The notes under the pieces: generated by a model | What the model was told of the DNA's origin: nothing | The model's database searches: none | Seen by the model: the letters and a program-made list of their open reading frames with translations, nothing else | Made by a program: the position numbers and the translations under genes | In this document: positions 1 to 64,000 of the stretch, one piece after another | Layout: each line of letters opens with the position of its first letter | Position numbering within the stretch: the stretch's first letter is position 1 | Origin: Puerhibacterium puerhi | Lineage (GTDB): Bacteria; Actinomycetota; Actinomycetes; Actinomycetales; Cellulomonadaceae | Length of the DNA: 64,000 nucleotides | NCBI RefSeq assembly: GCF_009846865.1 | Contig: NZ_WUWN01000006.1 | Coordinates: 62,001 to 126,000, forward strand | Direction of reading: 5' to 3'

Positions 1-710
1 TGCTGCCGCCCAGCCGCGTCGCGGCCGGCGGCACCCGCCGCTACGACCGCACGGCGATCGTGCGGCTGCAGCGCATCCTGCTGCTGCGCGAGCTCGGGCT
101 CGGGCTCGACGCCGTGGGCCGCGTGCTCGCGGAGCAGACCGACGAGGCGCGCGCCCTGCGCGAGCACCTCGACGAGCTGCACCGCGAGCGGGACCGGATC
201 GACCGCCAGATCACGTCCGTGCGCCGCACCCTCGCGGCGCTGCAGGACGGGCTGGACGACGGACCGGACGACGCAGACAAGGAGACGATCATGGCCGCCG
301 ACATGCTGGACGGGTTCGACCACACCCGGTACAAGGAGGAGGTCGAGCAGCGCTGGGGCCGCGAGGCGTACGCCAGCGGCGACGCCTGGTGGCGCGGGCT
401 GGGCGCGGAGAGGCAGCAGGAGTTCCTGCGCGAGGTGAACGCGCTCAACGCCGACTGGCAGGCCGCCTGGCAGGACGGCGTGGACCCCGCGGAGGAGCGG
501 GCGCAGGCGCTCGCCGAGCGCCACGCGCGCTGGCTCGCCGGCGTGCCGGGCACGCCGGGGCACGCGGAGGCCCGGCCGCCGGCCGACTACGTGCTCGGCC
601 TGGCCGAGATGTACGTCGCCGACGAGCGGTTCGCCGCGAACTACGGCGGCACGGAGGGCGCGGCGTTCGTCCGCGACGCCCTGACCGCGTGGGTCGAGGC
701 CCACCGCTGA
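1..710 (+). CDS. MerR-family regulator with TipAS domain (5' partial)
   Basis: This is a transcriptional activator of the TipA type: an N-terminal MerR winged helix, a dimerisation coiled coil, and a C-terminal TipAS pocket that in relatives binds thiopeptide-like drugs covalently. The frame is open from base 3, so the start codon lies before the window. The visible part begins inside the DNA-binding domain (GGTRRYD, then LQRILLLRELGLGLDAVGRVL-like helices). A charged coiled coil follows (LREHLDELHRERDRID). From about visible residue 95 the protein resembles TipAS (DGFDHTRYKEEVEQRWG). The first part of the helix-turn-helix is missing only because of the window edge. The family call is firm; the ligand is unknown. 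Confidence 0.85.
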   Translation, partial: LPPSRVAAGGTRRYDRTAIVRLQRILLLRELGLGLDAVGRVLAEQTDEARALREHLDELHRERDRIDRQITSVRRTLAALQDGLDDGPDDADKETIMAADMLDGFDHTRYKEEVEQRWGREAYASGDAWWRGLGAERQQEFLREVNALNADWQAAWQDGVDPAEERAQALAERHARWLAGVPGTPGHAEARPPADYVLGLAEMYVADERFAANYGGTEGAAFVRDALTAWVEAHR

Positions 711-720
711 GCCCGACGGC

Positions 721-750
721 GGCCGCCACCGCGCTCCGTGGCGGCGGCCG
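721..750. terminator. GC-rich hairpin between convergent genes
   Basis: An inverted repeat lies in the 45-bp gap between the convergent ends of the MerR and RsbW-like genes. GCCGCCAC (722-729) pairs with GTGGCGGC (738-745) across an 8-nt loop. It has no U-tract, as is common in actinobacteria, and could terminate in both directions. Confidence 0.4.
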
Positions 751-755
751 CCGGC

Positions 756-1181
756 TCAGCCCTCCGGCGTGAAGCCCCGGGCGAGCCGCCACACGTTCTG
801 GTCGCCGGTGCGCTCGAACGTGAACCGGTCCACCGTGCGCTGGATCAGCGCGAGCCCGCGCCCGCTGGTCGCGGTGTCGGCGGGCAGCCCGCGGTCCAGG
901 TCGACGGGGGTGGCGGCGCCGTCGTCGATCACCTCCGCGTGCACCGCGCCGTCGTCGGCCGTGAGGTCGACGGCGACGTGGACGTGGTCGGCGGCCGGCA
1001 CGGCGTGCTGCACCACGTTGGCGACGACCTCGACCAGGGCGATCTCGAAGAGCATGCGGTCGGTGTCGGGCACGTGGGGCGCCGAGGCCCACAGCTGGGC
1101 GACGCCCTCGTGGACGGCGTCGAGGAGCTCGCCGTCGGCCGGCCCCTCGAGCCGCACGGCGGCGGGCTCGTCAGCCGGCAC
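756..1181 (-). CDS. RsbW-like anti-sigma factor / serine kinase (HATPase_c_2)
   Basis: This is a 141-aa GHKL-fold ATP-binding protein of the RsbW/SpoIIAB type. Such proteins hold a sigma factor, or another target, until a dephosphorylated STAS partner displaces it. The N-box appears as FEIALVEVVANVVQHA, the G1-type motif as VIDDGA, and the G2-type as SGRGLALIQ near the C terminus. The GTG start overlaps the end of the upstream STAS gene by 11 nt, and AGGAGG sits in the correct place within that gene, so translation is probably coupled. A kinase and its anti-anti-sigma partner in one operon is the classical partner-switch arrangement. No sigma factor gene is adjacent, so the output may be a distant sigma factor or the neighbouring polysaccharide synthase. 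Confidence 0.85.
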   Translation of the reverse strand: MPADEPAAVRLEGPADGELLDAVHEGVAQLWASAPHVPDTDRMLFEIALVEVVANVVQHAVPAADHVHVAVDLTADDGAVHAEVIDDGAATPVDLDRGLPADTATSGRGLALIQRTVDRFTFERTGDQNVWRLARGFTPEG

Positions 1182-1506
1182 GGAGGGCCTCCTCGACGCT
1201 GGCGCGGGGCTGGAGCACGCGGTCCATCGTCGTGAGCTCCAGCACCGTGGTCACCTGCGCGGTGGGCCGGGCGATGCGCAGGTCCCCGCCCGCGGTCCGG
1301 GTGGCGCGCAGGCCGCCCACCAGGGCGCCGAGGCCGGAGGAGTCCATGAACGTGGTGTCCGCGAGGTCCACGACCACCATCGGCCGGCCCCGTGAGACGG
1401 ACCGGTCGACCAGCGCCTTGAGCTCGCCCGCCGACGTCATGGTCAGCCGCCCCTGCGGGGCGATGACCGTGGCGCCGTCCTCGACGTCCTCGACCCGGAA
1501 CTCCAT
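1171..1506 (-). CDS. STAS-domain anti-sigma factor antagonist
   Basis: This is a 111-aa single-domain STAS protein of the SpoIIAA/RsbV type. The phosphorylation-site region reads DTTFMDSSGLGALVGGL at about residues 50-66, with the conserved Ser pair expected to be phosphorylated by an RsbW-like kinase and dephosphorylated by a SpoIIE-type phosphatase. Its ATG directly follows the TGA of the glycosyltransferase gene, and its ribosome-binding site (GGAGAGGAG) lies inside that gene. Coupling to a polysaccharide synthase on one side and its kinase on the other suggests that it reports on, or controls, exopolysaccharide production. Confidence 0.88.
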   Translation of the reverse strand: MEFRVEDVEDGATVIAPQGRLTMTSAGELKALVDRSVSRGRPMVVVDLADTTFMDSSGLGALVGGLRATRTAGGDLRIARPTAQVTTVLELTTMDRVLQPRASVEEALRAG

Positions 1507-3525
1507 TCAGCTCTCCTCTCCGGCGCCCTGGTACCCGCGGTACCGCAGGGCGCTGACGATGACGCTCAGCACGACGAGGTCGTAGGCGACCCACAGCAGG
1601 TTGACGGTGGTGCCCACCCAGGGCGCCAGCCCCGTCCCGGCGCGCACGACGCCGACGACGGCGGCGACCACGAGCAGCGCCATCGCGGCCAGCTGCGGAC
1701 GCACCAGCCGCCACGCGCCCCGGTTGCTGCCGCGCACCTTGGGGGTCACGGCGAAGCCCAGGGGACGGCCGAACCACACGTTTGCGGCGGCGGTGACGGT
1801 GGCGCGGATCCACACCGGGAACAGCGCCAGGCTGTACTGCTGGCCGCGCCACGTGCGCACGCCGTGCGCCGCGACGAGGAACAGCAGCTGGCTGGCGACC
1901 TGGAAGGGGACGAAGCGGGCGAAGAAGTCGACCGACCACGCGGTGACCGGCAGCACCCCGAAGCACAGGAAGATGATCGGCGCGGCGAGGTAGACCACGG
2001 CGGTGAAGCCCGACAGGTACGACCACATCGTCGCGAAGTACATGAGCCGCTGGCCGCCGCTCAGCCCGCGCAGCCGCAGCGGGTTCTGCCTGAGCATCAC
2101 CTGCAGCGTGCCCTGCGCCCAGCGCAGCCGCTGCGTGATCATCGTGCCGAGGTCCTCCGGCGCGAGCCCCAGGGCGAGCCGCTCGTGGTGGTACACCGAG
2201 CGCCACCCCTGCGCGTGCAGGTGCATGGCGGTGGCCATGTCCTCCGTGACCGACACGGTGGCGACGGGCAGGATCGGCTGCGCCTCCGCCGAGCGGTCGA
2301 CGTCGACGGCCCGCACCAGCGCCTGGACCGACTCGATGGCCCCGAGCGGCGTCCAGTCGCGCTCGGCCAGGCGGGCGAGCGCCTGCTCGTCGACGACGAC
2401 GGCGCCCAGCTCGCTGTCGCGCTCCACGGGCAGCGCGGCGATGGCCCGCAGGTCCTCCTGCATCTGCGCGGCGTCCGCCGCCACCAGCGCGGCCGATGCC
2501 GCGTCGACCTGCCGCTGGAAGGCGTACGTGACCTCGGCGACCGGCTCCCCGGCGTGCAGCCGCGCCAGGGCGTCGCGCGCCCCGTGCTCGAGGGTCTCCA
2601 GGGCCCGCGCCTGCGCCGGGTCGACGGCGCCGCGCCGGGCCTTGCCGAGCATGCGGCGCGCGGCGCTGAGCGCGTCGCGCACCGAGCGCTCCGTCTCGCG
2701 CACGTACCCCACGATCCCCAGGCGCATCAGCGCCTCGCGCCGCAGCACCGCGTTGGACCCGCAGAAGAACGCCGCGTTCCAGCCGTCCTTGCCCTGCTGG
2801 ATCGGCCCGTAGAACAGCGGCGCCTGGCTGCCGAGCGGGTCGGCGTCCGGGACGTTGGTGAAGTACTGGGGCGTCTGCACCAGCGCCACCTCGGGGTCCC
2901 GGAAGTACCCGAGCGTCCGGTCCAGGATGCTCGGGTCGGGCACCTGGTCGGCGTCCAGGACGAGCAGGAACTCCCCGTCCGTCCGGAACAGCGCGTTGTT
3001 GAGGTTGCCGGCCTTGGCGTGCCGGGGCCGGTCCTGCCAGTCGTCGGACCGCACGATGTAGCCGACCCCGGCCGCACGGACGGCCTCTGCCAGGGCAGGC
3101 CGGGCGCCGTCGTCGAGCACCCACGTGCGGTGCGGGAAGCGGATGTCGCGGGCGGCCACGGCGGTGCGCAGCACCAGGTCGACCGGCTCGTCGTAGGTGG
3201 TGATGAAGACGTCGACGGTCGCGTCCTCGGCCGGCGGGGGTGGCTCCGGCCGCCGCCGCGCGCGCCACATCGTGACGGCGAAGAGGCCGACGTCGACGAG
3301 GCTGTAGGTCTCGGCGATGACCAGCGGCACCGCGATCCACCAGGCGCTCCAGCTCACCGACTCGAGCCAGCGCCACACGACATAGTTGACGCCGAGCACC
3401 ATGGTCAGCAGCGCGACGACGCGCAGCGCCAGCAGCCGTCCGTCACGACGTGGTGCGCTCGTCGCCGCGTGCCTGCGCGTGGCCCCCATGCCGTGAAGGT
3501 AGTGGTGGCCTCGCTGACCTGCCAC
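1507..3525 (-). CDS. Membrane glycosyltransferase family 2, cellulose-synthase-like
   Basis: This is an inner-membrane processive beta-glycosyltransferase that resembles BcsA. N-terminal membrane segments are followed by a GT-A catalytic domain with VLDDGARP, the metal-binding VLDADQVPD, a TED motif in SVTEDMATAMHLHAQGW and the processivity motif ITQRLRWAQGTLQ, then four or five C-terminal membrane helices. No PilZ domain is seen at the C terminus. Between GSNAVLRREAL and the TED motif there is a helical insertion of roughly 140 residues that is not typical of BcsA. The GTG start at 3525 has GAAGGA 8 nt upstream; an in-frame ATG at 3489 is the alternative. The gene is first in an operon with the STAS and RsbW-like genes. 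The polymer made is unknown. Confidence 0.85.
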   Translation of the reverse strand: MAGQRGHHYLHGMGATRRHAATSAPRRDGRLLALRVVALLTMVLGVNYVVWRWLESVSWSAWWIAVPLVIAETYSLVDVGLFAVTMWRARRRPEPPPPAEDATVDVFITTYDEPVDLVLRTAVAARDIRFPHRTWVLDDGARPALAEAVRAAGVGYIVRSDDWQDRPRHAKAGNLNNALFRTDGEFLLVLDADQVPDPSILDRTLGYFRDPEVALVQTPQYFTNVPDADPLGSQAPLFYGPIQQGKDGWNAAFFCGSNAVLRREALMRLGIVGYVRETERSVRDALSAARRMLGKARRGAVDPAQARALETLEHGARDALARLHAGEPVAEVTYAFQRQVDAASAALVAADAAQMQEDLRAIAALPVERDSELGAVVVDEQALARLAERDWTPLGAIESVQALVRAVDVDRSAEAQPILPVATVSVTEDMATAMHLHAQGWRSVYHHERLALGLAPEDLGTMITQRLRWAQGTLQVMLRQNPLRLRGLSGGQRLMYFATMWSYLSGFTAVVYLAAPIIFLCFGVLPVTAWSVDFFARFVPFQVASQLLFLVAAHGVRTWRGQQYSLALFPVWIRATVTAAANVWFGRPLGFAVTPKVRGSNRGAWRLVRPQLAAMALLVVAAVVGVVRAGTGLAPWVGTTVNLLWVAYDLVVLSVIVSALRYRGYQGAGEES

Positions 3526-3599
3526 AAGACGCGTCCTTCGGGCTGTGGGGTTCCCGCGCAGCCCCTAGGCTGCCGGTGCGGACGGGGAGCGGGGGTGCG
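3526..3599. promoter_or_regulatory. Divergent promoter region, glycosyltransferase / phosphatase
   Basis: This 74-bp gap separates two divergent transcription units that belong to one signalling theme. GAAGGA near 3534-3539 (read on the minus strand) serves the glycosyltransferase, and GGGGAG near 3583-3588 serves the phosphatase. I could not assign a clear -35/-10 pair. Confidence 0.35.
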
Positions 3600-5711
3600 G
3601 TGGCAGGGGGCGCAGAGCGGCGACGGGCGCCGTCCCGGGGCGGCGTGCCGCGCAGGGGCGACGTGGCGCTCCTGGCCGCCTTCGCGGCCGCGTACGTGGT
3701 GGCCGCCGTCCTGGGTCGGCTCACGGTACTGCCCGACTCGAGCGTCAGCCTGGTGTGGCCGGCGGCCGGCGTTGGGGTGCTGTGGCTGCTCACCCGCGCC
3801 CGGCGGCCCTGGCCCTGGCTCGACGTCGTGGTCCTGTTCGGCGCCACGGGCGCCGTGGTCGCCGCCACGGGCGCCAGCCTCGAGCGAGCCGCGGTGGGCG
3901 CGTTCGCGACCGTCGTCGAGACCGTGGTCACGTGCGCCGTGATGGCCCGCGGCTGCCGCCGGGTCTGGGCGGGCCGGGGGACGCGGGCCCTCTCGCACGG
4001 CGAGCTGTGGTGGTTCCTCGCGGCCGTGGCGGCCGGTGTGGTGACCTCCGCGCCCGTCACCGGCCTCGCCGTCTGGCTGGACTCGGGGTTCTGGTCCTGG
4101 GAGGTGCTGCTGCTGTGGTGCGCGCGCAACGGTGAAGCCGTGCTGGTGGTGTGCACCATGGGCCTCGTCGTCGGCGCGTGGCTGCGCCGGGCTCGGACGG
4201 GGCTGCCGATACCGGGCCAGGTCCGCCGGGCGCGGCCGGCCGAGTGGGTGTCCGTCCTGGTGCTGACGCCCGCGGTCTACGCCGCCTGGTTCGCGACGCT
4301 CGGCGAGGTCGCGCTCGTCTTCCCGCTCATCGTGCTGACGGTGTGGGCGGGCATGCGGCTGCCGTCGCCGGTCGTCATCGTGCACAGCACGGTGGTGAGT
4401 GTCGTCGTCCTGGCGCTCACCGCTCACGGGGTCGGCCCGTTCGTCACCCTGCAGTCGCCCACCTCGCAGGTCGCCGTGGCCCAGCTGTACGTGGGGCTCG
4501 CGTGCGTGCTCGGCCTCGCGCTGGCGCTGGCCGCCGAGGACCGCGACCGGCTGGTGCGCGACCTGGCCGCGACGCGCGACGAGGCCCAGGCGCAGGCGAC
4601 GCTGCTGACCACGATCGTCGACACGATGGCGGAGGGCGTGCGCGTGGTCGACGCGGCCGGCCGGCTGGTGGTGCGCAACCCGGCGGCCACGCGGCTGCTC
4701 CTCGGCGGGGCCGCGGCCGGTCCGGCCGTCGACGGCGAGGACGGGGACGACCTCGCGGGGCTGCGGCGGCTCGACGGCTCGGACCTGCCGCCCGAGGAGG
4801 TCCCGTACCGGCGGGCGCTCGCCGGCGAGCTGGTCCGGGAGACGGACCTGCTGGTCCGCCCGCCCGGCGCCTCGGCGTCCCGCATCGTCACGTTCACCAC
4901 GGCCCGCCTGCCCGCCGCCCGCGGCGGCGGGGTGGTGACCGTGATGCGCGACGTGACCGCCGAGCGCCAGGAGCTGAGCCGCGCCGCGGCGATGCAGGCC
5001 AGCCTCCTGCCGGCCCGGGCTCCGGTGGTGCCCGGCTACGAGCTGGCCGCGCGCTTCGTGCCCGCCCGCTCCGTCGGCGGCGACTTCTACGACTGGCAGG
5101 CCGACGAGCCCGGTCTCGTGCTGACCCTCGCCGACGTCATGGGCAAGGGCCCCGCGGCGGCGATCCTCGCGGCCTCGACGCGCGCGACGCTGCAGGCCCA
5201 CGCGCAGGGCGCCGACGTCGCCGCCACCCTGGCCGCGACCGAGGACGCGATGGCGGATGACCTCGCCAACGCCGCCGCCTTCGTCACCGCCTTCCGCGCC
5301 CACCTGGACCCGTCCAGCGGGCTCGTCACCTACGCCGACGCCGGGCACGGCCTGAGCTTTCTCGTGCGGGCGGACGGGTCGCACGAGCACCTGCGTGCCC
5401 TGGGACCCCCGCTCGGCGTGGGGTTCGGGGCGCCGCGCGAGGCGGCGACCGTGCGCATGGCACCGGGCGACGTGCTGCTGGTCTTCTCCGACGGCGTGCT
5501 CGACGCCGCCGGCGGCTCGCTGCTCGACCTGAGGCGGCACGAGCCGGCCCTGCGCCGCGCCGGCTCGGCGCGCGAGGCGGCGGACGCCGTCGTCGCGCTC
5601 GCCGCGGCGGCCGGTCCGCAGGAGGACGACCTGACGGTGCTCGCCGTGCGACGCGAGCCTGGCCGCGGCATGGCGCCGCCGTCACCACCGACGGACCCGA
5701 CGAAGGAGTGA
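3600..5711 (+). CDS. MASE1-PAS-SpoIIE (PP2C) membrane serine phosphatase
   Basis: This predicted RsbU-type sensor phosphatase has 703 aa. Roughly residues 20-290 hold about eight membrane helices of the MASE1 sensor type (LLAAFAAAYVVAAVLGRL, SLVWPAAGVGVLWLL). A PAS-like module follows at about 310-430 (LLTTIVDTMAEGVRVVDAAG). The C-terminal SpoIIE/PP2C domain carries the metal ligands in SVGGDFYDW, LADVMGKGPAAA, YADAGHG and FSDGV. I chose the GTG at 3600 because GGGGAG precedes it and the longer frame (from 3450) runs into the divergent gene. The natural substrate would be the phosphorylated STAS protein encoded by the opposite operon. The signal is unknown; MASE1 is often linked to small molecules or redox state. 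Confidence 0.88.
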   Translation: MAGGAERRRAPSRGGVPRRGDVALLAAFAAAYVVAAVLGRLTVLPDSSVSLVWPAAGVGVLWLLTRARRPWPWLDVVVLFGATGAVVAATGASLERAAVGAFATVVETVVTCAVMARGCRRVWAGRGTRALSHGELWWFLAAVAAGVVTSAPVTGLAVWLDSGFWSWEVLLLWCARNGEAVLVVCTMGLVVGAWLRRARTGLPIPGQVRRARPAEWVSVLVLTPAVYAAWFATLGEVALVFPLIVLTVWAGMRLPSPVVIVHSTVVSVVVLALTAHGVGPFVTLQSPTSQVAVAQLYVGLACVLGLALALAAEDRDRLVRDLAATRDEAQAQATLLTTIVDTMAEGVRVVDAAGRLVVRNPAATRLLLGGAAAGPAVDGEDGDDLAGLRRLDGSDLPPEEVPYRRALAGELVRETDLLVRPPGASASRIVTFTTARLPAARGGGVVTVMRDVTAERQELSRAAAMQASLLPARAPVVPGYELAARFVPARSVGGDFYDWQADEPGLVLTLADVMGKGPAAAILAASTRATLQAHAQGADVAATLAATEDAMADDLANAAAFVTAFRAHLDPSSGLVTYADAGHGLSFLVRADGSHEHLRALGPPLGVGFGAPREAATVRMAPGDVLLVFSDGVLDAAGGSLLDLRRHEPALRRAGSAREAADAVVALAAAAGPQEDDLTVLAVRREPGRGMAPPSPPTDPTKE

Positions 5712-5843
5712 CGTGCCACCGGCACGGGCGACGGCGCCTGCGCCCGAGCGGCGTGCGGCACGTCACCCGCCCGGCGGTGCCGGCCCGGGCGCGCGGCGCG
5801 AGAGAGTAGGGGGTCGCGCCCGCCGCCCGCCCGAGAGGACCCC

Positions 5844-6881
5844 GTGACCGCGCTCCGCACCACCCGCTCCGCCCCGTCCGCCCGCACCACCGCGCCCGCC
5901 CGCACCACCGCGTCGGCGCGCCGGTCGGCCGCCCGCCTGCTCGGCGCCGGCGTCGCCGCGCTGCTCGCGCTGGGCGGGTGCGCCGTCGAGACGTCGGCCG
6001 GCTCCGCGGTCGAGGTGCCGTCGGAGGTCGGCGGCACCACGCTGCCGAGCGCGCCGTCCGGCACGACGGCGACCGGCTCCCCGTCGGCGACCGGCTCCCC
6101 GTCCGCCGACGCGGGCACGGCGCTCGCGGCGGTCGAGCAGCTCACCGTCAAGGGCCGCGCCCCGAAGACCGGCTACGACCGCGCCAACTTCGGCCCCGCG
6201 TGGGCCGACGTCGACCACAACGGCTGCGACACCCGCAACGACATCCTGCGCCGCGACATGCTGGACGTCACCGCCAAGGCCGGCACGCACGACTGCGTCA
6301 TCCTCACCGGCACGTTCCACGACCCGTACTCGGGCGAGACCATCGCCTTCGAGCGCGGGCAGGACACCAGCGCGATGGTGCAGATCGACCACGTCGTCGC
6401 GCTGTCGGACGCCTGGCAGAAGGGCGCCCAGCGGTGGGACGCCGCCACGCGGGAGGCGTTCGCCAACGACCCGCTCAACCTCCTGGCGTCCAAGGGCTCG
6501 GTGAACCAGTCCAAGGGCGACGGCGACACCGCGACGTGGCTGCCGCCGAACCGGGCGTTCCGCTGCGAGTACGTGGCGCGGCAGGTGGCCGTGAAGCGGC
6601 TGTACGGGCTGTGGGTCACCCAGGCGGAGCAGGACGCGATGGTCACGGTGCTGTCCGGCTGCCCGGACGAGCCGCTGCCGGCCGGCGGCCTGGCCCCCCG
6701 CGCGGCGTCGTCGGGCACGGCGGGCTCGTCGCCGAGCACGCCGCCCGCGGAGCAGCCGGCCGACGTGTCGTTCGCGAGCTGCTCGGAGGCCCGCGCCGCC
6801 GGCGCCGCGCCGCTGTACCGCGGTGAGCCCGGCTACCGCGAGGCGATGGACGGCGACGGCGACGGCGTCGCCTGCGAGTAG
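5844..6881 (+). CDS. Secreted HNH nuclease lipoprotein with excalibur domain
   Basis: This 345-aa extracytoplasmic protein has a Ser/Thr/Ala-rich N terminus, a hydrophobic stretch and the lipobox LALGGC at about residue 47, so it should be lipid-anchored outside the membrane. A DUF1524/GmrSD-C-like HNH nuclease region follows, with the Asp-His pair in VQIDHVVALSDAW and the downstream Asn-rich motif NDPLNLLASKGSVNQSKGD. The C terminus is an excalibur calcium-binding motif with DGDGDGVACE. Low-complexity linkers join the parts. GAGAGGA precedes the GTG start. Likely roles are extracellular DNA turnover or competition. It ends 5 bp from the convergent GntR gene. Confidence 0.85.
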   Translation: MTALRTTRSAPSARTTAPARTTASARRSAARLLGAGVAALLALGGCAVETSAGSAVEVPSEVGGTTLPSAPSGTTATGSPSATGSPSADAGTALAAVEQLTVKGRAPKTGYDRANFGPAWADVDHNGCDTRNDILRRDMLDVTAKAGTHDCVILTGTFHDPYSGETIAFERGQDTSAMVQIDHVVALSDAWQKGAQRWDAATREAFANDPLNLLASKGSVNQSKGDGDTATWLPPNRAFRCEYVARQVAVKRLYGLWVTQAEQDAMVTVLSGCPDEPLPAGGLAPRAASSGTAGSSPSTPPAEQPADVSFASCSEARAAGAAPLYRGEPGYREAMDGDGDGVACE

Positions 6882-6886
6882 GGCCG

Positions 6887-7609
6887 TCAGGCCTGGTCGA
6901 CGGAGCGGTCCCGCACGGCGTCGAGATGGGCGCGCATCGCGGCGGCCGCCGCGTCGCCGTCGCCCGTCTCGAGGGCGGCGAGGACGGCGCCGTGCTCGGC
7001 CACCGCCAGCTCGGTGTCCTCCGGCCCGCGCTCGACGTTCTGCCGCATCCGCTGCACCGAGGCCCGCAGCCCCACCACCATGCTGCGCACGTAGCGGTTG
7101 CCGCAGTGGTCGAGGATCGTCTGGTGGAAGGCCCAGTCGGCGCGGAAGTACGGCATGAGCGGCGCCGGCAGCCCGTTGCGGTCGCGCGTGGTGCCGTCCC
7201 AGCCGCGCACGGCCACGGCCGCCTCCTCGTGGGCCCGCTGCGCGGCCCGGAGCCCGGGGAGCAGCCCCGGGTCTCGTAGCTGCGCCGCCAGCGCCGCCGC
7301 CGCGGGCTCCACGATCAGCCGGGCGTCGGCGAGCTCGGCCGCCTGCTCGGCGCTGATTGGCGGCGCCACCTGGTAGCCGCGGTGGGCGGTGCGCCGCACG
7401 AGGTCGGTGGCCTCCAGCTCGACGAGCGCCTCGCGCACCGGCGTGGGTGAGACCCCGAGGGCGCGCGCGAGCTGGTCGATGCTCAGGGAGGCGCCGGCCT
7501 CGAGGCGCCCGTCCAGCAGCATCGCCAGCAGCGCGTCGTGCACGTCGTCCCGCATGGCCCGGCGCGCCACGCGCACCGGGGGCTCGCCGAGCCGGTCGTC
7601 CGTCGTCAT
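6887..7609 (-). CDS. GntR-family regulator, FadR subfamily
   Basis: This is a 240-aa one-component regulator. The N-terminal winged helix (about residues 18-80) includes LSIDQLARALGVSPTPVREAL. The C-terminal all-helical FCD ligand domain contains DARLIVEPAAAALA and FHQTILDHCGNRYV, whose Asp/His residues usually bind a metal and a carboxylate. The ATG overlaps the stop of the SorC-type gene in an ATGA, so the two regulators form one operon. They lie opposite a catabolic operon for what is probably a hydroxy acid or sugar acid, which is their likely target. The effector is unknown. Confidence 0.88.
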   Translation of the reverse strand: MTTDDRLGEPPVRVARRAMRDDVHDALLAMLLDGRLEAGASLSIDQLARALGVSPTPVREALVELEATDLVRRTAHRGYQVAPPISAEQAAELADARLIVEPAAAALAAQLRDPGLLPGLRAAQRAHEEAAVAVRGWDGTTRDRNGLPAPLMPYFRADWAFHQTILDHCGNRYVRSMVVGLRASVQRMRQNVERGPEDTELAVAEHGAVLAALETGDGDAAAAAMRAHLDAVRDRSVDQA

Positions 7610-8616
7610 CGTGCGTCCTCCTCCGCCAGCTGCGACGCCGTGGCGTCGTCGAGCACCAGGTCCGTCGCCGCGGCCGCGCGCAGCGCCGCCAGCGTCGCGG
7701 TGGCCTTGTCCGGGCCCGCCACCACGAGCAGCCGCGTCGGGACCGCCCGCACCTCGTCCACGGGCATGCCGGTCGCCCGGCCGTTGAGCGCGACGTCGGC
7801 AGCGGTGCCGTCCGCGCGCAGGAACACCCCGCCGAGGTCGCCGACGACGCCGCGGTGGCGCAGCTCCGCCACCTCCCGGGGGTCGAGGTAGTCGGGCCGG
7901 TACAGCCGGCCCGGGTCGTCGGCGTCGATCGCGCCCACCGAGGCCACCATGACGTCGGCGCCGGCCCGCAGCTCCAGGAGGCGCCGGACCGACCGCTCGC
8001 GCCACATGGCCGCGCGCGTGGCGGCGGAGTCGAAGAAGGCCGGCACGGGGAAGGGGTGGTCCGTCGCGGCGAAGGCGTGCGCGAACCGCTCGAGCAGCCG
8101 CCCGGCGTAGTGGATGCCGGTGGTGGCGGAGCTGCCGGACCCGTTGAGCTGGACCACGCGCGTCCCGCGCGTGGGGCTGCGGGTGAGGTGGCGCGCCACC
8201 GCGTCGACCGTCCGGCCCCAGGCCACCGCCACCGTCGTGTCGGGGGCCACCATCGCCGTGAGCCGCTCCGCGGCGCGCTCCGCGACGCGCTCGAGCCGCC
8301 CGGCCGCGGTCGGTGCCGCGGAGCAGTCGACGACGGTGGTGCGGACCCCGAACCGGTCCTCGATCGCCGCGGCGAGCGCCGCGGTCGGGTCGGGCGTGCC
8401 GTGCAGGACGAACTCGACCAGGCCGCGCCGGCGCGCCTTGGCGAGCTCGCGCGAGACGGTCGAGCGCGACAGGTGGAGCCGGGCGGCGATCTCCTCGATC
8501 TTCAGCCCGCCGGGGTAGTAGAGGCGGGCGACGTCGATCGTCCGCTCGTCGTCCTCGGGCACGCGCGCCGCCGCGCGGGACCGCCGCAGGGTGCCCATCG
8601 ATGGTTCAGCCGACAT
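7606..8616 (-). CDS. SorC/DeoR-type sugar-binding transcriptional regulator
   Basis: This is a 336-aa member of the SorC family: an N-terminal helix-turn-helix at about residues 25-75 (KIEEIAARLHLSRSTVSREL) and a C-terminal NagB/RpiA-like sugar-phosphate-binding domain (VAVAWGRTVDAVARHL, VVQLNGSG, DVMVASVGAID, VVGDLGGVFL, plus a C-terminal PDKATATLAAL). GAAGGAGAG precedes the ATG. The gene is divergent from the SDR/MFS/dehydrogenase operon, and an AT-rich palindrome lies between them. A sugar or sugar-acid phosphate is the expected inducer. Confidence 0.88.
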   Translation of the reverse strand: MSAEPSMGTLRRSRAAARVPEDDERTIDVARLYYPGGLKIEEIAARLHLSRSTVSRELAKARRRGLVEFVLHGTPDPTAALAAAIEDRFGVRTTVVDCSAAPTAAGRLERVAERAAERLTAMVAPDTTVAVAWGRTVDAVARHLTRSPTRGTRVVQLNGSGSSATTGIHYAGRLLERFAHAFAATDHPFPVPAFFDSAATRAAMWRERSVRRLLELRAGADVMVASVGAIDADDPGRLYRPDYLDPREVAELRHRGVVGDLGGVFLRADGTAADVALNGRATGMPVDEVRAVPTRLLVVAGPDKATATLAALRAAAATDLVLDDATASQLAEEDAR

Positions 8617-8740
8617 GCGCTCTCCTTCGAGCCGGATCCACTGCCGCCGCGAGGCGATTTCCCATCGCCCCCGGCCCGGGCCGCGGCGACCCGCCGGAGG
8701 TCGAGCAGGATTCCCGCCCGAGCGCCGGGGGCCGCGCTGC

Positions 8741-8760
8741 CTATCGTCTATATCGTATAG
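8741..8760. promoter_or_regulatory. AT-rich palindromic operator candidate
   Basis: The 20-bp element CTATCGTCTATATCGTATAG has symmetric CTAT/ATAG ends and a TATA centre, and it also holds a direct repeat of TATCGT. It is a conspicuous AT-rich patch in GC-rich DNA, midway between the divergent SorC and SDR genes. It is the best candidate operator for the SorC-type or the GntR-type regulator, and it may also contain a -10 hexamer. Confidence 0.5.
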
Positions 8761-8883
8761 GCGTCATCCCGGAGACCGCCGCCGATCCCGGAGAGCACCG
8801 CCGCTCCTGCCTGCACCGCCGCGCAGGGCCGCGGTTGCCGCCCGCCGGCGCACTCCACCGCACCACCCCGGAGGCAGGCACCC

Positions 8884-9657
8884 ATGACGCAGCACCCCTT
8901 CCCCGCCGAGCGGACCGTCGTCGTCACCGGCGCGGGCTCGGCCCGCGGCATCGGCCGCACCGTCGTGCGCCGGCTGGCCCGCGCCGGCTGGCACGTCGCC
9001 GCGCTCGACGTCGACGAGGCCGCGGTCGTCGAGTTCGCCAAGGAGGTCGACGCGCAGGTCGTCACCCGGGTGGTCGGGTACGGCGTCGACATCGCCGACG
9101 CGGACTCGGTCGACGCCGCGTTCACCGCGCTGGAGCAGGACCTGCCGCCGGTCGTCGGCCTGGCGCACGCCGCCGGCGTCGCCTCGCCCGTGCCGTTCCT
9201 CGAGGTCACGCGCGCGGAGTGGGACCGCGTCATGGACATCAACAGCACCGGCACCTTCCACGTCAACCAGCGCGCCATCCGCGGCATGGTCGAGCGCGGC
9301 GTGGGCCGCGTGGTCAACCTGTCGTCGGCCTCGGCGCAGCTGGGCGGCGGCACCTACAGCAAGACGCCGTACTCGGCGTCCAAGGCCGCCGTGATCGGCT
9401 TCAGCCGCTCCGTCGCCCGCGAGGTCGGCAAGCACGGCGTGACGGTCAACGTGGTCTCGCCCGGTCCGATCGACACCGACATCATGGGCGGCACCCTGTC
9501 CGACGACCGCAAGTCCGAGCTGGCGGACGGCCTCATCGTGGACCGCGTCGGCCGCCCCGAGGACATCGCCGCGGCGATCGAGTACCTGCTCAGCGAGGAC
9601 GCCGGGTTCGTGACCGCCGCCGTGCTCAACGTCAACGGCGGCCTCGTCGTCAACTGA
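8884..9657 (+). CDS. SDR-family NAD(P)-dependent oxidoreductase
   Basis: This is a classical short-chain dehydrogenase of 257 aa. The cofactor site reads VVVTGAGSARGIGRTVV, followed by the AHAAGV segment. The catalytic Ser is in NLSSASA and the Tyr/Lys pair in YSASKAA, and SPGPIDTDI and NGGLVVN are typical of FabG-like members. It is the first gene of a catabolic operon with an ACS-type MFS transporter and a 2-hydroxyacid dehydrogenase, so it most likely oxidises an imported hydroxy or sugar acid rather than acting in fatty-acid synthesis. GGAGG sits about 15 nt before the ATG. Confidence 0.88.
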   Translation: MTQHPFPAERTVVVTGAGSARGIGRTVVRRLARAGWHVAALDVDEAAVVEFAKEVDAQVVTRVVGYGVDIADADSVDAAFTALEQDLPPVVGLAHAAGVASPVPFLEVTRAEWDRVMDINSTGTFHVNQRAIRGMVERGVGRVVNLSSASAQLGGGTYSKTPYSASKAAVIGFSRSVAREVGKHGVTVNVVSPGPIDTDIMGGTLSDDRKSELADGLIVDRVGRPEDIAAAIEYLLSEDAGFVTAAVLNVNGGLVVN

Positions 9658-9707
9658 CCCCGGCCCCCGGTGCCCACCCACGAACCGTGCATGCACAAGG
9701 GAGTGTC

Positions 9708-11033
9708 ATGGCTACAGAAGTAGAGACGCCGGCGGACCGCCGCCGTCATGACGTCAAGAAGGTCCGCAACCTGCGCTACTGGGTGCTCGGCTGGCTGCTG
9801 CTCGCCGGCGTGCTCAACTACATGGACCGCTCGTCGGTCTCCATCGCGGCGCCGCACATGATCGAGGAGCTGGGCCTCACCCGGACCGACATCGGTCTGA
9901 TGGGGTCGGTCTTCTCCTGGACCTATGCGCTGTGCCAGCTGCCGGCCGGCTACCTCATCGACAAGCTGGGCGCGCGGCGCATGTACTTCGTCGCCGTCGG
10001 CCTGTGGTCGGTGGCCACGGCGCTGATGTCGGTGGGCCAGAACATGGCGCACTTCCTCGGCTTCCGCTTCCTGCTCGGGGTGGGCGAGTCGCCCAACTCC
10101 CCGAACAGCAGCAAGATCACCACCGCCTGGTTCCCGCGCGAGGAGCGCGGGCAGGCCGCCGGCATCTGGGACTCCGGCTCGAAGTGGGGCTCGGCCATCG
10201 CCCCGCCCCTGCTCACGGTGCTGTCGCTGGCCCTCGGCTGGCGCGCGATGTTCCTCATCATCGGCCTCGCCGGCATCGTGCTGGCCGCCGCCTTCTGGGC
10301 CTTCTACCGGGCGCCCGAGGACTCCAAGCGCCTGTCCGAGGAGGAGTACCGGCACATCCTGGCCGGCCGGGACGACGCCAGCACCCCCAAGCAGCACCTG
10401 CCCTGGGCGAAGTTCTTCACCTACCGGCAGACCTGGGGCATGATGCTCGGCTTCTTCACCTCGATCTGGATCTGGAACATCTTCATCACGTTCCTGCCGC
10501 TGTACCTGCAGGACTCGCTCGGCATCTCGATCGCCGGCAGCGGCTGGGTCGCCGCGGTGCCGTACCTCGCCGCCGCCGTGGCCGCGATCTACGCCGGCCG
10601 CATCACGCTGCAGCTCGCCCGCGGCCGCGGGCTGTCGCCGATCGCGTCGAAGAAGTCCGTGCTCATCGCCTCGTGCCTCGGCCTCGGCGTGCTGCTCGTG
10701 CTGGTGCCGCTGGCCCGCAACGTCGTGGTCGCGATCCTCGTCCTGTGCCTCGCGCTCGGCCTCGTGGCGGCGATCCAGTCCCAGTCCTGGGCGCTGACCA
10801 GCGACATCGTGCCGGACAGCCACGCCGCGCAGTTCGGCGGGATCATGAACTTCGGCGGCTACTTCGGCGGGGCGCTCGCCCCCGTCGTCACGGGCGTCAT
10901 CTACGACCACATCGGCTCGTACACCCCGACGTTCATCCTCGCCGGCGTGATCGCCGCGCTGGGGGCGATCTTCTACGGCTTCCTGGTCCGCAACCCCATC
11001 GCGGGCGGGGCGAAGGCCGAGGCGGCGGCATGA
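9708..11033 (+). CDS. MFS transporter, anion:cation symporter type
   Basis: This 441-aa protein has twelve predicted membrane helices. Features such as NYMDRSSVSIAAP in the first helix, GYLIDKLGARRM in the loop 2-3 region and GVGESPNSPNSSKITTAWFP after helix 4 match the ACS family, which imports hexuronates, galactonate, glucarate and phthalate-like organic anions with protons. The ATG at 9708 follows a GGGAG box. Its TGA overlaps the next ATG. Together with the flanking dehydrogenases and sugar-type regulators, this points to uptake of a sugar acid. Confidence 0.87.
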   Translation: MATEVETPADRRRHDVKKVRNLRYWVLGWLLLAGVLNYMDRSSVSIAAPHMIEELGLTRTDIGLMGSVFSWTYALCQLPAGYLIDKLGARRMYFVAVGLWSVATALMSVGQNMAHFLGFRFLLGVGESPNSPNSSKITTAWFPREERGQAAGIWDSGSKWGSAIAPPLLTVLSLALGWRAMFLIIGLAGIVLAAAFWAFYRAPEDSKRLSEEEYRHILAGRDDASTPKQHLPWAKFFTYRQTWGMMLGFFTSIWIWNIFITFLPLYLQDSLGISIAGSGWVAAVPYLAAAVAAIYAGRITLQLARGRGLSPIASKKSVLIASCLGLGVLLVLVPLARNVVVAILVLCLALGLVAAIQSQSWALTSDIVPDSHAAQFGGIMNFGGYFGGALAPVVTGVIYDHIGSYTPTFILAGVIAALGAIFYGFLVRNPIAGGAKAEAAA

Positions 11034-12073
11034 CGCGCGAGTACGTGGTGGGGCTGACCGCCGACGGCGCGCGGCCGGACGGGTCGACGATGTTCGGCGA
11101 CGTCGGGCTCGAGCGGCTGGAGCAGGCGGGGATCACGTGGCGGCTGCTGCCGCCGATCCCGCCGCACGGGCCGGTCGACCCGGCGGCGCTCGAGGGCGTG
11201 GACGCCGTGCTCTCGTTCGGCCACGTCCCGTTCAGCGCCGAGCTCGTGCGCCAGGTGCCGCGCCTGCGGCACGTCGCGCGCTTCGGCGCCGGCTACGACG
11301 GGCTCGACCCGGTCGCGCTGGCCCGCGAGGGGGTGGTGCTGACCACCGCGCCGGCCGGGGTGCGCACGCCGATGGCGCTGACCGGCCTGACGATGGTGCT
11401 CGCCTGCTCGAACCGCCTCCTGGAGAACCACCTGCTGACCACGCGCGGACAGTGGGGCACCCTGCGCGGCGAGCGCCGCGGCGTCGGCATCGTCGGGCGG
11501 ACGGTCGGCATCGTCGGTCTCGGCTCGGTGGGCACCCGCCTGGCCGAGATGCTCACGGCGCTGGGCGCCGTCGTGATCGCCGACGACCGGCCCTCGGCCG
11601 CCGAGCGTGCCCGGGCGGTCGGTGCCGAGCAGGTGGACCTGCCCACGCTCGCCGCCCGGGCGGACTTCGTCGTCGTCACCGCGGCGCTGACCGAGGAGAG
11701 CCGGGGCATGATCGGCGAGTCGTTCCTCGCCGCCATGCGGTCGCACGCCTACCTCGTCAACATCGCCCGCGGCGGGCTGGTCGACCAGCAGGCGCTGACC
11801 CGCGCCCTGCGCGGGGGACGCATCGCGGGCGCGGCGCTCGACGTCTTCGACCCCGAGCCGCCGGACCCCGACGACCCGCTGCTGGCCATGGACAACGTGC
11901 TGTGCACGCCGCACGCCCTGTCCTGGACGGCCGACTTCACGCGGGACGTGTCCGCCCTGGTCATGGACGCGATCATCAGCGTCTCGCGCGGCGAGGTCCC
12001 GGCGACGGCGCTCGGGCGCGAGGCGCTCGACGAGGCCACCTGGCGGGGCGCCGTGACCGCGGCGGCGGTGTGA
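11030..12073 (+). CDS. D-isomer-specific 2-hydroxyacid dehydrogenase
   Basis: This 347-aa NAD(P)-dependent dehydrogenase has the Rossmann motif VGIVGLGSVGTRLAEML, the catalytic Arg in NIARGGLVDQ, the Glu in FDPEPPDPDDPL and the His in CTPHALSW. It would interconvert a 2-hydroxy acid and a 2-keto acid in the cytosol. The start overlaps the transporter stop (ATGA), so it is the last gene of the SDR-MFS operon. The substrate is not evident from sequence. Confidence 0.88.
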   Translation: MTREYVVGLTADGARPDGSTMFGDVGLERLEQAGITWRLLPPIPPHGPVDPAALEGVDAVLSFGHVPFSAELVRQVPRLRHVARFGAGYDGLDPVALAREGVVLTTAPAGVRTPMALTGLTMVLACSNRLLENHLLTTRGQWGTLRGERRGVGIVGRTVGIVGLGSVGTRLAEMLTALGAVVIADDRPSAAERARAVGAEQVDLPTLAARADFVVVTAALTEESRGMIGESFLAAMRSHAYLVNIARGGLVDQQALTRALRGGRIAGAALDVFDPEPPDPDDPLLAMDNVLCTPHALSWTADFTRDVSALVMDAIISVSRGEVPATALGREALDEATWRGAVTAAAV

Positions 12074-12075
12074 CT

Positions 12076-12110
12076 CCGTCCGTCCCGCTTCCTCAGGGCG
12101 GGACGGACGG
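12076..12110 (+). terminator. Hairpin terminator after the dehydrogenase operon
   Basis: A perfect 13-bp stem, CCGTCCGTCCCGC (12076-12088) with GCGGGACGGACGG (12098-12110), encloses a 9-nt loop and begins 2 nt after the stop codon. It has no U-tract. Confidence 0.7.
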
Positions 12111-12117
12111 GCAGGGG

Positions 12118-12159
12118 GAGGGCCCCGGCGTCGCGGACCACGACGACGCCGGGGCCCTC
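12118..12159 (+). terminator. Second tandem hairpin terminator
   Basis: A perfect 16-bp stem, GAGGGCCCCGGCGTCG (12118-12133) with its complement at 12144-12159, has a 10-nt loop. It lies just after the first hairpin, which gives a tandem terminator. Confidence 0.65.
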
Positions 12160-12279
12160 GTGCGCGCGGGGGGCCGCGCCGTCGGGCGGACCCGGGCGGG
12201 CCCGCCGTCCTCCCGGAGGCGTAGACGGCGCCCGCGAGGATCCGCCCCCGCGGCGACGCGCCGCCCGGGCACGCCTCCG

Positions 12280-12291
12280 TAGCGTCGAGCC
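12280..12291 (+). promoter_or_regulatory. Leaderless promoter, -10 TAGCGT
   Basis: TAGCGT at 12280-12285 ends 6 nt before the ATG of the 44-aa gene. At that spacing transcription would begin on the A of the start codon. No ribosome-binding site is present. Confidence 0.5.
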
Positions 12292-12426
12292 ATGACCACG
12301 ACGACCGCCGACCTGCCGCTGTCCACCACCGTGCGCCCGCGCACCGAGGCGCGCGCCTTCGCCGTCCTGGCCGCCGCCGCGGCGGTCGCCGTCGGGCTGT
12401 CCGCGCTCGGCGGTCTGCTGGGCTGA
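12292..12426 (+). CDS. Small single-pass membrane peptide, 44 aa
   Basis: A short polar N terminus (MTTTTADLPLSTTVRPRTEA) precedes one hydrophobic segment of about 20 residues ending in GLSALGGLLG. GC at third codon positions is high, and a leaderless promoter is correctly placed, which supports real coding. The function is unknown. It is separated from the upstream operon by two terminators and has its own promoter, so it is probably monocistronic. Confidence 0.6.
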   Translation: MTTTTADLPLSTTVRPRTEARAFAVLAAAAAVAVGLSALGGLLG

Positions 12427-12479
12427 CCCCGGTCCGGGCCGGGCGCGGCCCGCGGTCCAGCCCGGCCCGCGCCCGCGGC

Positions 12480-12491
12480 TACCGTGTGCCA
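12480..12491 (+). promoter_or_regulatory. Leaderless promoter, -10 TACCGT
   Basis: TACCGT at 12480-12485 is followed by exactly 6 nt and then the GTG at 12492. This favours 12492 over the in-frame GTG at 12486 as the start of the amidohydrolase. Confidence 0.5.
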
Positions 12492-13991
12492 GTGACCGTC
12501 TCGCTCCTGCTGACCGGCGCCCACGTGATCGGGCGCGACGGCCTCGTCGACGTGCGCGTCGACGACGGCGCCGTGACCGCCGTCGTGCCGTCCGGGGCCC
12601 TGGCCACGCGGGGCGCCGCCACCGAGGGCGCCGCGCCGGAGCACGTCGCGCTGGACGGTCGCACGCTGGTGCCCGGCCTCTGGGACCAGCACACCCACCT
12701 GACGCAGTGGGCCATGGTGCGCCGGCGCCTGGACGTGTCCGCGGCGACGTCGCCGCAGCACGCCGCCGCCCTGGTGCGTGACGGCCTGGCCGACCCGGCC
12801 ACCGCGCCGGCGCCCGGTCAGCCGCTGGTCGGCTTCGGCTTCCGGTGGGCCGCGTGGGCGCAGGCGCCGACGGCGGACGTGCTCGACGCCGTCGCCGGCG
12901 ACGTGCCGGTGGTGCTCGTCTCCGGCGACCTGCACTCGGCCTGGGCCAGCACCGCCGGCCTGCGCTTCCTCGGCGTCGAGCACCCCACCGGCCTGCTGCG
13001 CGAGGAGGAGTGGATGCCGGCCAGCCCGCGGCTGGTGGCCCTGCCCGACGACGTCACCGACGCCCTCGTGGCCGACGCCGCCCGGGCCGCCGCCGCGCGG
13101 GGCGTCGTCGGCGTCGTCGACCTCGAGGTGGCCGACAACCTCACCGTGTGGCGCCGGCGCCTCGCCCGCGGCTGGGACGGGCTGCGCGTGCGCGCGGGCG
13201 TCTGGGAGCAGCACCTGGACGCCGTGCTCGGCGAGGGCCTGCGCACCGGGGACCCGCTGGGGCCGGGCGGGCTGGTCACCCAGGGCCCGCTCAAGGTCAT
13301 CAGCGACGGCTCGCTCAACACCCGCACCGCCTGCTGCTTCGACCCGTACGCCGACGCCACCGGCGCGGACGCCCGCGGCGTGCTCAACGTGGCGCCGGAG
13401 CGCCTGGTGCCGCTCATGGCCCGCGGCCACGCCGCCGGCCTGCGCTGCGCGATCCACGCCATCGGCGACCGCGCCAACGCCCTCGCCCTCGACGCGTTCG
13501 CCGCCACCGGGGCGCGCGGCTCGGTGGAGCACGCCCAGCTGCTGCGGTGGCAGGACGTCGAGCGGTTCGCCGCGCTCGGCGTCGTCGCCAGCGTGCAGCC
13601 CGAGCACGCCATGGACGACCGCGACGTCGCCGACCGGCTGTGGGCCGGGCGCACCGACCGCAACATGCCGCTCGCGACGATGCTCGACGCGGGGGTCCAG
13701 CTCGTCTTCGGCTCGGACGCGCCCGTGGCGCCGCTCGACCCGTGGCAGGCGGTCGCGGCCGCCGTCACGCGCTCGCGCGACGGGCGCGCGCCGTGGCACC
13801 CCGAGCAGCGCATCGGCGTCGTCCCGGCGCTCGAGGCATCGGTCGACGGCGCTCCGCTCGCGCTCGCCGCCGGCATGCCCGCCGACCTCGCGGTGCTCGA
13901 CGCCGACCCCCTGGACCCGGCCACCGACCTGCGGGCCGTGCCGGTGGCCGGCACCCTGCTCGCCGGCCGCTGGACGCACCGGGAGCTGTAG
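12492..13991 (+). CDS. Amidohydrolase, YtcJ-like
   Basis: This is a 499-aa member of the metal-dependent amidohydrolase superfamily. Metal and catalytic residues are visible: HxH in WDQHTHL, the Lys that becomes carboxylated in GPLKVISDGSLNTRT, His residues in IHAIGDRA and VEHAQLL, and the Asp in FGSDAPVAPLDP. Length and motif order match the YtcJ (amidohydrolase 3) group, whose substrates are mostly unknown. The C-terminal end refolds into the small beta domain (ADLAVLDADPL). It appears to be transcribed alone from a leaderless promoter. Confidence 0.87.
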   Translation: MTVSLLLTGAHVIGRDGLVDVRVDDGAVTAVVPSGALATRGAATEGAAPEHVALDGRTLVPGLWDQHTHLTQWAMVRRRLDVSAATSPQHAAALVRDGLADPATAPAPGQPLVGFGFRWAAWAQAPTADVLDAVAGDVPVVLVSGDLHSAWASTAGLRFLGVEHPTGLLREEEWMPASPRLVALPDDVTDALVADAARAAAARGVVGVVDLEVADNLTVWRRRLARGWDGLRVRAGVWEQHLDAVLGEGLRTGDPLGPGGLVTQGPLKVISDGSLNTRTACCFDPYADATGADARGVLNVAPERLVPLMARGHAAGLRCAIHAIGDRANALALDAFAATGARGSVEHAQLLRWQDVERFAALGVVASVQPEHAMDDRDVADRLWAGRTDRNMPLATMLDAGVQLVFGSDAPVAPLDPWQAVAAAVTRSRDGRAPWHPEQRIGVVPALEASVDGAPLALAAGMPADLAVLDADPLDPATDLRAVPVAGTLLAGRWTHREL

Positions 13992-14221
13992 GCGTGGCGG
14001 GGCGCGCCGCAGGGCGGTGACCTGCGGCGACGTCGCCCTCGCGACGGCGACGGCGCCGACCGCGCAGACCGTCGTCGGGCCCCCGTGCCGCCCGCGCGCG
14101 CCCTCCTGGCGGCGGGTCCACCATGGAGAGGTGGGCCGCACGGACCCGCCCTGCTCGCGTGCCGAGGGCGCCGCCGCTGCAGCGAGCCGCCGGTGCCGTC
14201 GGCCGGGAAGGAAGGCTGCTC

Positions 14222-15892
14222 GTGGACACCATCATCGACGTGGCCTGGTACGACTACGTCCCGCTGGTCATCTACTTCACGCTCGTGCTCGGCATCGGGT
14301 TCCTCGGCCGCCGGCACGTCTCGAACGCCATCGACTTCCTGTTGTCGGGCCGCTCCCTGCCGGCCTGGATCACCGGCCTGGCGTTCGTCTCCGCCAACCT
14401 CGGCGCCGTCGAGATCATGGGCATGTCCGCCAACGGCGCCCAACTCGGCATCCCGACCGTGCACTACTTCTGGGTCGGCGCGATCCCCGCCATGCTGTTC
14501 CTCGGCCTGGTGATGATGCCGTTCTACTACGGCTCGCGGGTGCGCTCGGTGCCGGAGTTCATGCTCAAGCGCTTCGGGCCGGCGGCCCACCTGGTCAACG
14601 CCCTGTCGTTCGCGCTGGCGCAGCTGCTCATCGCGGGCGTGAACCTGTACCTGCTCGGCACCATCGTCAACGCGATGCTGGGCTGGCCGATGTGGGTCAC
14701 GCTGATCATCGCGGCGGCGATCGTGCTGTCGTACATCACCCTGGGCGGGCTGTCCGCGGCCATCTACAACGAGGTGCTGCAGTTCTTCGTCATCGTCGCC
14801 GCGCTGCTGCCGCTGACGATCATCGGCCTGAACCGGATCGGCGGCTGGTCGGCCTTCGAGGAGAAGGTGCTGGCCGGCCCCGGCGGGTCCCAGCAGTGGT
14901 CGTCCTGGCCTGGCTCCGACCTGTCCGGCTTCACCAACCCGGTGCTGTCGGTGGTCGGCATCGTGTTCGGCCTCGGCTTCGTGCTGTCGTTCGGCTACTG
15001 GACCACCAACTTCGTCGAGGTCCAGCGGGCGATGGCCTCCAACTCGATCCGCGCCTCGCGCATGACGCCGATCATCGGCACGTTCCCCAAGATGTTCGTG
15101 CCGTTCATCGTGATCATCCCGGGCATGATCGCCGCGGTGCTGGTGCCGGAGATCGTGGCCTACAAGGAGGCCGGCGGGCCGTCCGACAGCACCATCACCT
15201 GGAACCAGGCGCTCATCTACCTGATGCGCGACGTGCTGCCCAACGGGTTGCTGGGCCTCGCCATCACGGGACTGCTTGCGGCCTTCATGGCTGGCATGGC
15301 GGCGAACGTGTCGGCGTTCAACACCGTGTTCACCTACGACATCTGGCAGCGGTACGTCCAGCAGGACAAGGCGGACCACTACTACCTGAACCTGGGCCGC
15401 ATCGCCACGGTGGTCGCCACGGTGATCGCGATCTTCACCGCCCTGATCGCGAGCGGGTTCTCCAACCTGATGGACTACCTGCAGACGCTGTTCGGGTTCT
15501 TCAACGCCCCGTTGTTCGCCACGTTCATCCTCGGCATGTTCTGGAAGCGGATGACCGCGGCGGCCGGCTGGTCCGGCCTGGTCTTCGGCACCCTGTCCGC
15601 GGTCGTGGTCTTCATCTTCAGCCGCACGGGGGCGATCGACCTCGGCGGCCAGGGCGCGGCCTTCCTCGCCGCCTCGGTCGCGTTCGTCGTCGACATCATC
15701 GTGTCGGTGGTCGTCACGCAGTTCACGGCGCCCAAGCCGGAGAAGGACCTGGTCGGCTTCGTGTACTCGCTGACCCCGAAGGAGCGCCGCACGGACCCCG
15801 AGGCCTCGCGGCACCCGTGGTACCAGCGGCCGCTGCCGATGGCCGGCGTCTCGCTGGGCCTCGTCATCGTCCTCAACCTGCTGTTCGGCTGA
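14222..15892 (+). CDS. Sodium:solute symporter family protein
   Basis: This 556-aa transporter has about 13 membrane helices of the SSS fold. Diagnostic stretches are SGRSLPAWITGLAFVSANLG (helix 2 region), GMSANGAQLG and GYWTTNFVEVQRAMAS. It would import an organic solute with sodium. GAAGGAAGG lies about 10 nt before the GTG at 14222; the longer frame from 14123 is Arg-rich and lacks a Shine-Dalgarno sequence. A small membrane protein follows in the same operon. The substrate is unknown. Confidence 0.86.
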   Translation: MDTIIDVAWYDYVPLVIYFTLVLGIGFLGRRHVSNAIDFLLSGRSLPAWITGLAFVSANLGAVEIMGMSANGAQLGIPTVHYFWVGAIPAMLFLGLVMMPFYYGSRVRSVPEFMLKRFGPAAHLVNALSFALAQLLIAGVNLYLLGTIVNAMLGWPMWVTLIIAAAIVLSYITLGGLSAAIYNEVLQFFVIVAALLPLTIIGLNRIGGWSAFEEKVLAGPGGSQQWSSWPGSDLSGFTNPVLSVVGIVFGLGFVLSFGYWTTNFVEVQRAMASNSIRASRMTPIIGTFPKMFVPFIVIIPGMIAAVLVPEIVAYKEAGGPSDSTITWNQALIYLMRDVLPNGLLGLAITGLLAAFMAGMAANVSAFNTVFTYDIWQRYVQQDKADHYYLNLGRIATVVATVIAIFTALIASGFSNLMDYLQTLFGFFNAPLFATFILGMFWKRMTAAAGWSGLVFGTLSAVVVFIFSRTGAIDLGGQGAAFLAASVAFVVDIIVSVVVTQFTAPKPEKDLVGFVYSLTPKERRTDPEASRHPWYQRPLPMAGVSLGLVIVLNLLFG

Positions 15893-15916
15893 CCTGAGTT
15901 CCGGAAGGAGACAACC

Positions 15917-16261
15917 ATGGTTTCCCGGGACCCGGCGTCCACGAGGCGCACCGTCGGCGCCTTCGACGTCCGTTTCTTCATCGCGATCGCGCTCGGCCTC
16001 ATCGGCGTCTTCCTGCTGATCTGCGCCGTCCTCGCCGACCCCGAGCTGGCCAAGACGGGGGGCATCCACGCCAACCTGTGGACGGGCGTCGCCCTGGTCG
16101 TCGCGGCGATCGTGTTCGCCGTGTGGGCGCGCCTGCGGCCGATGTACGTCGACACCTCCGCCGCGCCGGAGGCCCCGCCGCAGAAGGTGGGCGCGCCGGA
16201 GCCGGAGCTCATCGTGCACGACGACGACGAGCCGCGCGGACGGACCGACACCGGACGCTGA
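15917..16261 (+). CDS. Small two-helix membrane protein, partner of the SSS transporter
   Basis: This 114-aa protein has two predicted membrane helices (FFIAIALGLIGVFLLICAVL and LWTGVALVVAAIVFAVWARL) and an acidic, disordered C terminus (ELIVHDDDEP). AAGGAG precedes the ATG 24 nt after the symporter stop, so the two are co-transcribed. I do not recognise a named family. Small accessory proteins next to SSS transporters are common and may help assembly, which is an inference here. Confidence 0.75.
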   Translation: MVSRDPASTRRTVGAFDVRFFIAIALGLIGVFLLICAVLADPELAKTGGIHANLWTGVALVVAAIVFAVWARLRPMYVDTSAAPEAPPQKVGAPEPELIVHDDDEPRGRTDTGR

Positions 16262-16289
16262 GGCGCCCGGTCGGCGGCACAGGGCCCCG

Positions 16290-16324
16290 GCCGGCGGCGT
16301 CCCGTCCCGGGGCACGCCGCCGGC
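16290..16324 (+). terminator. Hairpin terminator after the symporter operon
   Basis: An 11-bp perfect stem (GCCGGCGGCGT at 16290-16300 with ACGCCGCCGGC at 16314-16324) has a 13-nt loop, and GGGCCCC runs lie on both sides. Confidence 0.6.
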
Positions 16325-16339
16325 GGGCCCCGCGCGCGG

Positions 16340-16351
16340 CACAATGGCCGG
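16340..16351 (+). promoter_or_regulatory. Leaderless promoter, -10 CACAAT
   Basis: CACAAT at 16340-16345 ends 6 nt before the GTG of the ArsB-like permease, with no ribosome-binding site between them. Confidence 0.45.
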
Positions 16352-17512
16352 GTGCGACGACGGGTGCCCGCGTGGCTGGTGGCGCTCGCCGCCGGCCTCC
16401 TGGTGCTGCTGACCGGCTGGCTGCCGCGGGAGGCCGCCGCCGACCTGGCGTCGCGCACCGGGCCGGTGCTGCTGTTCCTCGTCGCCATCACGCTCGTCTC
16501 GGAGCTGTGCGCGGGCGCCGGGCTGTTCGACGTCCTCGCCGACCGCGCCGCGCGGCTGGCCCGCGGCCGCCGGCCGGTGCTGTGGCTGCTGGTGGTGACC
16601 CTCGCGACGGCCTGCACGGTGGTGCTGTCGCTCGACACCACCGCGGTGCTGGTCACGCCCGTCGTCATCGCGCTGGCGCGCCGCACCCGGTCCGACCCGC
16701 TGCCGTTCGCGCTCACCGTCCTGGCGCTCGCCAACACCGCGTCGCTGCTGCTGCCGGTCTCCAACCTCACGAACCTGCTGGCCGCCGACGCCATGGGGGA
16801 CGGGTACGTCGGGCGCATGTGGGCGCCCGCCCTGGCGGTGCTCGCCGCGACGGTCGCCGGGCTGGCGCTGCTGCACCGGCGCGCGATCGTCGGTCGCTAC
16901 CTCCCGTCCGAGCCGCAGGCGCCCCGCGACACGATCGCCGTGGCGCTGGCCGGCGCGGTGGTGGCGGCGATGGCGGTGTGCTTCGCGGCCGAGCTGCCCG
17001 TGGCGCCCGTGGCGCTGGCGGGGGCGGCGGTGCTGGGCGTCATGACCTGGTGGCGCCGGGTGCCGCTGCTCAGCCGGGCGCGGGACATGGTGCCGTGGCG
17101 GGCGGTGGTCACGGTGGCCGGCCTCTTCGCCGTCGTCGAGGCGCTGCACGTGCACGGGCTCGGCGCGGCGCTCGCCGCGGTCGCCGGCACGGCCGACGGC
17201 GGGGACGGCTCGCTGCTGCGGGTCGCCGCGGTGGCGGCCGTCGCGGGGAACCTCGTCAACAACCTGCCGGCGTTCCTGGCCCTCGCGCCGGCGGCGCCGG
17301 ACGCGCCCGCGCTGGGCGCCGTGCTCGTGGGCGTCAACGCGGGGCCGCAGCTGACCGTGTGGGCCTCGCTGGCCACGGTGCTGTGGCTGGACCAGTGCCG
17401 CCGGCGGCTGTTCGGCGTGCCGGTGGGCTGGTCGGTGGTGCTGCGGCAGGGCGCGGTGCTCGCGCCGCTGACCGTGCTGGCCGGCGTCGCGGCCCTGGCG
17501 CTGACCGCCTGA
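16352..17512 (+). CDS. ArsB/NhaD-like anion permease
   Basis: This 386-aa membrane protein has about eleven helices of the ion-transporter (IT) superfamily. It shows the two-fold repeat typical of ArsB/SLC13-like carriers: SLDTTAVLVTPVVIALARR and NTASLLLPVSNLTNLL in the first half, GNLVNNLPAFLALAP in the second. These Asn-rich re-entrant segments usually form the substrate site. Possible substrates are arsenite, a dicarboxylate or another anion. No arsenic regulator is adjacent, so an arsenite role is unproven. Confidence 0.8.
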   Translation: MRRRVPAWLVALAAGLLVLLTGWLPREAAADLASRTGPVLLFLVAITLVSELCAGAGLFDVLADRAARLARGRRPVLWLLVVTLATACTVVLSLDTTAVLVTPVVIALARRTRSDPLPFALTVLALANTASLLLPVSNLTNLLAADAMGDGYVGRMWAPALAVLAATVAGLALLHRRAIVGRYLPSEPQAPRDTIAVALAGAVVAAMAVCFAAELPVAPVALAGAAVLGVMTWWRRVPLLSRARDMVPWRAVVTVAGLFAVVEALHVHGLGAALAAVAGTADGGDGSLLRVAAVAAVAGNLVNNLPAFLALAPAAPDAPALGAVLVGVNAGPQLTVWASLATVLWLDQCRRRLFGVPVGWSVVLRQGAVLAPLTVLAGVAALALTA

Positions 17513-17568
17513 GCGCTGACCCTGGGCGCTCGCCGCCCTCGCGCCGACCGCTGCGTCCCGTCGTCGGG

Positions 17569-17580
17569 CACGATGGGGCC
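17569..17580 (+). promoter_or_regulatory. Leaderless promoter, -10 CACGAT
   Basis: CACGAT at 17569-17574 is followed by 6 nt and the GTG at 17581. This matches the leaderless layout seen at neighbouring genes. Confidence 0.4.
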
Positions 17581-17937
17581 GTGACCGACGACGGCGTGGA
17601 CCTGGCCCGGGCGCGCGAGCGGCTGCGTGCCCGGCTCGCCGACGTCGAGCGCCTGCTCGCGGGCCAGACGGCGCTCGCGGCGGAGATCGCGGAGTCGGGG
17701 CGGGACGCGAACGTCGACGACGAGCACGACCCCGAGGGCTCGACCCTCGCGTGGGAGCGGCAGCAGGCGGCGGCCCTGGCCACGGGCGCGGCCGCCGAGC
17801 GCGAGCGGCTGCTCGCCGCGCTCGCGCGGGTCGACGACGGCACGTACGGCCGCTGCGAGGTCTGCGGCCGGCCGATCCCCGCGGGGCGGCTCGAGGCCCG
17901 GCCCGCGGCGACCCGCTGCGTCGAGCACGCCCGCTGA
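17581..17937 (+). CDS. DksA/TraR-type zinc-finger protein
   Basis: This 118-aa protein has an N-terminal helical hairpin (RARLADVERLLAGQTALAAEI) and a C-terminal zinc finger, YGRCEVCGRPIPAGRLEA, ending in RCVEHA. That gives CxxC plus C-x2-H, so the fourth ligand is His rather than Cys. Relatives such as DksA, TraR and RbpA-like zinc fingers bind near the RNA polymerase secondary channel, although many short actinobacterial versions are uncharacterised. Confidence 0.8.
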   Translation: MTDDGVDLARARERLRARLADVERLLAGQTALAAEIAESGRDANVDDEHDPEGSTLAWERQQAAALATGAAAERERLLAALARVDDGTYGRCEVCGRPIPAGRLEARPAATRCVEHAR

Positions 17938-17973
17938 CCACCCACGCTGACCACCCGCGCTGACCACCCCGCA

Positions 17974-18037
17974 CGCCGAGACCTGAGCTGTGGTCGTCTC
18001 CGGACGTCCGGAGACGACCACAGCTCAGGTCTCGGCG
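17974..18037. terminator. 64-bp perfect palindrome between convergent genes
   Basis: This is a perfect inverted repeat with 32-bp arms and no loop, centred between 18005 and 18006. It begins CGCCGAGACCTGAGCTG and ends with the reverse complement. It sits between the convergent zinc-finger and permease genes, where a bidirectional terminator is expected, but it is far longer than needed. A similar element with the same CGCCGAGACC ends lies at 29481-29544. Confidence 0.75.
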
Positions 18038-18052
18038 AAGGTGGGCTGCCCG

Positions 18053-19414
18053 TCAGTCGACGTGGACGGCGGTGCCCGGGCGCTCGTCGGCGCCCCGCGT
18101 CCGGCGCGTGACCCGCATGGCCACGTAGAGCACCAGGCCGATCACCAGCAGCACGCCGGCGCGCAGCCACGTGGCGCCGTCCTGCTGGGTCAGCAGCAGC
18201 ACGCAGCTCGCGGCGCCGAGCACCGGCACCACGCTCAGCACGCGGAAGTGCTCGCGCTCGACCTTGTCGCGGCGCAGCACCAGCACGGCCACGTTGGTGC
18301 TGAGGAAGACGAGCAGGAGCAGGAGCACCACGGTCTCGGCCAGCGCGGCGAGGTCGCCGGTGAACACGAGCGCCATCGCCACGAGCGTGGTGACCACGAT
18401 CGCCACCCACGGCGTCCGGCGGCCGGGCAGCACCCGGTCCAGCACGGTGGGCAGCAGCCGCTGCTCGGCCATGCCGTAGGCCAGGCGGCTCGACATGATC
18501 ATCGTCAGCAGCGCGCCGTTGGCCACGGCGATGAGCGCCACCAGCGAGAACACCTGCTCGGGGACGATCCCCGCCTCGGAGACCACCTCGAGCAGCGGCC
18601 CGCTCGACCCGGCGAGGGTCTCCGGGTCGACGACGAGGACGGCCGCGACGCTCACGAGCACGTACACGAGGCCGGCCGTGGCCAGCGCGCCGAACAGCGC
18701 GCGGGGGTAGACCCGGCGCACGTCCTTGACCTCCTCGGCCATGTTGGCCGAGGTCTCGAACCCGACGAACGAGTAGTACGCGAGCACCGCGGCGGCCAGC
18801 ACGGCCGTGGCGGGCGAGACACCGTCGGCGAACTGGACGACCCGGCCGGGCTCGCCCTCGCCGCGGCCGAGCACCACGAGCGCGAGCACGACGACCGTCA
18901 CCAGGCCGCCGACCTCGATGATCGTCATGGCCACGTTGGCGCCGAGGGACTCGCGGATGCCGCGCATGTTCAGCGCCGCGACGGCGGCGAGGAACAGCAC
19001 CGCCACCAGGCGCTCGGGCGCCTCGACGAACGCCCCGAAGTAGTCCCCGGCGAACGCCACCGACAGGCCGGCCGCGCTGGTGACGCCCGCGGCGAGCATG
19101 GAGAAGCCGACCAGGAACGAGATCGCCGGCTGCTTGAACGCCCGCTCGGCGAAGACGGCGGCGCCGCCCGCCTTGGGGTACTTGGTGATCAGCTCGGCGT
19201 AGGAGCCGGCGGTCAGCAGCGCCAGGCCCAGCGCCACGAGCAGCGGCAGCCACACGGCGCCGCCCACCTCCCCGGCCATCGCGCCCACCAGCGCGTACAC
19301 ACCCGCGCCGAGCACGTCGCCGAGGATGAACAGGTACAGCAGCTTGCCGCTGACCGAGCGCGAGAGCCTGGTCTCGGGGTCGGTCGCGCTCTGCGGGGCG
19401 GCGTCGGTGGTCAT
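18053..19414 (-). CDS. APC-family amino-acid permease
   Basis: This 453-aa protein has about twelve helices. The first helix carries the unwound substrate motif region LFILGDVLGAGVYALVGAMAG. The central region AYYSFVGFETSANMAEEVKDVRRVYPRAL-like segment (around helix 6 and its loop) is typical of cationic or neutral amino-acid transporters. The ATG at 19414 was chosen because homology begins soon after it (ETRLSRSVSGKLLYL), and the longer upstream frame is Arg/Ser shadow sequence. It ends against the 64-bp palindrome. Confidence 0.86.
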   Translation of the reverse strand: MTTDAAPQSATDPETRLSRSVSGKLLYLFILGDVLGAGVYALVGAMAGEVGGAVWLPLLVALGLALLTAGSYAELITKYPKAGGAAVFAERAFKQPAISFLVGFSMLAAGVTSAAGLSVAFAGDYFGAFVEAPERLVAVLFLAAVAALNMRGIRESLGANVAMTIIEVGGLVTVVVLALVVLGRGEGEPGRVVQFADGVSPATAVLAAAVLAYYSFVGFETSANMAEEVKDVRRVYPRALFGALATAGLVYVLVSVAAVLVVDPETLAGSSGPLLEVVSEAGIVPEQVFSLVALIAVANGALLTMIMSSRLAYGMAEQRLLPTVLDRVLPGRRTPWVAIVVTTLVAMALVFTGDLAALAETVVLLLLLVFLSTNVAVLVLRRDKVEREHFRVLSVVPVLGAASCVLLLTQQDGATWLRAGVLLVIGLVLYVAMRVTRRTRGADERPGTAVHVD

Positions 19415-19493
19415 GCGGGGGAGGGTGGCACGGCCCGGGCCCGCTCGCAGGACCACCGCCGCGGAGGAAGAGGAACGGGAGCGGGGCGCGTGG

Positions 19494-19505
19494 CAGCATG
19501 GCCCG
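19494..19505 (+). promoter_or_regulatory. Leaderless promoter candidate, -10 CAGCAT
   Basis: CAGCAT at 19494-19499 ends 6 nt before the GTG at 19506. The match to TANNNT is only partial. Confidence 0.3.
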
Positions 19506-20126
19506 GTGCGTGTGGAGCCCGTGTCGTTCGACGCCGTGGTGGCGCACGTGGTCGCGCTGGTCACCGACCGGCCCCGCGGGCGGGCGGTGCGCGTGCTGGT
19601 GGACGGCCACCCCTCGACCCGGCCCGAGGCGCTCGCGGACGCCCTGGTCGAGCCGCTGCGGGCGGCCGGCCGGCCCGTCGCCCGCGTCCGGGTGCGCGAC
19701 TTCCTGCGGGCGGCGTCGCTGCGGCTCGAGCACGGTCGGCGCGACCCCGACTCGCTGCTGGACGCCTGGATCGACGTCGGCGGCCTCAACCGCGAGGTGC
19801 TCGGCTCCGTCGTCGAGCGGGGCCGCTACCTGCCCACGCTGCGCGACCCTGTCACCGACCGCTCCACCCGCGCGCCGTACGCCGACGCCCCGCCGGGCAC
19901 CGTCGTCGTGCTCGACGGGACGCTCGCGATGGGCCGGGGCCTGGACGTCGACCTCACCGTGCACCTCGCGCTGCGCACGCCCACCGAGACGCGCAACACT
20001 CCGCTCGACGACGCGTGGCAGCTCGCCGCGTACGACCGCTACCGGCGTGAGGTGCAGCCGGAGCGGCGGGCCGACGTCGTCGTGCGCGCCGACGACCCGC
20101 GGCACCCGGCGCTGGTGCGGCGCTGA
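19506..20126 (+). CDS. Uridine-kinase-like protein with degenerate P-loop
   Basis: This 206-aa protein follows the fold of actinobacterial uridine-kinase-like NTPases: the P-loop strand VRVLVDGHP, the region VRVRDFLRAASLRLEHGRRDPDSL, the Asp-containing strand TVVVLDGTLAMGRGLDVDLTVHL and the LID-like stretch RRYRREVQPER-type near the end. Where a GxxGxGKS/T loop should be, it reads GHPSTRPEA, without the GK[ST] core, so ATP binding is doubtful. It could be a regulatory or scaffold paralogue, or an inactivated enzyme. Confidence 0.7.
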   Translation: MRVEPVSFDAVVAHVVALVTDRPRGRAVRVLVDGHPSTRPEALADALVEPLRAAGRPVARVRVRDFLRAASLRLEHGRRDPDSLLDAWIDVGGLNREVLGSVVERGRYLPTLRDPVTDRSTRAPYADAPPGTVVVLDGTLAMGRGLDVDLTVHLALRTPTETRNTPLDDAWQLAAYDRYRREVQPERRADVVVRADDPRHPALVRR

Positions 20127-20145
20127 GCCGCGCCGTCCGGCGCGA

Positions 20146-20411
20146 TCACCGGTGCCTCGTGCGCTTCGCCTTCCGGGTGCAGCGCTGCGAACCCCACCAC
20201 GATCCAGATCGGGTACCACCAGCGGCCGGTGCGCTCGACGGCCTGACGATCGCCGGGCGAGGCGCATGCATCTCCACGGCGGCGACGCGGATGCGCTCGA
20301 CCGCCTCCCGGGCCTGTTGCTCCGTCACGTCGGGGTTCCGGATGAACAGGAGGTCCTTCCGGGGGCCGTCCAGGGTCCACTCGAGACGGGGGCGCTGGCC
20401 TTCGTGGTCAC
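20146..20411 (-). pseudogene. Frameshifted small ORF downstream of a membrane protein
   Basis: The likely start is GTG at 20411, overlapping the stop of the 26-aa ORF (GTGA). Codons with high third-position GC run in that frame for about 8 codons. They then continue in a second frame (LEWTLDGPRKDLLFIRNPD, VTEQQAREAVERIRVAAVEM), and after about 20270 in a third frame that includes a hydrophobic WWYPIWIVVGFAAL segment. Each switch behaves like one missing base, the first at a run of five C (about 20385). The annotated end at 20146 is the stop of the middle frame only. I do not recognise the family. Confidence 0.45.
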
Positions 20412-20488
20412 TCGCTCTCCATCGTGATCCTGGCCTCACGTTCCGCGCGCAGCCTCTTGACCCGCTCCAGCCGCTGCTGCGGGGTCAT
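20408..20488 (-). CDS. Very small charged ORF, 26 aa
   Basis: This ORF runs from an ATG that overlaps the (frameshift-corrected) stop of the upstream membrane protein in an ATGA, to a TGA that overlaps a GTG. It is a helical, basic peptide (MTPQQRLERVKRLRAEREAR). Its tight coupling on both sides makes it more believable than its length would. It may instead be the tail of a frameshifted gene. Confidence 0.4.
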   Translation of the reverse strand: MTPQQRLERVKRLRAEREARITMESE

Positions 20489-21331
20489 CTCCTCCGGCTG
20501 CCCGTGACCTCGTCCCTGGTCCGGTGCCGCTCCCGGTCCGCCGCCACCTCCTCCGGCGTGGGGTCGTACCGCCTCCGCCAGTCCCGGCGGACGATGACCA
20601 CGGACACTGCGGCCAGCGCCACGGCGCCCACGGCAGAGGCGACCCGGGGCGGGGGTGAGCAGGTCCACCGCCAGAACGCCCAGCAGCAGCCCCATCCCTG
20701 CGGGCATCATCCCCAGGATCATCCGGCCGCTGGGCTGCCACCGGTACCAGTAGAACCGCATCACCAGCCTGGTGAACCGCGTCTCGTAGGTGGGGATGGC
20801 GGACAGCGCCACGCTGGTGGTGGGCGGGCCGAAGGTGCTGCCCGGCGCCGCGTAGGTGGTGTAGGTCAGGCGGTCCCCGCTGTACCGGGGGTTGAGGGAG
20901 CGGAAGAACGCCAGCCCGTACAGCAGGATCATCGGGTAGATGGCGAAGGCGATCATCCCCAGGAACCCCAGCCCCAGCAGCGGCCCCATCATCACCACCA
21001 TCCCGACGATGCTGGTGGTGCGGTGCTCCGGGTCCATGCCCAGGAGCTCCTCCCACCAGTAGAGGTGCTGCGCCTCCACCGGCTCCCACGCCGCGAACAG
21101 GTGGGACATGACGTACGCCGAGGGGACGAGCCCGTACCCCAGCACGAAGGGGAACACCGCGATGGCCATCCACAGCACCGTCATCAGCAGGTACCCCACC
21201 GGCCGGAGCACCAGCGCCGTCGGCGTCGGCCTCCTGGCCTCCGGAGCGTCCGGGCTCCTGGTCGCGCCCCGTCCGGCGCCCCCCTGCGTGTCGATGCTCA
21301 CCTGTTCCCCCGTCCGCCGAGCGGTGCTCAT
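20485..21331 (-). pseudogene. Multi-pass membrane protein with apparent frameshift
   Basis: The frame from 21331 encodes about 225 residues with four hydrophobic segments (YLLMTVLWMAIAVFPFVLGY, SIVGMVVMMGPLLGLGFLGM, and one ending LLLGVLAVDLL). Near 20642-20656, in a CCCGGGGCGGGGG context, protein-like sequence jumps to another frame: VGAVALAAVSVVIVRRDWRR, a fifth helix with a basic flank, ending at 20485. In the original frame the tail is Gly/Arg-rich noise. The jump equals one extra base. A sequencing error, true decay or programmed frameshifting are all possible. The family is not recognised. Confidence 0.5.
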
Positions 21332-21367
21332 CCGAGCGCATCCCGCGCCCCGACGGCGTGGGTAGCG

Positions 21368-22228
21368 TCAGGCGTCGGCGGCTGGTAGCTCCGGCACGAC
21401 GGCGGCGGCGATGTCCTGGTCGCCGCGCCCGGCGGCCTGGGCCGCCTCGAGCGTGCCCAGCAGCGCCTCGACGGCGGGCAGCGACGTCCCGGCGGCGGCG
21501 AGCATCAGGCGGGCGTCCTTGGCCAGCAGGTCCACCGAGAACTGGGTGTCCTCGAACGTGCCGTCGAGGATGACGTCGCGCTTCATCCCGGCGATGAAGC
21601 CGAGGCCGGTGGAGCCGAGCATCGCCAGGGCGTCGGCCGGCGCGGTGCCCTGCGAGCGCGCCAGCCGCAGCGCCTCGACCAGGCCCTGGACGCTGACGCC
21701 GAGGGCCAGGTTGGCCAGCAGCTTGCCGACGGCGGCGTCCTGCGGGCGCGGCACCACGCGCAGGCGCTCGGGGTCGGCCCACAGCCGCGCGAGCGGCAGC
21801 ACCTCCTGGACCGCCGCCTCCTCGCCGCCGAGGTAGACGCCGAGCTTCCCGGCGCGCGCCGGGGCCAGCGTGCCGACCACGGGGCCGTGGACGTACCGGA
21901 CGTCGTGCTCGGCGGCCCAGCGGGCGTAGCGGGCCGCGTCCTCCGGGCCCACCGTCGTCACGTCGAGCCACACGGTGCCGGGGTCGAGCACGCCGCCGTC
22001 GAGCACCGTCTCCTGGACGGCGTCGGGCCCGAACAGGACCGTCATGACGACGGGCCTGCCCGCGGCTGCCTCGCGCGCGGTCGCGGCGCGCTCGGCGCCG
22101 GCCGCCACCGTGCGGTCGGCCCCGGCGGGCGTGCGGTTCCAGGCGGTGACGCGGTGGCCCGCCCGCAGCAGGTGGACGGCGAGCTCGTGGCCCATCCGCC
22201 CGGTCCCGAGCAGCGCGACGTCGGTCAT
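21368..22228 (-). CDS. 3-hydroxyisobutyrate-dehydrogenase-like oxidoreductase
   Basis: This is a 286-aa member of the beta-hydroxyacid dehydrogenase family. The N-terminal Rossmann motif is VALLGTGRMGHELAVHLLRAGH, the substrate-binding region is WLDVTTVGPEDAARYA, and the catalytic Lys is in AAVGKLLANLALG. The C-terminal helical domain follows. It probably reduces or oxidises a small hydroxy acid, or acts as an imine-reductase-like enzyme; the substrate cannot be told. AGGAGG lies before the ATG. Its promoter region shares an operator-like motif with the divergent sulfur operon, which hints at co-regulation. Confidence 0.85.
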   Translation of the reverse strand: MTDVALLGTGRMGHELAVHLLRAGHRVTAWNRTPAGADRTVAAGAERAATAREAAAGRPVVMTVLFGPDAVQETVLDGGVLDPGTVWLDVTTVGPEDAARYARWAAEHDVRYVHGPVVGTLAPARAGKLGVYLGGEEAAVQEVLPLARLWADPERLRVVPRPQDAAVGKLLANLALGVSVQGLVEALRLARSQGTAPADALAMLGSTGLGFIAGMKRDVILDGTFEDTQFSVDLLAKDARLMLAAAGTSLPAVEALLGTLEAAQAAGRGDQDIAAAVVPELPAADA

Positions 22229-22315
22229 GGGGGTCCTCCTCAGGGATGCGGTGCTGTCCGAGTCTCTCGCGGGTGCGCGGCGCGCGCGTCCGAGATGGCG
22301 GGGCCCGGTGGCAGG

Positions 22316-22331
22316 TGTCTCACGATACGGT
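22316..22331. promoter_or_regulatory. Operator half, TGTCTCACGATACGGT
   Basis: This element matches the left and central part of the palindrome at 22411 (TGTCTCRCGATACG), 95 bp away. Read on the minus strand it contains TATCGT, a plausible -10 for the oxidoreductase gene. It may be a second binding site of the same regulator. Confidence 0.4.
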
Positions 22332-22410
22332 CGGTTCCGGTGTCCGCATCGCGGGACGCCGCTGGCGCTCTCGCCGCCCGCTCCCTAGCGTTCGTTCCGA
22401 GTGGTGGACA

Positions 22411-22429
22411 TGTCTCGCGATACGAGACA
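22411..22429. promoter_or_regulatory. 19-bp perfect palindromic operator
   Basis: TGTCTCGCGATACGAGACA has perfect 7-bp arms (TGTCTCG/CGAGACA) around CGATA. It directly follows TGGACA (22405-22410), a -35-like hexamer, so it would lie in the promoter spacer of the leader-peptide transcript. This is a strong candidate repressor site for the sulfur operon; the regulator is not encoded nearby. Confidence 0.6.
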
Positions 22430-22506
22430 AACGCCCGCCCACGCCGCCCGGCGACCGCCGTGCGGCCCAGCCCGCCGACCGGCGCCCGCCCGGAGAGGAG
22501 ACCGCC

Positions 22507-22602
22507 ATGACCGCCGTCGCCCTCCCCGTGCACCTCGCCCCGCGCACGCTGTGCCGTGCCGCCGTGCGCCGCTGTCGAATGCGGAGCCGCACCGGCGTGT
22601 GA
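22507..22602 (+). CDS. Cys-containing leader peptide of the sulfur operon
   Basis: This 31-aa ORF has a strong GGAGAGGAG box and ends [16 protein letters not shown]. Cys codons lie at positions 16 (TGC) and 23 (TGT, rare in such GC-rich DNA). Similar short Arg/Cys-rich putative leader peptides precede sulfate and sulfonate genes in many actinobacteria and are thought to sense cysteine supply through ribosome stalling. About 135 nt of hairpin-rich RNA separates it from the ABC transporter genes. This fits attenuation of the operon by cysteine. Confidence 0.7.
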
Positions 22603-22617
22603 CCGCGCTCGCCGCGG

Positions 22618-22684
22618 ACCGGGACCTCCCGGAGCTCGCACCCGGTGCACCGCAGGCCCGCGCGGCCGCCGGAGAGTCCGGCGG
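22618..22684 (+). promoter_or_regulatory. Candidate attenuator with alternative hairpins
   Basis: Between the leader ORF and the first transporter gene, CCGGGACCTCCCGG (22619-22632) can fold locally, or ACCGGG (22618-22623) can pair with CCCGGT (22641-22646); the two exclude each other. Downstream, CCGCCGGA (22666-22673) pairs with TCCGGCGG (22677-22684) across 3 nt, a compact terminator- or sequestrator-like hairpin. No U-tract follows. Confidence 0.45.
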
Positions 22685-22738
22685 GTCGCGCGCGGCCCGA
22701 CCACGATGCCGACCTCGACGCCGACCCAGGACGCCACC

Positions 22739-23626
22739 ATGACCTCCACGCTCACGAGCCCCGCCGCCGGCACCGCGCGCCCCGCCGCGCCGGGCCGCCG
22801 CGGCGCCCACGCCGTCGCGCTGCGGTCCGTGGCGCGCACCTTCGACACCCCCGCCGGGCCGCGCGAGGTGCTGCGCGGCGTCGACGTCGAGCTGCGCGCG
22901 GGCGAGATCGTCGCGATCGTCGGCCCGTCCGGGTGCGGCAAGTCGACGCTGCTGCGCCAGGTCAGCGGCCTGGACACCCCGACGTCGGGCAGCATCCTGC
23001 TCGACGGCGCGGGCGTCACCGCCGCGGACCCGCGCACCGCCGTCGCGTTCCAGGAGCCGCGCCTGCTGCCGTGGCGCACGCTGGCACAGAACGTGGCGCT
23101 CGGCCTGCCGCGCGGCACCGCCAGGCGCGCCGGCCGCGAGCGCGTGGCCGAGCTGCTGCGCCTCGTGGGCCTCGAGCAGGCCGCCGACCTGCGCCCGCGC
23201 CAGGTCTCCGGCGGCATGGCCCAGCGCGCCTCGCTCGCCCGGGCGCTGGCGCGCAACCCCGGCGTGCTGCTGCTCGACGAGCCGTTCGGCGCGCTCGACG
23301 CGCTGACCCGCCTGCGCATGCAGGACCTGCTGCTCGACGTGCACGCCGCCCAGCCCACGACCGTGCTGCTCGTGACGCACGACGTCGAGGAGGCGCTCTA
23401 CCTGGCCGACCGCGTGCTGCTGCTCCGCTCGCTCGGCGGCGGCTCCGCGGACGCCGCCGCCCCGAGCGTCGCGCGCGTCGTCGAGGTGCCCGGCGCCCGC
23501 CCGCGCGACCGCGCCGACCGCACGCTCGCCGAGCTGCGCGTGGAGCTGCTGGCGGGCCTCGGCGTCGACGCCCACCACGGAACCACCCCCGACCCGTCCC
23601 CGCTCGCCCCCACCCAGGAGTCCTGA
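22739..23626 (+). CDS. ABC transporter ATPase, sulfonate/nitrate/taurine type
   Basis: This 295-aa nucleotide-binding subunit has Walker [10 protein letters not shown], a Q-loop in [12 protein letters not shown], signature VSGGMAQR, Walker [13 protein letters not shown] and the switch His in [11 protein letters not shown]. These are typical of SsuB/TauB/NrtD. It would power uptake of an organosulfonate or related anion. The ATG at 22739 has an AGGA box; an ATG at 22706 is an alternative. Its TGA overlaps the next ATG (TGATG). The binding protein and permease follow in order. Confidence 0.87.
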
Positions 23627-24660
23627 TGCGCATCCGCACCGCCCGCCTCGCCACCGTCACCTCGGCCCTCGCCGCCGCGACCCTGATGGCGACCGCCGGC
23701 TGCGTCGCCGGCGAGGGGTCCGCGGCCGCGGCCGGCGGCGACTCCTCGGCCGGCTCGCAGTGGAGCACCGACACGCTGAACATCGACTTCGCCACCTACA
23801 ACCCGCTGAGCCTGGTCGTGCGCGACCAGGGGCTCATCGAGAAGGAGCTCGGCGACTCGGTCGAGGTGAACTGGCTGCAGTCCGCGGGCTCGAACAAGGC
23901 GAACGAGGCGCTGCGCGCCGGCGCCGTCGACGTCGGCTCCACCGCCGGCTCGGCCGCGCTGCTGGCCCGCGCCAACGGCTCGCCCATCAAGACGATCGAC
24001 GTGTACAGCCAGCCGGAGTGGTCGGCGATCGTCGTCGGCCCGGACTCCGGCATCACGTCCGTCGCGGACCTCGAGGGGAAGTCGGTCGCCGCCACCAAGG
24101 GCACCGACCCGTACTTCTTCCTGCTGCAGGCCCTCGAGGCGAACGGCGTCGACCCGGCGGACGTCGAGGTGCAGAACCTCCAGCACGCCGACGGCCGCAC
24201 GGCCCTCGACAACGGCTCGGTGGACGCCTGGTCGGGCCTCGACCCGATCATGGCCGCCGCCGAGGCCGAGTCCGGCGACAAGCTGCTGTACCGGAACGTC
24301 GACTTCAACACCTACGGCTTCCTCAACGCGACGGAGGAGTTCGTCACCGACCACCCGGACGTCGCGCAGGTCGTCGTCGACGCCTACGAGGAGGCCCGCG
24401 CCTGGGCGCAGGAGCACCCGGACGAGGTCTCGGCGCTGCTCGCCGACGTCGCGGGCATCGACCCGCAGGTCGCCACCACGGTGATCGAGGAGCGCAGCAA
24501 CCTCGACGTCGACCCGGTGCCGGGCGACGCGCAGCGCGAGGTGCTCGAGAAGGTCGGCCCGATCCTCGTGGCCAACGGCGACGTGCCGAACCAGCAGCAG
24601 GTCGACGACGCGCTCGACTCGCTGTTCGACACCCAGTTCGTCGAGAAGGCGACGGAGTGA
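23626..24660 (+). CDS. Sulfonate-type ABC substrate-binding lipoprotein
   Basis: This 344-aa extracytoplasmic protein has a signal peptide and lipobox (LMATAGC, Cys 26), then a type II binding fold of the SsuA/NrtA/ThiY group (NIDFATYNPLSLVVRDQGLIE, GAVDVGSTAGSAALLARANG, SLADLEGKSVAATKGTD-like region). It would capture the substrate outside the membrane and deliver it to the permease. Context with a cysteine leader and O-acetylhomoserine sulfhydrylase favours an organosulfur ligand; nitrate or a pyrimidine precursor is less likely. Confidence 0.85.
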   Translation: MRIRTARLATVTSALAAATLMATAGCVAGEGSAAAAGGDSSAGSQWSTDTLNIDFATYNPLSLVVRDQGLIEKELGDSVEVNWLQSAGSNKANEALRAGAVDVGSTAGSAALLARANGSPIKTIDVYSQPEWSAIVVGPDSGITSVADLEGKSVAATKGTDPYFFLLQALEANGVDPADVEVQNLQHADGRTALDNGSVDAWSGLDPIMAAAEAESGDKLLYRNVDFNTYGFLNATEEFVTDHPDVAQVVVDAYEEARAWAQEHPDEVSALLADVAGIDPQVATTVIEERSNLDVDPVPGDAQREVLEKVGPILVANGDVPNQQQVDDALDSLFDTQFVEKATE

Positions 24661-25499
24661 TGGCGGCGCGGCACATCCCGGGCGACCGGGCGGTCGCGCC
24701 GTCCGCGGCCGGCACGACGGCGGCGGGCGGGCGCCCGGCGTTCTGGTCGCGGCGGCCCGTGGTCGTCGTCGGCGGGCTCCTGGTGCCCGTGCTGCTGCTG
24801 GCCGTGTGGCAGGGGGTCACGGCGGCGGGACTCGTGCCCGCCTACCAGCTGCCCGGGCCGGTGGCCGTGTGGGACGCCGCCGTCGACCTGGTGCGGCGCG
24901 GCGAGCTCGGCCACCACGTGGCGATCTCCACCCAGCGCGTGCTGGTCGGCTTCGCGATCGGCGCGGTCGCCGGCCTGGCCGTGGCGGCCGTCGTCGGCCT
25001 CTCGCGGGCGGGCGACGTGCTGCTGAGCCCCATGCTCGCCGCCGTGCGCGCAGTGCCGTCGCTGGCGTGGGTGCCCCTGCTGCTGCTGTGGCTCAAGATG
25101 GGCGAGGAGTCCAAGGTCACGCTGATCGCCATCGGCGCGTTCTTCCCCGTCTACACGACGGTGGCCGCCGCGCTGCGGCACGTGGACCCCCACCTGGTCG
25201 AGGCCGGCCGGTCGTTCGGCCTGCGCGGCTGGTCGCTGTTCAGGACGGTGCAGCTGCCCGCGGTGCTGCCCTCGCTGGTGTCCGGCCTGCGGCTGGCGCT
25301 GGCCCAGGCGTGGCTGTTCCTCGTGGCCGCCGAGCTCATCGCCTCCTCGATGGGCCTGGGCTACCTGCTCACGGACTCCCAGCAGAACGGGCGCGTGGAC
25401 CGGATCCTGCTGGCCATCGTGCTGCTGGCGCTGCTGGGCACGATCACCAACGCCCTCGTGGGCGTGGTGGAGAAGCGACTGCTGAAGAGGTGGGCATGA
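24660..25499 (+). CDS. ABC transporter permease, sulfonate type
   Basis: This 279-aa protein has about six membrane helices of the binding-protein-dependent permease family. The cytoplasmic coupling loop reads EAGRSFGLRGWSLFRTVQLP, an EAA-type motif that docks on the ATPase. The ATG overlaps the stop of the binding-protein gene, and its own TGA overlaps the next ATG, so the operon is tightly coupled. Confidence 0.87.
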   Translation: MAARHIPGDRAVAPSAAGTTAAGGRPAFWSRRPVVVVGGLLVPVLLLAVWQGVTAAGLVPAYQLPGPVAVWDAAVDLVRRGELGHHVAISTQRVLVGFAIGAVAGLAVAAVVGLSRAGDVLLSPMLAAVRAVPSLAWVPLLLLWLKMGEESKVTLIAIGAFFPVYTTVAAALRHVDPHLVEAGRSFGLRGWSLFRTVQLPAVLPSLVSGLRLALAQAWLFLVAAELIASSMGLGYLLTDSQQNGRVDRILLAIVLLALLGTITNALVGVVEKRLLKRWA

Positions 25500-27532
25500 C
25501 GACGACGGACACGACCGCGACCGGCACCGAGGCGGAGGCCCGCCTCGTCGAGAACCGCGTCTACCCGCCGTCGGGCGCCTTCGCCGCCCAGGCGAACGTC
25601 GGGCCGGACGTCTACGCCCGCGCCGCGGCCGACCCGGTCGCCTTCTGGGAGGAGGCCGCCCGCCGCCTCGACTGGGCGCAGGAGTGGCACACCGCCCACG
25701 AGTGGGCACCGCCCGTGGTCGACCCGGCGACCGGCGAGCTCAGCGTGCCCGAGGCCCGCTGGTTCGTGGGCGGACGGCTCAACGTCGCGGTCAACTGCGT
25801 GGACCGGCACGTGGCCGCCGGCCGCGGCGCCAAGGTCGCCCTGCACTTCGAGGGCGAGCCCGGCGACCGCGTCAGCGTCACCTACGCCGACCTGCAGCGC
25901 CGCGTCGCCCAGGCCGCCCACGCCCTCACGGCGCTCGGCGTCGGGCCCGGCGACCGCGTGGTCGTCTACCTGCCGGTGCTGGTGGAGACCGTGGTGATCG
26001 CGCTGGCGTGCGCCCGCGTCGGCGCCGTCCACAGCCTGGTGTTCGGCGGCTTCTCCGCCGAGGCCGTGCGGTTCCGCCTCGAGGACACCGGGGCCAAGCT
26101 GCTGGTCACCACCGACGGCCAGTACCGCCGCGGCAAGGCCGTGGAGGTCAAGTCGGCCGCCGACGCCGCCGCCGCGGGCCTGGAGCACCTCGAGCACGTG
26201 CTCGTGCTGCGCCGCACCGGCGACGACACCCCGGACGTGCCGTGGACGCAGGGGCGCGACGTGTGGTGGCACGACGTCGTCGACACCCAGCCCGAGACCC
26301 ACGAGCCGGAGTTCTTCGACGCCGAGCACCCGCTGTTCGTCATCTACACCTCCGGCACCACCGGCAAGCCCAAGGGCCTGGTGCACACCAGCGGCGGCTA
26401 CCTGACGCACGCCAGCTGGGCGCACTGGGCGCACTTCGACGCCAAGCCGGACGACGTGCACTGGTGCACCGCCGACCTCGCGTGGGTCACCGCCCACACC
26501 TACGAGATCTACGGGCCGCTCTCGAACGGCCTGACCCAGGTCATCTACGAGGGCACCCCGGACACCCCGCACCGCGAGCGGCACCTGGAGATCATCGAGC
26601 GCTACGGCGTCACGGTGTACTACACGGCGCCCACCCTGATCCGCACGTTCATGACCTGGTTCGGCGACACGCTGCCCGCGGGCCACGACCTGTCGACGGT
26701 GCGGCTGCTGGGCACCGTCGGCGAGGCGATCAACCCCGAGGCGTGGGTGTGGTTCCGGCGGAACTTCGGGCGCGACGAGACCCCCGTCGTGGACACGTGG
26801 TGGCAGTCGGAGACCGGCGCCGCGATGATCGTGCCGCTGCCGGGCGTCACGCCGCTCAAGCCCGGCTCCGCCACCGTGGCGCTGCCCGGCGTCGACGTGG
26901 CCGTGGTGGACGACGACGGCGTGCCCGTGGGCCCCGGCCGCTCCGGCACGCTCGTGGTGCGCCGCCCGTGGCCGGGCATGGCCCGCACCGTGTGGGGGAA
27001 CCCGGAGCGCTACCGCGACTCGTACTGGGCCAAGTACGCCGGCAAGGGCGAGCACGGCGCGTACTACGTGGCCGGCGACGGCGCCACGGTGGACGACGAC
27101 GGCTACGTGTGGGTGCTGGGGCGCCTCGACGACGTCGTCAACGTCTCGGGGCACCGCCTGTCCACCATCGAGATCGAGTCCGCGCTCGTGGCCCACCCGG
27201 GCGTCGGGGAGGCCGGCGTCACCGGCGTCACCGACCCGGTGACCGGGCAGGCCGTGGCGGCGTTCGTCGTCCCCGCGCGCGAGCCCGCGCCGTCGGCCGA
27301 CGAGCTGCGCGCCCAGGTGGCGCGCGAGATCGGACCGGTCGCCAAGCCGCGGCACGTCGTCGTCGTGCCCGAGCTGCCCAAGACCCGCAGCGGCAAGATC
27401 CTGCGCCGCCTGCTCGCCCAGCTGTGGGATGGTCAGGAGCTGGGCGACACGACGTCGTTGCAGAACCCGTGGGCGGTGGACCAGGTCCGCCAGGCGGTCG
27501 CGGCCGCCCGCACCCCGAAGGAGAACCGATGA
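25496..27532 (+). CDS. acs: Acetyl-CoA synthetase (AMP-forming)
   Basis: This 678-aa enzyme has all the Acs hallmarks: the phosphate-binding loop YTSGTTGKPKGLVHT, the WWQSETG motif whose second Trp restricts the acyl pocket to acetate-sized acids, the hinge region YVAGDGATVDDDGYVWVLGR and the C-terminal PKTRSGKILRR, whose Lys is the usual acetylation switch. It converts acetate, CoA and ATP to acetyl-CoA. The ATG overlaps the permease stop and its own stop overlaps metY, so it belongs to the sulfur operon. MetY releases acetate, so this enzyme may recycle it (inference). Propionate is the alternative substrate. Confidence 0.87.
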   Translation: MTTTDTTATGTEAEARLVENRVYPPSGAFAAQANVGPDVYARAAADPVAFWEEAARRLDWAQEWHTAHEWAPPVVDPATGELSVPEARWFVGGRLNVAVNCVDRHVAAGRGAKVALHFEGEPGDRVSVTYADLQRRVAQAAHALTALGVGPGDRVVVYLPVLVETVVIALACARVGAVHSLVFGGFSAEAVRFRLEDTGAKLLVTTDGQYRRGKAVEVKSAADAAAAGLEHLEHVLVLRRTGDDTPDVPWTQGRDVWWHDVVDTQPETHEPEFFDAEHPLFVIYTSGTTGKPKGLVHTSGGYLTHASWAHWAHFDAKPDDVHWCTADLAWVTAHTYEIYGPLSNGLTQVIYEGTPDTPHRERHLEIIERYGVTVYYTAPTLIRTFMTWFGDTLPAGHDLSTVRLLGTVGEAINPEAWVWFRRNFGRDETPVVDTWWQSETGAAMIVPLPGVTPLKPGSATVALPGVDVAVVDDDGVPVGPGRSGTLVVRRPWPGMARTVWGNPERYRDSYWAKYAGKGEHGAYYVAGDGATVDDDGYVWVLGRLDDVVNVSGHRLSTIEIESALVAHPGVGEAGVTGVTDPVTGQAVAAFVVPAREPAPSADELRAQVAREIGPVAKPRHVVVVPELPKTRSGKILRRLLAQLWDGQELGDTTSLQNPWAVDQVRQAVAAARTPKENR

Positions 27533-28872
27533 GCGACCACCGCTTCGGGTTCCGCACGCGTGCGCTGCACGCCGGCGGCATCCCCGACGCCACCACCGGC
27601 GCGCGTGCCGTGCCGATCTACCAGACGACGTCGTTCGTGTTCGACGGCGCCGACGACGCCGCGAACCTGTTCGCGCTGCAGAAGTACGGCAACATCTACA
27701 GCCGCATCGGCAACCCCACCGTGGCCGCGCTCGAGGAGCGCATCGCCTCGCTCGAGGGCGGCATCGGCGCGGTGGCGACGGCGTCGGGCATGTCGGCGGA
27801 GTTCATCACCTTCGCCGCGCTGGTCGGCGCCGGCGACCACGTGGTCGCCTCGGCCCAGCTCTACGGCGGCACGGTGACCCAGCTCGACGTCACGCTGCGG
27901 CGCTTCGGCGTGGACACCACCTTCGTGGCCGGCACGGACGCGGCGGACTTCGCCGCGGCGATCCGGCCAGAGACAAAGGTGCTCTACACCGAGATGATCG
28001 GGAACCCCTCGGGCGACATCGCCGACCTGGAGGCGCTCGCCGAGGTGGCGCACTCCGCCGGCATCCCGCTCGTCGTCGACGCCACGCTCGCCACGCCGTA
28101 CCTGGTGCGGCCGATCGAGCACGGCGCGGACATCGTCATCCACTCGGTGACCAAGTTCCTCGGCGGGCACGGCACCACGCTCGGCGGCATCGTCGTCGAG
28201 TCCGGCCGGTTCGACTGGGGCAACGGCAAGTTCCCGCAGATGACCGAGCCGGTGCCGAGCTACGGCGGCATCCGGTGGTGGGCCAACTTCGGCGAGTACG
28301 GGTTCCTCACCAAGCTGCGCTCGGAGCAGCTGCGGGACATCGGCCCCGCGCTCTCGCCGCAGTCGGCGTTCCAGCTGCTGCAGGGCGTCGAGACGTTGCC
28401 GCAGCGCCTCGACGCGCACCTGGCGAACGCCCGGACGGTGGCGGAGTGGCTCGACGCCGACCCGCGCGTGGCCTACGTGACCTACGCCGGCCTGCCGACG
28501 CACCGCCACCACGAGCGGGCGAAGAAGTACCTGCCGCTCGGCCCCGGCTCGGTGTTCGCGTTCGGGGTCAAGCCCTCGTCCGCCGCCGCCGACGACGGCG
28601 AGGGGCAGGCTGCCGCGGACGCCGCGCGCGACGCCGGCCGGGCGTTCATCGAGTCGCTGCAGCTCGCCTCGCACCTGGCGAACATCGGCGACGCCCGCAC
28701 GCTGGTGATCCACCCGGCCTCGACCACGCACCAGCAGCTCACGCCCGCCCAGCTCGAGGCCGCCGGCGTGCCGGCCGACCTCATCCGCATCTCGGTGGGC
28801 CTGGAGGACGTCGAGGACATCATCTGGGACCTGGACCAGGCCCTGACCAAGGCGACGGGGGAGACGCGATGA
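27529..28872 (+). CDS. metY: O-acetylhomoserine sulfhydrylase (MetY-like)
   Basis: This is a 447-aa Cys/Met-metabolism PLP enzyme. The PLP Lys lies in IHSVTKFLGGHGTTLGG, and other family signatures are YSRIGNPTVAALEERIASLEGG-like and PLVVDATLATPYL regions. The length and the insertion relative to MetB/MetC match MetY, which makes homocysteine and acetate from O-acetylhomoserine and sulfide. It is overlapped at both ends by its operon neighbours. It is the step that fixes the sulfur brought in by the upstream ABC transporter, after desulfonation by an enzyme not encoded here. Confidence 0.88.
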   Translation: MSDHRFGFRTRALHAGGIPDATTGARAVPIYQTTSFVFDGADDAANLFALQKYGNIYSRIGNPTVAALEERIASLEGGIGAVATASGMSAEFITFAALVGAGDHVVASAQLYGGTVTQLDVTLRRFGVDTTFVAGTDAADFAAAIRPETKVLYTEMIGNPSGDIADLEALAEVAHSAGIPLVVDATLATPYLVRPIEHGADIVIHSVTKFLGGHGTTLGGIVVESGRFDWGNGKFPQMTEPVPSYGGIRWWANFGEYGFLTKLRSEQLRDIGPALSPQSAFQLLQGVETLPQRLDAHLANARTVAEWLDADPRVAYVTYAGLPTHRHHERAKKYLPLGPGSVFAFGVKPSSAAADDGEGQAAADAARDAGRAFIESLQLASHLANIGDARTLVIHPASTTHQQLTPAQLEAAGVPADLIRISVGLEDVEDIIWDLDQALTKATGETR

Positions 28873-29453
28873 GCACGACCGACGCTCTCGACGGCGCGGC
28901 GTGCGCGCTGCCCGGCGCCGCGGCTCCCGCCGGGGCGGGGACGGCGGCGGCACCGGCCGGCGACGGCGCGGCGGTCCGCACGTGGCAGGGCCCCAGCGCG
29001 CCGGAGCGCCTGGCGATCCTGCGTGCGACGCGGAGCATCGCCATCGTCGGCGCCAGCGACAACCCGGCGCGGGCCAGCTACTTCGTGGCCACGTACCTGC
29101 TGTCGAGCTCGCCGTACGACGTCTACTTCGTCAACCCGCGGGCCGAGTCGATCCTCGGCCGGCCGGTCTACAAGTCGCTCGCGGACCTGCCCGTGGTGCC
29201 CGACCTCGTCGACGTGTTCCGCAAGCACGACGACCTGCCGGGCGTGGCGCGCGAGGTCGTCGAGGTCGGGGCGAGGACCCTGTGGCTGCAGCTGGGCTCC
29301 TGGAACGAGGAGGCCGCCGCGATCGCCGAGGCCGCCGGCCTGGACGTGGTCATGGACCGCTGCGTGAAGATCGAGCACGCCCGCTTCCACGGCGGGCTGC
29401 ACCTGGCCGGGTTCGACACCGGCGTCATCAGCAGCCGCCGCGGCCCGGGCTGA
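28869..29453 (+). CDS. CoA-binding protein, YccU-like
   Basis: This 194-aa cytosolic protein has an Ala/Gly-rich N-terminal extension of about 35 residues and one Rossmann CoA-binding domain (TRSIAIVGASDNPARASYFV, VYFVNPRAESILGRPVYKSL). It ends with a conserved MDRCVKIEHARF motif whose Cys may form a mixed disulfide with CoA. It is often found beside metY in actinobacteria, and here it is the last gene of the operon, translationally coupled to it. Its function is uncertain. Confidence 0.83.
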   Translation: MSTTDALDGAACALPGAAAPAGAGTAAAPAGDGAAVRTWQGPSAPERLAILRATRSIAIVGASDNPARASYFVATYLLSSSPYDVYFVNPRAESILGRPVYKSLADLPVVPDLVDVFRKHDDLPGVAREVVEVGARTLWLQLGSWNEEAAAIAEAAGLDVVMDRCVKIEHARFHGGLHLAGFDTGVISSRRGPG

Positions 29454-29480
29454 CGCCCGCCGAGACCGCCGAGACACCGA

Positions 29481-29544
29481 CGCCGAGACCCGGATTCTCG
29501 GGCGGATCCCGCACGGGATCCGCCCGAGAATCCGGGTCTCGGCG
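29481..29544. terminator. 31-bp perfect hairpin between convergent genes
   Basis: The arms at 29481-29511 and 29514-29544 are perfectly complementary with only CA between them. The element opens CGCCGAGACCCGGATTCTCG and closes with its complement. Two extra GCCGAGAC copies precede it (29459 and 29468). It lies between the convergent CoA-binding and VOC genes and shares its terminal CGCCGAGACC with the 17974-18037 palindrome. Confidence 0.75.
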
Positions 29545-29559
29545 CGCGGGCGCGCCGCG

Positions 29560-30339
29560 TCAGCGGCAGAGGCAGAAGGGGTGGTTCGCCGGGTCGGCGA
29601 AGACCCGGAAGCCCTCGCCCCCGCCGGGCAGCCGCCGGGCGCCCAGGGCGAGCACCGCCGCCTCCGCGGCGTCGAGGTCGCCGTCCGGCACGCGCAGGTC
29701 GAGGTGGCCCTGCTGCGGGCGCGACGGGTCCGGCCAGTCGGGCGCCTGGTAGCCGTCGACGTGCTGGAACATCACCGCCTTGCCGCCGCCGAGCATGGCG
29801 CCCTCCTCCCCTTCGTAGGCGATCGGGTCGCCCAGCACGTTCGCCCAGAACCGGGCGGCCGCGCTCGCGTCGTCGACGTCGAACGACATGCCCCACACCG
29901 CCGTCGTCGCCACCTCGGCGGACTCGACCAGGTCGAACGTGTGCCCGGCGGGGTCCGCGAGGGTGTTCCACGTGGCGTTCTCGCGCAGCAGCCGGGCGCC
30001 GGCCGCCACCGCCTCCTGGGTGGCCGCCGCGACGTCCGGCACGCGCAGGTCGATGTGCAGCTGCTGCGGGTGCTCCTGGCCGGGCCACTGCGGCGGCACC
30101 AGGTCGGGCGCGAGCTGGAACGCGAGCTGCCAGCCGTCCGGGGTGCGCAGCTCGTACCAGTCGTCGTCGGTCGCGGTGATCTCCCCGCCCGTGAGCCGCG
30201 CCCAGAACGCCGCGTCCCGCTGCATGTCGGGCGTGTCCAGGACGACGGTGTCCAGCCGTGCGATGCCGACGGTGGGCGCGCCCGGCGCCTCGGCGTCGGC
30301 GCCCGACCCGCTCGTGCCGGTGCTCGTGGTCTCGCTCAT
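29560..30339 (-). CDS. VOC-family protein with two glyoxalase-like domains
   Basis: This 259-aa protein consists of two tandem vicinal-oxygen-chelate domains, at about residues 28-140 (LDTVVLDTPDMQRDAAFWAR to the LADPAGHTFDLVE end) and 145-255 (FDVDDASAAARFWANVLGD to FADPANHPFCLC). The repeated HxDLRVPD strand is visible in both (HIDLRVPD, HLDLRVPD). Members include glyoxalases, dioxygenases and drug-binding proteins, so the reaction is open. GGAGGAACC precedes the ATG. Confidence 0.82.
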   Translation of the reverse strand: MSETTSTGTSGSGADAEAPGAPTVGIARLDTVVLDTPDMQRDAAFWARLTGGEITATDDDWYELRTPDGWQLAFQLAPDLVPPQWPGQEHPQQLHIDLRVPDVAAATQEAVAAGARLLRENATWNTLADPAGHTFDLVESAEVATTAVWGMSFDVDDASAAARFWANVLGDPIAYEGEEGAMLGGGKAVMFQHVDGYQAPDWPDPSRPQQGHLDLRVPDGDLDAAEAAVLALGARRLPGGGEGFRVFADPANHPFCLCR

Positions 30340-30627
30340 CGAGGTTCCTCCCGCTCGCTGTGCTCGTGCCGCTTCGGCCGGGCGGACGGCGTCCGGCGCC
30401 CGTGCCGAGGACAAGCCTCTCGCGCCCTGCCGACACCTGTCGCGCCGAGGCCCGCACGCCCCTGACCTCGCGGCTTCGGTGCCCGTCGAATTGTGAGCGA
30501 GCAGCCCCGGGGCCATGGTCGATGGCAGGTCACGAAGCGGCCGACCGGGAGGGCAGCGTCCCGCAGGTCGTGCTGCCCGCCCGGAACCAGCGCCCGCGAA
30601 GCCCGCGGGCTGACCCGGAGGGATCAC
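30340..30627. other. Divergent intergenic region
   Basis: This 288-bp gap separates the VOC gene (leftward) from the envelope operon (rightward). It is less uniformly GC-rich around 30488-30496 (GAATTGTGA). I see no convincing ORF or hairpin. The promoters of both units must lie here. Confidence 0.3.
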
Positions 30628-31608
30628 ATGAGCGAGACCGATTTCCCGCGCACGGGCGGCACGCCGTCCGGTCCGGGTGGGCAGCCGCCGAGCTACCCGC
30701 CGAGCACGCCGACGACGCCCGAGACCGCGCCGTCGTCCGCCTCCTACGGCACCACGGCCGGCGCACCCGGCGGTATGCCGGGCGGCGGCACGCCCGGCTC
30801 GGAGAGCGCCGGGTCCGACAGCGGCGTCAAGGAGCGCGTCTCCGGGGCCGCGTCCCAGGCCGGCGAGGCCGGCAAGGAGGTCGCCCAGGAGGCCAAGGAG
30901 CGCGCCGGCGAGGTCGCGCAGCAGGCCAAGGAGAAGGCCGGTGACGTCGCGCACGAGGCGACGCAACGCGCGCGCAGCCTGGTGGACCAGGCCCGCACCG
31001 AGGTCACCGAGCAGGCGTCCACGCAGCAGCAGCGGCTGGCCGGGACGATCCGCCAGATCGGGTCCGAGCTGGGGCAGATGGGCAGCGCCGTGGACGACCC
31101 GGGCTACGCCACCGACCTGGTGCAGCGCGGCTCGGACGTGGCGGGCCGCGTCGCCGACTGGTTCGAGCAGCGCGAGCCGGGCGACGTCGTGCGGGAGGTC
31201 CAGGACTTCGCGCGCCGGCGCCCGGGCGTCTTCCTCGCCGTCGCCGCCGGCGCCGGCCTCGTCGTCGGGCGCCTGCTGCGCGGCGCCAAGGACGCCGGCG
31301 GCACCTCGTCGTCGGGCGGGTCCGCCACGGGCGGCCAGCACACGGCGCAGTACGCCGGTCAGCACTCGGCCGGCACGGCCGCGGGCGACCCCACCGCGGG
31401 CCTGACCCCGACCGCGGGCACCGGCACGCCGACCGGCGCGACCTACGGCACGTCGACGAGCACCACGGCCGGCGCGCCGGGCGGCTCGGGCACGTTCGGC
31501 GGTGCCGGCTACGGCACGTCGGGCGGCACCGGCACCACCGGCGGGTCCGGCGCCGGGAGCGTCGGCAACCCCAGCACGGGAGGCGGTGGCTATGTCCCTG
31601 GGACCTGA
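30628..31608 (+). CDS. LEA-like/amphipathic-repeat membrane protein
   Basis: This 326-aa protein has a Pro/Gly/Thr-rich N terminus and then, at about residues 65-135, a helical region of 11-residue-like repeats (EVAQEAKERAGEVAQQAKEK) as in late-embryogenesis-abundant or apolipoprotein-like proteins. One hydrophobic segment follows (RRPGVFLAVAAGAGLVVGRL), then a long Gly/Ser/Thr-rich tail. GGAGGG precedes the ATG. It overlaps the Holin-X gene by 17 nt. Such genes travel with Holin-X and DUF3618 in actinobacteria and are thought to act at the membrane under stress. Confidence 0.75.
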   Translation: MSETDFPRTGGTPSGPGGQPPSYPPSTPTTPETAPSSASYGTTAGAPGGMPGGGTPGSESAGSDSGVKERVSGAASQAGEAGKEVAQEAKERAGEVAQQAKEKAGDVAHEATQRARSLVDQARTEVTEQASTQQQRLAGTIRQIGSELGQMGSAVDDPGYATDLVQRGSDVAGRVADWFEQREPGDVVREVQDFARRRPGVFLAVAAGAGLVVGRLLRGAKDAGGTSSSGGSATGGQHTAQYAGQHSAGTAAGDPTAGLTPTAGTGTPTGATYGTSTSTTAGAPGGSGTFGGAGYGTSGGTGTTGGSGAGSVGNPSTGGGGYVPGT

Positions 31609-32149
31609 GACGCCGCGCACCGGCCCGGCCCACGCGGCCGTCCCCGACACCGGCCCCGCCCCCGCCGCGGGCGGCCCGATGCCGGGCGCGGGCGTCCCGG
31701 GCACGCCGGCCGCCGGCGCGGCGACGCCGCCGGGTGGCGTCGCGGCGGGCCGCCACGGCGACCCCGAGGGGCTGAGCATCGGCGAGCTGTTCGCCGAGGT
31801 GAGCCGCGACCTGTCGACCCTGATCCGTCAGGAGATCGAGCTGGCCAAGGCGGAGACCACCGCCTCGGCCAAGCGGGCGGGCAAGGGTGCCGGGCTGCTC
31901 GGCGGCGCCGGGTACGCCGGCCACCTGACGGTCCTGTTCCTCTCGATCGCCCTGTGGTGGGGCCTCGGCGCCCTGGTGAACCGCGGCTGGTCCGCGGTGA
32001 TCGTCGCGGTGATCTGGGGGATCGTCGCCGCGGTCCTCGCCGCGCGGGGCCGCAAGGAGCTCAAGCAGACCCCCGGTCTGGAGGAGACCACCGACTCCCT
32101 CAAGAAGATTCCGAACGCACTCCAGGGACACGAGGAGAAGAACCGATGA
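31592..32149 (+). CDS. Phage-holin-like (Holin-X/DUF1469) membrane protein
   Basis: This 185-aa protein has a Pro/Gly/Ala-rich N terminus, then the family core: SIGELFAEVSRDLSTLIRQE followed by IELAKAETTASAKR, and two membrane helices (HLTVLFLSIALWWGLGALV and AVIVAVIWGIVAAVLAARG). Despite the name, these chromosomal proteins are not phage lysis proteins. The gene overlaps its neighbours on both sides (17 nt and ATGA), so it is in one operon with the LEA-like and DUF3618 genes. Confidence 0.83.
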   Translation: MSLGPETPRTGPAHAAVPDTGPAPAAGGPMPGAGVPGTPAAGAATPPGGVAAGRHGDPEGLSIGELFAEVSRDLSTLIRQEIELAKAETTASAKRAGKGAGLLGGAGYAGHLTVLFLSIALWWGLGALVNRGWSAVIVAVIWGIVAAVLAARGRKELKQTPGLEETTDSLKKIPNALQGHEEKNR

Positions 32150-32814
32150 GCACCGACCCGGAGCAGATCCGCGCCGACATCGAGCGGACGCGCTACGAGC
32201 TGAGCCGCGACGTCGACACGCTGGGCGACCGCGTGCGCCCGGGATCGGTGGCGCGCCGGCAGACCGACAAGGTCAAGGGCGGCATGTACCGGCTGCGCGA
32301 GCGGGTGATGGGCACCGCCCAGGACACCACCCACTCGGCCGTGGACAGCGTGCGCGGGACGGCGTCGTCGGCGGCCGACAGCGTGCGCGGGACGGCGTCG
32401 TCCGCCGCCGACAGCGTGCGCGACACCGCCGGCAGCGTGACCGACGCCGTGCAGAGCGCGCCGCAGACGGTGCGCGCCCAGGCGCAGGGCAACCCGCTGG
32501 CGGCGGGGCTCGTGGCGTTCGGCCTCGGCCTCATCGCGGCCTCGCTCGTGCCGGCCAGCCAGAAGGAGGCCGAGGTGGCGCAGCGCGCCAAGGAGGCTGC
32601 GGCGCCGCTCGTCGACGAGGTCAAGGAGGCCGCCAGCGGCGTGGCCGAGAACCTGCGCGAGCCCGTGCAGGAGAACGTCCAGGGCCTGCGCGAGTCGGCC
32701 ATGGAGGCCGTCGACGACGTCAAGCAGCAGGGCACGCAGGCCGCGAGCGACGTGAAGGAGCACGGCCAGCAGGCCGCCGGCGACGTCAAGGACCAGGCCG
32801 CCGGGAACTCCTGA
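32146..32814 (+). CDS. DUF3618 membrane protein with 11-residue repeats
   Basis: This 222-aa protein begins with the DUF3618 motif (EQIRADIERTRYELSRDVDTL). It continues with nearly identical 11-residue repeats (DSVRGTASSAA, twice plus a partial copy), one hydrophobic segment (PLAAGLVAFGLGLIAASLVP) and a long amphipathic, charged tail rich in VKEH/VKQQ. The repeats resemble LEA motifs that protect membranes or proteins from desiccation. The start overlaps the Holin-X stop. Confidence 0.8.
   Translation: MSTDPEQIRADIERTRYELSRDVDTLGDRVRPGSVARRQTDKVKGGMYRLRERVMGTAQDTTHSAVDSVRGTASSAADSVRGTASSAADSVRDTAGSVTDAVQSAPQTVRAQAQGNPLAAGLVAFGLGLIAASLVPASQKEAEVAQRAKEAAAPLVDEVKEAASGVAENLREPVQENVQGLRESAMEAVDDVKQQGTQAASDVKEHGQQAAGDVKDQAAGNS
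32344..32418 (+). repeat. 33-bp tandem repeat in the DUF3618 gene
   Basis: Two near-identical 33-bp units (32344-32376, 32377-32409) begin GACAGCGTGCGCGGGACGGC, followed by the first bases of a third. They encode the 11-residue repeat. Confidence 0.75.
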
Positions 32815-32830
32815 CCCACCCGACGACGGC

Positions 32831-32871
32831 GCCCGGACGCCGGCCGGCACCTCGCCGGCCGGCGTCCGGGC
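32831..32871 (+). terminator. Hairpin terminator after the envelope operon
   Basis: A perfect 18-bp stem (GCCCGGACGCCGGCCGGC at 32831-32848, complement at 32854-32871) closes a 5-nt loop, ACCTC. Confidence 0.75.
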
Positions 32872-32963
32872 GGCTCCGTCAGCGCCGTCGACGCCCTCCC
32901 TCCACGCCGCCCGGCGGCCCGTCGCCGTCGACCACCCCGTCACCGATCCCCAGGAGGCATCCC

Positions 32964-34121
32964 GTGTCCGACACCGCGAGCGCGGGCGAGCGCGCCGGAG
33001 CGCCGTCGCCCGACGACCCCCGCAAGCCCGACTCGCCGGACGACCTGTCGAAGCCGTCGTGGAAGTACGCGCTGAAGACGACGGTGCGCGAGTTCTCGCG
33101 CGACCAGTGCCTGGACCTCGCCGCCGCCCTGACCTACTACGCGACGATGGCGGCCGCACCCGCGCTGCTGGCGCTCGTGTCCGTGCTGGGCCTGGTGGGC
33201 AACGGCGAGCGGATGGTCGAGCAGATGCTGGACACGCTCGGGGGAGTGCTGCCCGAGGACGTCCTGCGGATCGTCGAGCCGCTCGTGAGCAACGCCGCCG
33301 GCGGCGGCGGCCGCGCCGGCTTCACCCTGGTCATCGGTGTCGTGCTGGCCCTGTGGTCGGCGTCCGGCTACGTCGGCGCGTTCGGCCGGGCGATGAACCG
33401 GGTGTACGAGATCGACGAAGGGCGCCCGGTCTGGAAGCTGCGCCCCGTCCTGCTGCTGGTGACGCTCGTGGCCATCGTCATCGCGGCGGTCGTGGTCGTC
33501 GCGATGGTGCTGTCCGGGTCGCTGGCCCGGGCGGTCGGCGACGCCGTCGGGCTGGGCGACACCGCCGTGACGGTGTGGAACATCGCCAAGTGGCCGGTCA
33601 TCCTCGTCCTCGTGGTGATCCTCGTGGCCCTGCTGTACCACGCCACCCCGAACGTGCGGCAGCCGAAGTTCCGCTGGGTCAGCCTCGGCGCCGTCGTCGC
33701 GATCGTGGTGTGGATCCTCGCCTCGGCCGGGTTCGGGTTCTACGTCGCGAGGTTCGGCAACTACGACGCCACGTACGGCACGCTCGGCGGGATCATCGTG
33801 TTCCTGCTGTGGCTGTGGATCACCAACCTCGCGCTGCTGTTCGGGGCCGAGCTCGACGCCGAGATCGAGCGCGGCCGCGAGCTGCAGGGCGGCATCCCCG
33901 CCGAGGAGACCGTGCAGCTGCCGCCGCGGGACACCCGCGCGAGCGACAAGCGCGAGGCCAAGCGCGAGGCCGACATCGAGCGGGGCCGCGAGCTGCGGAT
34001 GGCCGCCCAGCGGGCCGGCCGCGGCCCGGACGAGGACGCCGTCCTCCGCGACGGCGCCCACGACGGCGCCCAGGACGGCGGCCAGGACGGCGCCCACGAC
34101 GGCCGGCACCGCGCGGACTGA
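32964..34121 (+). CDS. YihY/BrkB-family inner-membrane protein
   Basis: This 385-aa protein has six predicted membrane helices and the family signatures DLAAALTYYATMAAAPALLAL and YDATYGTLGGIIVFLLWLWITNLALLFGAELDAE. Relatives (YihY, formerly called BrkB or RNase BN) have an uncertain role, possibly as lipid or solute transporters. The C terminus is a charged tail ending in DGA/DGG/DGR repeats. CAGGAGG precedes the GTG. It follows the stress-envelope operon but lies behind a strong terminator, so it is probably transcribed separately. Confidence 0.83.
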   Translation: MSDTASAGERAGAPSPDDPRKPDSPDDLSKPSWKYALKTTVREFSRDQCLDLAAALTYYATMAAAPALLALVSVLGLVGNGERMVEQMLDTLGGVLPEDVLRIVEPLVSNAAGGGGRAGFTLVIGVVLALWSASGYVGAFGRAMNRVYEIDEGRPVWKLRPVLLLVTLVAIVIAAVVVVAMVLSGSLARAVGDAVGLGDTAVTVWNIAKWPVILVLVVILVALLYHATPNVRQPKFRWVSLGAVVAIVVWILASAGFGFYVARFGNYDATYGTLGGIIVFLLWLWITNLALLFGAELDAEIERGRELQGGIPAEETVQLPPRDTRASDKREAKREADIERGRELRMAAQRAGRGPDEDAVLRDGAHDGAQDGGQDGAHDGRHRAD

Positions 34122-34139
34122 CGCTCGCGCGCACCCTGC

Positions 34140-34180
34140 GCCGTCGGGCGCCCCGTCCGCCGGGCGGGGCGCCCGACGGC
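34140..34180. terminator. Bidirectional hairpin terminator
   Basis: A perfect 16-bp stem (34140-34155 with 34165-34180, core CCGTCGGGCGCCCCG) has a 9-nt loop. It lies in the 75-bp gap between the convergent YihY and LuxR-type genes. Confidence 0.75.
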
Positions 34181-34196
34181 CGTCCGGCCCCTGCGG

Positions 34197-36830
34197 TCAG
34201 CCGGCGCTCGACGCCGAGGCCTCCGGGTCGCCGGCGCCGTCGCTGCCGTCGCCGGGCGTCAGCACGCCCTCCCGGTAGGCGGCGAGGATCGCGTCCTCCC
34301 GGCTCGTGACGCCCAGCTTGCGGTACAGCGACTTGACCTGCGTCTTGACGGTGTTGGGCGAGACCACCAGCTCCTCGGCGATCTTCGTGAAGCTGCGCCC
34401 GTCGAGCAGGGCGTGCAGGATCACCGACTCCCGCGCGGTGAGGACGATGCGCGAGACGCGCGCCGGCATGGCGTCGGGGACGTCGTCGAGCTCGGCGAGC
34501 TGCTCCGCGGCGAGGACGAGCCCGTGCGCCTGCGCGTGCGCCCGCAGGTCGTGCAGGTCCGGCCGGGGCACCAGCACCAGGTGGATGCGCAGCTCCTGGT
34601 CGGCCATGAGGGCGGCCATCCGCTCGAGCGCCGCCGTCACGGCGTCCGCGTCGCCGAGGCGTTGCGCGCCGGCCGCCACGAGCAGGTGGCCGGCCGCCGC
34701 CGCGCGCGGCGAGGCGGCACGGGTGACGCCGCCGCGCGCCAGCGTCGCGACCACCGTCTCCGGCTCCCCGCCGACCAGCGCGATGGTCGCGCGGACGATC
34801 GCGACCAGCGGCTGCCGGGTCGGCAGGCCGCGCAGCGCCTGCTCCGCCGCGCCCGCCCGGCCCTGGGCGAGCTCCAGCAGCGCCGTCACCGACTGCAGCA
34901 CGATCGTGTCGATCGGCGACGAGCGCCGGTGACGGCGGTCCTCGGCGCGGTACCGCTCGAGCTCCTGCAGACCGAGCTCCGCGCGTCCCCCGAGGCCGTG
35001 CACCATCGCCTGCAGCGCCACGAACAGCGGGCGGTACTCCAGGGCGGGCAGGTGCGGGCCCAGCGTGTCGATGTGCTGCTGCGCGCCGCCGCAGTCGAAC
35101 CGCTCGAGCGCCGCCAGCACGGCCGCCGCGTGGTACGGCGCGCCGGAGTAGCCGTCGCGCAGCTCGTCCGGCCAGGGCCCGCCCGCCACCTCGGCGACGA
35201 GCCGCCGCGCTGACGGCAGCTCGCCGAGCAGCGCGGTGATCGACCCCAGCACCGCGAGCGTCGACATCTCCGTCAGCAGCGGCAGGCGCGGGCGGTCGGC
35301 GAGGTTGACCATCAGCGCCTGGCGCGCCTCGGTGAGGTGGCCGGCGCGTGCCAGGGTGATCGCGTCCTGCACGCGCAGCTGGCCGGCCTGGTCGCCGAGC
35401 GGCTCCAGCTCCTCGGCGGTGGCGGTCGCCAGCACGGACAGCGCGCGCCGGGCGGCCCCGACGCCCTGGTCGGTGAGCCCCGACAGGCGCAGCGCCACCG
35501 CCTCGACCGTGGCGATCGTCGCGCGCTCGGCCCCGGCCGTCCGCGGCCCGACGAGGCGGGCGGCGGCGACCGCCGTCGCGAGGTACTCGAGCGCCCGCAG
35601 CCGGCGGTCGGGGTTGGCGTTGGCCGCGATCGCGCGCGCCATGGCGAGGGTGGGGTACCGGGCCACCTGGTGCCTCGGCACCTGGGCGACGGCGCGGTAC
35701 ATCTCGGTGCTGGTGATGAGCCGGTACCAGCTGCCGATCAGCACGTCGGAGGCGAGGCGCAGGTCGCCGCCGCGCACGGCGTGCCGCAGGGCGGTGAGCG
35801 GCTCGCCGTGGTGCAGGCTCCAGCGGGCGACCAGCACGTGCAGGCGTGCGAGGTCGCGGCCCAGGCGCACGGACGCCTCGCGCTGCAGCACGTCGCGCAC
35901 CAGGGGGTGGTAGCGGTACACGGGGCCGCCCGGACCCTCGCTGCGCATGACCAGGCCGAGCGCCTCGAGGTCGTCGAGCCGGTCCTCCGCGTCGGTGCTC
36001 CCACCCGCGAGCAGGCCGGCCAGCTCGAGGTCGAACGCCTCGGGCAGGCTGGTGCGCAGCACCAGGTGCCGGACGGCGGGCTCGGCCCGCGCGAGCAGGG
36101 ACAGCACGACGTCGCGCGCCAACGACCCGGGCGAGGCCGGGTCGGCGGCCGTGCCCGCCTCTACCCCCTGCAGCAGCACGGCGCGCACGAGCAGGGGGTT
36201 GCCCCCGCACGCGCGGTGCACCTCCTCGGCCCACGACTCGTCGACGCCGTGCGCCGCGAGCAGCGCGCGCGTCTCGTCGAGCGTGAAGGCGAGCAGGGTG
36301 CGGTCCACGGTGAGCGCCACCTGCGCGGCCTCGAGCGGGGAGGCGGTGCGGGTCGTCACCACGACCGACACGGCGGGGCACGCCGCGACGACCGCCAGGA
36401 CGTCGTCGTGCAGCGCCGCGTCGTCGACCGTGTGGTAGTCGTCGATCACCACGAGCACCGGGTCGGTGAGCTGGGCGAAGGCGCGCACGAGCAGGCCCCG
36501 CACGTCGGCGACGCCGCCCAGCAGCTCGCCGGCGCGGGCGAGCAGGGAGTCGGGGGCCACGAGACCCGCGTCGACGAGCCGGGCCGCGACGGCCTGCCAC
36601 GCGGACTCGCGCGTGCCCGACTCGCCGTCGAGGCCCACCCACACGCCGGCGACGTCGAGCGTGCGGCACCACTGCGCCACCAGCAGGCTCTTGCCGCTGC
36701 CGGCCGGCGCGCGCACGACGGTCAGCGGCGTCGTCGGGTCGAGGCGCGCGAGCAGGCGGGGCCGTTCGATCCCGTTGCGCGGGACCCGCGGTGCCCCCTG
36801 CACGCCGCGGCGGGACGTGGCCCCGCTCAT
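34197..36830 (-). CDS. LAL/MalT-type LuxR transcriptional regulator with ATPase domain
   Basis: This is an 877-aa regulator of the STAND class. The N-terminal NTPase has Walker A RAPAGSGKSLLVAQW (about residues 40-54) and the Walker B-like strand VLVVIDDYH. A long helical, TPR-like sensor region fills the middle. A LuxR/GerE helix-turn-helix closes the protein (LTARESVILHALLDGRSFTK and VVSPNTVKTQVKSLYRKLG). Such proteins oligomerise on ATP and ligand binding and activate nearby or distant operons. I chose the ATG at 36830 because coding-like sequence begins just after it; 36971 is an upstream alternative. The target is unknown. Confidence 0.87.
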   Translation of the reverse strand: MSGATSRRGVQGAPRVPRNGIERPRLLARLDPTTPLTVVRAPAGSGKSLLVAQWCRTLDVAGVWVGLDGESGTRESAWQAVAARLVDAGLVAPDSLLARAGELLGGVADVRGLLVRAFAQLTDPVLVVIDDYHTVDDAALHDDVLAVVAACPAVSVVVTTRTASPLEAAQVALTVDRTLLAFTLDETRALLAAHGVDESWAEEVHRACGGNPLLVRAVLLQGVEAGTAADPASPGSLARDVVLSLLARAEPAVRHLVLRTSLPEAFDLELAGLLAGGSTDAEDRLDDLEALGLVMRSEGPGGPVYRYHPLVRDVLQREASVRLGRDLARLHVLVARWSLHHGEPLTALRHAVRGGDLRLASDVLIGSWYRLITSTEMYRAVAQVPRHQVARYPTLAMARAIAANANPDRRLRALEYLATAVAAARLVGPRTAGAERATIATVEAVALRLSGLTDQGVGAARRALSVLATATAEELEPLGDQAGQLRVQDAITLARAGHLTEARQALMVNLADRPRLPLLTEMSTLAVLGSITALLGELPSARRLVAEVAGGPWPDELRDGYSGAPYHAAAVLAALERFDCGGAQQHIDTLGPHLPALEYRPLFVALQAMVHGLGGRAELGLQELERYRAEDRRHRRSSPIDTIVLQSVTALLELAQGRAGAAEQALRGLPTRQPLVAIVRATIALVGGEPETVVATLARGGVTRAASPRAAAAGHLLVAAGAQRLGDADAVTAALERMAALMADQELRIHLVLVPRPDLHDLRAHAQAHGLVLAAEQLAELDDVPDAMPARVSRIVLTARESVILHALLDGRSFTKIAEELVVSPNTVKTQVKSLYRKLGVTSREDAILAAYREGVLTPGDGSDGAGDPEASASSAG

Positions 36831-37123
36831 CCGGCGGCCGGGCGTGCGTCGGGGCGTGTCTCGGGGCGCGCGGCCGGGACCACGATGAGCGGTGCGGGTC
36901 GGAGCATCAGGGTCTTCGGATCGGCTCTTCGGTCGGGGCGGCGTGCCCGCACATCGGGCACCGAACGGCATCTATCGGTCATCCTCGGGCACGACGGCCC
37001 CCGAACGCCCGAACGACGGGGTGAGGCGGTGGGTGATTTCCTGCGCGCCGTCGCTCGCACCCGGACTCCGCCTCCCACCGCTCGCCTACGATGGCTGGTC
37101 GGCTGCGGCCACGGAGGTGCGAC
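36831..37123. other. Divergent regulatory region with short repeats
   Basis: This 293-bp gap lies between the LAL regulator and the sigma-factor gene. TCTTCGG occurs twice near 36914-36932, and CCGAACG-like heptamers recur near 36960 and 37000-37015. TACGAT at 37087-37092 is a good -10 for the sigma gene, with a start site near 37099 and a GGAGG box at 37111. This makes ATG 37124, not 37091, the start. Confidence 0.45.
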
Positions 37124-39376
37124 ATGACCATCGAGACCACCGGCGTCGACGACGTCGACCTCGTCGCTCGTCTGCGGGACGGCGACGACGGCGCGTACGC
37201 GGAGCTGTGGCGACGCCACCACGAGGCCGGACGGCGCGCCGCGAGCGCCATCACCAGGACCTTCGACCCCGACGACGTCGTGCAGGAGGCGTTCACGCGC
37301 GTCCTGGCCGCCGTGCGCCGCGGCGGCGGGCCGGACGGCGCGTTCCGCCCGTATCTGTACGCCGCGGTCCGCAACGTGGTGGTCGACTGGGGCCGCGCGG
37401 GGCGCGGGGTCCAGCTCGTGGAGGAGCCCGCCGACGGCGCGGACCCCGACGCGGCGTTCGACGACGCCGTGCTGGAGCGGACCGTCACCGGGGCTGCCTT
37501 CCGCCGGCTGCGCCCGGAGTGGCAGGCGGTGCTCTGGTACACCGAGGTCGAGGGCATGCCGCCGCGCGAGGCGGCCCCGCTGCTCGGCCTGAGCCCCAAC
37601 GCCGCCGCCGCGCTCGCCTACCGCGCGCGCGACGCGCTGCGGACCGCGTGGCTGCAGGCCCACGTGAACGACGACGCCGCCGAGGACGGCTGCCGGTGGA
37701 CCGTGGAGCGGCTCGGCGCCTACCAGCGGCGCACCCTCGCGCGCCGGGAGCACGACCGCGTGGAGGACCACCTCGCCACCTGCGTCACCTGCTCAGCCCT
37801 CGTCGTGGAGCTCGACGGCGTCGCCGCGAGCCTGCGCGGGGTGCTGCTGCCGCTGGTGCTCGGCCCGGGCGCCGTGGCGCTCGCCGGCGGGACCGGCGTG
37901 CTCGCGGGCGGCCCGGCCGTGCCCGAGGTGGCGGGCGGCGTGGTCCGACGGGTGCAGCGGTGGGCGCGGCGCTCGCCGGGGACGGCCGCCACGGTCGCCG
38001 CCGCGCTCGTCGTCGGCGTGGGCGCGGTCGCGGCGGGCGGCCTGCTGGCCGCGCGCGACGGCGTGGTGCCCCCGGCGCAGGTCGAGGCCCGGGTGCCGGG
38101 TCCGGCGTCGTCGACGGCGCCCGGCGACGGCACGACGGCGGGTGCGCACGACGGCGGGGCGGCAGCGGCGGGAGACGGGCAGGACGACGCGCCGGCCGAC
38201 GACCGGGCCGGTGCCCCGCGCGGCCTCCGGGCGCCGTCCGGCACGTGGTGGACGACGGTGCCCGCGGCCGCGGTGCCCCGGGGCGGCGCAGCCGACCGTG
38301 TCCCGGGCGGTGTCCTGGGCGGTGTCCCGGCCGATCTTCTGGGCGGGGGCGCGGACGGGCCCGCGACGGGCGAGAGCGACGAGCCGGGGGCCGACGAGGC
38401 GCCGGCGACGGACGCGCCGGTGGCTCCCGGGACCGAGGACCCGGGTGCTGAGGACCCGGGTGCTGAGGATCCGGGTGCTGAGGATCCCGGTGCGGAGGCT
38501 CCTGGCGAGCAGCCGGGCGGTGACCCCGGTGAGGAGACGCCGGGCATCGAGGATCCGGGCACCGAGGATCCGGGTGCTGAGGATCCGGGTGCTGAGGATC
38601 CCGGTGCGGAGGCTCCTGGCGAGCAGCCGGGCGGTGACCCCGGTGAGGAGACGCCGGGCATCGAGGATCCGGGCACCGGGGATCCGGGCACTGAGGACCC
38701 CGGTGCGGAGGATCCGGGCACTGAGGACCCGGGTGCGGAGGATCCGGGCACTGAGGATCCGGGCACTGAGGACCCCGGTGCGGAGGATCCGGGCACTGAG
38801 GACCCCGGTGCGGAGGATCCGGGCACCGAGGATCCGGGCACCGAGGACCCGGCCGTGTCGATCCCCGTCGTCACGGGGATCGACACGGGGGACGGCTTCC
38901 TGCTGCCGGTCGTCACGGGCACCGGCGTCCCCGGCGCGGAGGTCCGCGTGCTCGACGCGACCGGCGCCGTCGTCGGCAGCACCACGGTCGGCGAGACGGG
39001 TGCCTGGTCGGTGCTCGCCGAGATCGCCGCGCCCACCGCGAGCCTCTCGGTCGTCCAGGAGGTGGGCGGCGTCGTGTCGGACCAGGCGGATGCCGGGCAG
39101 GTCACCCTCCGGACGCCGACGGTCGTCGCGCTGGTCGACGGGATCCCCGAGCCGCTCGTGTCGTTCACCGGCACGCCGGGCGAGCACGCGCAGGCGCTTG
39201 TGGACGGCACGCCGACCGCGACCGTCCACCGGCTCGGGCTGCTGCCGCTGGAGCGCGTGATCCGCGGGCAGCAGCCGGGGGACCACACGTTCGGCCTGCG
39301 CTACTACGACCCCGAGACCGAGCGGTACGGCCTCACCGTGACCCGCGCGTTCGTCGTCGGCGGCCTCTTCGGCTGA
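37124..39376 (+). CDS. ECF sigma factor fused to anti-sigma zinc finger, membrane anchor and Ig-like domain
   Basis: This 750-aa protein has five parts. Sigma-2 is at about residues 15-75 (AYAELWRRHHEAGRRAA, DPDDVVQEAFTRVLAAV) and sigma-4 at about 120-185 (FRRLRPEWQAVLWYTEVEG, LGLSPNAAAALAYRARDAL). A ZAS-type anti-sigma zinc finger follows near 205-220 (HDRVEDHLATCVTCSAL; H-x3-C-x2-C). A membrane helix lies near 285-310 (TAATVAAALVVGVGAVAAGG). Then come a Pro/Gly/Asp/Glu repeat linker (about 435-580) and an Ig-like extracytoplasmic domain (about 590-750). Sigma and anti-sigma in one chain imply a tethered sigma factor that may need proteolysis for release (inference). The -10 TACGAT and the GGAGG box support this start. 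Confidence 0.82.
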   Translation: MTIETTGVDDVDLVARLRDGDDGAYAELWRRHHEAGRRAASAITRTFDPDDVVQEAFTRVLAAVRRGGGPDGAFRPYLYAAVRNVVVDWGRAGRGVQLVEEPADGADPDAAFDDAVLERTVTGAAFRRLRPEWQAVLWYTEVEGMPPREAAPLLGLSPNAAAALAYRARDALRTAWLQAHVNDDAAEDGCRWTVERLGAYQRRTLARREHDRVEDHLATCVTCSALVVELDGVAASLRGVLLPLVLGPGAVALAGGTGVLAGGPAVPEVAGGVVRRVQRWARRSPGTAATVAAALVVGVGAVAAGGLLAARDGVVPPAQVEARVPGPASSTAPGDGTTAGAHDGGAAAAGDGQDDAPADDRAGAPRGLRAPSGTWWTTVPAAAVPRGGAADRVPGGVLGGVPADLLGGGADGPATGESDEPGADEAPATDAPVAPGTEDPGAEDPGAEDPGAEDPGAEAPGEQPGGDPGEETPGIEDPGTEDPGAEDPGAEDPGAEAPGEQPGGDPGEETPGIEDPGTGDPGTEDPGAEDPGTEDPGAEDPGTEDPGTEDPGAEDPGTEDPGAEDPGTEDPGTEDPAVSIPVVTGIDTGDGFLLPVVTGTGVPGAEVRVLDATGAVVGSTTVGETGAWSVLAEIAAPTASLSVVQEVGGVVSDQADAGQVTLRTPTVVALVDGIPEPLVSFTGTPGEHAQALVDGTPTATVHRLGLLPLERVIRGQQPGDHTFGLRYYDPETERYGLTVTRAFVVGGLFG
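38428..38853 (+). repeat. PGTEDPGAED-type coding repeats with a 114-bp tandem duplication
   Basis: Fifteen-base units (such as GATCCGGGCACTGAG) encode EDPGT/EDPGA pentads. Within them a 114-bp segment (38 residues, including APGEQPGGDPGEETPGIEDP) is present twice in tandem, offset from about 38481 to 38595. Unit number is likely to vary by slippage. The reading frame is kept throughout. Confidence 0.8.
38855..38886 (+). other. Intragenic perfect hairpin
   Basis: GTGTCGATCCCCGT (38855-38868) pairs perfectly with ACGGGGATCGACAC (38873-38886) across the 4-nt loop CGTC. It sits exactly at the boundary between the repeat linker and the extracytoplasmic domain of the sigma-factor fusion. Confidence 0.6.
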
Positions 39377-39439
39377 CCCGCCCGCGGCGCATCGGTCCGC
39401 GAGCCGCCGCGAGGTGCGCGTCGGCCGCCGGGCGTGCGC

Positions 39440-39480
39440 CACAATCGAGGCGTCGCCCACCGCCCGCGCAGGAGGCCCGC
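39440..39480 (+). promoter_or_regulatory. Promoter -10 CACAAT and ribosome-binding site
   Basis: CACAAT at 39440-39445 is a good -10. AGGAGG lies about 5 nt before the ATG at 39481, so this transcript has a short leader, unlike the leaderless genes elsewhere. Confidence 0.4.
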
Positions 39481-40854
39481 ATGATCGTCGCGCCGTTCGG
39501 CCGCTACACCTCCGGCCGCGTGCCCGACCCGGGCATCGCCGCCCTGTTCACGCGGGAGAACCGGTGGCAGGCGCGGCTCGACGTCGAGGCGGCGCTCGCG
39601 CTCGCGGAGGCCGACGCCGGGCTGGTGCCCGCCGAGGCGGCCCGGGCGATCGCGCTCACCGCGCGCATCGAGAAGCTGGACCTCAAGCGGGTGCTGAAGG
39701 CCACGAGCGAGGCGAGCCACCCGCTGGTGCCGCTCATCGAGGAGTTCGCGCGCGTCGTCGGCAACCAGCACGGAGGCTGGGTGCACTGGGGCGCCACCAC
39801 GCAGAACATCACCCAGACGGCCGACGTGCTGGTGCTGCGCGACGCGCACGCACGGATCAAGCAGCTGCTCGGCCGGGCGCTGCGGGCCGGGGCGCGCCAG
39901 GCCCGGCTCTCGGCCGAGCTCCCCATGGCCGGGCGCACCCACTCCCAGCACGCCGTCCCCATCACCTTCGGGTTCAAGGTGGCCACCTGGCTCGACGAGC
40001 TGGTCGCGCACGCCGACCGCCTGGAGCGGCTGGAGGAGCGGCTGTTCTGCGTGCTCATGGGCGGCGCCGTCGGCACCTTCGCCTCGTTCGGCGCGGCCGG
40101 CCGGGACGTCGAGGCGGGGGTCGCGCGGCGGCTGGGGCTGCGCCCGATGCGGGTGCCGTCGCGGGCTATCAACGACGGCATCGTCGAGTACGTGCTCGTG
40201 CTGGCGCAGGTCGCCGGGACGATCGGCAAGATCGGCAAGGACGTCTACGCCCTCATGCAGCCGGAGTTCGGCGAGGCGTTCGAGCCGATCCCGGACGGCA
40301 CCGTGGGCAGCTCGACCATGCCGCACAAGCGCAACCCGCAGCTCGCCCTCGACATGCTCACGATGTCCGCCGAGCTGCGGGCCCTGGCGGCCCCGGCGCT
40401 GGAGTCGATGCTGCACGACCAGGAGGCCAACGGCGCCATGACGGCGCTGCTGGAGGACGTCTCGGCGTCGGCCACCGTGCTGGCCGGCGACATGCTCGCC
40501 CGCCTCGACGTGGTGCTCGACGGCCTCGAGCTCGACGGTCCGCGCATGCGGCAGAACCTGCGCCTGTCGGCCGGGATGATCGGCTCGGAGTCCCTCATGC
40601 TCGCCCTCGGCGAGAAGATCGGCCGCCAGGAGGCGCACGAGGTCGTCTACGCGGTGGCGCAGAAGGCGGCCACCACCGACGCGCCGTTCCTCGACCTGCT
40701 CGGCGCGGAGCCCGCGGTGATGGACGTGTTCACCGTGGAGGAGGTGCGCGCCCTGCTCGACCCGTCGGCGTACCTGGGCCGCAGCGTGGAGATCGCCCGC
40801 GGCACCGCGCAGGTGGCCGACGACGTCGCCGACCGGCTGCTCAAGGACGCCTGA
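39481..40854 (+). CDS. Fumarase/aspartase-superfamily lyase (adenylosuccinate lyase/PcaB-like)
   Basis: This is a 457-aa cytosolic enzyme of the homotetrameric lyase superfamily. The signature loop is GSSTMPHKRNPQ, and the upstream catalytic segments are WVHWGATTQNI and GRTHSQHAVPITFG. Length and motifs resemble 3-carboxy-cis,cis-muconate cycloisomerase (PcaB) and related adenylosuccinate-lyase-family proteins more than the housekeeping PurB. No beta-ketoadipate genes are nearby, so the substrate is open. Confidence 0.83.
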   Translation: MIVAPFGRYTSGRVPDPGIAALFTRENRWQARLDVEAALALAEADAGLVPAEAARAIALTARIEKLDLKRVLKATSEASHPLVPLIEEFARVVGNQHGGWVHWGATTQNITQTADVLVLRDAHARIKQLLGRALRAGARQARLSAELPMAGRTHSQHAVPITFGFKVATWLDELVAHADRLERLEERLFCVLMGGAVGTFASFGAAGRDVEAGVARRLGLRPMRVPSRAINDGIVEYVLVLAQVAGTIGKIGKDVYALMQPEFGEAFEPIPDGTVGSSTMPHKRNPQLALDMLTMSAELRALAAPALESMLHDQEANGAMTALLEDVSASATVLAGDMLARLDVVLDGLELDGPRMRQNLRLSAGMIGSESLMLALGEKIGRQEAHEVVYAVAQKAATTDAPFLDLLGAEPAVMDVFTVEEVRALLDPSAYLGRSVEIARGTAQVADDVADRLLKDA

Positions 40855-40879
40855 CCGGGCTCGTCGTCGACCGCCACGT

Positions 40880-40929
40880 ATCGCGTCAGGGTTGGTCGCG
40901 GAACTCGACCGATTCCGCCGACCACCCAG
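40880..40929. repeat. Dispersed hairpin repeat, copy 1 (convergent terminator)
   Basis: This element begins ATCGCGTCAGGG and contains TGGTCGCGGAA (40893-40903), which pairs with 40913-40924 with one bulged base and a 9-nt loop. It lies between the convergent lyase and CDGSH genes. A related element sits at 42517-42561. Confidence 0.55.
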
Positions 40930-40953
40930 GACCGCTCCCCCCTCGGCCCGTGG

Positions 40954-41262
40954 TCAGTCGTCCGAGCGGAACCCGTTGACCTTGTGCGTGCCGTCGCACC
41001 ACGGCGGGATCGCCGTGCCGCCGCAGCGGCACATCGCCACGGTCGCCCGGTGGCGCGGCACCTCCTCGCCGTCGGGCCCGACGACGGTGACGGGGCCGCG
41101 GACCAGGAGCGGCCCGTCGGGGCAGGGGGTCAGGGACACCTCCGCCCGGGCGCCGGCCCGCGCGTCGTCGCCGGCCTCCTCCTCGGCGAGCCGGTGCCCC
41201 AGCGGGCCGGTCCAGTCGCTGACCCAGCGCGCGACGGCGGGGCAGACGGTGGTCGTCGCCAT
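40954..41262 (-). CDS. CDGSH iron-sulfur domain protein
   Basis: This 102-aa protein ends in a CDGSH motif, CRCGGTAIPPWCDGTHK. It fits C-x-C-x2-[ST]-x3-P-x-C-D-G-[SAT]-H, so the Cys3His ligands for a labile 2Fe-2S cluster are all present. The N-terminal half is unassigned but has a conserved-looking CPDGPLLVRGPV strand. It lies 12 nt after the diiron-type gene and is almost certainly co-transcribed. Electron transfer to that partner is a reasonable inference. Confidence 0.85.
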   Translation of the reverse strand: MATTTVCPAVARWVSDWTGPLGHRLAEEEAGDDARAGARAEVSLTPCPDGPLLVRGPVTVVGPDGEEVPRHRATVAMCRCGGTAIPPWCDGTHKVNGFRSDD

Positions 41263-41274
41263 CGTGCCCGCGCC

Positions 41275-42396
41275 TCAGGCCGCCGGCAGCGGGACGCGCA
41301 GCGCGGACTCGCCGTGCTGCCACCGCTCCATCGCGTACGCGCCGACGTCGCCCTCGACGGCGAGGCACAGCGCGGCGCCCCACAGCACGTCGTCGCGCAG
41401 CGCCGGCTCCTGCTCGGCCAGGCGGCCGGCGAGGTCGCGCCCGGCGATCTGCTCGTGCACGGCGTCGGCCTCGACGTGCTCGTCGAAGTAGCCGGTCACG
41501 GACTCGTCGTGGCCGAGCCGGCGCAGGCCGTTGCCGTACTGGCGGCACGGGATGGACGAGGTCATCTCGTAGGCGGCGAGGTGGCCGACGATCGCGCCGC
41601 GCAGGCGCCGGTGCAGGCCGAGCAGCGACATGGCGTTGACGGCCACCAGCGTGACGGCGGGGACGGCGTCGAGGTAGGCGCCGTAGGTGGCGTCGAGCCC
41701 CATGCCGCGCATGGTCCGGGCGTACAGCTCGTGGTGCATGTGGCCCGGGTGGCCGCCGCCGTACTCGTCGGACTGGATCTCCACGAGCGCGGCCTTCGGC
41801 ACGCCGGACAGGCGCGGGATCGCCCAGGTGTGCGGGTCGGCCTCCTTGAGCTGGTAGATCGACCGCAGGGCGATCAGCTCGCGCGCCTGGGCGGCGTCGG
41901 CCTTGCGCGCGACGTACCGCGACAGGCTCGGGCTGTCGTCGTCCGCGGCGAGCTGGAAGAGCCGGGCGGCGACGCCCCCGGCGTCGGTGGCGTCGCACTG
42001 CGGCTGCGGCACGCGGGCGCGCAGCGCGGCCTCGAACGGCCGCTCGACGCGGGCCCGCAGCGCGAGCAGGCCGGGGTGCCATTCCCAGGCGTCGTCGACG
42101 CCGTCGACGCCGCGGTAGTGCAGCTCGTACATCACGAGCAGGGCGAGCTGGACGTCCTCGGTCAGGACGACGGCGGTGGCGTCCGGGCCGTCGATGCCGA
42201 CCGCCTCGAGGGCGGCGGCGACGGGGGCGAGGGGGTCGGTGCCGTGCGCGCCCGGGTCGACGTCGTCGGGCGACCCGGCGGTGAGGGCGGCGAGCAGCGT
42301 GGTGCTCACGGGGCCGCGCGGCTGCGGGGCGGGCATGCGGTGCGACGCCGTCGTGGGCGTCGGGTCGGTGTGCGACGTGGTCGTCGGAGTGGTCAT
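41275..42396 (-). CDS. Iron-containing redox enzyme, haem-oxygenase-like diiron family
   Basis: This 373-aa, largely helical protein has Glu/His residues spaced as in the haem-oxygenase-like diiron oxidase fold: MYELHYRG, EIQSDEYGGGHPGHMHHELY and YFDEHVEADAVHE. Characterised relatives desaturate, cleave or oxygenate small molecules, for example fatty acids and amino acids. The first 40 residues are a Thr/Pro-rich tail. GGGAGG precedes the ATG. Pairing with a CDGSH protein recurs in actinobacteria. The substrate is unknown. Confidence 0.82.
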   Translation of the reverse strand: MTTPTTTSHTDPTPTTASHRMPAPQPRGPVSTTLLAALTAGSPDDVDPGAHGTDPLAPVAAALEAVGIDGPDATAVVLTEDVQLALLVMYELHYRGVDGVDDAWEWHPGLLALRARVERPFEAALRARVPQPQCDATDAGGVAARLFQLAADDDSPSLSRYVARKADAAQARELIALRSIYQLKEADPHTWAIPRLSGVPKAALVEIQSDEYGGGHPGHMHHELYARTMRGMGLDATYGAYLDAVPAVTLVAVNAMSLLGLHRRLRGAIVGHLAAYEMTSSIPCRQYGNGLRRLGHDESVTGYFDEHVEADAVHEQIAGRDLAGRLAEQEPALRDDVLWGAALCLAVEGDVGAYAMERWQHGESALRVPLPAA

Positions 42397-42516
42397 GGGG
42401 CCTCCCGGTCCGGCGGAGGCGCCACCGGTGGCGGCGCAGGCTGCGCGGCTCAGCCTGCGGCACCGCGGCGTCGCTCGCGCGGGGAGATCCGGGTGAGGCC
42501 GCGGCGCGACCGCGTC

Positions 42517-42561
42517 ATCGCGTCAGGGGTGGTTCCGGAGCTCGCCCGGAGGCGGAACCGA
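42517..42561. repeat. Dispersed hairpin repeat, copy 2
   Basis: This element shares ATCGCGTCAGGG-TGGT-CGGA-CTCG-CCG spacing with copy 1 (40880). GGTTCCG (42531-42537) pairs with CGGAACC (42553-42559). It lies between the diiron-enzyme gene and the upstream small membrane-protein gene, and could terminate the latter. Confidence 0.5.
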
Positions 42562-42580
42562 CCCGGACGGGATCCGGGCC

Positions 42581-42808
42581 TCAGGCGCCGGACGTCGCGG
42601 CCGCGCGCCGGCCCCACGCAAACCACAGCGCGGGCCCCAGGAGCGGCAGGAACAGCGCCACGACGACCCACGTCAGCGTCGTGACGGGCGCGACGCCCCG
42701 GCGGCGCAGCACGTCGACGACGGCCGCCAGCGTGAGCAGCACGACGACCGTCCACACCCAGTCGTAGGCGGCGGGCAGGAACGGCACGATGCCGGCAGGG
42801 TCCTCCAT
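42581..42808 (-). CDS. PLDc_N-type small membrane protein
   Basis: This 75-aa protein has two membrane helices (YDWVWTVVVLLTLAAVVDVL and TTLTWVVVALFLPLLGPALW) followed by FAWGRR. It matches the phospholipase-D nuclease N-terminal domain (cardiolipin synthase N-terminal-like) found alone in many actinobacteria. TACGCT lies 7 nt before the ATG, a leaderless arrangement. Its function is unknown. Confidence 0.8.
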   Translation of the reverse strand: MEDPAGIVPFLPAAYDWVWTVVVLLTLAAVVDVLRRRGVAPVTTLTWVVVALFLPLLGPALWFAWGRRAAATSGA

Positions 42809-42815
42809 GGGCCGG

Positions 42816-42821
42816 AGCGTA
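42816..42821 (-). promoter_or_regulatory. Leaderless promoter, -10 TACGCT (minus strand)
   Basis: Read on the minus strand, TACGCT ends 7 nt before the ATG of the small PLDc_N-type gene. Confidence 0.45.
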
Positions 42822-42860
42822 GCGAACCGGCAGGCCGCCGCGGCAGGGCCGCCGCGCCGG

Positions 42861-44153
42861 TCAGGGAGCCGGCGGTCCCTGCCCGGCCAGCCGCAGGGCC
42901 CGGCCCGCGACCCCGACGGCGAGCACCCCCGCACCCGCCAGCACCGCCGTCGTCGGCAGCGTGAGGCACAGCGCCGCACAGCCGGCCGCGCCGAACACCT
43001 GCAGCGCGCGCGGGAACCGGCGCTCGCGCCCGGTCTGCGTGAACGCCGCCACGTTGGCCACCAGGTAGTACGCGAGCACGCCGAACGAGCTGAAGCCGAT
43101 CGCGCCGCGCAGGTCCACGGCGAGCACCAGCACCACGACCACCGCCGCCACCGCCAGCTCCGCGCGGTGCGGCACCCGGTGGCGGGGGTGGACGGCGGCG
43201 AGCGGGCGTGGCAGGTCGCGCTCCCGCGCCATGGCCAGCGCGGTGCGGCTGATGCCGGCCAGCAGCGCCAGCAGCGCCCCGAGCGAGGCCACCGCGGCGG
43301 CGACCCGCACGAGCGCGCCGGCTCCGGGCGCCCCGGCGGTGGCGTCGGACAGCGGCGCCGAGGACGCCGCGAGCCCGTCCAGGCCGAGCGCCGCCAGCAG
43401 CGTGGCGCCCACGAGGGCGTACACGACGACGGCGACCGCCAGTGCGATGCCGATCGCGCGCGGGATGGTGCGGCGCGGGGCGCGCACCTCCTCGCCCAGC
43501 GTGGCCACGCGGGCGTAGCCGGCGAAGGCGAAGAACAGCAGGCCGGCGGCCTGCGGCACGCCGAGCCAGTCGCCCGGTGTCGCGGGCTCGACGGCGGTCA
43601 GCGGCACCGGCCCGGCGCCCGGGGCGGGCCCGCGCCCGGCCCAGGCCGCCGCCAGGGTCACCGCGAGCGCCGCCAGCACGAACGTGACGATCCACCGGGC
43701 CAGCCGCGCGGTGCGGGTGATCCCGCGGTAGGCGGCCGCGGCGAGCGCGACGACGGCGAGGGCGGCGGCCAGGCGCCGCCACGGCTCCGGCGCGTCGGCG
43801 GGGACGGCGTACGCGGCGAAGGTCAGCGCCATCGCGGCGCAGCTCGCCGTCTTCCCGACGACGAAGCCCCACCCGGCCACGAACCCCCACCACGGCCCGA
43901 GGCGCTCGCGGCCGTACACGTAGGTGCCGCCCGAGGTGGGGTACTGCGCGGCCAGCTGGGCCGAGCTGGTGGCGTTGGCGTAGGCGACGGCGGCGGCCAG
44001 GGCGAGCGCCACCAGCAGCGCGGCCGGCGCGCCTGTGGGCAGCACCGCCTGCGCGGCGGGCGCGAAGGCGGCGAACACGCCGGCCCCGATCATCGCGCCG
44101 AGCCCGATGACGACGGCGTCGGCGGTGCTGAGGCGCCGGGCGAGCTGGTCCAC
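42861..44153 (-). CDS. APC-family amino-acid permease
   Basis: This 430-aa protein has about twelve helices. The first helix carries VVIGLGAMIGAGVFAAFAPA with the Gly-rich unwound motif. SAQLAAQYPTSGGTYVYGRE follows, and LLFFAFAGYARVATLGEEVR marks helix 6 and its loop. It probably exchanges or imports amino acids or amines. A GTG start with an AGGAT box is used. It diverges from the secreted-protein gene at 44299. Confidence 0.84.
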   Translation of the reverse strand: MDQLARRLSTADAVVIGLGAMIGAGVFAAFAPAAQAVLPTGAPAALLVALALAAAVAYANATSSAQLAAQYPTSGGTYVYGRERLGPWWGFVAGWGFVVGKTASCAAMALTFAAYAVPADAPEPWRRLAAALAVVALAAAAYRGITRTARLARWIVTFVLAALAVTLAAAWAGRGPAPGAGPVPLTAVEPATPGDWLGVPQAAGLLFFAFAGYARVATLGEEVRAPRRTIPRAIGIALAVAVVVYALVGATLLAALGLDGLAASSAPLSDATAGAPGAGALVRVAAAVASLGALLALLAGISRTALAMARERDLPRPLAAVHPRHRVPHRAELAVAAVVVVLVLAVDLRGAIGFSSFGVLAYYLVANVAAFTQTGRERRFPRALQVFGAAGCAALCLTLPTTAVLAGAGVLAVGVAGRALRLAGQGPPAP

Positions 44154-44285
44154 GGGGGGATCCTGTCCGCCGCGCGGGCCGCGGCGCCCGCGCCGCGCCG
44201 CGCGTCACCTGCCGGACACCTGGCATGTGTGCGAGATCTCCACAGGTTCACCCGCCGTTTCCTGTGTTTGTCCAGGTTGGGGCGC

Positions 44286-44298
44286 CAGAATGGGTGAC
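44286..44298 (+). promoter_or_regulatory. Leaderless promoter, -10 CAGAAT
   Basis: CAGAAT at 44286-44291 is followed by 7 nt and the ATG at 44299. The preceding region (44260-44280) is unusually T-rich. Confidence 0.45.
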
Positions 44299-44817
44299 AT
44301 GTCATCGAGGACGAGCGAGCCGACGACGCCTCTGCGGGCCTTCGCGCCCGCGCGCGTCGCCGCGGCCGGCCTCCTCGCCCTCGCGGGCATGCTGCCCCTC
44401 GGCGCGACGGCCTCCGCCGCCGAGGCCGCCCAGATCGTCGCCGCCGTCCAGCCCCACGTCGTGGCCGCGCAGGCGCGCGCCCAGGCGATCGAGCAGGACC
44501 TCGACGCGGCCGAGCACGTGCTGTGCACCCTCCCGGCGGACCTGCGGGACGCCGTCCGGGACGCCGTGGTCTCCGTGCGCGCCGCCACCGCGGAGGCCCG
44601 CACGGCGCTGTCCCGCGCGACCGACGCGGTCGAGGCGGCGGACGGGCGCGCCGCCGCCGCGCTGTTCGACGCGCAGGTGGCGCTCGACGCCGCGGCGGCC
44701 CAGCTGCGCTACGTCGCCGACCAGGTCGCCGGCGTCGACGCCGACGTCGCGGCCGCGCTGGCGCGTCTGCAGGGGCACGTGGACGACCTGCGCGGCGAGG
44801 CGAGCCGCGCGGCCTGA
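44299..44817 (+). CDS. Secreted alanine-rich helical protein
   Basis: This 172-aa protein has a Sec-type signal peptide (RVAAAGLLALAGMLPLGATASAAEA, cleavage near ASA-AEA). The mature part is almost entirely Ala-rich amphipathic helix with heptad-like spacing and a single Cys (HVLCTLPADL). No known domain was recognised. It could be a surface coiled-coil or envelope structural protein. Confidence 0.65.
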   Translation: MSSRTSEPTTPLRAFAPARVAAAGLLALAGMLPLGATASAAEAAQIVAAVQPHVVAAQARAQAIEQDLDAAEHVLCTLPADLRDAVRDAVVSVRAATAEARTALSRATDAVEAADGRAAAALFDAQVALDAAAAQLRYVADQVAGVDADVAAALARLQGHVDDLRGEASRAA

Positions 44818-44868
44818 CGCCGTCCGGGTCGGTTCGCGTCGGCCGGGCTCGGCCTGGGGCGGCCGGGC

Positions 44869-45273
44869 TCAGGCGACCGGCTGCACCCCCAGCTCGGCCA
44901 GCAGCCCGCGCACGCGCCGCTCGATCTCGTCCCGGACCGTGCGCACGGTCTCGAGGTCCTTGCCGGCCGGGTCCTCGAGCTCCCAGTCCTCGTAGCGCTT
45001 GCCGGGGAAGATCGGGCAGGCGTCGCCGCAGCCCATCGTCACGACGACGTCGGACGCCTGCACCGCCTCGGGCGTGAGCACCGTCGGCCGCGCGGACCGG
45101 ATGTCGATGCCGCGCTCCAGCATCGCCTCGACGGCCACGGGGTTGATGCGGTCGGCGGGCATCGAGCCGGCGGAGCGCACCTCCACCGCGCCGCCGGACA
45201 GCTCACGGAGGAACCCGGCGGCCATCTGGGAGCGGCCGGCGTTGTGGACGCAGACGAACAGGGCGGACGGCAT
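44869..45273 (-). CDS. Arsenate reductase, low-molecular-weight phosphatase type
   Basis: This 134-aa enzyme has the CX5R(S) loop FVCVHNAGRSQMAAGFL near the N terminus and the general-acid Asp in LEDPAGKD. Cys residues in MGCGDACPIFPG fit the thioredoxin- or mycothiol-linked ArsC families. It would reduce arsenate to arsenite in the cytosol. GAGAGGAA precedes the ATG at 45273. No ArsR or arsenite pump lies next to it; the ArsB-like permease is 28 kb away. A protein-tyrosine phosphatase role is less likely. Confidence 0.84.
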   Translation of the reverse strand: MPSALFVCVHNAGRSQMAAGFLRELSGGAVEVRSAGSMPADRINPVAVEAMLERGIDIRSARPTVLTPEAVQASDVVVTMGCGDACPIFPGKRYEDWELEDPAGKDLETVRTVRDEIERRVRGLLAELGVQPVA

Positions 45274-45456
45274 GGGGTTCCTCTCGGTGCCGGGCCGGGC
45301 GGGGTGGGCCGGGCCGGGCGGGCGCTGCGCTGGGACGCCGCCGATCGTCCCACGCCGCGGCGCCCACGACGAGGGGCCGGCCACGACCCCGGACGAGGCT
45401 GTGCGCGGTCAGCAGGCCGTCCTCGACCGGACAGGCCGCAGGGCTCTTGCCATCGG

Positions 45457-45492
45457 CTGAACAATCGTTTAGCGTACTGAACATGCGTTCAG
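45457..45492. promoter_or_regulatory. Twin TetR operators over the promoter and start codon
   Basis: CTGAACAATCGTTTAG (45457-45472) and CTGAACATGCGTTCAG (45477-45492) are two 16-bp copies of CTGAAC-N4-GTTYAG, 20 bp apart (two helical turns). The second is a perfect palindrome that includes the ATG of the TetR gene. TAGCGT (45470-45475), a -10 placed 7 nt before the ATG, lies between and within them. Autorepression is very likely. Confidence 0.7.
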
Positions 45493-46127
45493 CCAGCGAG
45501 GACCTCACCACCCGCGCCCGCATCCGCGACGCTGCGGTGCTGCGGTTCGCGCGCTCGGGGTTCGGGGCGTCGCTGCGCGCCGTGGCCGCCGACGCGGGGG
45601 TGAGCCCGGCGCTCGTCGTCCACCACTTCGGCTCCAAGGAGCGCCTGCACGCCGCGTGCGACGAGCACGTGCTGGCATGGATCCGCGAGGCCAAGCGGGA
45701 GAACCTCGCCGCGGCCACCTCGGGCCGGCTGGTCGAGGTGCTGGCGTCGGCCGAGGCGCAGTTCGCGCCGATGGTCGGCTACGTGCTGCGGTCGCTGCAG
45801 GACGGCGGCGCCGTCGGGCGCGCGTTCGTGGAGCAGATGATCGCCGACGCCGAGCAGTACACGGCCGAGGCGGTGGAGCAGGGGCTCGCGCGGCCCAGCC
45901 GGGACGAGAAGGCCCGCGTGCGCTACCTCGTGCTGTCCGCGCTGGGGGCGCTGCTGCTGTCGCTCACGCTTGACCCGCCGAGCGACCCGCAGGACGTCGG
46001 CGCCGCCGTGCGCCGCTACCTGGACCAGATGGCGCTGGCGTCGATCGAGCTCTACACCGAGGGCTTCCTCACCACCCACCGCATGCTCGACGACTACCTC
46101 GCGTACGCCCCCGACCCGCCGGGCTGA
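45483..46127 (+). CDS. TetR-family regulator of an ABC exporter
   Basis: This 214-aa repressor has an N-terminal helix-turn-helix (RIRDAAVLRFARSGFGASLR, AADAGVSPALVVHHFGSKERL) and a C-terminal ligand domain. The ATG at 45483 is set by the leaderless -10 at 45470. It is followed, on the same strand, by the ATPase and permease of an exporter, its probable target. The ligand may be the exported compound. Confidence 0.87.
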   Translation: MRSASEDLTTRARIRDAAVLRFARSGFGASLRAVAADAGVSPALVVHHFGSKERLHAACDEHVLAWIREAKRENLAAATSGRLVEVLASAEAQFAPMVGYVLRSLQDGGAVGRAFVEQMIADAEQYTAEAVEQGLARPSRDEKARVRYLVLSALGALLLSLTLDPPSDPQDVGAAVRRYLDQMALASIELYTEGFLTTHRMLDDYLAYAPDPPG

Positions 46128-46223
46128 CCCGCCGGTCGGGCACGCCCGGTCCACCGGGCTCCCCTCCCCGTCGGCGCACGCAGGCGCGCCGGCTCCCTCG
46201 ACGTCAAGGAGGCGAGCGTCGTC

Positions 46224-47183
46224 ATGACCGCTCCCGTCATCGAGATCCACGACCTGCGCAAGTCCTTCGGCGCGGTCCGGGCCCTGGACGGGCTCGACCT
46301 GACCGTGCAGCCCGGCGAGGTCGCCGGGTTCCTGGGCCCCAACGGGGCCGGCAAGTCCACCACCATCCGCGTGCTGCTGGGCCTGCTGCGGGCCGACGGC
46401 GGCACCGCCCGCCTGCTCGGCGGCGACCCGTGGGCCGACGCCGTCGCGCTGCACCGGCGGCTGGCGTACGTGCCGGGCGACGTCAGCCTGTGGCCCAACC
46501 TCACCGGCGGCGAGGCCATCGACCTGGTCACGCGCCTGCGCGGCGGCGCCGACCCCCGGCGCAAGGCCGAGCTGCTGGAGCGGTTCGAGCTCGACCCGAC
46601 CCGCAAGGCACGCACCTACTCCAAGGGCAACCGGCAGAAGGTCGCGCTCGTCGCGGCGCTCGCCTCCGACGTCGAGCTGCTCGTGCTCGACGAGCCGACC
46701 AGCGGCCTGGACCCGCTCATGGAGGCGGTGTTCATGCAGGAGCTGCGCGCCGCGAAGGAGCAGGGCCGGTCGGTGCTGCTGAGCAGCCACATCCTGTCGG
46801 AGGTCGAGAAGGCCTGCGACACCGTGACGATCATCCGCGCCGGCCGGTCGGTCGAGTCCGGCACGCTGGCCGAGCTGCGGCACCTGACTCGCTCGGCGGT
46901 CAGCGCCGTCGTCGCCGGCGACGCCACCGCGGTCGCGAGCCTGCCCGGCGTGCACGACGTCGTCACGACGCCCGCGGCGGGCGGCACCCGGGTCCAGCTC
47001 GACGTCGACGCCGCGCACGTGGGAGGTCTCCTGACCACCCTCGGGCGACTCGGCGTCCGCTCCTTCACCGCGGCGCCGCCGTCGCTGGAGGAGCTGTTCC
47101 TGCGCCACTACGGCGACGCCGCTCCCACCGACGGCGCCGCCGGCGACGGCCAGCGCCGTCGGACGACGGCGGGCGCACGATGA
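46224..47183 (+). CDS. ABC-2 exporter ATPase
   Basis: This 319-aa nucleotide-binding protein has Walker [11 protein letters not shown], signature [15 protein letters not shown], Walker [14 protein letters not shown] and [12 protein letters not shown] at the switch. The C-terminal extension (about residues 230-300) is a DrrA/CcmA-like regulatory domain. It energises the permease encoded next, with which it overlaps in an ATGA. Drug or toxic-metabolite export is likely. Confidence 0.87.
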
Positions 47184-48841
47184 CCGCCGTCGCGGCCCCC
47201 GGGCCGCTGGTGCGCGCCCGTCCCGCCCGGACGTCGACGCTGACCGGCACCGGCCGGATGCTGCGGCTCATGCTGCGCCGCGACCGGTGGCGGCTGCTGG
47301 TGTGGACGGCCGCCGTCGCCGCGCTCTACGCGTCGGCGCTGGGCGAGTACGTGCTGCTGGGGGCGGACGGGCTGCAGGCGCGCGCCGTGCTCATGCGGAC
47401 CCCGGCGATGATCACCCTGGCGGGCCCCGGCTACGGGCTCGACGACTACACGGTGGGTCCGGCGGTGGCCAACGAGCTCGTCCTGTGGATGCTGGTGGCG
47501 CTCGCCGTGCTGAGCATCCTCGAGGTGGTGCGGCACACCCGGGCCGAGGAGGAGAGCGGCCGCTCGGAGGTTCTGCGGGCGGGCGCCGTCGGGCGGCACG
47601 CACCCTCCGTGGCCGCGCTGCTGCTGGTGGTGCTCGTCCAGGCGGTCGTCGCGGTGGTCACCGGGGCCGTCGTCGCCGGCGTCGGGCGGCTGCCGGCCGG
47701 CGAGTCGTTCGCCCTGACGGGCGCCATCGCGGTCGGGGCGCTCGTCTTCGCGGCGGTCGCCCTCGTGGCGGCACAGGTCTCGGAGCACGCGCGCACGGCC
47801 ACCGGCCTGTCGCTCGCCGTGCTGGGGGCGGCGTTCGTCGCCCGCGCCCTGGGCGACGTGCAGGGCGACCTGGAGGTCGAGCACGGCACCGCCCTGTCGT
47901 GGCTGTCGCCGATCGCCTGGGTGCAGCAGACCCGCGCGTTCGTCGACCCGCGCTGGTGGCCGCTCGGGCTGAGCCTGGCGGTGACCGCCGTCCTGCTCGC
48001 GGTGGCGGCGGTGCTCGGCTCCCGGCGCGACTTCGGGGGCGGGCTCGTCGCCCCCCGGGGCGGCCGGGCGGACGCCGCGGCGGCGCTGCGCGGCCCGCTC
48101 GCCCTCGCCTGGCGCCAGCAGCGCGGAGGCCTGGCCTGGACGACGCTCGGGCTCGGCGCGATGTGGTTCGCCACCGGCGGGGTGGTCAGCTCGCTGCCGG
48201 CGGTGACCAGCACGCTGCTCGAGAACCCCGTCTACCGGGCGATCCTCGGCGAGGGCGACCTGGTGCGGGCGTTCCTGCGGGTCATCGGCCTCTACGTGGC
48301 GCTCGGCGCGGGCGCCTACGCCGTGTCCGCCACCCTGCGGCTGCGCACGGAGGAGCAGGTCGGCCGCACGGAGTACGCCCTGGCGACGGCGACCGGCCGG
48401 CACCGCTGGCTCGGCGCCCACCTGGTCGTCGCGGCCGCGGGTGCCGTCGTCGTGCTGCTCAGCGGCGCGCTCGCGCTCTGGGCAGGTGCCGCCGTCACCG
48501 GGGTCACGGACCCCTCGTTCGGTGACCTGGTCGGGCTCGGGGCGGTGTACCTGCCCGCGCCCGGGGTGCTCCTCGGTCTGGGCGTCGCGCTGTACGCATG
48601 GGCGCCGCGCGCGGAGCCGGTGCTGTGGGCGCTGTTCGCCTGGTCGTTCGTGGTGGGCCTGTTCGGTGACCTGCTGCGGCTGCCGGACGGGGCGCGCGGG
48701 GTCTCGCCGTACTGGTGGGTGCCCGACCCGCTCGTCGGCCACGTCGAGGTCGCGCACCTCGTGGGCCTGGCTGCCGTCGCCGCGGCGCTGGTGGTGCTGG
48801 CCTTCGTCGGCTTCCGCCGCCGGGACGTCCCCGCCGCCTGA
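47180..48841 (+). CDS. ABC-2 exporter permease (COG3559-like)
   Basis: This 553-aa membrane protein has about twelve helices and two homologous halves: [20 protein letters not shown] in the first and [20 protein letters not shown] in the second. This matches the large permeases annotated as exporters of polyketide antibiotics. The pairing with TetR and an ATPase supports a self-regulated efflux system. Confidence 0.84.
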
Positions 48842-48846
48842 GGGGC

Positions 48847-48869
48847 GCGCCCGCCCGCGGGGCGGGCGC
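48847..48869 (+). terminator. Hairpin terminator after the exporter operon
   Basis: GCGCCCGCCC (48847-48856) pairs with GGGCGGGCGC (48860-48869) across a 3-nt loop, starting 6 nt after the stop codon. Confidence 0.6.
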
Positions 48870-48941
48870 CCGGCGTCCCGCCCCGCGGCGTCCCGGCGTC
48901 CTGCGCCGTGGCCGTGCGCCGCGAGCGGCGTCGTGCACGAC

Positions 48942-48955
48942 TACGGTGGAACGCC
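48942..48955 (+). promoter_or_regulatory. Near-leaderless promoter, -10 TACGGT
   Basis: TACGGT at 48942-48947 ends 8 nt before the GTG at 48956. It supports that start over the upstream in-frame ATG-like starts. Confidence 0.4.
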
Positions 48956-50386
48956 GTGACCCGTCCCACCTCCACGCCCACGTCCGGCGCGTCCACGGCC
49001 CCCGGCACGACGGGCGAGCCGCTCGCCCAGGGCCTGCGGCCCCGCCACCTCACGATGATGGGCCTCGGCTCCGCCATCGGCGCCGGCCTGTTCCTCGGCT
49101 CCGGCGTCGGCGTCGCCACCGCCGGCCCCGCCGTGCTCGTCAGCTACGCCATCGCCGGGGTGCTCGTCATCCTCGTCATGCGGATGATGGCCGAGATGGC
49201 CTCGGCGCTGCCCGCCTCCGGCTCGTTCTCCGTGTACGCCGAGGCGGCGCTCGGGCGCTGGGCCGGGTTCCTGCTCGGCTGGCTCTACTGGTTCATGCTG
49301 ATCATGGTGCTCGGCGTCGAGGTCACCGGCGTGGCCGGGATCGTGAGCGGCTGGTGGCCGGACGTGCCGCAGTGGGCGGTCGCCGCCGTCGTCGTCGCGG
49401 TGCTCGGCGGCCTCAACCTCACCGGCGTGAAGAACTTCGGCGAGGCCGAGTTCTGGTTCGCCGCGATCAAGGTCGCGGCCATCGTCGCGTTCCTCGTGGT
49501 CGGCGTGCTCGTCGTCGTGGGCGTCATCCCCGTGGCCGGCGGCGCGCTGGGCGACTGGGCGGCGCACGGCGGGTTCGCGCCGGCGGGCTGGTCGGGCATC
49601 GCCGCCGGCCTGCTGACCGTCGTCTTCGCGTTCGGCGGCATCGAGATCGTCACCATCGCCGCGGCCGAGGCGCGCGAGCCGTCCACCGCCGTCGCCCGCG
49701 CCACCCGCACCATCCTGTGGCGCATCCTGGCGTTCTACGTGGGCTCCGTGGCGATCATCGTGCTGCTGCTGCCGTGGGACGACGCGGCGGCGCTGGAGTC
49801 GCCGTTCGTGTCCGTGCTGCAGCTCGCCGGGGTCGGCTGGGGCGCGCGCGCCATGGAGGTCGTGGTGGTGCTCGCGCTGCTGAGCGCCTTCAACGCCAAC
49901 GTCTACGGCACCTCCCGGATGCTGTTCTCGCTGGCCGAGCGCGGGGACGCGCCGCCGGCCGCGGCGCGCGTCTCGCGGCGCAACGTGCCCGTGGTGGCCG
50001 TGTGGGTGTCCGTCGCGTTCGGCGTCGTCGCCGTGCTGCTCAACTGGCTGCTGCCGCAGGCGCTGCTCGGCGTGCTCCTCAACGCCGTGGGGTCGGCGCT
50101 GCTGGTGGTGTGGGTGCTGGTCGCCGTGGCGCAGCTGCGGCTGCGCCCGCGCCTGGAGGCCCGCGCGCCGGGCGGGCGCCTGCCGCTGCGCATGTGGGGC
50201 TACCCGTGGCTGACGTGGTTGGTGCTGGTGGCGCTCGCCGGCCTGGTGGTGCTCATGCTGTCCGACGCCGCCGCCCGCGCGCAGGTCGCCGCGACCGCGG
50301 GCCTCGTCGTCGTCATCCTGGCCTGCTACGCGGTCACGACGGCGGTGCGCCGGCGCCGCCTGGCCGCCCCCGTCTCGCCGAGATAG
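48956..50386 (+). CDS. APC-family amino-acid permease (AnsP/GabP type)
   Basis: This 476-aa protein has about twelve helices with the amino-acid permease signature GLRPRHLTMMGLGSAIGAGL at the N terminus and VFAFGGIEIVTIAAAEAREP around helix 6. It would import amino acids with protons. Its last codons lie in a tandem repeat: the TAG stop is supplied by the first GCCGAGATAGAGAACCCC unit. Confidence 0.86.
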   Translation: MTRPTSTPTSGASTAPGTTGEPLAQGLRPRHLTMMGLGSAIGAGLFLGSGVGVATAGPAVLVSYAIAGVLVILVMRMMAEMASALPASGSFSVYAEAALGRWAGFLLGWLYWFMLIMVLGVEVTGVAGIVSGWWPDVPQWAVAAVVVAVLGGLNLTGVKNFGEAEFWFAAIKVAAIVAFLVVGVLVVVGVIPVAGGALGDWAAHGGFAPAGWSGIAAGLLTVVFAFGGIEIVTIAAAEAREPSTAVARATRTILWRILAFYVGSVAIIVLLLPWDDAAALESPFVSVLQLAGVGWGARAMEVVVVLALLSAFNANVYGTSRMLFSLAERGDAPPAAARVSRRNVPVVAVWVSVAFGVVAVLLNWLLPQALLGVLLNAVGSALLVVWVLVAVAQLRLRPRLEARAPGGRLPLRMWGYPWLTWLVLVALAGLVVLMLSDAAARAQVAATAGLVVVILACYAVTTAVRRRRLAAPVSPR

Positions 50387-50446
50387 AGAACCCCCGCGCC
50401 GAGATAGAGAACCCCCGCGCCGAGATAGAGAACCCCGCGTCGAGAT
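50376..50446 (+). repeat. 21-bp tandem repeat, CGCCGAGATAGAGAACCCCC units
   Basis: Units start at 50376, 50397 and 50418, with a degraded fourth at 50438. The first overlaps the 3' end of the permease gene. The same unit appears in inverted orientation at 51230-51263, on the other side of the next gene. Confidence 0.8.
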
Positions 50447-50492
50447 CGTCGGGACCTGCGCCGCGAGCGCGCTCGCCTCGGTCGACCGCCGC

Positions 50493-50505
50493 TAGGGTGG
50501 CGCGG
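50493..50505 (+). promoter_or_regulatory. Leaderless promoter, -10 TAGGGT
   Basis: TAGGGT at 50493-50498 ends 7 nt before the GTG at 50506. Confidence 0.45.
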
Positions 50506-51168
50506 GTGGACACCGCGTCGGACCGCCCCGAGCTGCTCGACACGGTCATGGGCTACGACCGCTGGGGCGATCGGTCGCGGCGGGCGATCGCCTGGGGCGC
50601 CGGCCTGGCGGTGGCGATCGGAGTCGCCGTCCTGTGGGGGGTCGTGCCGGCGCTGTGGCGCACCCTCGACCGCGCGCCGTGGCTCGGCGCCGCGGCCGAG
50701 CGCGGCGCACCGCTCGACACCGTCGGGGACACGGCCTTCGTGGCGCTCTACGCCGCGGCGCACCTGGCGTTCGTCGCGCCGGCGCTCGTGCTGGCCGCGA
50801 CCATGCTGGTGCACCGCCGGCGCCGCGGTCCGCGCGCGCGGGTCTCGACGCCGGTGTTCGTCGCCGTCCACGCGCTGGCGATGGTGCAGCTGATGTTCCT
50901 CGTCGCGACCGCGAGCGACCCCGCCACCAGCCACGGGATGGACGACCGGGTGCTCGACGCCGGGGTGAGCATCTGGGGGGCGGACGCGATCGTCCGCGGC
51001 TGGTACGTCGGTATCGCGTCGCTGGTGCTGATGATCGCCGCTGCGGGCGTCGCCGCCCGGGTCCGCCGCGACCGCCAGGTCGCCGTCTTCCTCGGCCTGC
51101 TGGTCCTCGCGCTCGCGGTGCCCTGGGTCGCCTTCGGCGTCGACTACCTCGTGCCGCCGCGCGTCTGA
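50506..51168 (+). CDS. Uncharacterised membrane protein, 220 aa
   Basis: The protein has a short cytoplasmic N terminus (ELLDTVMGYDRWGDRS) and five hydrophobic segments, including AIAWGAGLAVAIGVAVLWGV, FVALYAAAHLAFVAPALVLA, STPVFVAVHALAMVQLMFLV and AVFLGLLVLALAVPWVAFGV. I do not recognise the family. It stands alone with a leaderless promoter, and copies of the GCCGAGATAGAGAACCCC repeat flank it on both sides. Confidence 0.65.
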   Translation: MDTASDRPELLDTVMGYDRWGDRSRRAIAWGAGLAVAIGVAVLWGVVPALWRTLDRAPWLGAAAERGAPLDTVGDTAFVALYAAAHLAFVAPALVLAATMLVHRRRRGPRARVSTPVFVAVHALAMVQLMFLVATASDPATSHGMDDRVLDAGVSIWGADAIVRGWYVGIASLVLMIAAAGVAARVRRDRQVAVFLGLLVLALAVPWVAFGVDYLVPPRV

Positions 51169-51189
51169 CCGAGGCGGCTGCTACGTCCC

Positions 51190-51263
51190 GCGCCAAGACG
51201 CGGAACCCCCGTGCCGAGACGGAGAGCTCTCTATCTCGGCGCGGGGGTTCTCTATCTCGGCGT
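51190..51263. repeat. Inverted GCCGAGATAGAGAACCCC repeats at convergent gene ends
   Basis: Two degraded units in plus orientation (about 51190-51225) face two units in minus orientation (51227-51263). This gives a long imperfect palindrome centred near AGAGCTCT. It lies between the convergent membrane-protein and NDH-2 genes and can form a strong hairpin in both transcripts. Confidence 0.75.
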
Positions 51264-51271
51264 GAAGGGGA

Positions 51272-52768
51272 CTACCTCGCGCGGGAGGTCGCCGGCGCCT
51301 CGGCCCCGGCACGCTCGGCCCCGGCACGCTCGGCCCCGGCATGCTCGGCCCCGGCATGCTCGGCCCCGGCACGCTCGCCGTCGGCCGCGGCGTCCGACGG
51401 CGCCCCACCCGTGTCCTCGCGTGCCGGCTCGGCCTCGGTCACGTCGGTCGTCTCGGCCTCGTGCGGCTCCGGCTCCCGCTTGGGCGGGCGCACCGTGGGC
51501 ACCTCGCCGACGATCGGGATGGGCCGGCGGTGGAACGGGAATCCGTACCGGGTCACCAGCCCGGCCAGCGTCGTGACCTTGTTGCGGGGGCCCACCAGCG
51601 ACATGATGTGGACGAACAGCCACACGAGCCAGGCCAGGCCGGCAGTGAGCTTGATCCGGGCGCTGGTGCCCGGGATCGCGATCTCGGCGATGGCCGCGCG
51701 GCGGCCGATCACCGCCATCGTGCCCTTGTCGAAGTAGCGCAGCGGCTCGGTGGGACGCCCCTCGAGCAGCGCGCGGATGTTCTTGGCCGCCTGCTTGCCG
51801 CCCTGGATGGCGGGCTGGGCGAGCTGCGGCAGGTCGTCCGGGGTGGCGGCGATGTCGCCGATGGCGAAGACGCCCGGCCGGCCCTCGACCTGCAGGTCCT
51901 GCCCCACGACGACGCGGCCGTTCTTGGCGCGCGGCAGGTCCCAGTCGTCCACCTCGGCGTGCGGGCCGACGCCGGCCGACCACACCACCAGGTCGGCCGG
52001 GATCCGGGTGCCGTCGGTGAGGAGCACGCCGTCCGGCCGCACCTCCGCGACGCCGGCGCCCAGGTGCAGCGACACGCCGCGGCGCTCCAGCTCCTTGGCG
52101 GCGTACTCGCGCAGCCGCGGGTGGAACGCCTTGAGCAGCTCCTTGCCGCGCTGGACGATCTTCACCTCGAACGCGTCGCCGTGGATCTCCGGGAAGGCGG
52201 GGGCCAGGCCGGCCGTGCGCAGCTCGGCCAGGGCGCCGGCGACCTCCACGCCGGTGGCGCCGCCGCCCACGACGACGACGCGCAGGCCGTCGTCGGTGGT
52301 CGCGCTGAACGCCGAGTTCTCCAGCCGGATGAACAGCTGGTCGCGGATCCGCAGCGCCTGCGAGCGCGAGTACATCGGCAGCGCGTGCTCCTTGGCGCCC
52401 GGGGTGCCGAAGAAGTTCGCGGTGACGCCGTTGGCGATGACCAGGTAGTCGAAGTCGACCCACTCGTCGTTCAGCAGACGGATGCGCCGGGCCGCGTGGT
52501 CGATGCCGACCAGGTGCTCGTGGACCACCCGCACGTTGCGCTGCTTCAGGTGCAGCCCGCGCAGCCAGTACGTGACGTCACCGGCGTTGAGGCCGCCGGT
52601 GGCCACCTGGTACAGCAGGGGCTGGAAGGTGTTGTAGACGCGGCGCTCGACGAGCGTGATGCGGACGGGCGCGTCCGCCAGGCCCTTGACGACGGCCAGG
52701 CCCGCAAAGCCGCCGCCCACGACGACGACGTGGGGTAGGTCGGCACCGGGTGCGTGCGTGACGGTCAC
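51272..52768 (-). CDS. ndh: Type II NADH dehydrogenase (NDH-2)
   Basis: This 498-aa flavoprotein is membrane-associated and passes electrons from NADH to quinone without pumping protons. FAD binding is at VVVVGGGFAGLAVVKGL near the N terminus, the NADH site at LRVVVVGGGATGVEVAGAL, and the second FAD contact at GVFAIGDIAATPDD. The C-terminal 60 residues are an acidic, Ala-rich tail that includes five AGAE(R/H) pentads and is longer than usual. The GTG start has a GAGAGGAG box. Confidence 0.86.
   Translation of the reverse strand: MTVTHAPGADLPHVVVVGGGFAGLAVVKGLADAPVRITLVERRVYNTFQPLLYQVATGGLNAGDVTYWLRGLHLKQRNVRVVHEHLVGIDHAARRIRLLNDEWVDFDYLVIANGVTANFFGTPGAKEHALPMYSRSQALRIRDQLFIRLENSAFSATTDDGLRVVVVGGGATGVEVAGALAELRTAGLAPAFPEIHGDAFEVKIVQRGKELLKAFHPRLREYAAKELERRGVSLHLGAGVAEVRPDGVLLTDGTRIPADLVVWSAGVGPHAEVDDWDLPRAKNGRVVVGQDLQVEGRPGVFAIGDIAATPDDLPQLAQPAIQGGKQAAKNIRALLEGRPTEPLRYFDKGTMAVIGRRAAIAEIAIPGTSARIKLTAGLAWLVWLFVHIMSLVGPRNKVTTLAGLVTRYGFPFHRRPIPIVGEVPTVRPPKREPEPHEAETTDVTEAEPAREDTGGAPSDAAADGERAGAEHAGAEHAGAERAGAERAGAEAPATSRAR
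51301..51375 (-). repeat. 15-bp tandem repeat in the NDH-2 tail
   Basis: Five copies of CGGCCCCGGCACGCT (with A/T variation) encode AGAER/AGAEH pentads at the C terminus of the NDH-2. Confidence 0.8.
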
Positions 52769-52991
52769 GCAGGGGTCTCCTCTCGCTCGCTGCCCGGCGG
52801 CGCACCGCCGTCACAGCGGCGGCGTCGCCGGCGACCTGTCTACGGTAGCCCAGCCACCGGCGCTGTACCGCAGCCACCGGGTGCGACGACCATCACCCCG
52901 CGCGGCCGGCCTCGCACGGCGGGTCGGCTCGACCCCGCCGCCGCGCAGGGTGCGGCCGACGCGTCGGCCCTGGCAGGAGGAGAGGACCAGC
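52769..52991. promoter_or_regulatory. Divergent promoter region, NDH-2 / SolA-like
   Basis: A direct repeat of CAGCCACCGG occurs near 52850 and 52871, about two helical turns apart. On the minus strand, TACCGT (complement of about 52844-52849) could be the NDH-2 -10. Confidence 0.4.
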
Positions 52992-54143
52992 ATGGAGACC
53001 ATCACCGCGGACGTCGTCGTCGTGGGGCTCGGCGCGTTCGGCAGCGCAGCCCTGTGGCGGCTCGCGGAGCGGGGCGTCGACGTCGTCGGCATCGACCGGT
53101 TCGACGTCGGGCACGACCTCGGGTCGTCGCACGGCCTGACCCGGCTGTTCCGGGTGGCCTGCAAGGAGCACCCGGGCCTGGCCCCGATCGCGCGCAGGTC
53201 GCTGGAGCTGTGGACGGCGCTGGGGGAGCGGTACGGGGAGACGTACGTCGAGCAGGGCGGCTGCCTCAACGTGGGCGCGCCGGGCTCGAGCGCCGTCGCC
53301 GGCACCGTCGCGGCCGCGGAGGGCGCCGGCGTGCCGCTCACGCACCTGGACCACGACCGGTTCGTCGCCGCCTACCCGCAGTACGCGGCGTCGGACCCGA
53401 CGGCGGTCGCGGCGCTCGACCCGGAGGGCGGCATCTGCTTCCCCGAGCGGAACGTGCGGGCCCACGGCCGCGCCGCGGCGGAGGCCGGCGCGCGGATCTA
53501 CCCGGGGACCCGCGTGACGGAGGTCGAGCTGGTCGACGGCGGCGTCCGCGTCGTGACGCCGACCGTGACCTTCGAGGCGGCGCAGGCCGTGGTGGCCGCC
53601 GGGGCGTGGAACGGCAAGCTGCTGCCCGACCTGCCGCTGACGCCGCGGCGCACCCCGCTGTACTGGTTCGCGCCCAAGGCGGACGCGACCGAGTCGTTCG
53701 ACATCGCCGACTTCCCGTCCTTCGTGTACGAGCTGCCGGACGGCAGCGGGCTGTGGGGCCACGGCAGCGGCGACGGCTTCCACATCAAGATCGGGCTGTG
53801 GGAGGGGGCGGGCATGTTCCACGACACCGACCCCGACGAGCTCGACCGCTACATCCATCCGCACCGCGACATCGACATGCTGGCCGAGGCGGTGGCGGCC
53901 GCGTTCCCGCAGATCGACCCCGTGCCGGTCAAGGTGATCCCCTGCATGATCACCAACTCGCCCGACGAGCAGTTCCTCGTGGGGCGCCCCGGCGGCGACC
54001 CGCGGCTCGTGGTCGCCGGCGGCGACAGCGGCCACGGGTTCAAGCACGCCGCGGGCATCGGGGAGCTGCTCGCGCAGATCACCGTGGGCGAGACGCCGTA
54101 CACGGCCGTCGACTTCATGGACCCGGACCGCTTCCGGGCCTGA
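52992..54143 (+). CDS. SolA/monomeric sarcosine oxidase-like flavoenzyme
   Basis: This 383-aa member of the FAD-dependent DAO family has the dinucleotide motif ADVVVVGLGAFGSAALWRL at the N terminus. The segment IPCMITNSPDEQFLVG contains the Cys that binds FAD covalently in monomeric sarcosine oxidase and N-methyltryptophan oxidase, and GDSGHGFKHAAGIGELLAQI closes the protein. It would demethylate an N-methyl amino acid, giving formaldehyde and hydrogen peroxide. GGAGGAGAGGA precedes the ATG. The exact substrate is unknown. Confidence 0.86.
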   Translation: METITADVVVVGLGAFGSAALWRLAERGVDVVGIDRFDVGHDLGSSHGLTRLFRVACKEHPGLAPIARRSLELWTALGERYGETYVEQGGCLNVGAPGSSAVAGTVAAAEGAGVPLTHLDHDRFVAAYPQYAASDPTAVAALDPEGGICFPERNVRAHGRAAAEAGARIYPGTRVTEVELVDGGVRVVTPTVTFEAAQAVVAAGAWNGKLLPDLPLTPRRTPLYWFAPKADATESFDIADFPSFVYELPDGSGLWGHGSGDGFHIKIGLWEGAGMFHDTDPDELDRYIHPHRDIDMLAEAVAAAFPQIDPVPVKVIPCMITNSPDEQFLVGRPGGDPRLVVAGGDSGHGFKHAAGIGELLAQITVGETPYTAVDFMDPDRFRA

Positions 54144-54173
54144 CCCGGGGTCCGTGAAGGCGCCGCCCGGGGC

Positions 54174-56378
54174 TCAGGGCGTCTGCGGCTCCGCCGTGAC
54201 CAGCAGCGTGGTCGAGTCGTCGTCGGACTCGATGCCGGACATCCGCTGCTCGATCACCTCGAGGTCGAGCACCACCTGGGCCGTGGCGCGCAGCTCCTCG
54301 AGCCGCCGGGAGATGCGCGTGCCGCGCCGCTCGACCAGCCCGTCGGTGTACAGCAGCAGCGACTGGCCGTCGCCGATCGTCAGCTCGCCGTGCTGCAGCG
54401 GCCCGCGCAGGTACCCCAGCGGCGGGTTGCGGACGACCTCCACCCACCGGGCCTCGCCGTCGTCCACCAGCAGCGGCGGCAGGTGGCCGGCGCTGACGTA
54501 GTCGAACGTGCCGGTGCGCGGGTCGAGGACGCCGGCCAGCAGGGTGGCCATGTCGTCCGGCAGCAGCTGTTTGGCCAGCCGGTCGAGTGCCTCGACGGCG
54601 GGCGCGGCGGCGCCGTGGGCGACCATGAGGGAGCGCAGCCCGTTGCGCAGCTGGTTCATGGACGACGCGGCGGCCATGCCGTGCCCGGCCACGTCACCGA
54701 TGGCCAGGGCGATGCGCCCGTCCGGCAGGGGGAACGCGTCGTACCAGTCGCCGCCCACCCGGCCGCCGTCGGCGGGCCGGTAGCGGGCCTGGAGGTGCCA
54801 CCCGGCCGGGCGGGGCAGCTCGTCCGGCAGCGAGGAGCGCTGCAGCGCCAGTGCCGCCCCGATCTCGGGCCGCGTGCGGCGGTAGAGCGCCTCCACGGCC
54901 AGGCGGCGCACGGCGACCGCCGACTGGACGTCGTCGTCGGTCCAGGGCCGGCTGCTGCCGCGCACCAGCTCGCGCCACTGCGCGAACGACCGCCGCGGCC
55001 CGATGCGCACCGTGCCGTCGTCCGCGCGGGTCACGGTCTTCGAGCGCGGGTCCCCGCCCCAGGTGACCTCGCGGGTCACCTCGCGGCGGAACAGCGCCAG
55101 GGCGTCGCCGTCGGGCAGCGGCACGACCAGGGCGCCGGCGACCTCGCCGAGCCCCTCGGCGAGCGCGGGGTGCTGGGTGGCCAGCGCGTCGGAGATGAAG
55201 ACGTCGGTCCCCGCGGCCCGGGCGGCGGCGAAGACCCGGTCCACCGCGGCAGGCACCGTGCCCACGCTGGTCACGGCGCCGCCGGTGCGCAGCGCGGCGC
55301 CGTCGACGTCGAGCAGCCGCAGCAGCTCTGGCCGCGCGATCGTCGCGCCCACCGGCTCGTCGTCGGCGGGCGTGGCCAGGGTGGTGAGCTCCGCCGAGAT
55401 CGCCTGCGCCCGCTGCGCCCGGTCGGCCGCCGCGCGGACCACCATCTGCAGGGACAGGCCCGAGGCGAGGGTCTCGGCGGCGGCGCGGACCTCCAGCGAC
55501 GGGGTGTGCGCGCCGGAGTAGTGGTGGCAGGCCACCATGCCCCACAGGCGGCCCTCGTCGAGCAGCGAGATCGACATCGAGGCACCCACGCCCATGTTCG
55601 CCAGGTACTGCAGGTGCACCGGGGAGACCGACCGCAGGCCGGCGAACGTGAGGTCGGCCGGCTGCCCGGTGCGCGGGTGCAGCACGGGCACCAGCCGCGC
55701 CGGGCGCGCCCGCACGTCGGAGATGAGGCGCAGCCAGCTCTTCTCGTACAGCGCGCGCGCCTGCGGCGGGATGTCCGAGGCCGGGTAGTGCAGTCCGAGC
55801 AGCGGCTCCAGGTCGTCGCGCCGCGCCTCGGCGACGACCTCGCCGTTGTGCTCGGGGTCGAAGCGGTAAACCATCACGCGGTCGAACCCGGTGAGCTGGC
55901 GCACCCCGCGCGCGGCCAGGTCGTACAGCGCCTGCAGCGACCCGACCGACGACGCCTGCCGCAGCAGGGCGTAGGCGGTGCGGAACGCCTCGCCGGCGTC
56001 GGGGGCGTCGGGGGCCAGCGGCTCGAGCTCGACGATCACGGTCCCGGCGGCGGTCCGGTGCGCGGTGGCGACCCACGGCCGGTCCTGGATCGTCACGCGG
56101 TGGAGGTTGTCGGCGAGCGGCCCCGTCGCGGCGGCCTCGGCCAGGTGCAGGCGCTCGACGGCCCCGGCGCCCAGCAGCTCCTCGGCGGGGCGGCCGAGAG
56201 CGGCCTCGACGTCGGCCCCGAGCAGGTCGGTCACGCTGCTGGAGGCCTGGACCACGGCGCCGTCGTCGAGCACGAGCAGCACGCCGCGCGCCTGGATCGC
56301 GCCGGGGACGTGGATCGGCTCGGCGGCGCAGGCTTCCAGGTCGACGTCGTCGTCCGTCACGACCTGCGGGATGTCCAC
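54174..56378 (-). CDS. Bacteriophytochrome with SpoIIE phosphatase output domain
   Basis: This 734-aa photoreceptor has four parts. The N-terminal PAS-like domain contains DLEACAAEPIHVPGAIQARG, with the Cys that attaches biliverdin in bacteriophytochromes. The GAF domain follows with DRVMVYRFDPEHNGEVVAEA and the chromophore motif HYPASDIPPQARALY. The PHY domain has the tongue motifs TWGGDPR and GPRRSFAQWRE. The C terminus is a SpoIIE/PP2C phosphatase (RVGGDWYDAF, AIGDVAGHGMAAA, YVSAGHLPP, LYTDGLVE). Red/far-red light should therefore set phosphatase activity toward a STAS protein. The GTG start has GGGAG. The partner STAS and kinase could be those at 756-1506. Confidence 0.88.
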   Translation of the reverse strand: MDIPQVVTDDDVDLEACAAEPIHVPGAIQARGVLLVLDDGAVVQASSSVTDLLGADVEAALGRPAEELLGAGAVERLHLAEAAATGPLADNLHRVTIQDRPWVATAHRTAAGTVIVELEPLAPDAPDAGEAFRTAYALLRQASSVGSLQALYDLAARGVRQLTGFDRVMVYRFDPEHNGEVVAEARRDDLEPLLGLHYPASDIPPQARALYEKSWLRLISDVRARPARLVPVLHPRTGQPADLTFAGLRSVSPVHLQYLANMGVGASMSISLLDEGRLWGMVACHHYSGAHTPSLEVRAAAETLASGLSLQMVVRAAADRAQRAQAISAELTTLATPADDEPVGATIARPELLRLLDVDGAALRTGGAVTSVGTVPAAVDRVFAAARAAGTDVFISDALATQHPALAEGLGEVAGALVVPLPDGDALALFRREVTREVTWGGDPRSKTVTRADDGTVRIGPRRSFAQWRELVRGSSRPWTDDDVQSAVAVRRLAVEALYRRTRPEIGAALALQRSSLPDELPRPAGWHLQARYRPADGGRVGGDWYDAFPLPDGRIALAIGDVAGHGMAAASSMNQLRNGLRSLMVAHGAAAPAVEALDRLAKQLLPDDMATLLAGVLDPRTGTFDYVSAGHLPPLLVDDGEARWVEVVRNPPLGYLRGPLQHGELTIGDGQSLLLYTDGLVERRGTRISRRLEELRATAQVVLDLEVIEQRMSGIESDDDSTTLLVTAEPQTP

Positions 56379-56521
56379 ACGCGCTCCCGGGCTGGAGGAG
56401 GCCGGGCATCGTGCCGGACCGCGGCGACCGTACCACGGCGTGTCGGCGCGGTCGCGAGGCGCGGTGGGCGCTCGCGGGCTCCCCGGGCACCCTTCGGACC
56501 ACCGTCGGGCCCGCCGGTCGG

Positions 56522-57160
56522 TCAGGACGTCGGGGCCAGGTTCCAGCCCTCGATCGTGCGCAGGCCGTGGCCGTGCCCGAGCAGGCAGATCGCCGCGGTG
56601 CCCAGCTCCAGACGGGCGGCCAGGCGCGGGTCCGCGCCGATCCACGCCGTGGCCAGCACGCGCAGCAGGTGGCCGTGCGCGACGACGAGCACGCTGCCGC
56701 CCGCGGCGAGGGTCGGCTCCACCCGCGCCACCACGGCGTCGGCGCGCGCCCGGACGTCCTCCAGCAGCTCGCCCGGGCTGCCTCCGGAGCGCTCCGGGTC
56801 GGGCGGCAGCACCCGCACCCCGTCGGCGAAGATCTCGAAGTCGTGCCCGAGCAGCCCCGACAGCTCCTTGGAGGTGCGACCCTCGACGGGGCCGTAGTCC
56901 CACTCGGCGAGGTCCGGGTCGACGACGGCGTCGGGGTGGCCGACGATCTCCGCCGTGCGCCGCGCCCGCCGGCGCGGCGACGTGTAGACGGCGGCGAAGT
57001 CGTAGGCGGCGAGCGCGCGCGCCGCCTGCCGGGCCTGCGCCTCGCCGGCGGCGGTGAGGGGGACGTCGGTCAGGCCGGTGTGCTGCCCGGAGGCGGACCA
57101 CTCGGTCTCGCCGTGGCGCAGCAGCACCAGCTGCGGGGCTGCGGCAGGGTCGATGGCCAT
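56522..57160 (-). CDS. Histidine phosphatase (phosphoglycerate-mutase-like)
   Basis: This 212-aa protein has the catalytic LVLLRHGETEWSASGQHTG near the N terminus, SPRRRARRTAEIV, the Glu-containing LAEWDYGPVEGRTSKEL and the second His in VLVVAHGHLLRVL. It belongs to the branch that dephosphorylates small phosphate esters in the cytosol. On the minus strand, GACGAT lies 6 nt before the ATG at 57160, a leaderless arrangement. Confidence 0.85.
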   Translation of the reverse strand: MAIDPAAAPQLVLLRHGETEWSASGQHTGLTDVPLTAAGEAQARQAARALAAYDFAAVYTSPRRRARRTAEIVGHPDAVVDPDLAEWDYGPVEGRTSKELSGLLGHDFEIFADGVRVLPPDPERSGGSPGELLEDVRARADAVVARVEPTLAAGGSVLVVAHGHLLRVLATAWIGADPRLAARLELGTAAICLLGHGHGLRTIEGWNLAPTS

Positions 57161-57479
57161 GGGCCGATCGTCGCGCAGGTCGGCGCAGCGCGCCTCGGCC
57201 GAACTGGGCGAGCGCGGGGTCCGGGGGGCCGGCCGCGTCGAGGGCCCGGCGTCAGGCCCCGGCGTGAGAGCGCGGCGCACGGATCGTGAGCCTGCGTCTC
57301 ACGGCCGCGGCTGCCGGGAACGGCGAGATCTCGCCCCTCTCGTGAGCGGTCTCACACCGCCGCGCGGGGCGCTGCGGTGGTGGCGACACTGGGTATCGCC
57401 CCAGAATGGACGCCTCGCCCGCAACGGCGCGGGCCGGACCGCGTGCACCGCAGCCCGTGCGCAGCTAGGAGGAGGACAC
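57161..57479. other. 319-bp intergenic region
   Basis: This is the divergent gap between the histidine phosphatase and a 47-aa gene. It contains the palindrome GGCGAGATCTCGCC (57323-57336) and several GTGAG/CTCAC half-sites between 57265 and 57355. CTGGGTATCGCCCCAGAATGG near 57390-57411 offers CAGAAT or a GGGTAT-type -10 for the small gene. I see no further ORF. Confidence 0.4.
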
Positions 57480-57623
57480 ATGGCCGAGGCCCACGAGAGC
57501 ACCTACCGCTCGATCGCCAACCCGCGACGCACCACGCTCGTCGGGCGCACCGCCGCCGAGGCGGCCGCGCCGATGCGTGACGAGAGCGTCCTGCGGGGCG
57601 AGGACGACGCCGTCGAGCGCTGA
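57480..57623 (+). CDS. Small hydrophilic protein, 47 aa
   Basis: An AGGAGGAGGA box precedes an ATG and 47 codons with high third-position GC. The product is polar and charged (MAEAHESTYRSIANPRRTTL, ending in RGEDDAVER), without hydrophobic or Cys-rich stretches. The function is unknown. The strong ribosome-binding site and the terminator downstream support expression. Confidence 0.6.
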   Translation: MAEAHESTYRSIANPRRTTLVGRTAAEAAAPMRDESVLRGEDDAVER

Positions 57624-57687
57624 CGGCGTGGTCCCGCGCTGCGCCGCCCGCCGACGGCGGGCCGCGGACGTCGCGCGACCGGACGGT

Positions 57688-57725
57688 CACGAGGCCGCCT
57701 CCCGACGCCGGGAGGCGGCCTCGTG
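57688..57725. terminator. Bidirectional hairpin terminator
   Basis: A perfect 16-bp stem (CACGAGGCCGCCTCCC at 57688-57703 with 57710-57725) has a 6-nt loop, between convergent genes. Confidence 0.75.
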
Positions 57726-57727
57726 CG

Positions 57728-58633
57728 TCAGAACCGGCGGTGGTCCGGGATCGGCAGCTTGGGCCCGCGGCGCGGGGCCACCGCCCGGCCCTGCAGCGTC
57801 AGCAGCCGGACGACCCGGTGGCGGTGCGGCGCGTACGGCGCCAGCAGCCGCAGCATCCCGGCGTCGTCGGTGCGCTCGCCGGCCAGCGCCCAGCCGACCG
57901 CCGCGGGCAGGTGGAAGTCGCCCACCGAGACCGCGTCGGCGTCGCCGAACGCCCGCTGCGCGACCTCGGCCGACGTCCACACCCCCACGCCCGGCACCTT
58001 CTCGAGCCGCTCGCGCGCCTCGGCGCCGGTCATCCCGCACGCCTCCTCCAGCCGGGGCGCCACCTGCGCGCACCGCGTCGCGGTCCGGGCCCGGCCCGGG
58101 TCCACGCCGGCGCGGTGCCAGTCCCACACGGGCACGCGGGCCCACGTGCGGGCGTCGGGCACCACCCGCATGCCGTCCGGGGCCGGGCCGGGGGCGGGCG
58201 AGCCGTGCCGGGTCACCAGCCAGCGCCAGGCGCGGTGCGCCGTGACGGTCTGCACGCGCTGCTCCAGCACCGCGGGCACCAGCGCCTCGAGCACCCGGCC
58301 GCTGCGGGCCATCCGCATCCCGGCGGCCCGCCGGTGGGCGTCGACGAGCTGCTCCGGCGGCGCGAAGCCCGAGGCGTCGTCGTCCTCGCCGAGCAGCGCC
58401 GGCACGGCGTCGGCGGCCTCGCGGGCGCCGTCGCCCCACAGCTGCACCAGCACCTCGTGCGGCCCGGCCGGCACGAACCGCTGCGTCACCGGCCCGGTGC
58501 GCAGCAGCGAGGTGCGCCACAGGGAGCCGTCCGCGGCCCGGTGGAAGGTGGGGTCCGCCGGCCCGTGCCCGAGCGGGGCGAGGGTGAGGGCGACGTCCAG
58601 CCGGCGCGGCGAGACGTGGCGGACGGTGAGCAC
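57728..58633 (-). CDS. DNA-3-methyladenine glycosylase-like HhH-GPD protein
   Basis: This 301-aa protein is of the AlkA/HhH-GPD type. The C-terminal half has the helix-hairpin-helix LEKVPGVGVWTSAEVAQRAF and, after it, the catalytic-Asp region AVSVGDFHLP. EALVPAVLEQRVQTVTAHRAW marks the start of the domain. It should excise alkylated bases, although the N-terminal 100 residues are divergent and no Cys-rich iron-sulfur loop is present. The start is GTG. Confidence 0.82.
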   Translation of the reverse strand: MLTVRHVSPRRLDVALTLAPLGHGPADPTFHRAADGSLWRTSLLRTGPVTQRFVPAGPHEVLVQLWGDGAREAADAVPALLGEDDDASGFAPPEQLVDAHRRAAGMRMARSGRVLEALVPAVLEQRVQTVTAHRAWRWLVTRHGSPAPGPAPDGMRVVPDARTWARVPVWDWHRAGVDPGRARTATRCAQVAPRLEEACGMTGAEARERLEKVPGVGVWTSAEVAQRAFGDADAVSVGDFHLPAAVGWALAGERTDDAGMLRLLAPYAPHRHRVVRLLTLQGRAVAPRRGPKLPIPDHRRF

Positions 58634-58728
58634 GGGTCCAGTCGATCACGGATCGGGACGCCGCTGCGCATGCGGCCGGGCGCGGCGGGCCCGACGATGG
58701 CCGCGGCGAGGACGACCCGGGAGGCCGC

Positions 58729-59226
58729 ATGAGCGAGGGTGGGACGCGCCGCGGGGCGCCCGCGGGCCAGGGCGCCGACGTCGACCTCGACCGGCGCACG
58801 GTGCTGTCCGGAGTGCTGTTCGGCGCCGGGGTCGCGGCGTCGATGATCGACCTGTTCGTCTTCCACCTCGGCCTCCAGTGGCACCACTTCTACGACTTGT
58901 CGACCACCCGGGTGGCGCTGCTCGCCGACGGCGTCTTCCACGCCTTCGGCTGGTTCGTCACCGTCGCGGGGCTGTTCCTGCTGGCGGACGTGCGCCGGCG
59001 CGCGGCGGTGCGCTGGGCGCGGTGGGTCGGTGCCGTGGTCGCGGGCGTCGGGCTGTTCCAGCTCCTCGACGGGGTCGTCAGCCACAAGCTGCTGGGCATC
59101 CACCAGATCCGCTACGGCGTGGACCTGCTGCTCTACGACGTGGTGTGGATCGGGTCGGCCGCCGTGCTGCTGGTGGCCGGGCTGGTCGTGGTGCGCCGCA
59201 CCCGCCCGGCGCCGGCCGCGGGGTGA
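58729..59226 (+). CDS. DUF2243 membrane protein
   Basis: This 165-aa protein has four membrane helices with conserved His and Asp residues: FGAGVAASMIDLFVFHLGLQ and WHHFYDLSTT, plus HAFGWFVTVAGLFLLADV and LLDGVVSHKLLGIHQIRYGV. The His/Asp content is reminiscent of haem- or metal-binding membrane proteins. GGGAGG precedes the ATG. It overlaps the CtaG-like gene in a GTGA. The pair is widespread and may act in cytochrome oxidase assembly (inference). Confidence 0.82.
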   Translation: MSEGGTRRGAPAGQGADVDLDRRTVLSGVLFGAGVAASMIDLFVFHLGLQWHHFYDLSTTRVALLADGVFHAFGWFVTVAGLFLLADVRRRAAVRWARWVGAVVAGVGLFQLLDGVVSHKLLGIHQIRYGVDLLLYDVVWIGSAAVLLVAGLVVVRRTRPAPAAG

Positions 59227-60092
59227 CCGTGGCGGGGCACGGGCCGGGGCACGACCCGGGGGTCCCCGGCGGTCACGACGCCTCGGGCGGGTTCGCGCCG
59301 TCGGGCTGGGTGGCGCTCGACGTCGTGGTCGTGCTCCTGCTCGCGGGCGCGGGGGTCGCGTACGGGGTGGGCGCGGCGCGCGCCCGCGGCCGCGGTCCGT
59401 GGCCCTGGCCGCGGACCCTGAGCTGGTACGCCGGAGCGGCCTGCGTCGGCGCCGCGCTGGTCGGCCCGCTCGCGGCGGCCGCGCGCGGCGCGTTCACCGC
59501 GCACATGGCCGGGCACGTGCTGCTCGGCATGCTGGGGCCGCTGCTGCTCGTGCAGGCAGCGCCGGTGACCGTCGCGCTGCGGGCCCTGCCCGTCGCGGCG
59601 GCCCGGCGGCTGACGCGGGCGCTGCGCGCCCGGCCGGTGCGGGTGCTCACCCATCCCGTGACGGCGGCGGTGCTGGACGGCGGGGGCCTGTGGCTGCTGT
59701 ACACGACGGCGCTGTACCCCCGGATGCACGCCTCGGCGCTCGTGCACGCGGCCGTGCACGCCCACGTGCTGCTCGCGGGCTACCTGTTCACCGCCGCGCT
59801 CGTGGGGGTCGACCCCGACCCGCACCGCGCGTCCGTGCGGGTGCGGGCAGCGGTGCTGGTGGCGTTCGTGGCCGCCCACTCCGTCCTGGCGAAGTGGGCC
59901 TACGCGCACCCGCCCGCCGGCGTGCCGGGCGGCGACGCGCGGCAGGGCGCGCAGCTCATGTACTACGCCGGCGACGTAGTCGACGTCGCCCTGATGGTCC
60001 TGCTGCTCGCCGGCTGGTACGCGGCGGCCCGCCCGCGGACGCCCGCCGTCGTGGCGGGCGCCGCCGGCGCGGCACGGCGCGAGGCGGCCTGA
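59223..60092 (+). CDS. CtaG-like cytochrome c oxidase assembly factor
   Basis: This 289-aa protein has about seven membrane helices of the caa3-type CtaG family: FTAHMAGHVLLGMLGPLLLV, ALVHAAVHAHVLLAGYLFTA and AHSVLAKWAYAHPP, with conserved His residues that could handle copper. The GTG overlaps the stop of the DUF2243 gene. It should help insert copper into cytochrome oxidase or a related membrane enzyme. Confidence 0.85.
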   Translation: MTVAGHGPGHDPGVPGGHDASGGFAPSGWVALDVVVVLLLAGAGVAYGVGAARARGRGPWPWPRTLSWYAGAACVGAALVGPLAAAARGAFTAHMAGHVLLGMLGPLLLVQAAPVTVALRALPVAAARRLTRALRARPVRVLTHPVTAAVLDGGGLWLLYTTALYPRMHASALVHAAVHAHVLLAGYLFTAALVGVDPDPHRASVRVRAAVLVAFVAAHSVLAKWAYAHPPAGVPGGDARQGAQLMYYAGDVVDVALMVLLLAGWYAAARPRTPAVVAGAAGAARREAA

Positions 60093-60107
60093 GGGCGCCC
60101 GGCCGGC

Positions 60108-60713
60108 TCAGTCGAAGAGGGTTCCGAGCTCCCACTGCGGCGCGGTCTCGCGCGCGCCGGCGCGCCGCGGCTCGGCGCCGGCCGACGCCGCCACCGGCTC
60201 GCCGGTGCGCGTGCGGGCGGGCACGACGTCGGCGTCCGCGGGCAGGTCGGCGATGAGCACCGAGCCGATCTCGCCGCGGCCCTCGGCCCAGTCGCGGGCG
60301 GCCAGGCCGGCGAGCTCGTCGGCGCGCTCGTTGAACGGGTTGCCGACGTGGCCGCGCACCCAGCGGAACCGCACGGGGCCCTCGCGGTCGGTGATCGCCC
60401 GGTCGATGGCCTGGACGAGCTCGAGGTTCTTCACGGGGGAGCCGGACGCCGTGCGCCAGCCCTTGCGGCGCCAGCCCTCGATCCACTCCGACGCGCACCG
60501 GATCGCGTACTGCGAGTCGGCCTCGATGAGCAGCGGTTCGGCACCGGGGTGCGCCTCGACGGCGCGCAGCACGGCGGTCAGCTCGGCGACCTGGTTGGTG
60601 CCGGACGCCGCGCCGCCCGAGTCGAAGCGGCCGCCCTCGTGAGCGACCCACGCCCAGCCGATGGCCCCGCCCGGGTTGCGCAGGCACGAACCGTCGGTGC
60701 TCACGATGATCAC
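60108..60713 (-). CDS. rnhA: Ribonuclease H (type I)
   Basis: This 201-aa enzyme has the RNase HI active-site residues: Asp in IIVSTDGSCLRNPGGAIGW, Glu in QVAELTAVLRAVEA, Asp in LIEADSQYAIRC and Asp in NPFNERADELAGLAAR. It degrades RNA in RNA-DNA hybrids. The C-terminal 50 residues are an extension without known domain. On the minus strand CAGAAT lies 8 nt before the GTG at 60713, which suggests a leaderless or very short leader. Confidence 0.88.
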   Translation of the reverse strand: MIIVSTDGSCLRNPGGAIGWAWVAHEGGRFDSGGAASGTNQVAELTAVLRAVEAHPGAEPLLIEADSQYAIRCASEWIEGWRRKGWRTASGSPVKNLELVQAIDRAITDREGPVRFRWVRGHVGNPFNERADELAGLAARDWAEGRGEIGSVLIADLPADADVVPARTRTGEPVAASAGAEPRRAGARETAPQWELGTLFD

Positions 60714-60912
60714 GGGCAGGCATTCTGCCCCGTACCGCCGACACAAGCGACCACCTGGGCGCCGACGCGCCGCGCGGCGCCCGAGCACGGGGCGGTCCGC
60801 GGGCGTCCTGCGACGTCACCGCCGCCGCCCGCCCGCCGTCGTGGGACCGCGCCGCCGCCCGCGCAGGTCCGCGGATTGGGACGGGCGAAACCGCCGGGGC
60901 CCCGCGCGGCGG

Positions 60913-60924
60913 GATCATGCGGGC
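60913..60924 (+). promoter_or_regulatory. Leaderless promoter candidate, -10 GATCAT
   Basis: GATCAT at 60913-60918 ends 6 nt before the ATG at 60925; no ribosome-binding site is seen. Confidence 0.35.
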
Positions 60925-62106
60925 ATGGCCACCCCCACCCCTGCCGAGCGCGCCGCCGGCCAGCACCCGTCACGCCACCGCACCCCGGCCGACGTCCGCC
61001 GCTGGCGCCGCTACCTCGCGGACGAGCGCGCGGAGGCCGCCGTCTACCGCGACCTGGCCGGACGCCGCTCGGGCGAGGAGCGCGAGATCCTGCTCGCGCT
61101 CGCCGAGGCGGAGCGCCGCCACGAGCAGCACTGGCTCGACCTGCTGGGCGACGACGCCGGACGCCCGCTGCGCGGCGACCTGCGCACCCGGGCGCTGGGG
61201 TGGCTCGCCCGGCGCTTCGGCGGCGTCTTCGTGCTCGCGCTCGCCCAGCGCGCCGAGGCCCGCTCGGGCTACGTGGACGAGGCGGACGCCACCGCGGCGA
61301 TGGCCGCCGACGAGAAGATCCACGAGGAGGTGGTGCGCGGCCTGGCCACCCGCGGCCGCAACCGGCTCTCGGGCACGTTCCGCGCGGCAGTCTTCGGCGC
61401 CAACGACGGCCTGGTGTCCAACCTCGCCCTGGTGCTGGGCATCGGCGCCTCGGGCGCGGCGCAGCACACCGTGCTGCTCACCGGCCTTGCCGGCCTGCTC
61501 GCCGGCGCCCTGTCGATGGGCGCGGGGGAGTTCGTCTCGATCCGCTCCCAGCGCGAGCTGCTCGAGGCCTCCACGCCGGGCGCCGACGCCGCCCGGGCGC
61601 TGCCGCACCTGGACGTCGACGCCAACGAGCTCGCGCTCGTCTACCGGGCCCGCGGCATGGAGGCGGCCGAGGCGCAGGGGCACGCCGACGCCGTCCTGGC
61701 CCGCCTCGCGGCTGCGGGCACCATGACCGGCACCGGGGCCGTCCCGGTGGCCCCGACCGCGCGCGACCTGCACGCCACCCGGGCCGCGGAGGCGGACGCC
61801 GGTGTCGAGGCCGACGACCTCGAGACGCACGGCACCGCCTGGGGCGCCGCGCTGTCGAGCTTCTGCTTCTTCGCCTCGGGCGCCGTGATCCCGGTGCTGC
61901 CGTACCTGCTCGGGCTCGAGGGCCTGACGGCGGTGGCGGTCGCCGCCGCGCTCGTGGGCGTGGCGCTGCTGGTCACCGGTGCCATCACCGGCCTGCTGTC
62001 CGGCACGTCGCCCCTGACCCGGGCGCTGCGGCAGCTCGCGATCGGCTTCGGCGCGGCAGCGGTCACCTACCTCCTCGGCCTGGCGTTCGGCACCTCCGTG
62101 GCGTAG
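60925..62106 (+). CDS. MbfA-like ferritin-domain / VIT1 iron exporter
   Basis: This 393-aa protein has an N-terminal ferritin/erythrin-like helical domain with paired metal ligands (DERAEAAVYRDLAG, LAEAERRHEQHWLDLLG) and later AADEKIHEEVVRGLA. Next comes a Ccc1/VIT1 membrane domain with VFGANDGLVSNLALVLGIG, LSMGAGEFVSIRSQREL and three C-terminal helices. Such fusions sense or oxidise iron and export Fe or Mn from the cytosol. It appears monocistronic. Confidence 0.86.
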   Translation: MATPTPAERAAGQHPSRHRTPADVRRWRRYLADERAEAAVYRDLAGRRSGEEREILLALAEAERRHEQHWLDLLGDDAGRPLRGDLRTRALGWLARRFGGVFVLALAQRAEARSGYVDEADATAAMAADEKIHEEVVRGLATRGRNRLSGTFRAAVFGANDGLVSNLALVLGIGASGAAQHTVLLTGLAGLLAGALSMGAGEFVSIRSQRELLEASTPGADAARALPHLDVDANELALVYRARGMEAAEAQGHADAVLARLAAAGTMTGTGAVPVAPTARDLHATRAAEADAGVEADDLETHGTAWGAALSSFCFFASGAVIPVLPYLLGLEGLTAVAVAAALVGVALLVTGAITGLLSGTSPLTRALRQLAIGFGAAAVTYLLGLAFGTSVA

Positions 62107-62263
62107 CGCGCCGCCCCGCGGGCCCCGGCGACGGGGTCGCGGCCATCGGTTGCGAGGTCCCGCGGGCCTGTGCACCCTGGCCGTACCGGTCCTCGTGGCC
62201 GGACCGACGGTGACGCGCCGGGCTGCTGCCCGACGCCGGATCCGCGGACGCAGGGGGGAAGCC

Positions 62264-63733
62264 ATGACACGACGCGTCGAGCGCGCCGCCAGGCCGGGGG
62301 GCCTGCGCCGCTGGCTCGTGCGCGCCGCGGCCGCCACGGCCGGGGCGTGCGGGGCCACCGCGCTCGGCGTCGTGCTTGCCGCCGGGGCGTCCGCCGACGA
62401 GGCGCGGCCCGGGCTCGGCGACGTGCTCTCTCCCGTCACGACGACGGTCGAGCGGGTGGCCGAGCCGGTCACCGCCACCGCGCGGACCGTGACGAAGCCC
62501 GTCGCCGCCACCGTCGAGGCGGTCACCGCGCCGGTGACGGGCCGATCGGCGCCGGCCGCACCGGAGCCGGCGCCCGCGCCTGAGCCCGAACGTGCCGCGC
62601 CGGAGCCTGCGCCTGCCGCGCCGGAGCCTGCGCCTGCCGCGCCGGAGCTTGCGCCTGCCGCGCCGGAGCCTGCCGCCCCCGAGCCGGCGCCCGAGCCCGC
62701 GACGGCTGCGTCGAAGCCCGCCGCACCGAAGCCGGCGCCCGCCCCGGAACCCGCCCCGGCGAAGCCTGCCGAGTAGCCCGCGTCCCAGCCCGCCGACGGG
62801 GGCGCGCTGGCCGGCGTCGTCGCGCCGGTCGGCGAGCTCGCCGGAGGGCTCCTCGAGCCCGCCATCGGCGTGGCGGCGCCCGTGACGGGCGCGCTCGCCC
62901 CCGTGACGGGCGGCGTGGCCGACGTGCTTTCCCCGGTCACCGAGGGGCTGCGGCCCGTGCTCGGGGCGACGACGCCGGTGCTCGACGCCGTCGCCCCCGT
63001 GGTCGCCCCGGTCACCGGCGTGGTCGGCGAGACCCTCAGCCCGGTGGTCGGCGCGCTGACGCCCGTGCTCGACACCGTCACCCCGATCACGGACCCCGTG
63101 CTCGACGTCGTCGCGCCGGTCGTCGAGCCGCTGCGGCCCGTCCTGGAGCCGGTGCTCTCGCCGATCGACGGGCCGCTGCGGCCGATCACGGACCCGCTGC
63201 TGCCGGTCACCGACCCGGTGCTCGGCCCGGTGACGGGCCCCGGCACCGGGCCCGGCCCCGCGCACCCGGCTCCCGCGCTCCCGGCCCCGGGCGGCGCGGG
63301 CCCCGGCAGCGTCGTCGCGGCCACCGGCGGCACCCGGGCCGAGACTCCGGCCGAGAGCGCCCCCGAGAGCGCCGTCACGGCCCCGGCCGGAGCCACCGCC
63401 CCGGCCACGACCGAGGCCCCCGCGGCCGGGACGGCCCGCGGCGCCGGTGCGCCGACGGCTCTCCCGGCAGCCGCCCAGGCCGCCGTCGCGGCGTCGGCGA
63501 CCGAGGCGCCGGGCGGCACGTCGGCCCCGGCCGCCCCCCAGGCCCCCGCGGCGCCGGCCGGCGGTGCCGCGGGCACCTCCAGCTCCACCTCTCCGGTGCG
63601 CGGTCTCGACGGCGCGGCGGCCGACCTGGCGTCCGCCGCCACGGCCGGCGCGACGTCGTGGCTCCTGGCCGCGGCGGAGACGCTGTCCCGCCACACGTCG
63701 ACGTTCTTCGACGTCCCCGTCTCTCCTGCCTGA
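62264..63733 (+). pseudogene. Pro/Ala/Val-rich secreted protein interrupted by an in-frame amber codon
   Basis: One frame runs from the ATG at 62264 to the stop at 63731-63733, broken only by TAG at 62774-62776. The first part (170 aa) has a signal peptide (VRAAAATAGACGATALGVVL to ASA-DEA) and APEP repeats. The part after TAG, about 318 residues, is PVTGxLxPV-type repeats (GALAPVTGGVADVLSPVTEG) in the same frame, with the same composition and no start signal of its own. CAG to TAG would explain it (PAE-Q-PASQ). It could be a nonsense allele, a readthrough protein or a sequencing error. GGGGGGAAG precedes the ATG. Confidence 0.65.
62594..62677 (+). repeat. 21-bp tandem repeat encoding APEPAPA
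   Basis: Units of GCCGCGCCGGAGCCTGCGCC begin at 62594, 62615, 62636 and 62657; the last is diverged. They encode Ala/Pro/Glu repeats just upstream of the amber codon. Confidence 0.75.
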
Positions 63734-63802
63734 CGTGGTCCCGCCGCGCGCCTGAGCGCGGCACGGACCGCCGTCGGCGCCCTGCCGACGGATGACCACG
63801 TC
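63732..63802 (+). terminator. Three-armed inverted-repeat structure
   Basis: GACGTGGTC (63732-63740) pairs with GACCACGTC (63794-63802). It encloses two smaller hairpins: CCGCGC/GCGCGG (63744-63749 with 63756-63761) and CCGTCGGC/GCCGACGG (63771-63778 with 63784-63791). It may terminate the upstream gene or shape the leader of the next one, whose ATG is 36 nt downstream. Confidence 0.5.
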
Positions 63803-63837
63803 ATCACTTCTTCGCAGGAGAGACATCATGAACAGCA

Positions 63838-64000
63838 ACGCGAGACGAGCCGTGCAGACGCTGCTCGTCGCAGGCGGCCTCGTGGTCGCCGGGGCCGCCA
63901 CTGCCCACGCCGCCGAGGGCGACGTCCTCGACGTGAACATCGGCGCCGACACGTCCGTCGCGGCCAACCTCTCGGGCGTCTCGGAGGAGCTCCCGGACGT
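63838..64000 (+). CDS. Small secreted protein (3' partial)
   Basis: CAGGAGAG precedes the ATG at 63838. The N terminus is a signal peptide (RAVQTLLVAGGLVVAGAATA, cleavage near AHA-AEG), followed by GDVLDVNIGADTSVAANLSG. The frame is open to the window end, so length and domain are unknown. The composition recalls small secreted surface proteins of actinobacteria, but no family is assigned. Confidence 0.6.

Follow-up and report, generated by a model that had tools for sequence, protein, structure and literature searches.

A single-chain ECF sigma factor of Puerhibacterium puerhi with a zinc anti-sigma domain, a predicted membrane helix and a probable tandem Ig-like outer part

Can one polypeptide carry an ECF sigma factor, its anti-sigma domain, a membrane helix and an exported domain, and so act as a transcription switch in itself? 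This question is raised by a frame of 750 aa at 37124..39376 (+ strand) in a 64,000-nucleotide stretch of the P. puerhi genome (hereafter the window). The frame opens with an ATG at 37124, closes with a TGA and is uninterrupted in between, with a ribosome-binding-site-like GGAGGTG at 37113..37119 (+). An alternative in-frame ATG at 37091 would yield 761 aa; the nearest orthologue also starts with MTIETTG. Third-codon GC reaches 97-98% in the sigma, anti-sigma and C-terminal parts alike, and the closest orthologue has the parts in the same order, so the fused frame is not due to chance; the start and ribosome sites likewise led us to reject a spurious fusion. The first-pass annotation, which had placed sigma-2 and sigma-4, a zinc anti-sigma (ZAS) domain, a membrane helix and a PG-repeat spacer on this one chain, is thus borne out by the open frame, Pfam matches and the orthologue. 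Scans for sigma-70-type promoters and for terminators found none (0 and 0). A divergent LuxR-type regulator gene (GerE and AAA matches; 34197..36971, - strand) adjoins the sigma gene in the nearest orthologue's contig as well; any regulatory link would be putative.

The N-terminal part matches family models of ECF sigma factors (NCBIfam sigma70-ECF, 47.3 bits against a cut-off of 42.9) and contains both sigma-2 and sigma-4. Region 2 (residues 10-92; 37151..37399, +) has a Sigma70_r2 match at residues 29-91 (28.8 bits, cut-off 24), and its model superimposes on E. coli sigmaE region 2 (4lup_C) with a Z of 12.8 and 2.1 A over 90 residues. Region 4 (residues 108-182; 37445..37669, +), placed by Pfam, model and alignment, matched Sigma70_r4_2 at 125-172 with 23.4 in the protein scan, below the cut-off of 25.7, and with 28.6 in the genome scan, above it. 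In region 2, DPDDVVQEAF lines up with the DAEDLTQETF stretch of M. tuberculosis SigE, residues that we take to be those binding core polymerase, and D51 is kept in 136 of 144 family rows (145 sequences less L038 and L120, copies of L076 and L041, plus the window protein). Loss of polymerase-binding residues, which the first-pass annotation would have regarded as fatal to its reading, is therefore not apparent as far as the sequence tells. The -35 helix of region 4, NAAAALAYRAR (159-169), is unusual: the motif alignment puts A/A/L opposite R171/S172/R173 of E. coli sigmaE, presumably its -35 contact residues. This helix type is common to the whole family and not peculiar to the window gene, and three other clear sigma factors of the same genome, a weak control, carry GTVMSRLHRGR, GTVRSRIHRAR and SAVKVRIHRAR instead. 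The sigma part also shows the lowest dN/dS (0.21, versus 0.59 in the ZAS part and 0.74 at the C-terminus).

Directly behind the sigma domain lies a complete Class I ZAS motif, HxxxCxxC, with the ligands C190, H216, C220 and C223 (37685..37792, +; Pfam and alignment), covered by a zf-HC2 match at 190-223 (31.7 bits, cut-off 22.2). C190 is present in 132 of the 144 rows, with His in its place in 9, while H216, C220 and C223 each occur in 139, the other 5 being gaps. Sensing of thiols by ZAS cysteines is known in other anti-sigma factors. The zinc motif is followed by a long helix (residues 221-252; 37784..37879, +) that is hydrophobic at its end and has a conserved P243 (128/144) and G247 (123/144); model confidence falls along it from a pLDDT of 89 to about 48. 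The whole-protein model reached a pTM of 0.43, with low confidence in the linker between sigma-2 and sigma-4. Its arrangement of these two regions is nearest to that of inhibited SigK (4nqw_A; 5.3 A over 145 residues); the RseA, MucA and RsbN complexes, also of inhibited ECF sigmas, come only to 11-12 A, and polymerase-bound sigmas, where aligned over at least 130 residues, to 19-29 A. The SigK-like arrangement would suit a putative inhibition by the ZAS domain of the same chain.

Both the zinc finger and a membrane helix thus stand behind the sigma domain. The helix is predicted at residues 284-311 (37973..38056, +) from a Kyte-Doolittle peak of 2.28, in a part of the model with low confidence, and an arginine cluster, RRVQRWARR (275-283; 37946..37972, +), lies directly ahead of it, as expected by the positive-inside argument for an inner flank. 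Weaker, overlapping hydrophobic windows occur at 217-260 (peak 1.66). Among the 116 of 145 family frames that were closed, at least 450 aa long and not copies, 113 have a membrane segment like 284-311 and 104 a second hydrophobic stretch behind the zinc motif; charge ahead of the helix exceeds charge behind it in 101 of the 113, with 9 equal and 3 reversed. A single crossing, N-terminus in and C-terminus out, would fit these data, and charge distribution and domain types together place the C-terminal half very probably outside the cell. A cytosolic C-terminal half, the other outcome that would have spoken against the earlier reading, is not what the sequence points to.

The predicted outer part begins with a low-complexity linker (residues 312-435; 38057..38428, +), defined by composition, and an acidic PG-repeat spacer (residues 436-572; 38429..38839, +), defined by composition and repeat analysis. 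The acidic PG repeat had been recognized correctly in the first pass; its length is 137 aa rather than 140, with a net charge of -49, 28 Pro and 32 Gly. Its DNA consists of a 15-bp array and a 114-bp unit, and its sequence is poorly conserved. An Extensin_1 match sits on this repeat, scores far under its cut-off and was dismissed as a genuine domain. Going by ordinary polymer lengths, the spacer would have to be stretched to reach through the cell wall.

Where one Ig-like domain had been proposed at the C-terminus, the Ig-like assignment stands and the number changes: two such domains follow in tandem, and their model is of high confidence (pLDDT 94.2). The first (Big_6, about 582-661; 38867..39106, +) is supported by Pfam (30.8 bits at 596-645, cut-off 27.6), model and fold matches, and the second (about 666-745; 39119..39358, +) by model and fold matches. 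The best fold match of the pair is SiiE (2yn3_A; Z 11.4, 156 residues, 12.1 A), and the Bap C region matches as well (7dm0_A; Z 10.1, 150 residues, 11.4 A). Many fibronectin-type pairs come nearly as close (Z 8-9.5), the fold being a common one. Against the sequences of solved structures, the Ig profile gave a best E of only 0.0025. The pair was found in 20 of 121 family genomes, in frame with sigma-ZAS in 17 of them, in another frame in one and cut by contig ends in two. We also considered whether it is a common wandering domain, and rejected this: the own genome has a single match, and all 18 matches that could be followed in family genomes sit with this sigma.

Of the 39 genomes searched, the own genome included, 26 contain a match. 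Homologues were collected using the family's own sequences, which biases the sample toward members with the zinc motif, and in one search the best 80 of 580 were kept; since tblastn missed a true member (L039), later searches used profiles or phmmer on six-frame translations. Among the relatives the outer domains differ and the inner half is conserved: the outer-domain matches at E 0.001 among 67 scanned members include Big_6 (14), Big_13 (7), NPCBM (5), ricin-B lectin (1) and GH85_C (1).

An enriched promoter-like motif, GCGTCAT-N17-GTCTC, lies ahead of the sigma gene or its divergent neighbour in 89 of 132 family genes, training sites included, compared with about 1% per strand in shuffles; since related loci are not independent, these counts are not counts of events. 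Motif discovery drew on 124 of 134 upstream regions after thinning, the first scan covered all 134, and counts refer to the 132 within length limits and with an E no worse than 1e-40, the upstream region of the window gene being scanned separately. Several of 29 motif sites in relatives fall within coding frames and may be chance matches. Upstream scans found the motif neither ahead of the window gene nor ahead of its three nearest rows, the I. variabilis orthologue, L039 and L073, and no exact full site occurs in G001, a genome of the I. variabilis type; for this clade, autoregulation is therefore unsupported. For the window gene itself, it was rejected as no site lies within 36500-39600 on either strand; across the whole window, 5 sites were found at 2 mismatches against 7.57 expected. 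That the window sigma uses this motif is a guess drawn from its relatives. One full copy exists in the own genome, ahead of a gene for a secreted-looking BNR_4 protein, with no ATG close behind it; the BNR_4 domain was found in the own genome only (1 of 39 searched, E 1e-40). This gene may be a target, with one or another paralogue as its putative reader.

Weighing these observations, we consider it reasonably probable that the window protein is a one-protein outside-in transcription switch, with proteolytic release and with surface or polysaccharide genes as targets. The N-terminal sigma domain would be kept inactive by the ZAS domain next to it, and the chain would cross the membrane once and continue through a flexible acidic spacer to the two Ig-like domains, which could meet a ligand, a polysaccharide or a surface within the cell wall or beyond it. 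Contact or mechanical strain there would then trigger cleavage in the membrane or close to it, and probably also in the cytosol, and the sigma part so freed would activate genes whose products are secreted surface proteins or act on polysaccharides. Proteolytic release is likely; ligand binding by the Ig pair and the target genes are what such a design would imply. Matches to M50 (site-2-type) proteases number two in the own genome, and all 14 control genomes have them too, which makes them weak support for the release step.

Proteolysis would be dispensable if an ectodomain signal merely loosened the grip of the ZAS domain and the sigma worked, or shuttled, while tethered to the membrane. This would suit a family whose members are single chains; we nevertheless find it unlikely, as the only such case characterized by experiment according to a 2022 review, in the part available (PMC8999054), requires proteolysis, and strain would travel poorly along some 260 residues of disordered linker. 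Another account, to which we give little credence, makes the outer part a mere anchor or wall-spanning tether and has the signal read inside, through redox change or zinc loss at the ZAS domain. The conserved ZAS cysteines and the poorly conserved spacer would agree with it, whereas a plain anchor needs neither the well-defined two-domain Ig module, found with this sigma in 18 of 18 followable genomes (one in another frame), nor the lectin or NPCBM domains that relatives have at that place.

It is very unlikely that both hydrophobic stretches span the membrane and leave the C-terminal half in the cytosol. Both stretches are widespread in the family, Lys and Arg are absent between them in 76 of 113 members, and one to two membrane helices are allowed for known groups in the available part of the review (PMC8999054). 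In the window protein, however, RRVQRWARR between the stretches argues for a cytosolic position, the first stretch reaches a peak of only 1.66 and is modelled, with falling confidence, as the end of the post-zinc helix, and the distal domains are of types usual in exported proteins. Least probable is that the protein now serves at the surface and its sigma head is a relic. The A/A/L substitution and the Sigma70_r4_2 score under the cut-off in the protein scan would fit such decay, but the sigma part has the lowest dN/dS of the chain, its type of -35 helix recurs throughout the family and the promoter-like motif is present in many relatives.

Returning to the outside-in switch, a broader proposal can be made only tentatively, and we regard it as rather doubtful in full: the Micrococcales-type fused sigmas may be a separate ECF group in which the inner half is conserved, the outer sensors can be exchanged (Ig pair or other Ig types, long repeat arms and single lectin-type cases), the spacers change rapidly and mostly one promoter code, GCGTCAT-N17-GTCTC, is read by the unusual -35 helix. 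Such proteins might sense contact with a surface or polysaccharide beyond the wall and turn on secreted adhesins and polysaccharide-acting proteins. Because the family has a recognizable promoter-like motif, outer domains that can be exchanged and many hosts that are named and isolated, signal, release and regulon could be tested directly with one reporter, and the fused sigma could also provide a modular chassis for outside-in sensing.

Bypass of the two-gene system, which the first-pass annotation took to be unusual, is not new as a kind. In the parts of the literature available, ECF48, ECF52 and ECF53 are actinobacterial groups in which sigma, anti-sigma and membrane parts are already fused and proteolytic release is expected (PMC8999054), and SCO4117 of S. 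coelicolor (ECF52) has a zinc finger, a membrane region, a proline-rich spacer and a carbohydrate-binding domain, with proteolytic release proposed (PMC5826349). SCO4117 resembles the window protein in joining an ECF sigma, zinc finger, membrane region, proline-rich spacer and outer domain in one actinobacterial chain, and differs in that its outer domain is an NPCBM where the window protein has the Ig pair and neither NPCBM nor any other CBM among its Pfam matches. NPCBM was present in 5 of 5 Streptomyces-like proteins scanned, which were recovered by the family profile and are classed as such in part by this domain. In a quick tree of 83 of 143 rows, the Streptomyces-like rows group apart in a starred set that includes one long-branch row, and the window protein falls among the Micrococcales-type rows, the deeper joins being unstarred; like the window gene, the Streptomyces-like rows lack the motif (0/7). 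ECF53 and ECF48, compared by description only, likewise have a zinc finger and one or two membrane helices fused C-terminally to the sigma, in the available part of the review (PMC8999054). IutY of Pseudomonas putida (ECF243), the characterized case mentioned above, also has its sigma and its membrane anti-sigma on a single chain, from which Prc and RseP cuts free the sigma part (PMC8999054); it differs in serving Gram-negative iron cell-surface signalling, as described in the parts available (PMC8999054; PMC5411451). SigK-RskA and SigW-RsiW have the same sigma fold and are two-gene pairs, whereas the window protein is one polypeptide with a large ectodomain. The outer part is the unusual element here, and the association of its Ig pair with the sigma, the exchangeable outer domains and the family promoter-like motif are what this analysis adds.

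The DNA at 37124-39376 on the forward strand is a single protein-coding gene with a 750-aa product. The protein begins with regions 2 and 4 of a sigma factor, followed by a zinc anti-sigma motif (ZAS) and a helix that is hydrophobic at its end; a cluster of arginines and a strong membrane helix come next, and a low-complexity linker then leads to an acidic repeat of 137 residues and a C-terminal pair of Ig-like domains. The first-pass annotation had placed sigma, ZAS, membrane helix and repeat in one chain, and this order held up; the single Ig-like domain with which it ended the protein gave way to a tandem pair (the Ig pair) as the outer part. Third-codon GC reaches 97-98% in sigma, in ZAS and at the C terminus, versus 69% in the repeat, which lies at 38429-38839 (forward strand) and contains 2.5 copies of a 114-bp unit with a 92% match. 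The drop in third-codon GC and the repetition of the unit suggest recent growth of the array.

The source genome is Isoptericola-like: among the best 80 of 580 matches, the closest named relative came from Isoptericola variabilis JZ7, with 76% of residues identical across positions 1-291. Blocks that I. variabilis also has, such as TCGGTCATCCTCGGGCAC, occur at 36972-37123, the stretch separating the sigma gene from a divergent gene of LuxR type. With the source genome counted, matches were present in 26 of the 39 genomes searched at E 1e-20 or better; across the phylum, 21 of 246 genomes had one at E 1e-25. Further matches within the source genome lie on contigs C13 (63% over residues 8-237) and C49, both reaching the contig end, and on contig C34 (287 aa). 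An Acidobacteria MAG also has a close relative (L077), on a contig of 3.1 kb that may be actinobacterial and wrongly binned.

The inner half of the protein, comprising sigma and ZAS, looks fit to work. Region 2 could be aligned to SigE of M. tuberculosis, and its model superimposed on region 2 of E. coli sigmaE (4lup_C) with a Z score of 12.8 and 2.1 A over 90 residues. The zinc ligands H216, C220 and C223 are conserved in 139 of 144 family rows, the other five being gaps, while the ligand position at residue 190 is Cys in 132 rows and His in nine, the latter possibly conferring a different zinc or redox behaviour. The modelled placement of sigma-2 relative to sigma-4 came closest to inhibited SigK (4nqw_A; 5.3 A, 145 residues); polymerase-bound sigmas with at least 130 residues aligned lay 19-29 A from the model, but other inhibited ECF sigmas also approached it only to 11-12 A. 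This arrangement hints at most at an inhibited, SigK-like state, because the model has a pTM of 0.43, a sigma-2/sigma-4 linker pLDDT of 51-67 and no error matrix.

In canonical ECF sigmas, the -35 recognition helix is of the T-V-R/K-S-R type. At this place the window protein reads NAAAALAYRAR (37598-37630, forward strand; residues 159-169), with A/A/L where E. coli sigmaE has what we take to be the DNA-touching residues R171/S172/R173. Of 144 family rows, 137 carry Leu at the third of these positions, and three other sigmas of the source genome read GTVMSRLHRGR, GTVRSRIHRAR and SAVKVRIHRAR at the helix.

Membrane topology was surveyed in 116 closed members at least 450 aa long, a membrane segment being defined as a peak of 1.6 or more. 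Such a segment was found in 113, and 104 of the 116 have an earlier hydrophobic stretch directly after the zinc motif. In the window protein, this earlier stretch is the tail of a helix in the structure model, and the sequence RRVQRWARR between its two hydrophobic stretches favours the cytosol. Net charge is higher before the membrane segment than after it in 101 of the 113 members (equal in nine, reversed in three), and the region past the segment is net negative in 105. Counting against the charge argument, both Lys and Arg are missing from the segment that separates the two stretches in 76 of the 113, and charge is therefore less informative in those members. We infer a single crossing, with the N terminus inside and the C terminus outside.

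Beyond the membrane, the family would carry its changeable, sensor-like part. Scanning 67 members against Pfam (E 0.001) gave Big_6 in 14, Big_13 in seven, NPCBM in five and DUF11 in two; ricin-B lectin, GH85_C, SH3_3, the sheet domain of an RGI lyase and further Ig types each turned up once. NPCBM was present in all five Streptomyces-like proteins scanned, the NPCBM-bearing rows being taken for Streptomyces partly from this very domain. A separate clade within the family has proteins of 1178-1624 aa. In the window protein, the Ig pair was modelled with a pLDDT of 94.2, and its fold comes closest to Ig domains of the adhesins SiiE and Bap, fibronectin-type pairs being nearly as good. It recurs in 20 of 121 family genomes (E 1e-8, the source genome included), in frame with sigma-ZAS in 17 and cut by the contig end in two; in the last (L257), the sigma-ZAS and Ig-pair frames overlap in differing reading frames, probably through a frameshift or an assembly error. 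Rough pairwise dN/dS estimates against I. variabilis were 0.21 for sigma, 0.59 for ZAS and 0.74 for the Ig pair. The repeats of the two species align poorly (32 of 67 aligned residues identical), and the spacer therefore preserves character rather than letters.

A promoter-like motif accompanies many members of the family. Upstream regions of loci L036-L155 and L185-L204 were scanned, and the dyad GCGT-20-GTCT was present in 42 of 124 thinned regions versus no more than 12 in any of 20 block shuffles, its fuller form being GCGTCAT-N17-GTCTC. A matrix built from 29 training sites (from L076-L155) matched 63 of 132 regions in the direction of sigma, 66 on the other strand and 89 on either, training sites included; in dinucleotide shuffles, it matched about 1% on each strand. 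At loci outside the training range, the motif was found in 23 of 54, a test in which the matrix alone was held out, the motif form having come from all loci jointly. For the 17 proteins longer than 900 aa among these 54 loci, it lies in 15 cases on the reverse strand, facing a divergent gene. This gene starts 6-7 bases behind the motif in seven long-clade loci (L048, L049, L051, L053, L055, L061 and L064); of the 66 reverse sites taken together, 16 are followed by their first ATG at 5-7 bases and ten by none within 120 bases. The divergent protein adjoining the long-clade sigmas measures about 255-314 aa, and no Pfam match was obtained for this protein (~255 aa) in two examples and the C49 neighbour of the source genome. 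None of the seven Streptomyces-like loci has the motif.

Across 39 genomes, the exact motif gave 29 sites in 18 genomes versus two for the reversed pattern, with a site in 16 of the 26 genomes that have a sigma match versus 2 of the 13 without. Genes behind some sites, named by eye only, encode three small proteins of LuxR type, a secreted protein of anchor type and one resembling sugar transferases; other sites fall within coding frames. From these sequence patterns, the motif looks like a promoter of many family sigmas and some of their targets, and its unusual -35 box and the unusual -35 helix would match each other. A copy soon after the sigma gene was also noted in the Microbacteriaceae-type loci L078, L079, L084, L085, L104, L106, L107, L111, L113, L125, L136 and L147; by eye, a secreted-looking protein may lie behind it in L078 and L079. 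Casas-Pastor 2021 reportedly contains group-level promoter predictions, and GCGTCAT-N17-GTCTC may already be published.

Closer to the window gene, no motif site occurs in 36500-39600, nor in front of its nearest tree rows and orthologue (L076, L039 and L073), L039 and L073 having none on the other strand either; the I. variabilis-type genome (G001), which belongs to the genus of the source genome, has no exact full site. The source genome holds five sites of a shorter form versus zero controls. Its only exact full motif (L296; contig C19, 38926-38954, reverse strand) precedes a secreted-looking protein that has repeat arms and a BNR_4 domain (E 6.6e-75), with candidate starts 3 bases (TTG) and 198 bases (GTG) behind the motif. 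Searching the other 38 genomes for the BNR_4 part gave no match at E 1e-40. This site may be read by the window sigma or by a paralogue.

One source describes ECF48, ECF52 and ECF53 as actinobacterial sigmas joined to zinc-finger membrane anti-sigma parts, with proteolytic release expected and IutY as the sole experimentally characterised case of that mechanism (PMC8999054). Some ECF52/53 proteins have predicted glycosyl hydrolase and carbohydrate-binding domains, according to another (PMC10766802). For SCO4117, the ECF52 protein of Streptomyces coelicolor, truncation that leaves the sigma domain in place is reported to cause a milder defect than deletion (PMC5826349). Among the open-licence literature matches listed, no title or abstract dealt with an Ig-type outer domain on a fused sigma, or with the fused-sigma family in Microbacteriaceae or Cellulomonadaceae. 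The window protein has the same order of parts as SCO4117, whose end is instead carbohydrate-binding (PMC5826349). It is thus a fused sigma/anti-sigma factor outside ECF52 by its outer domain, the comparison with ECF53 and ECF48 being by description only. The protein is genuine and its description well founded, and for the most part it belongs to a kind already in print; what is worth following is the Ig pair, which stays with this sigma, together with the promoter-like motif of its relatives.
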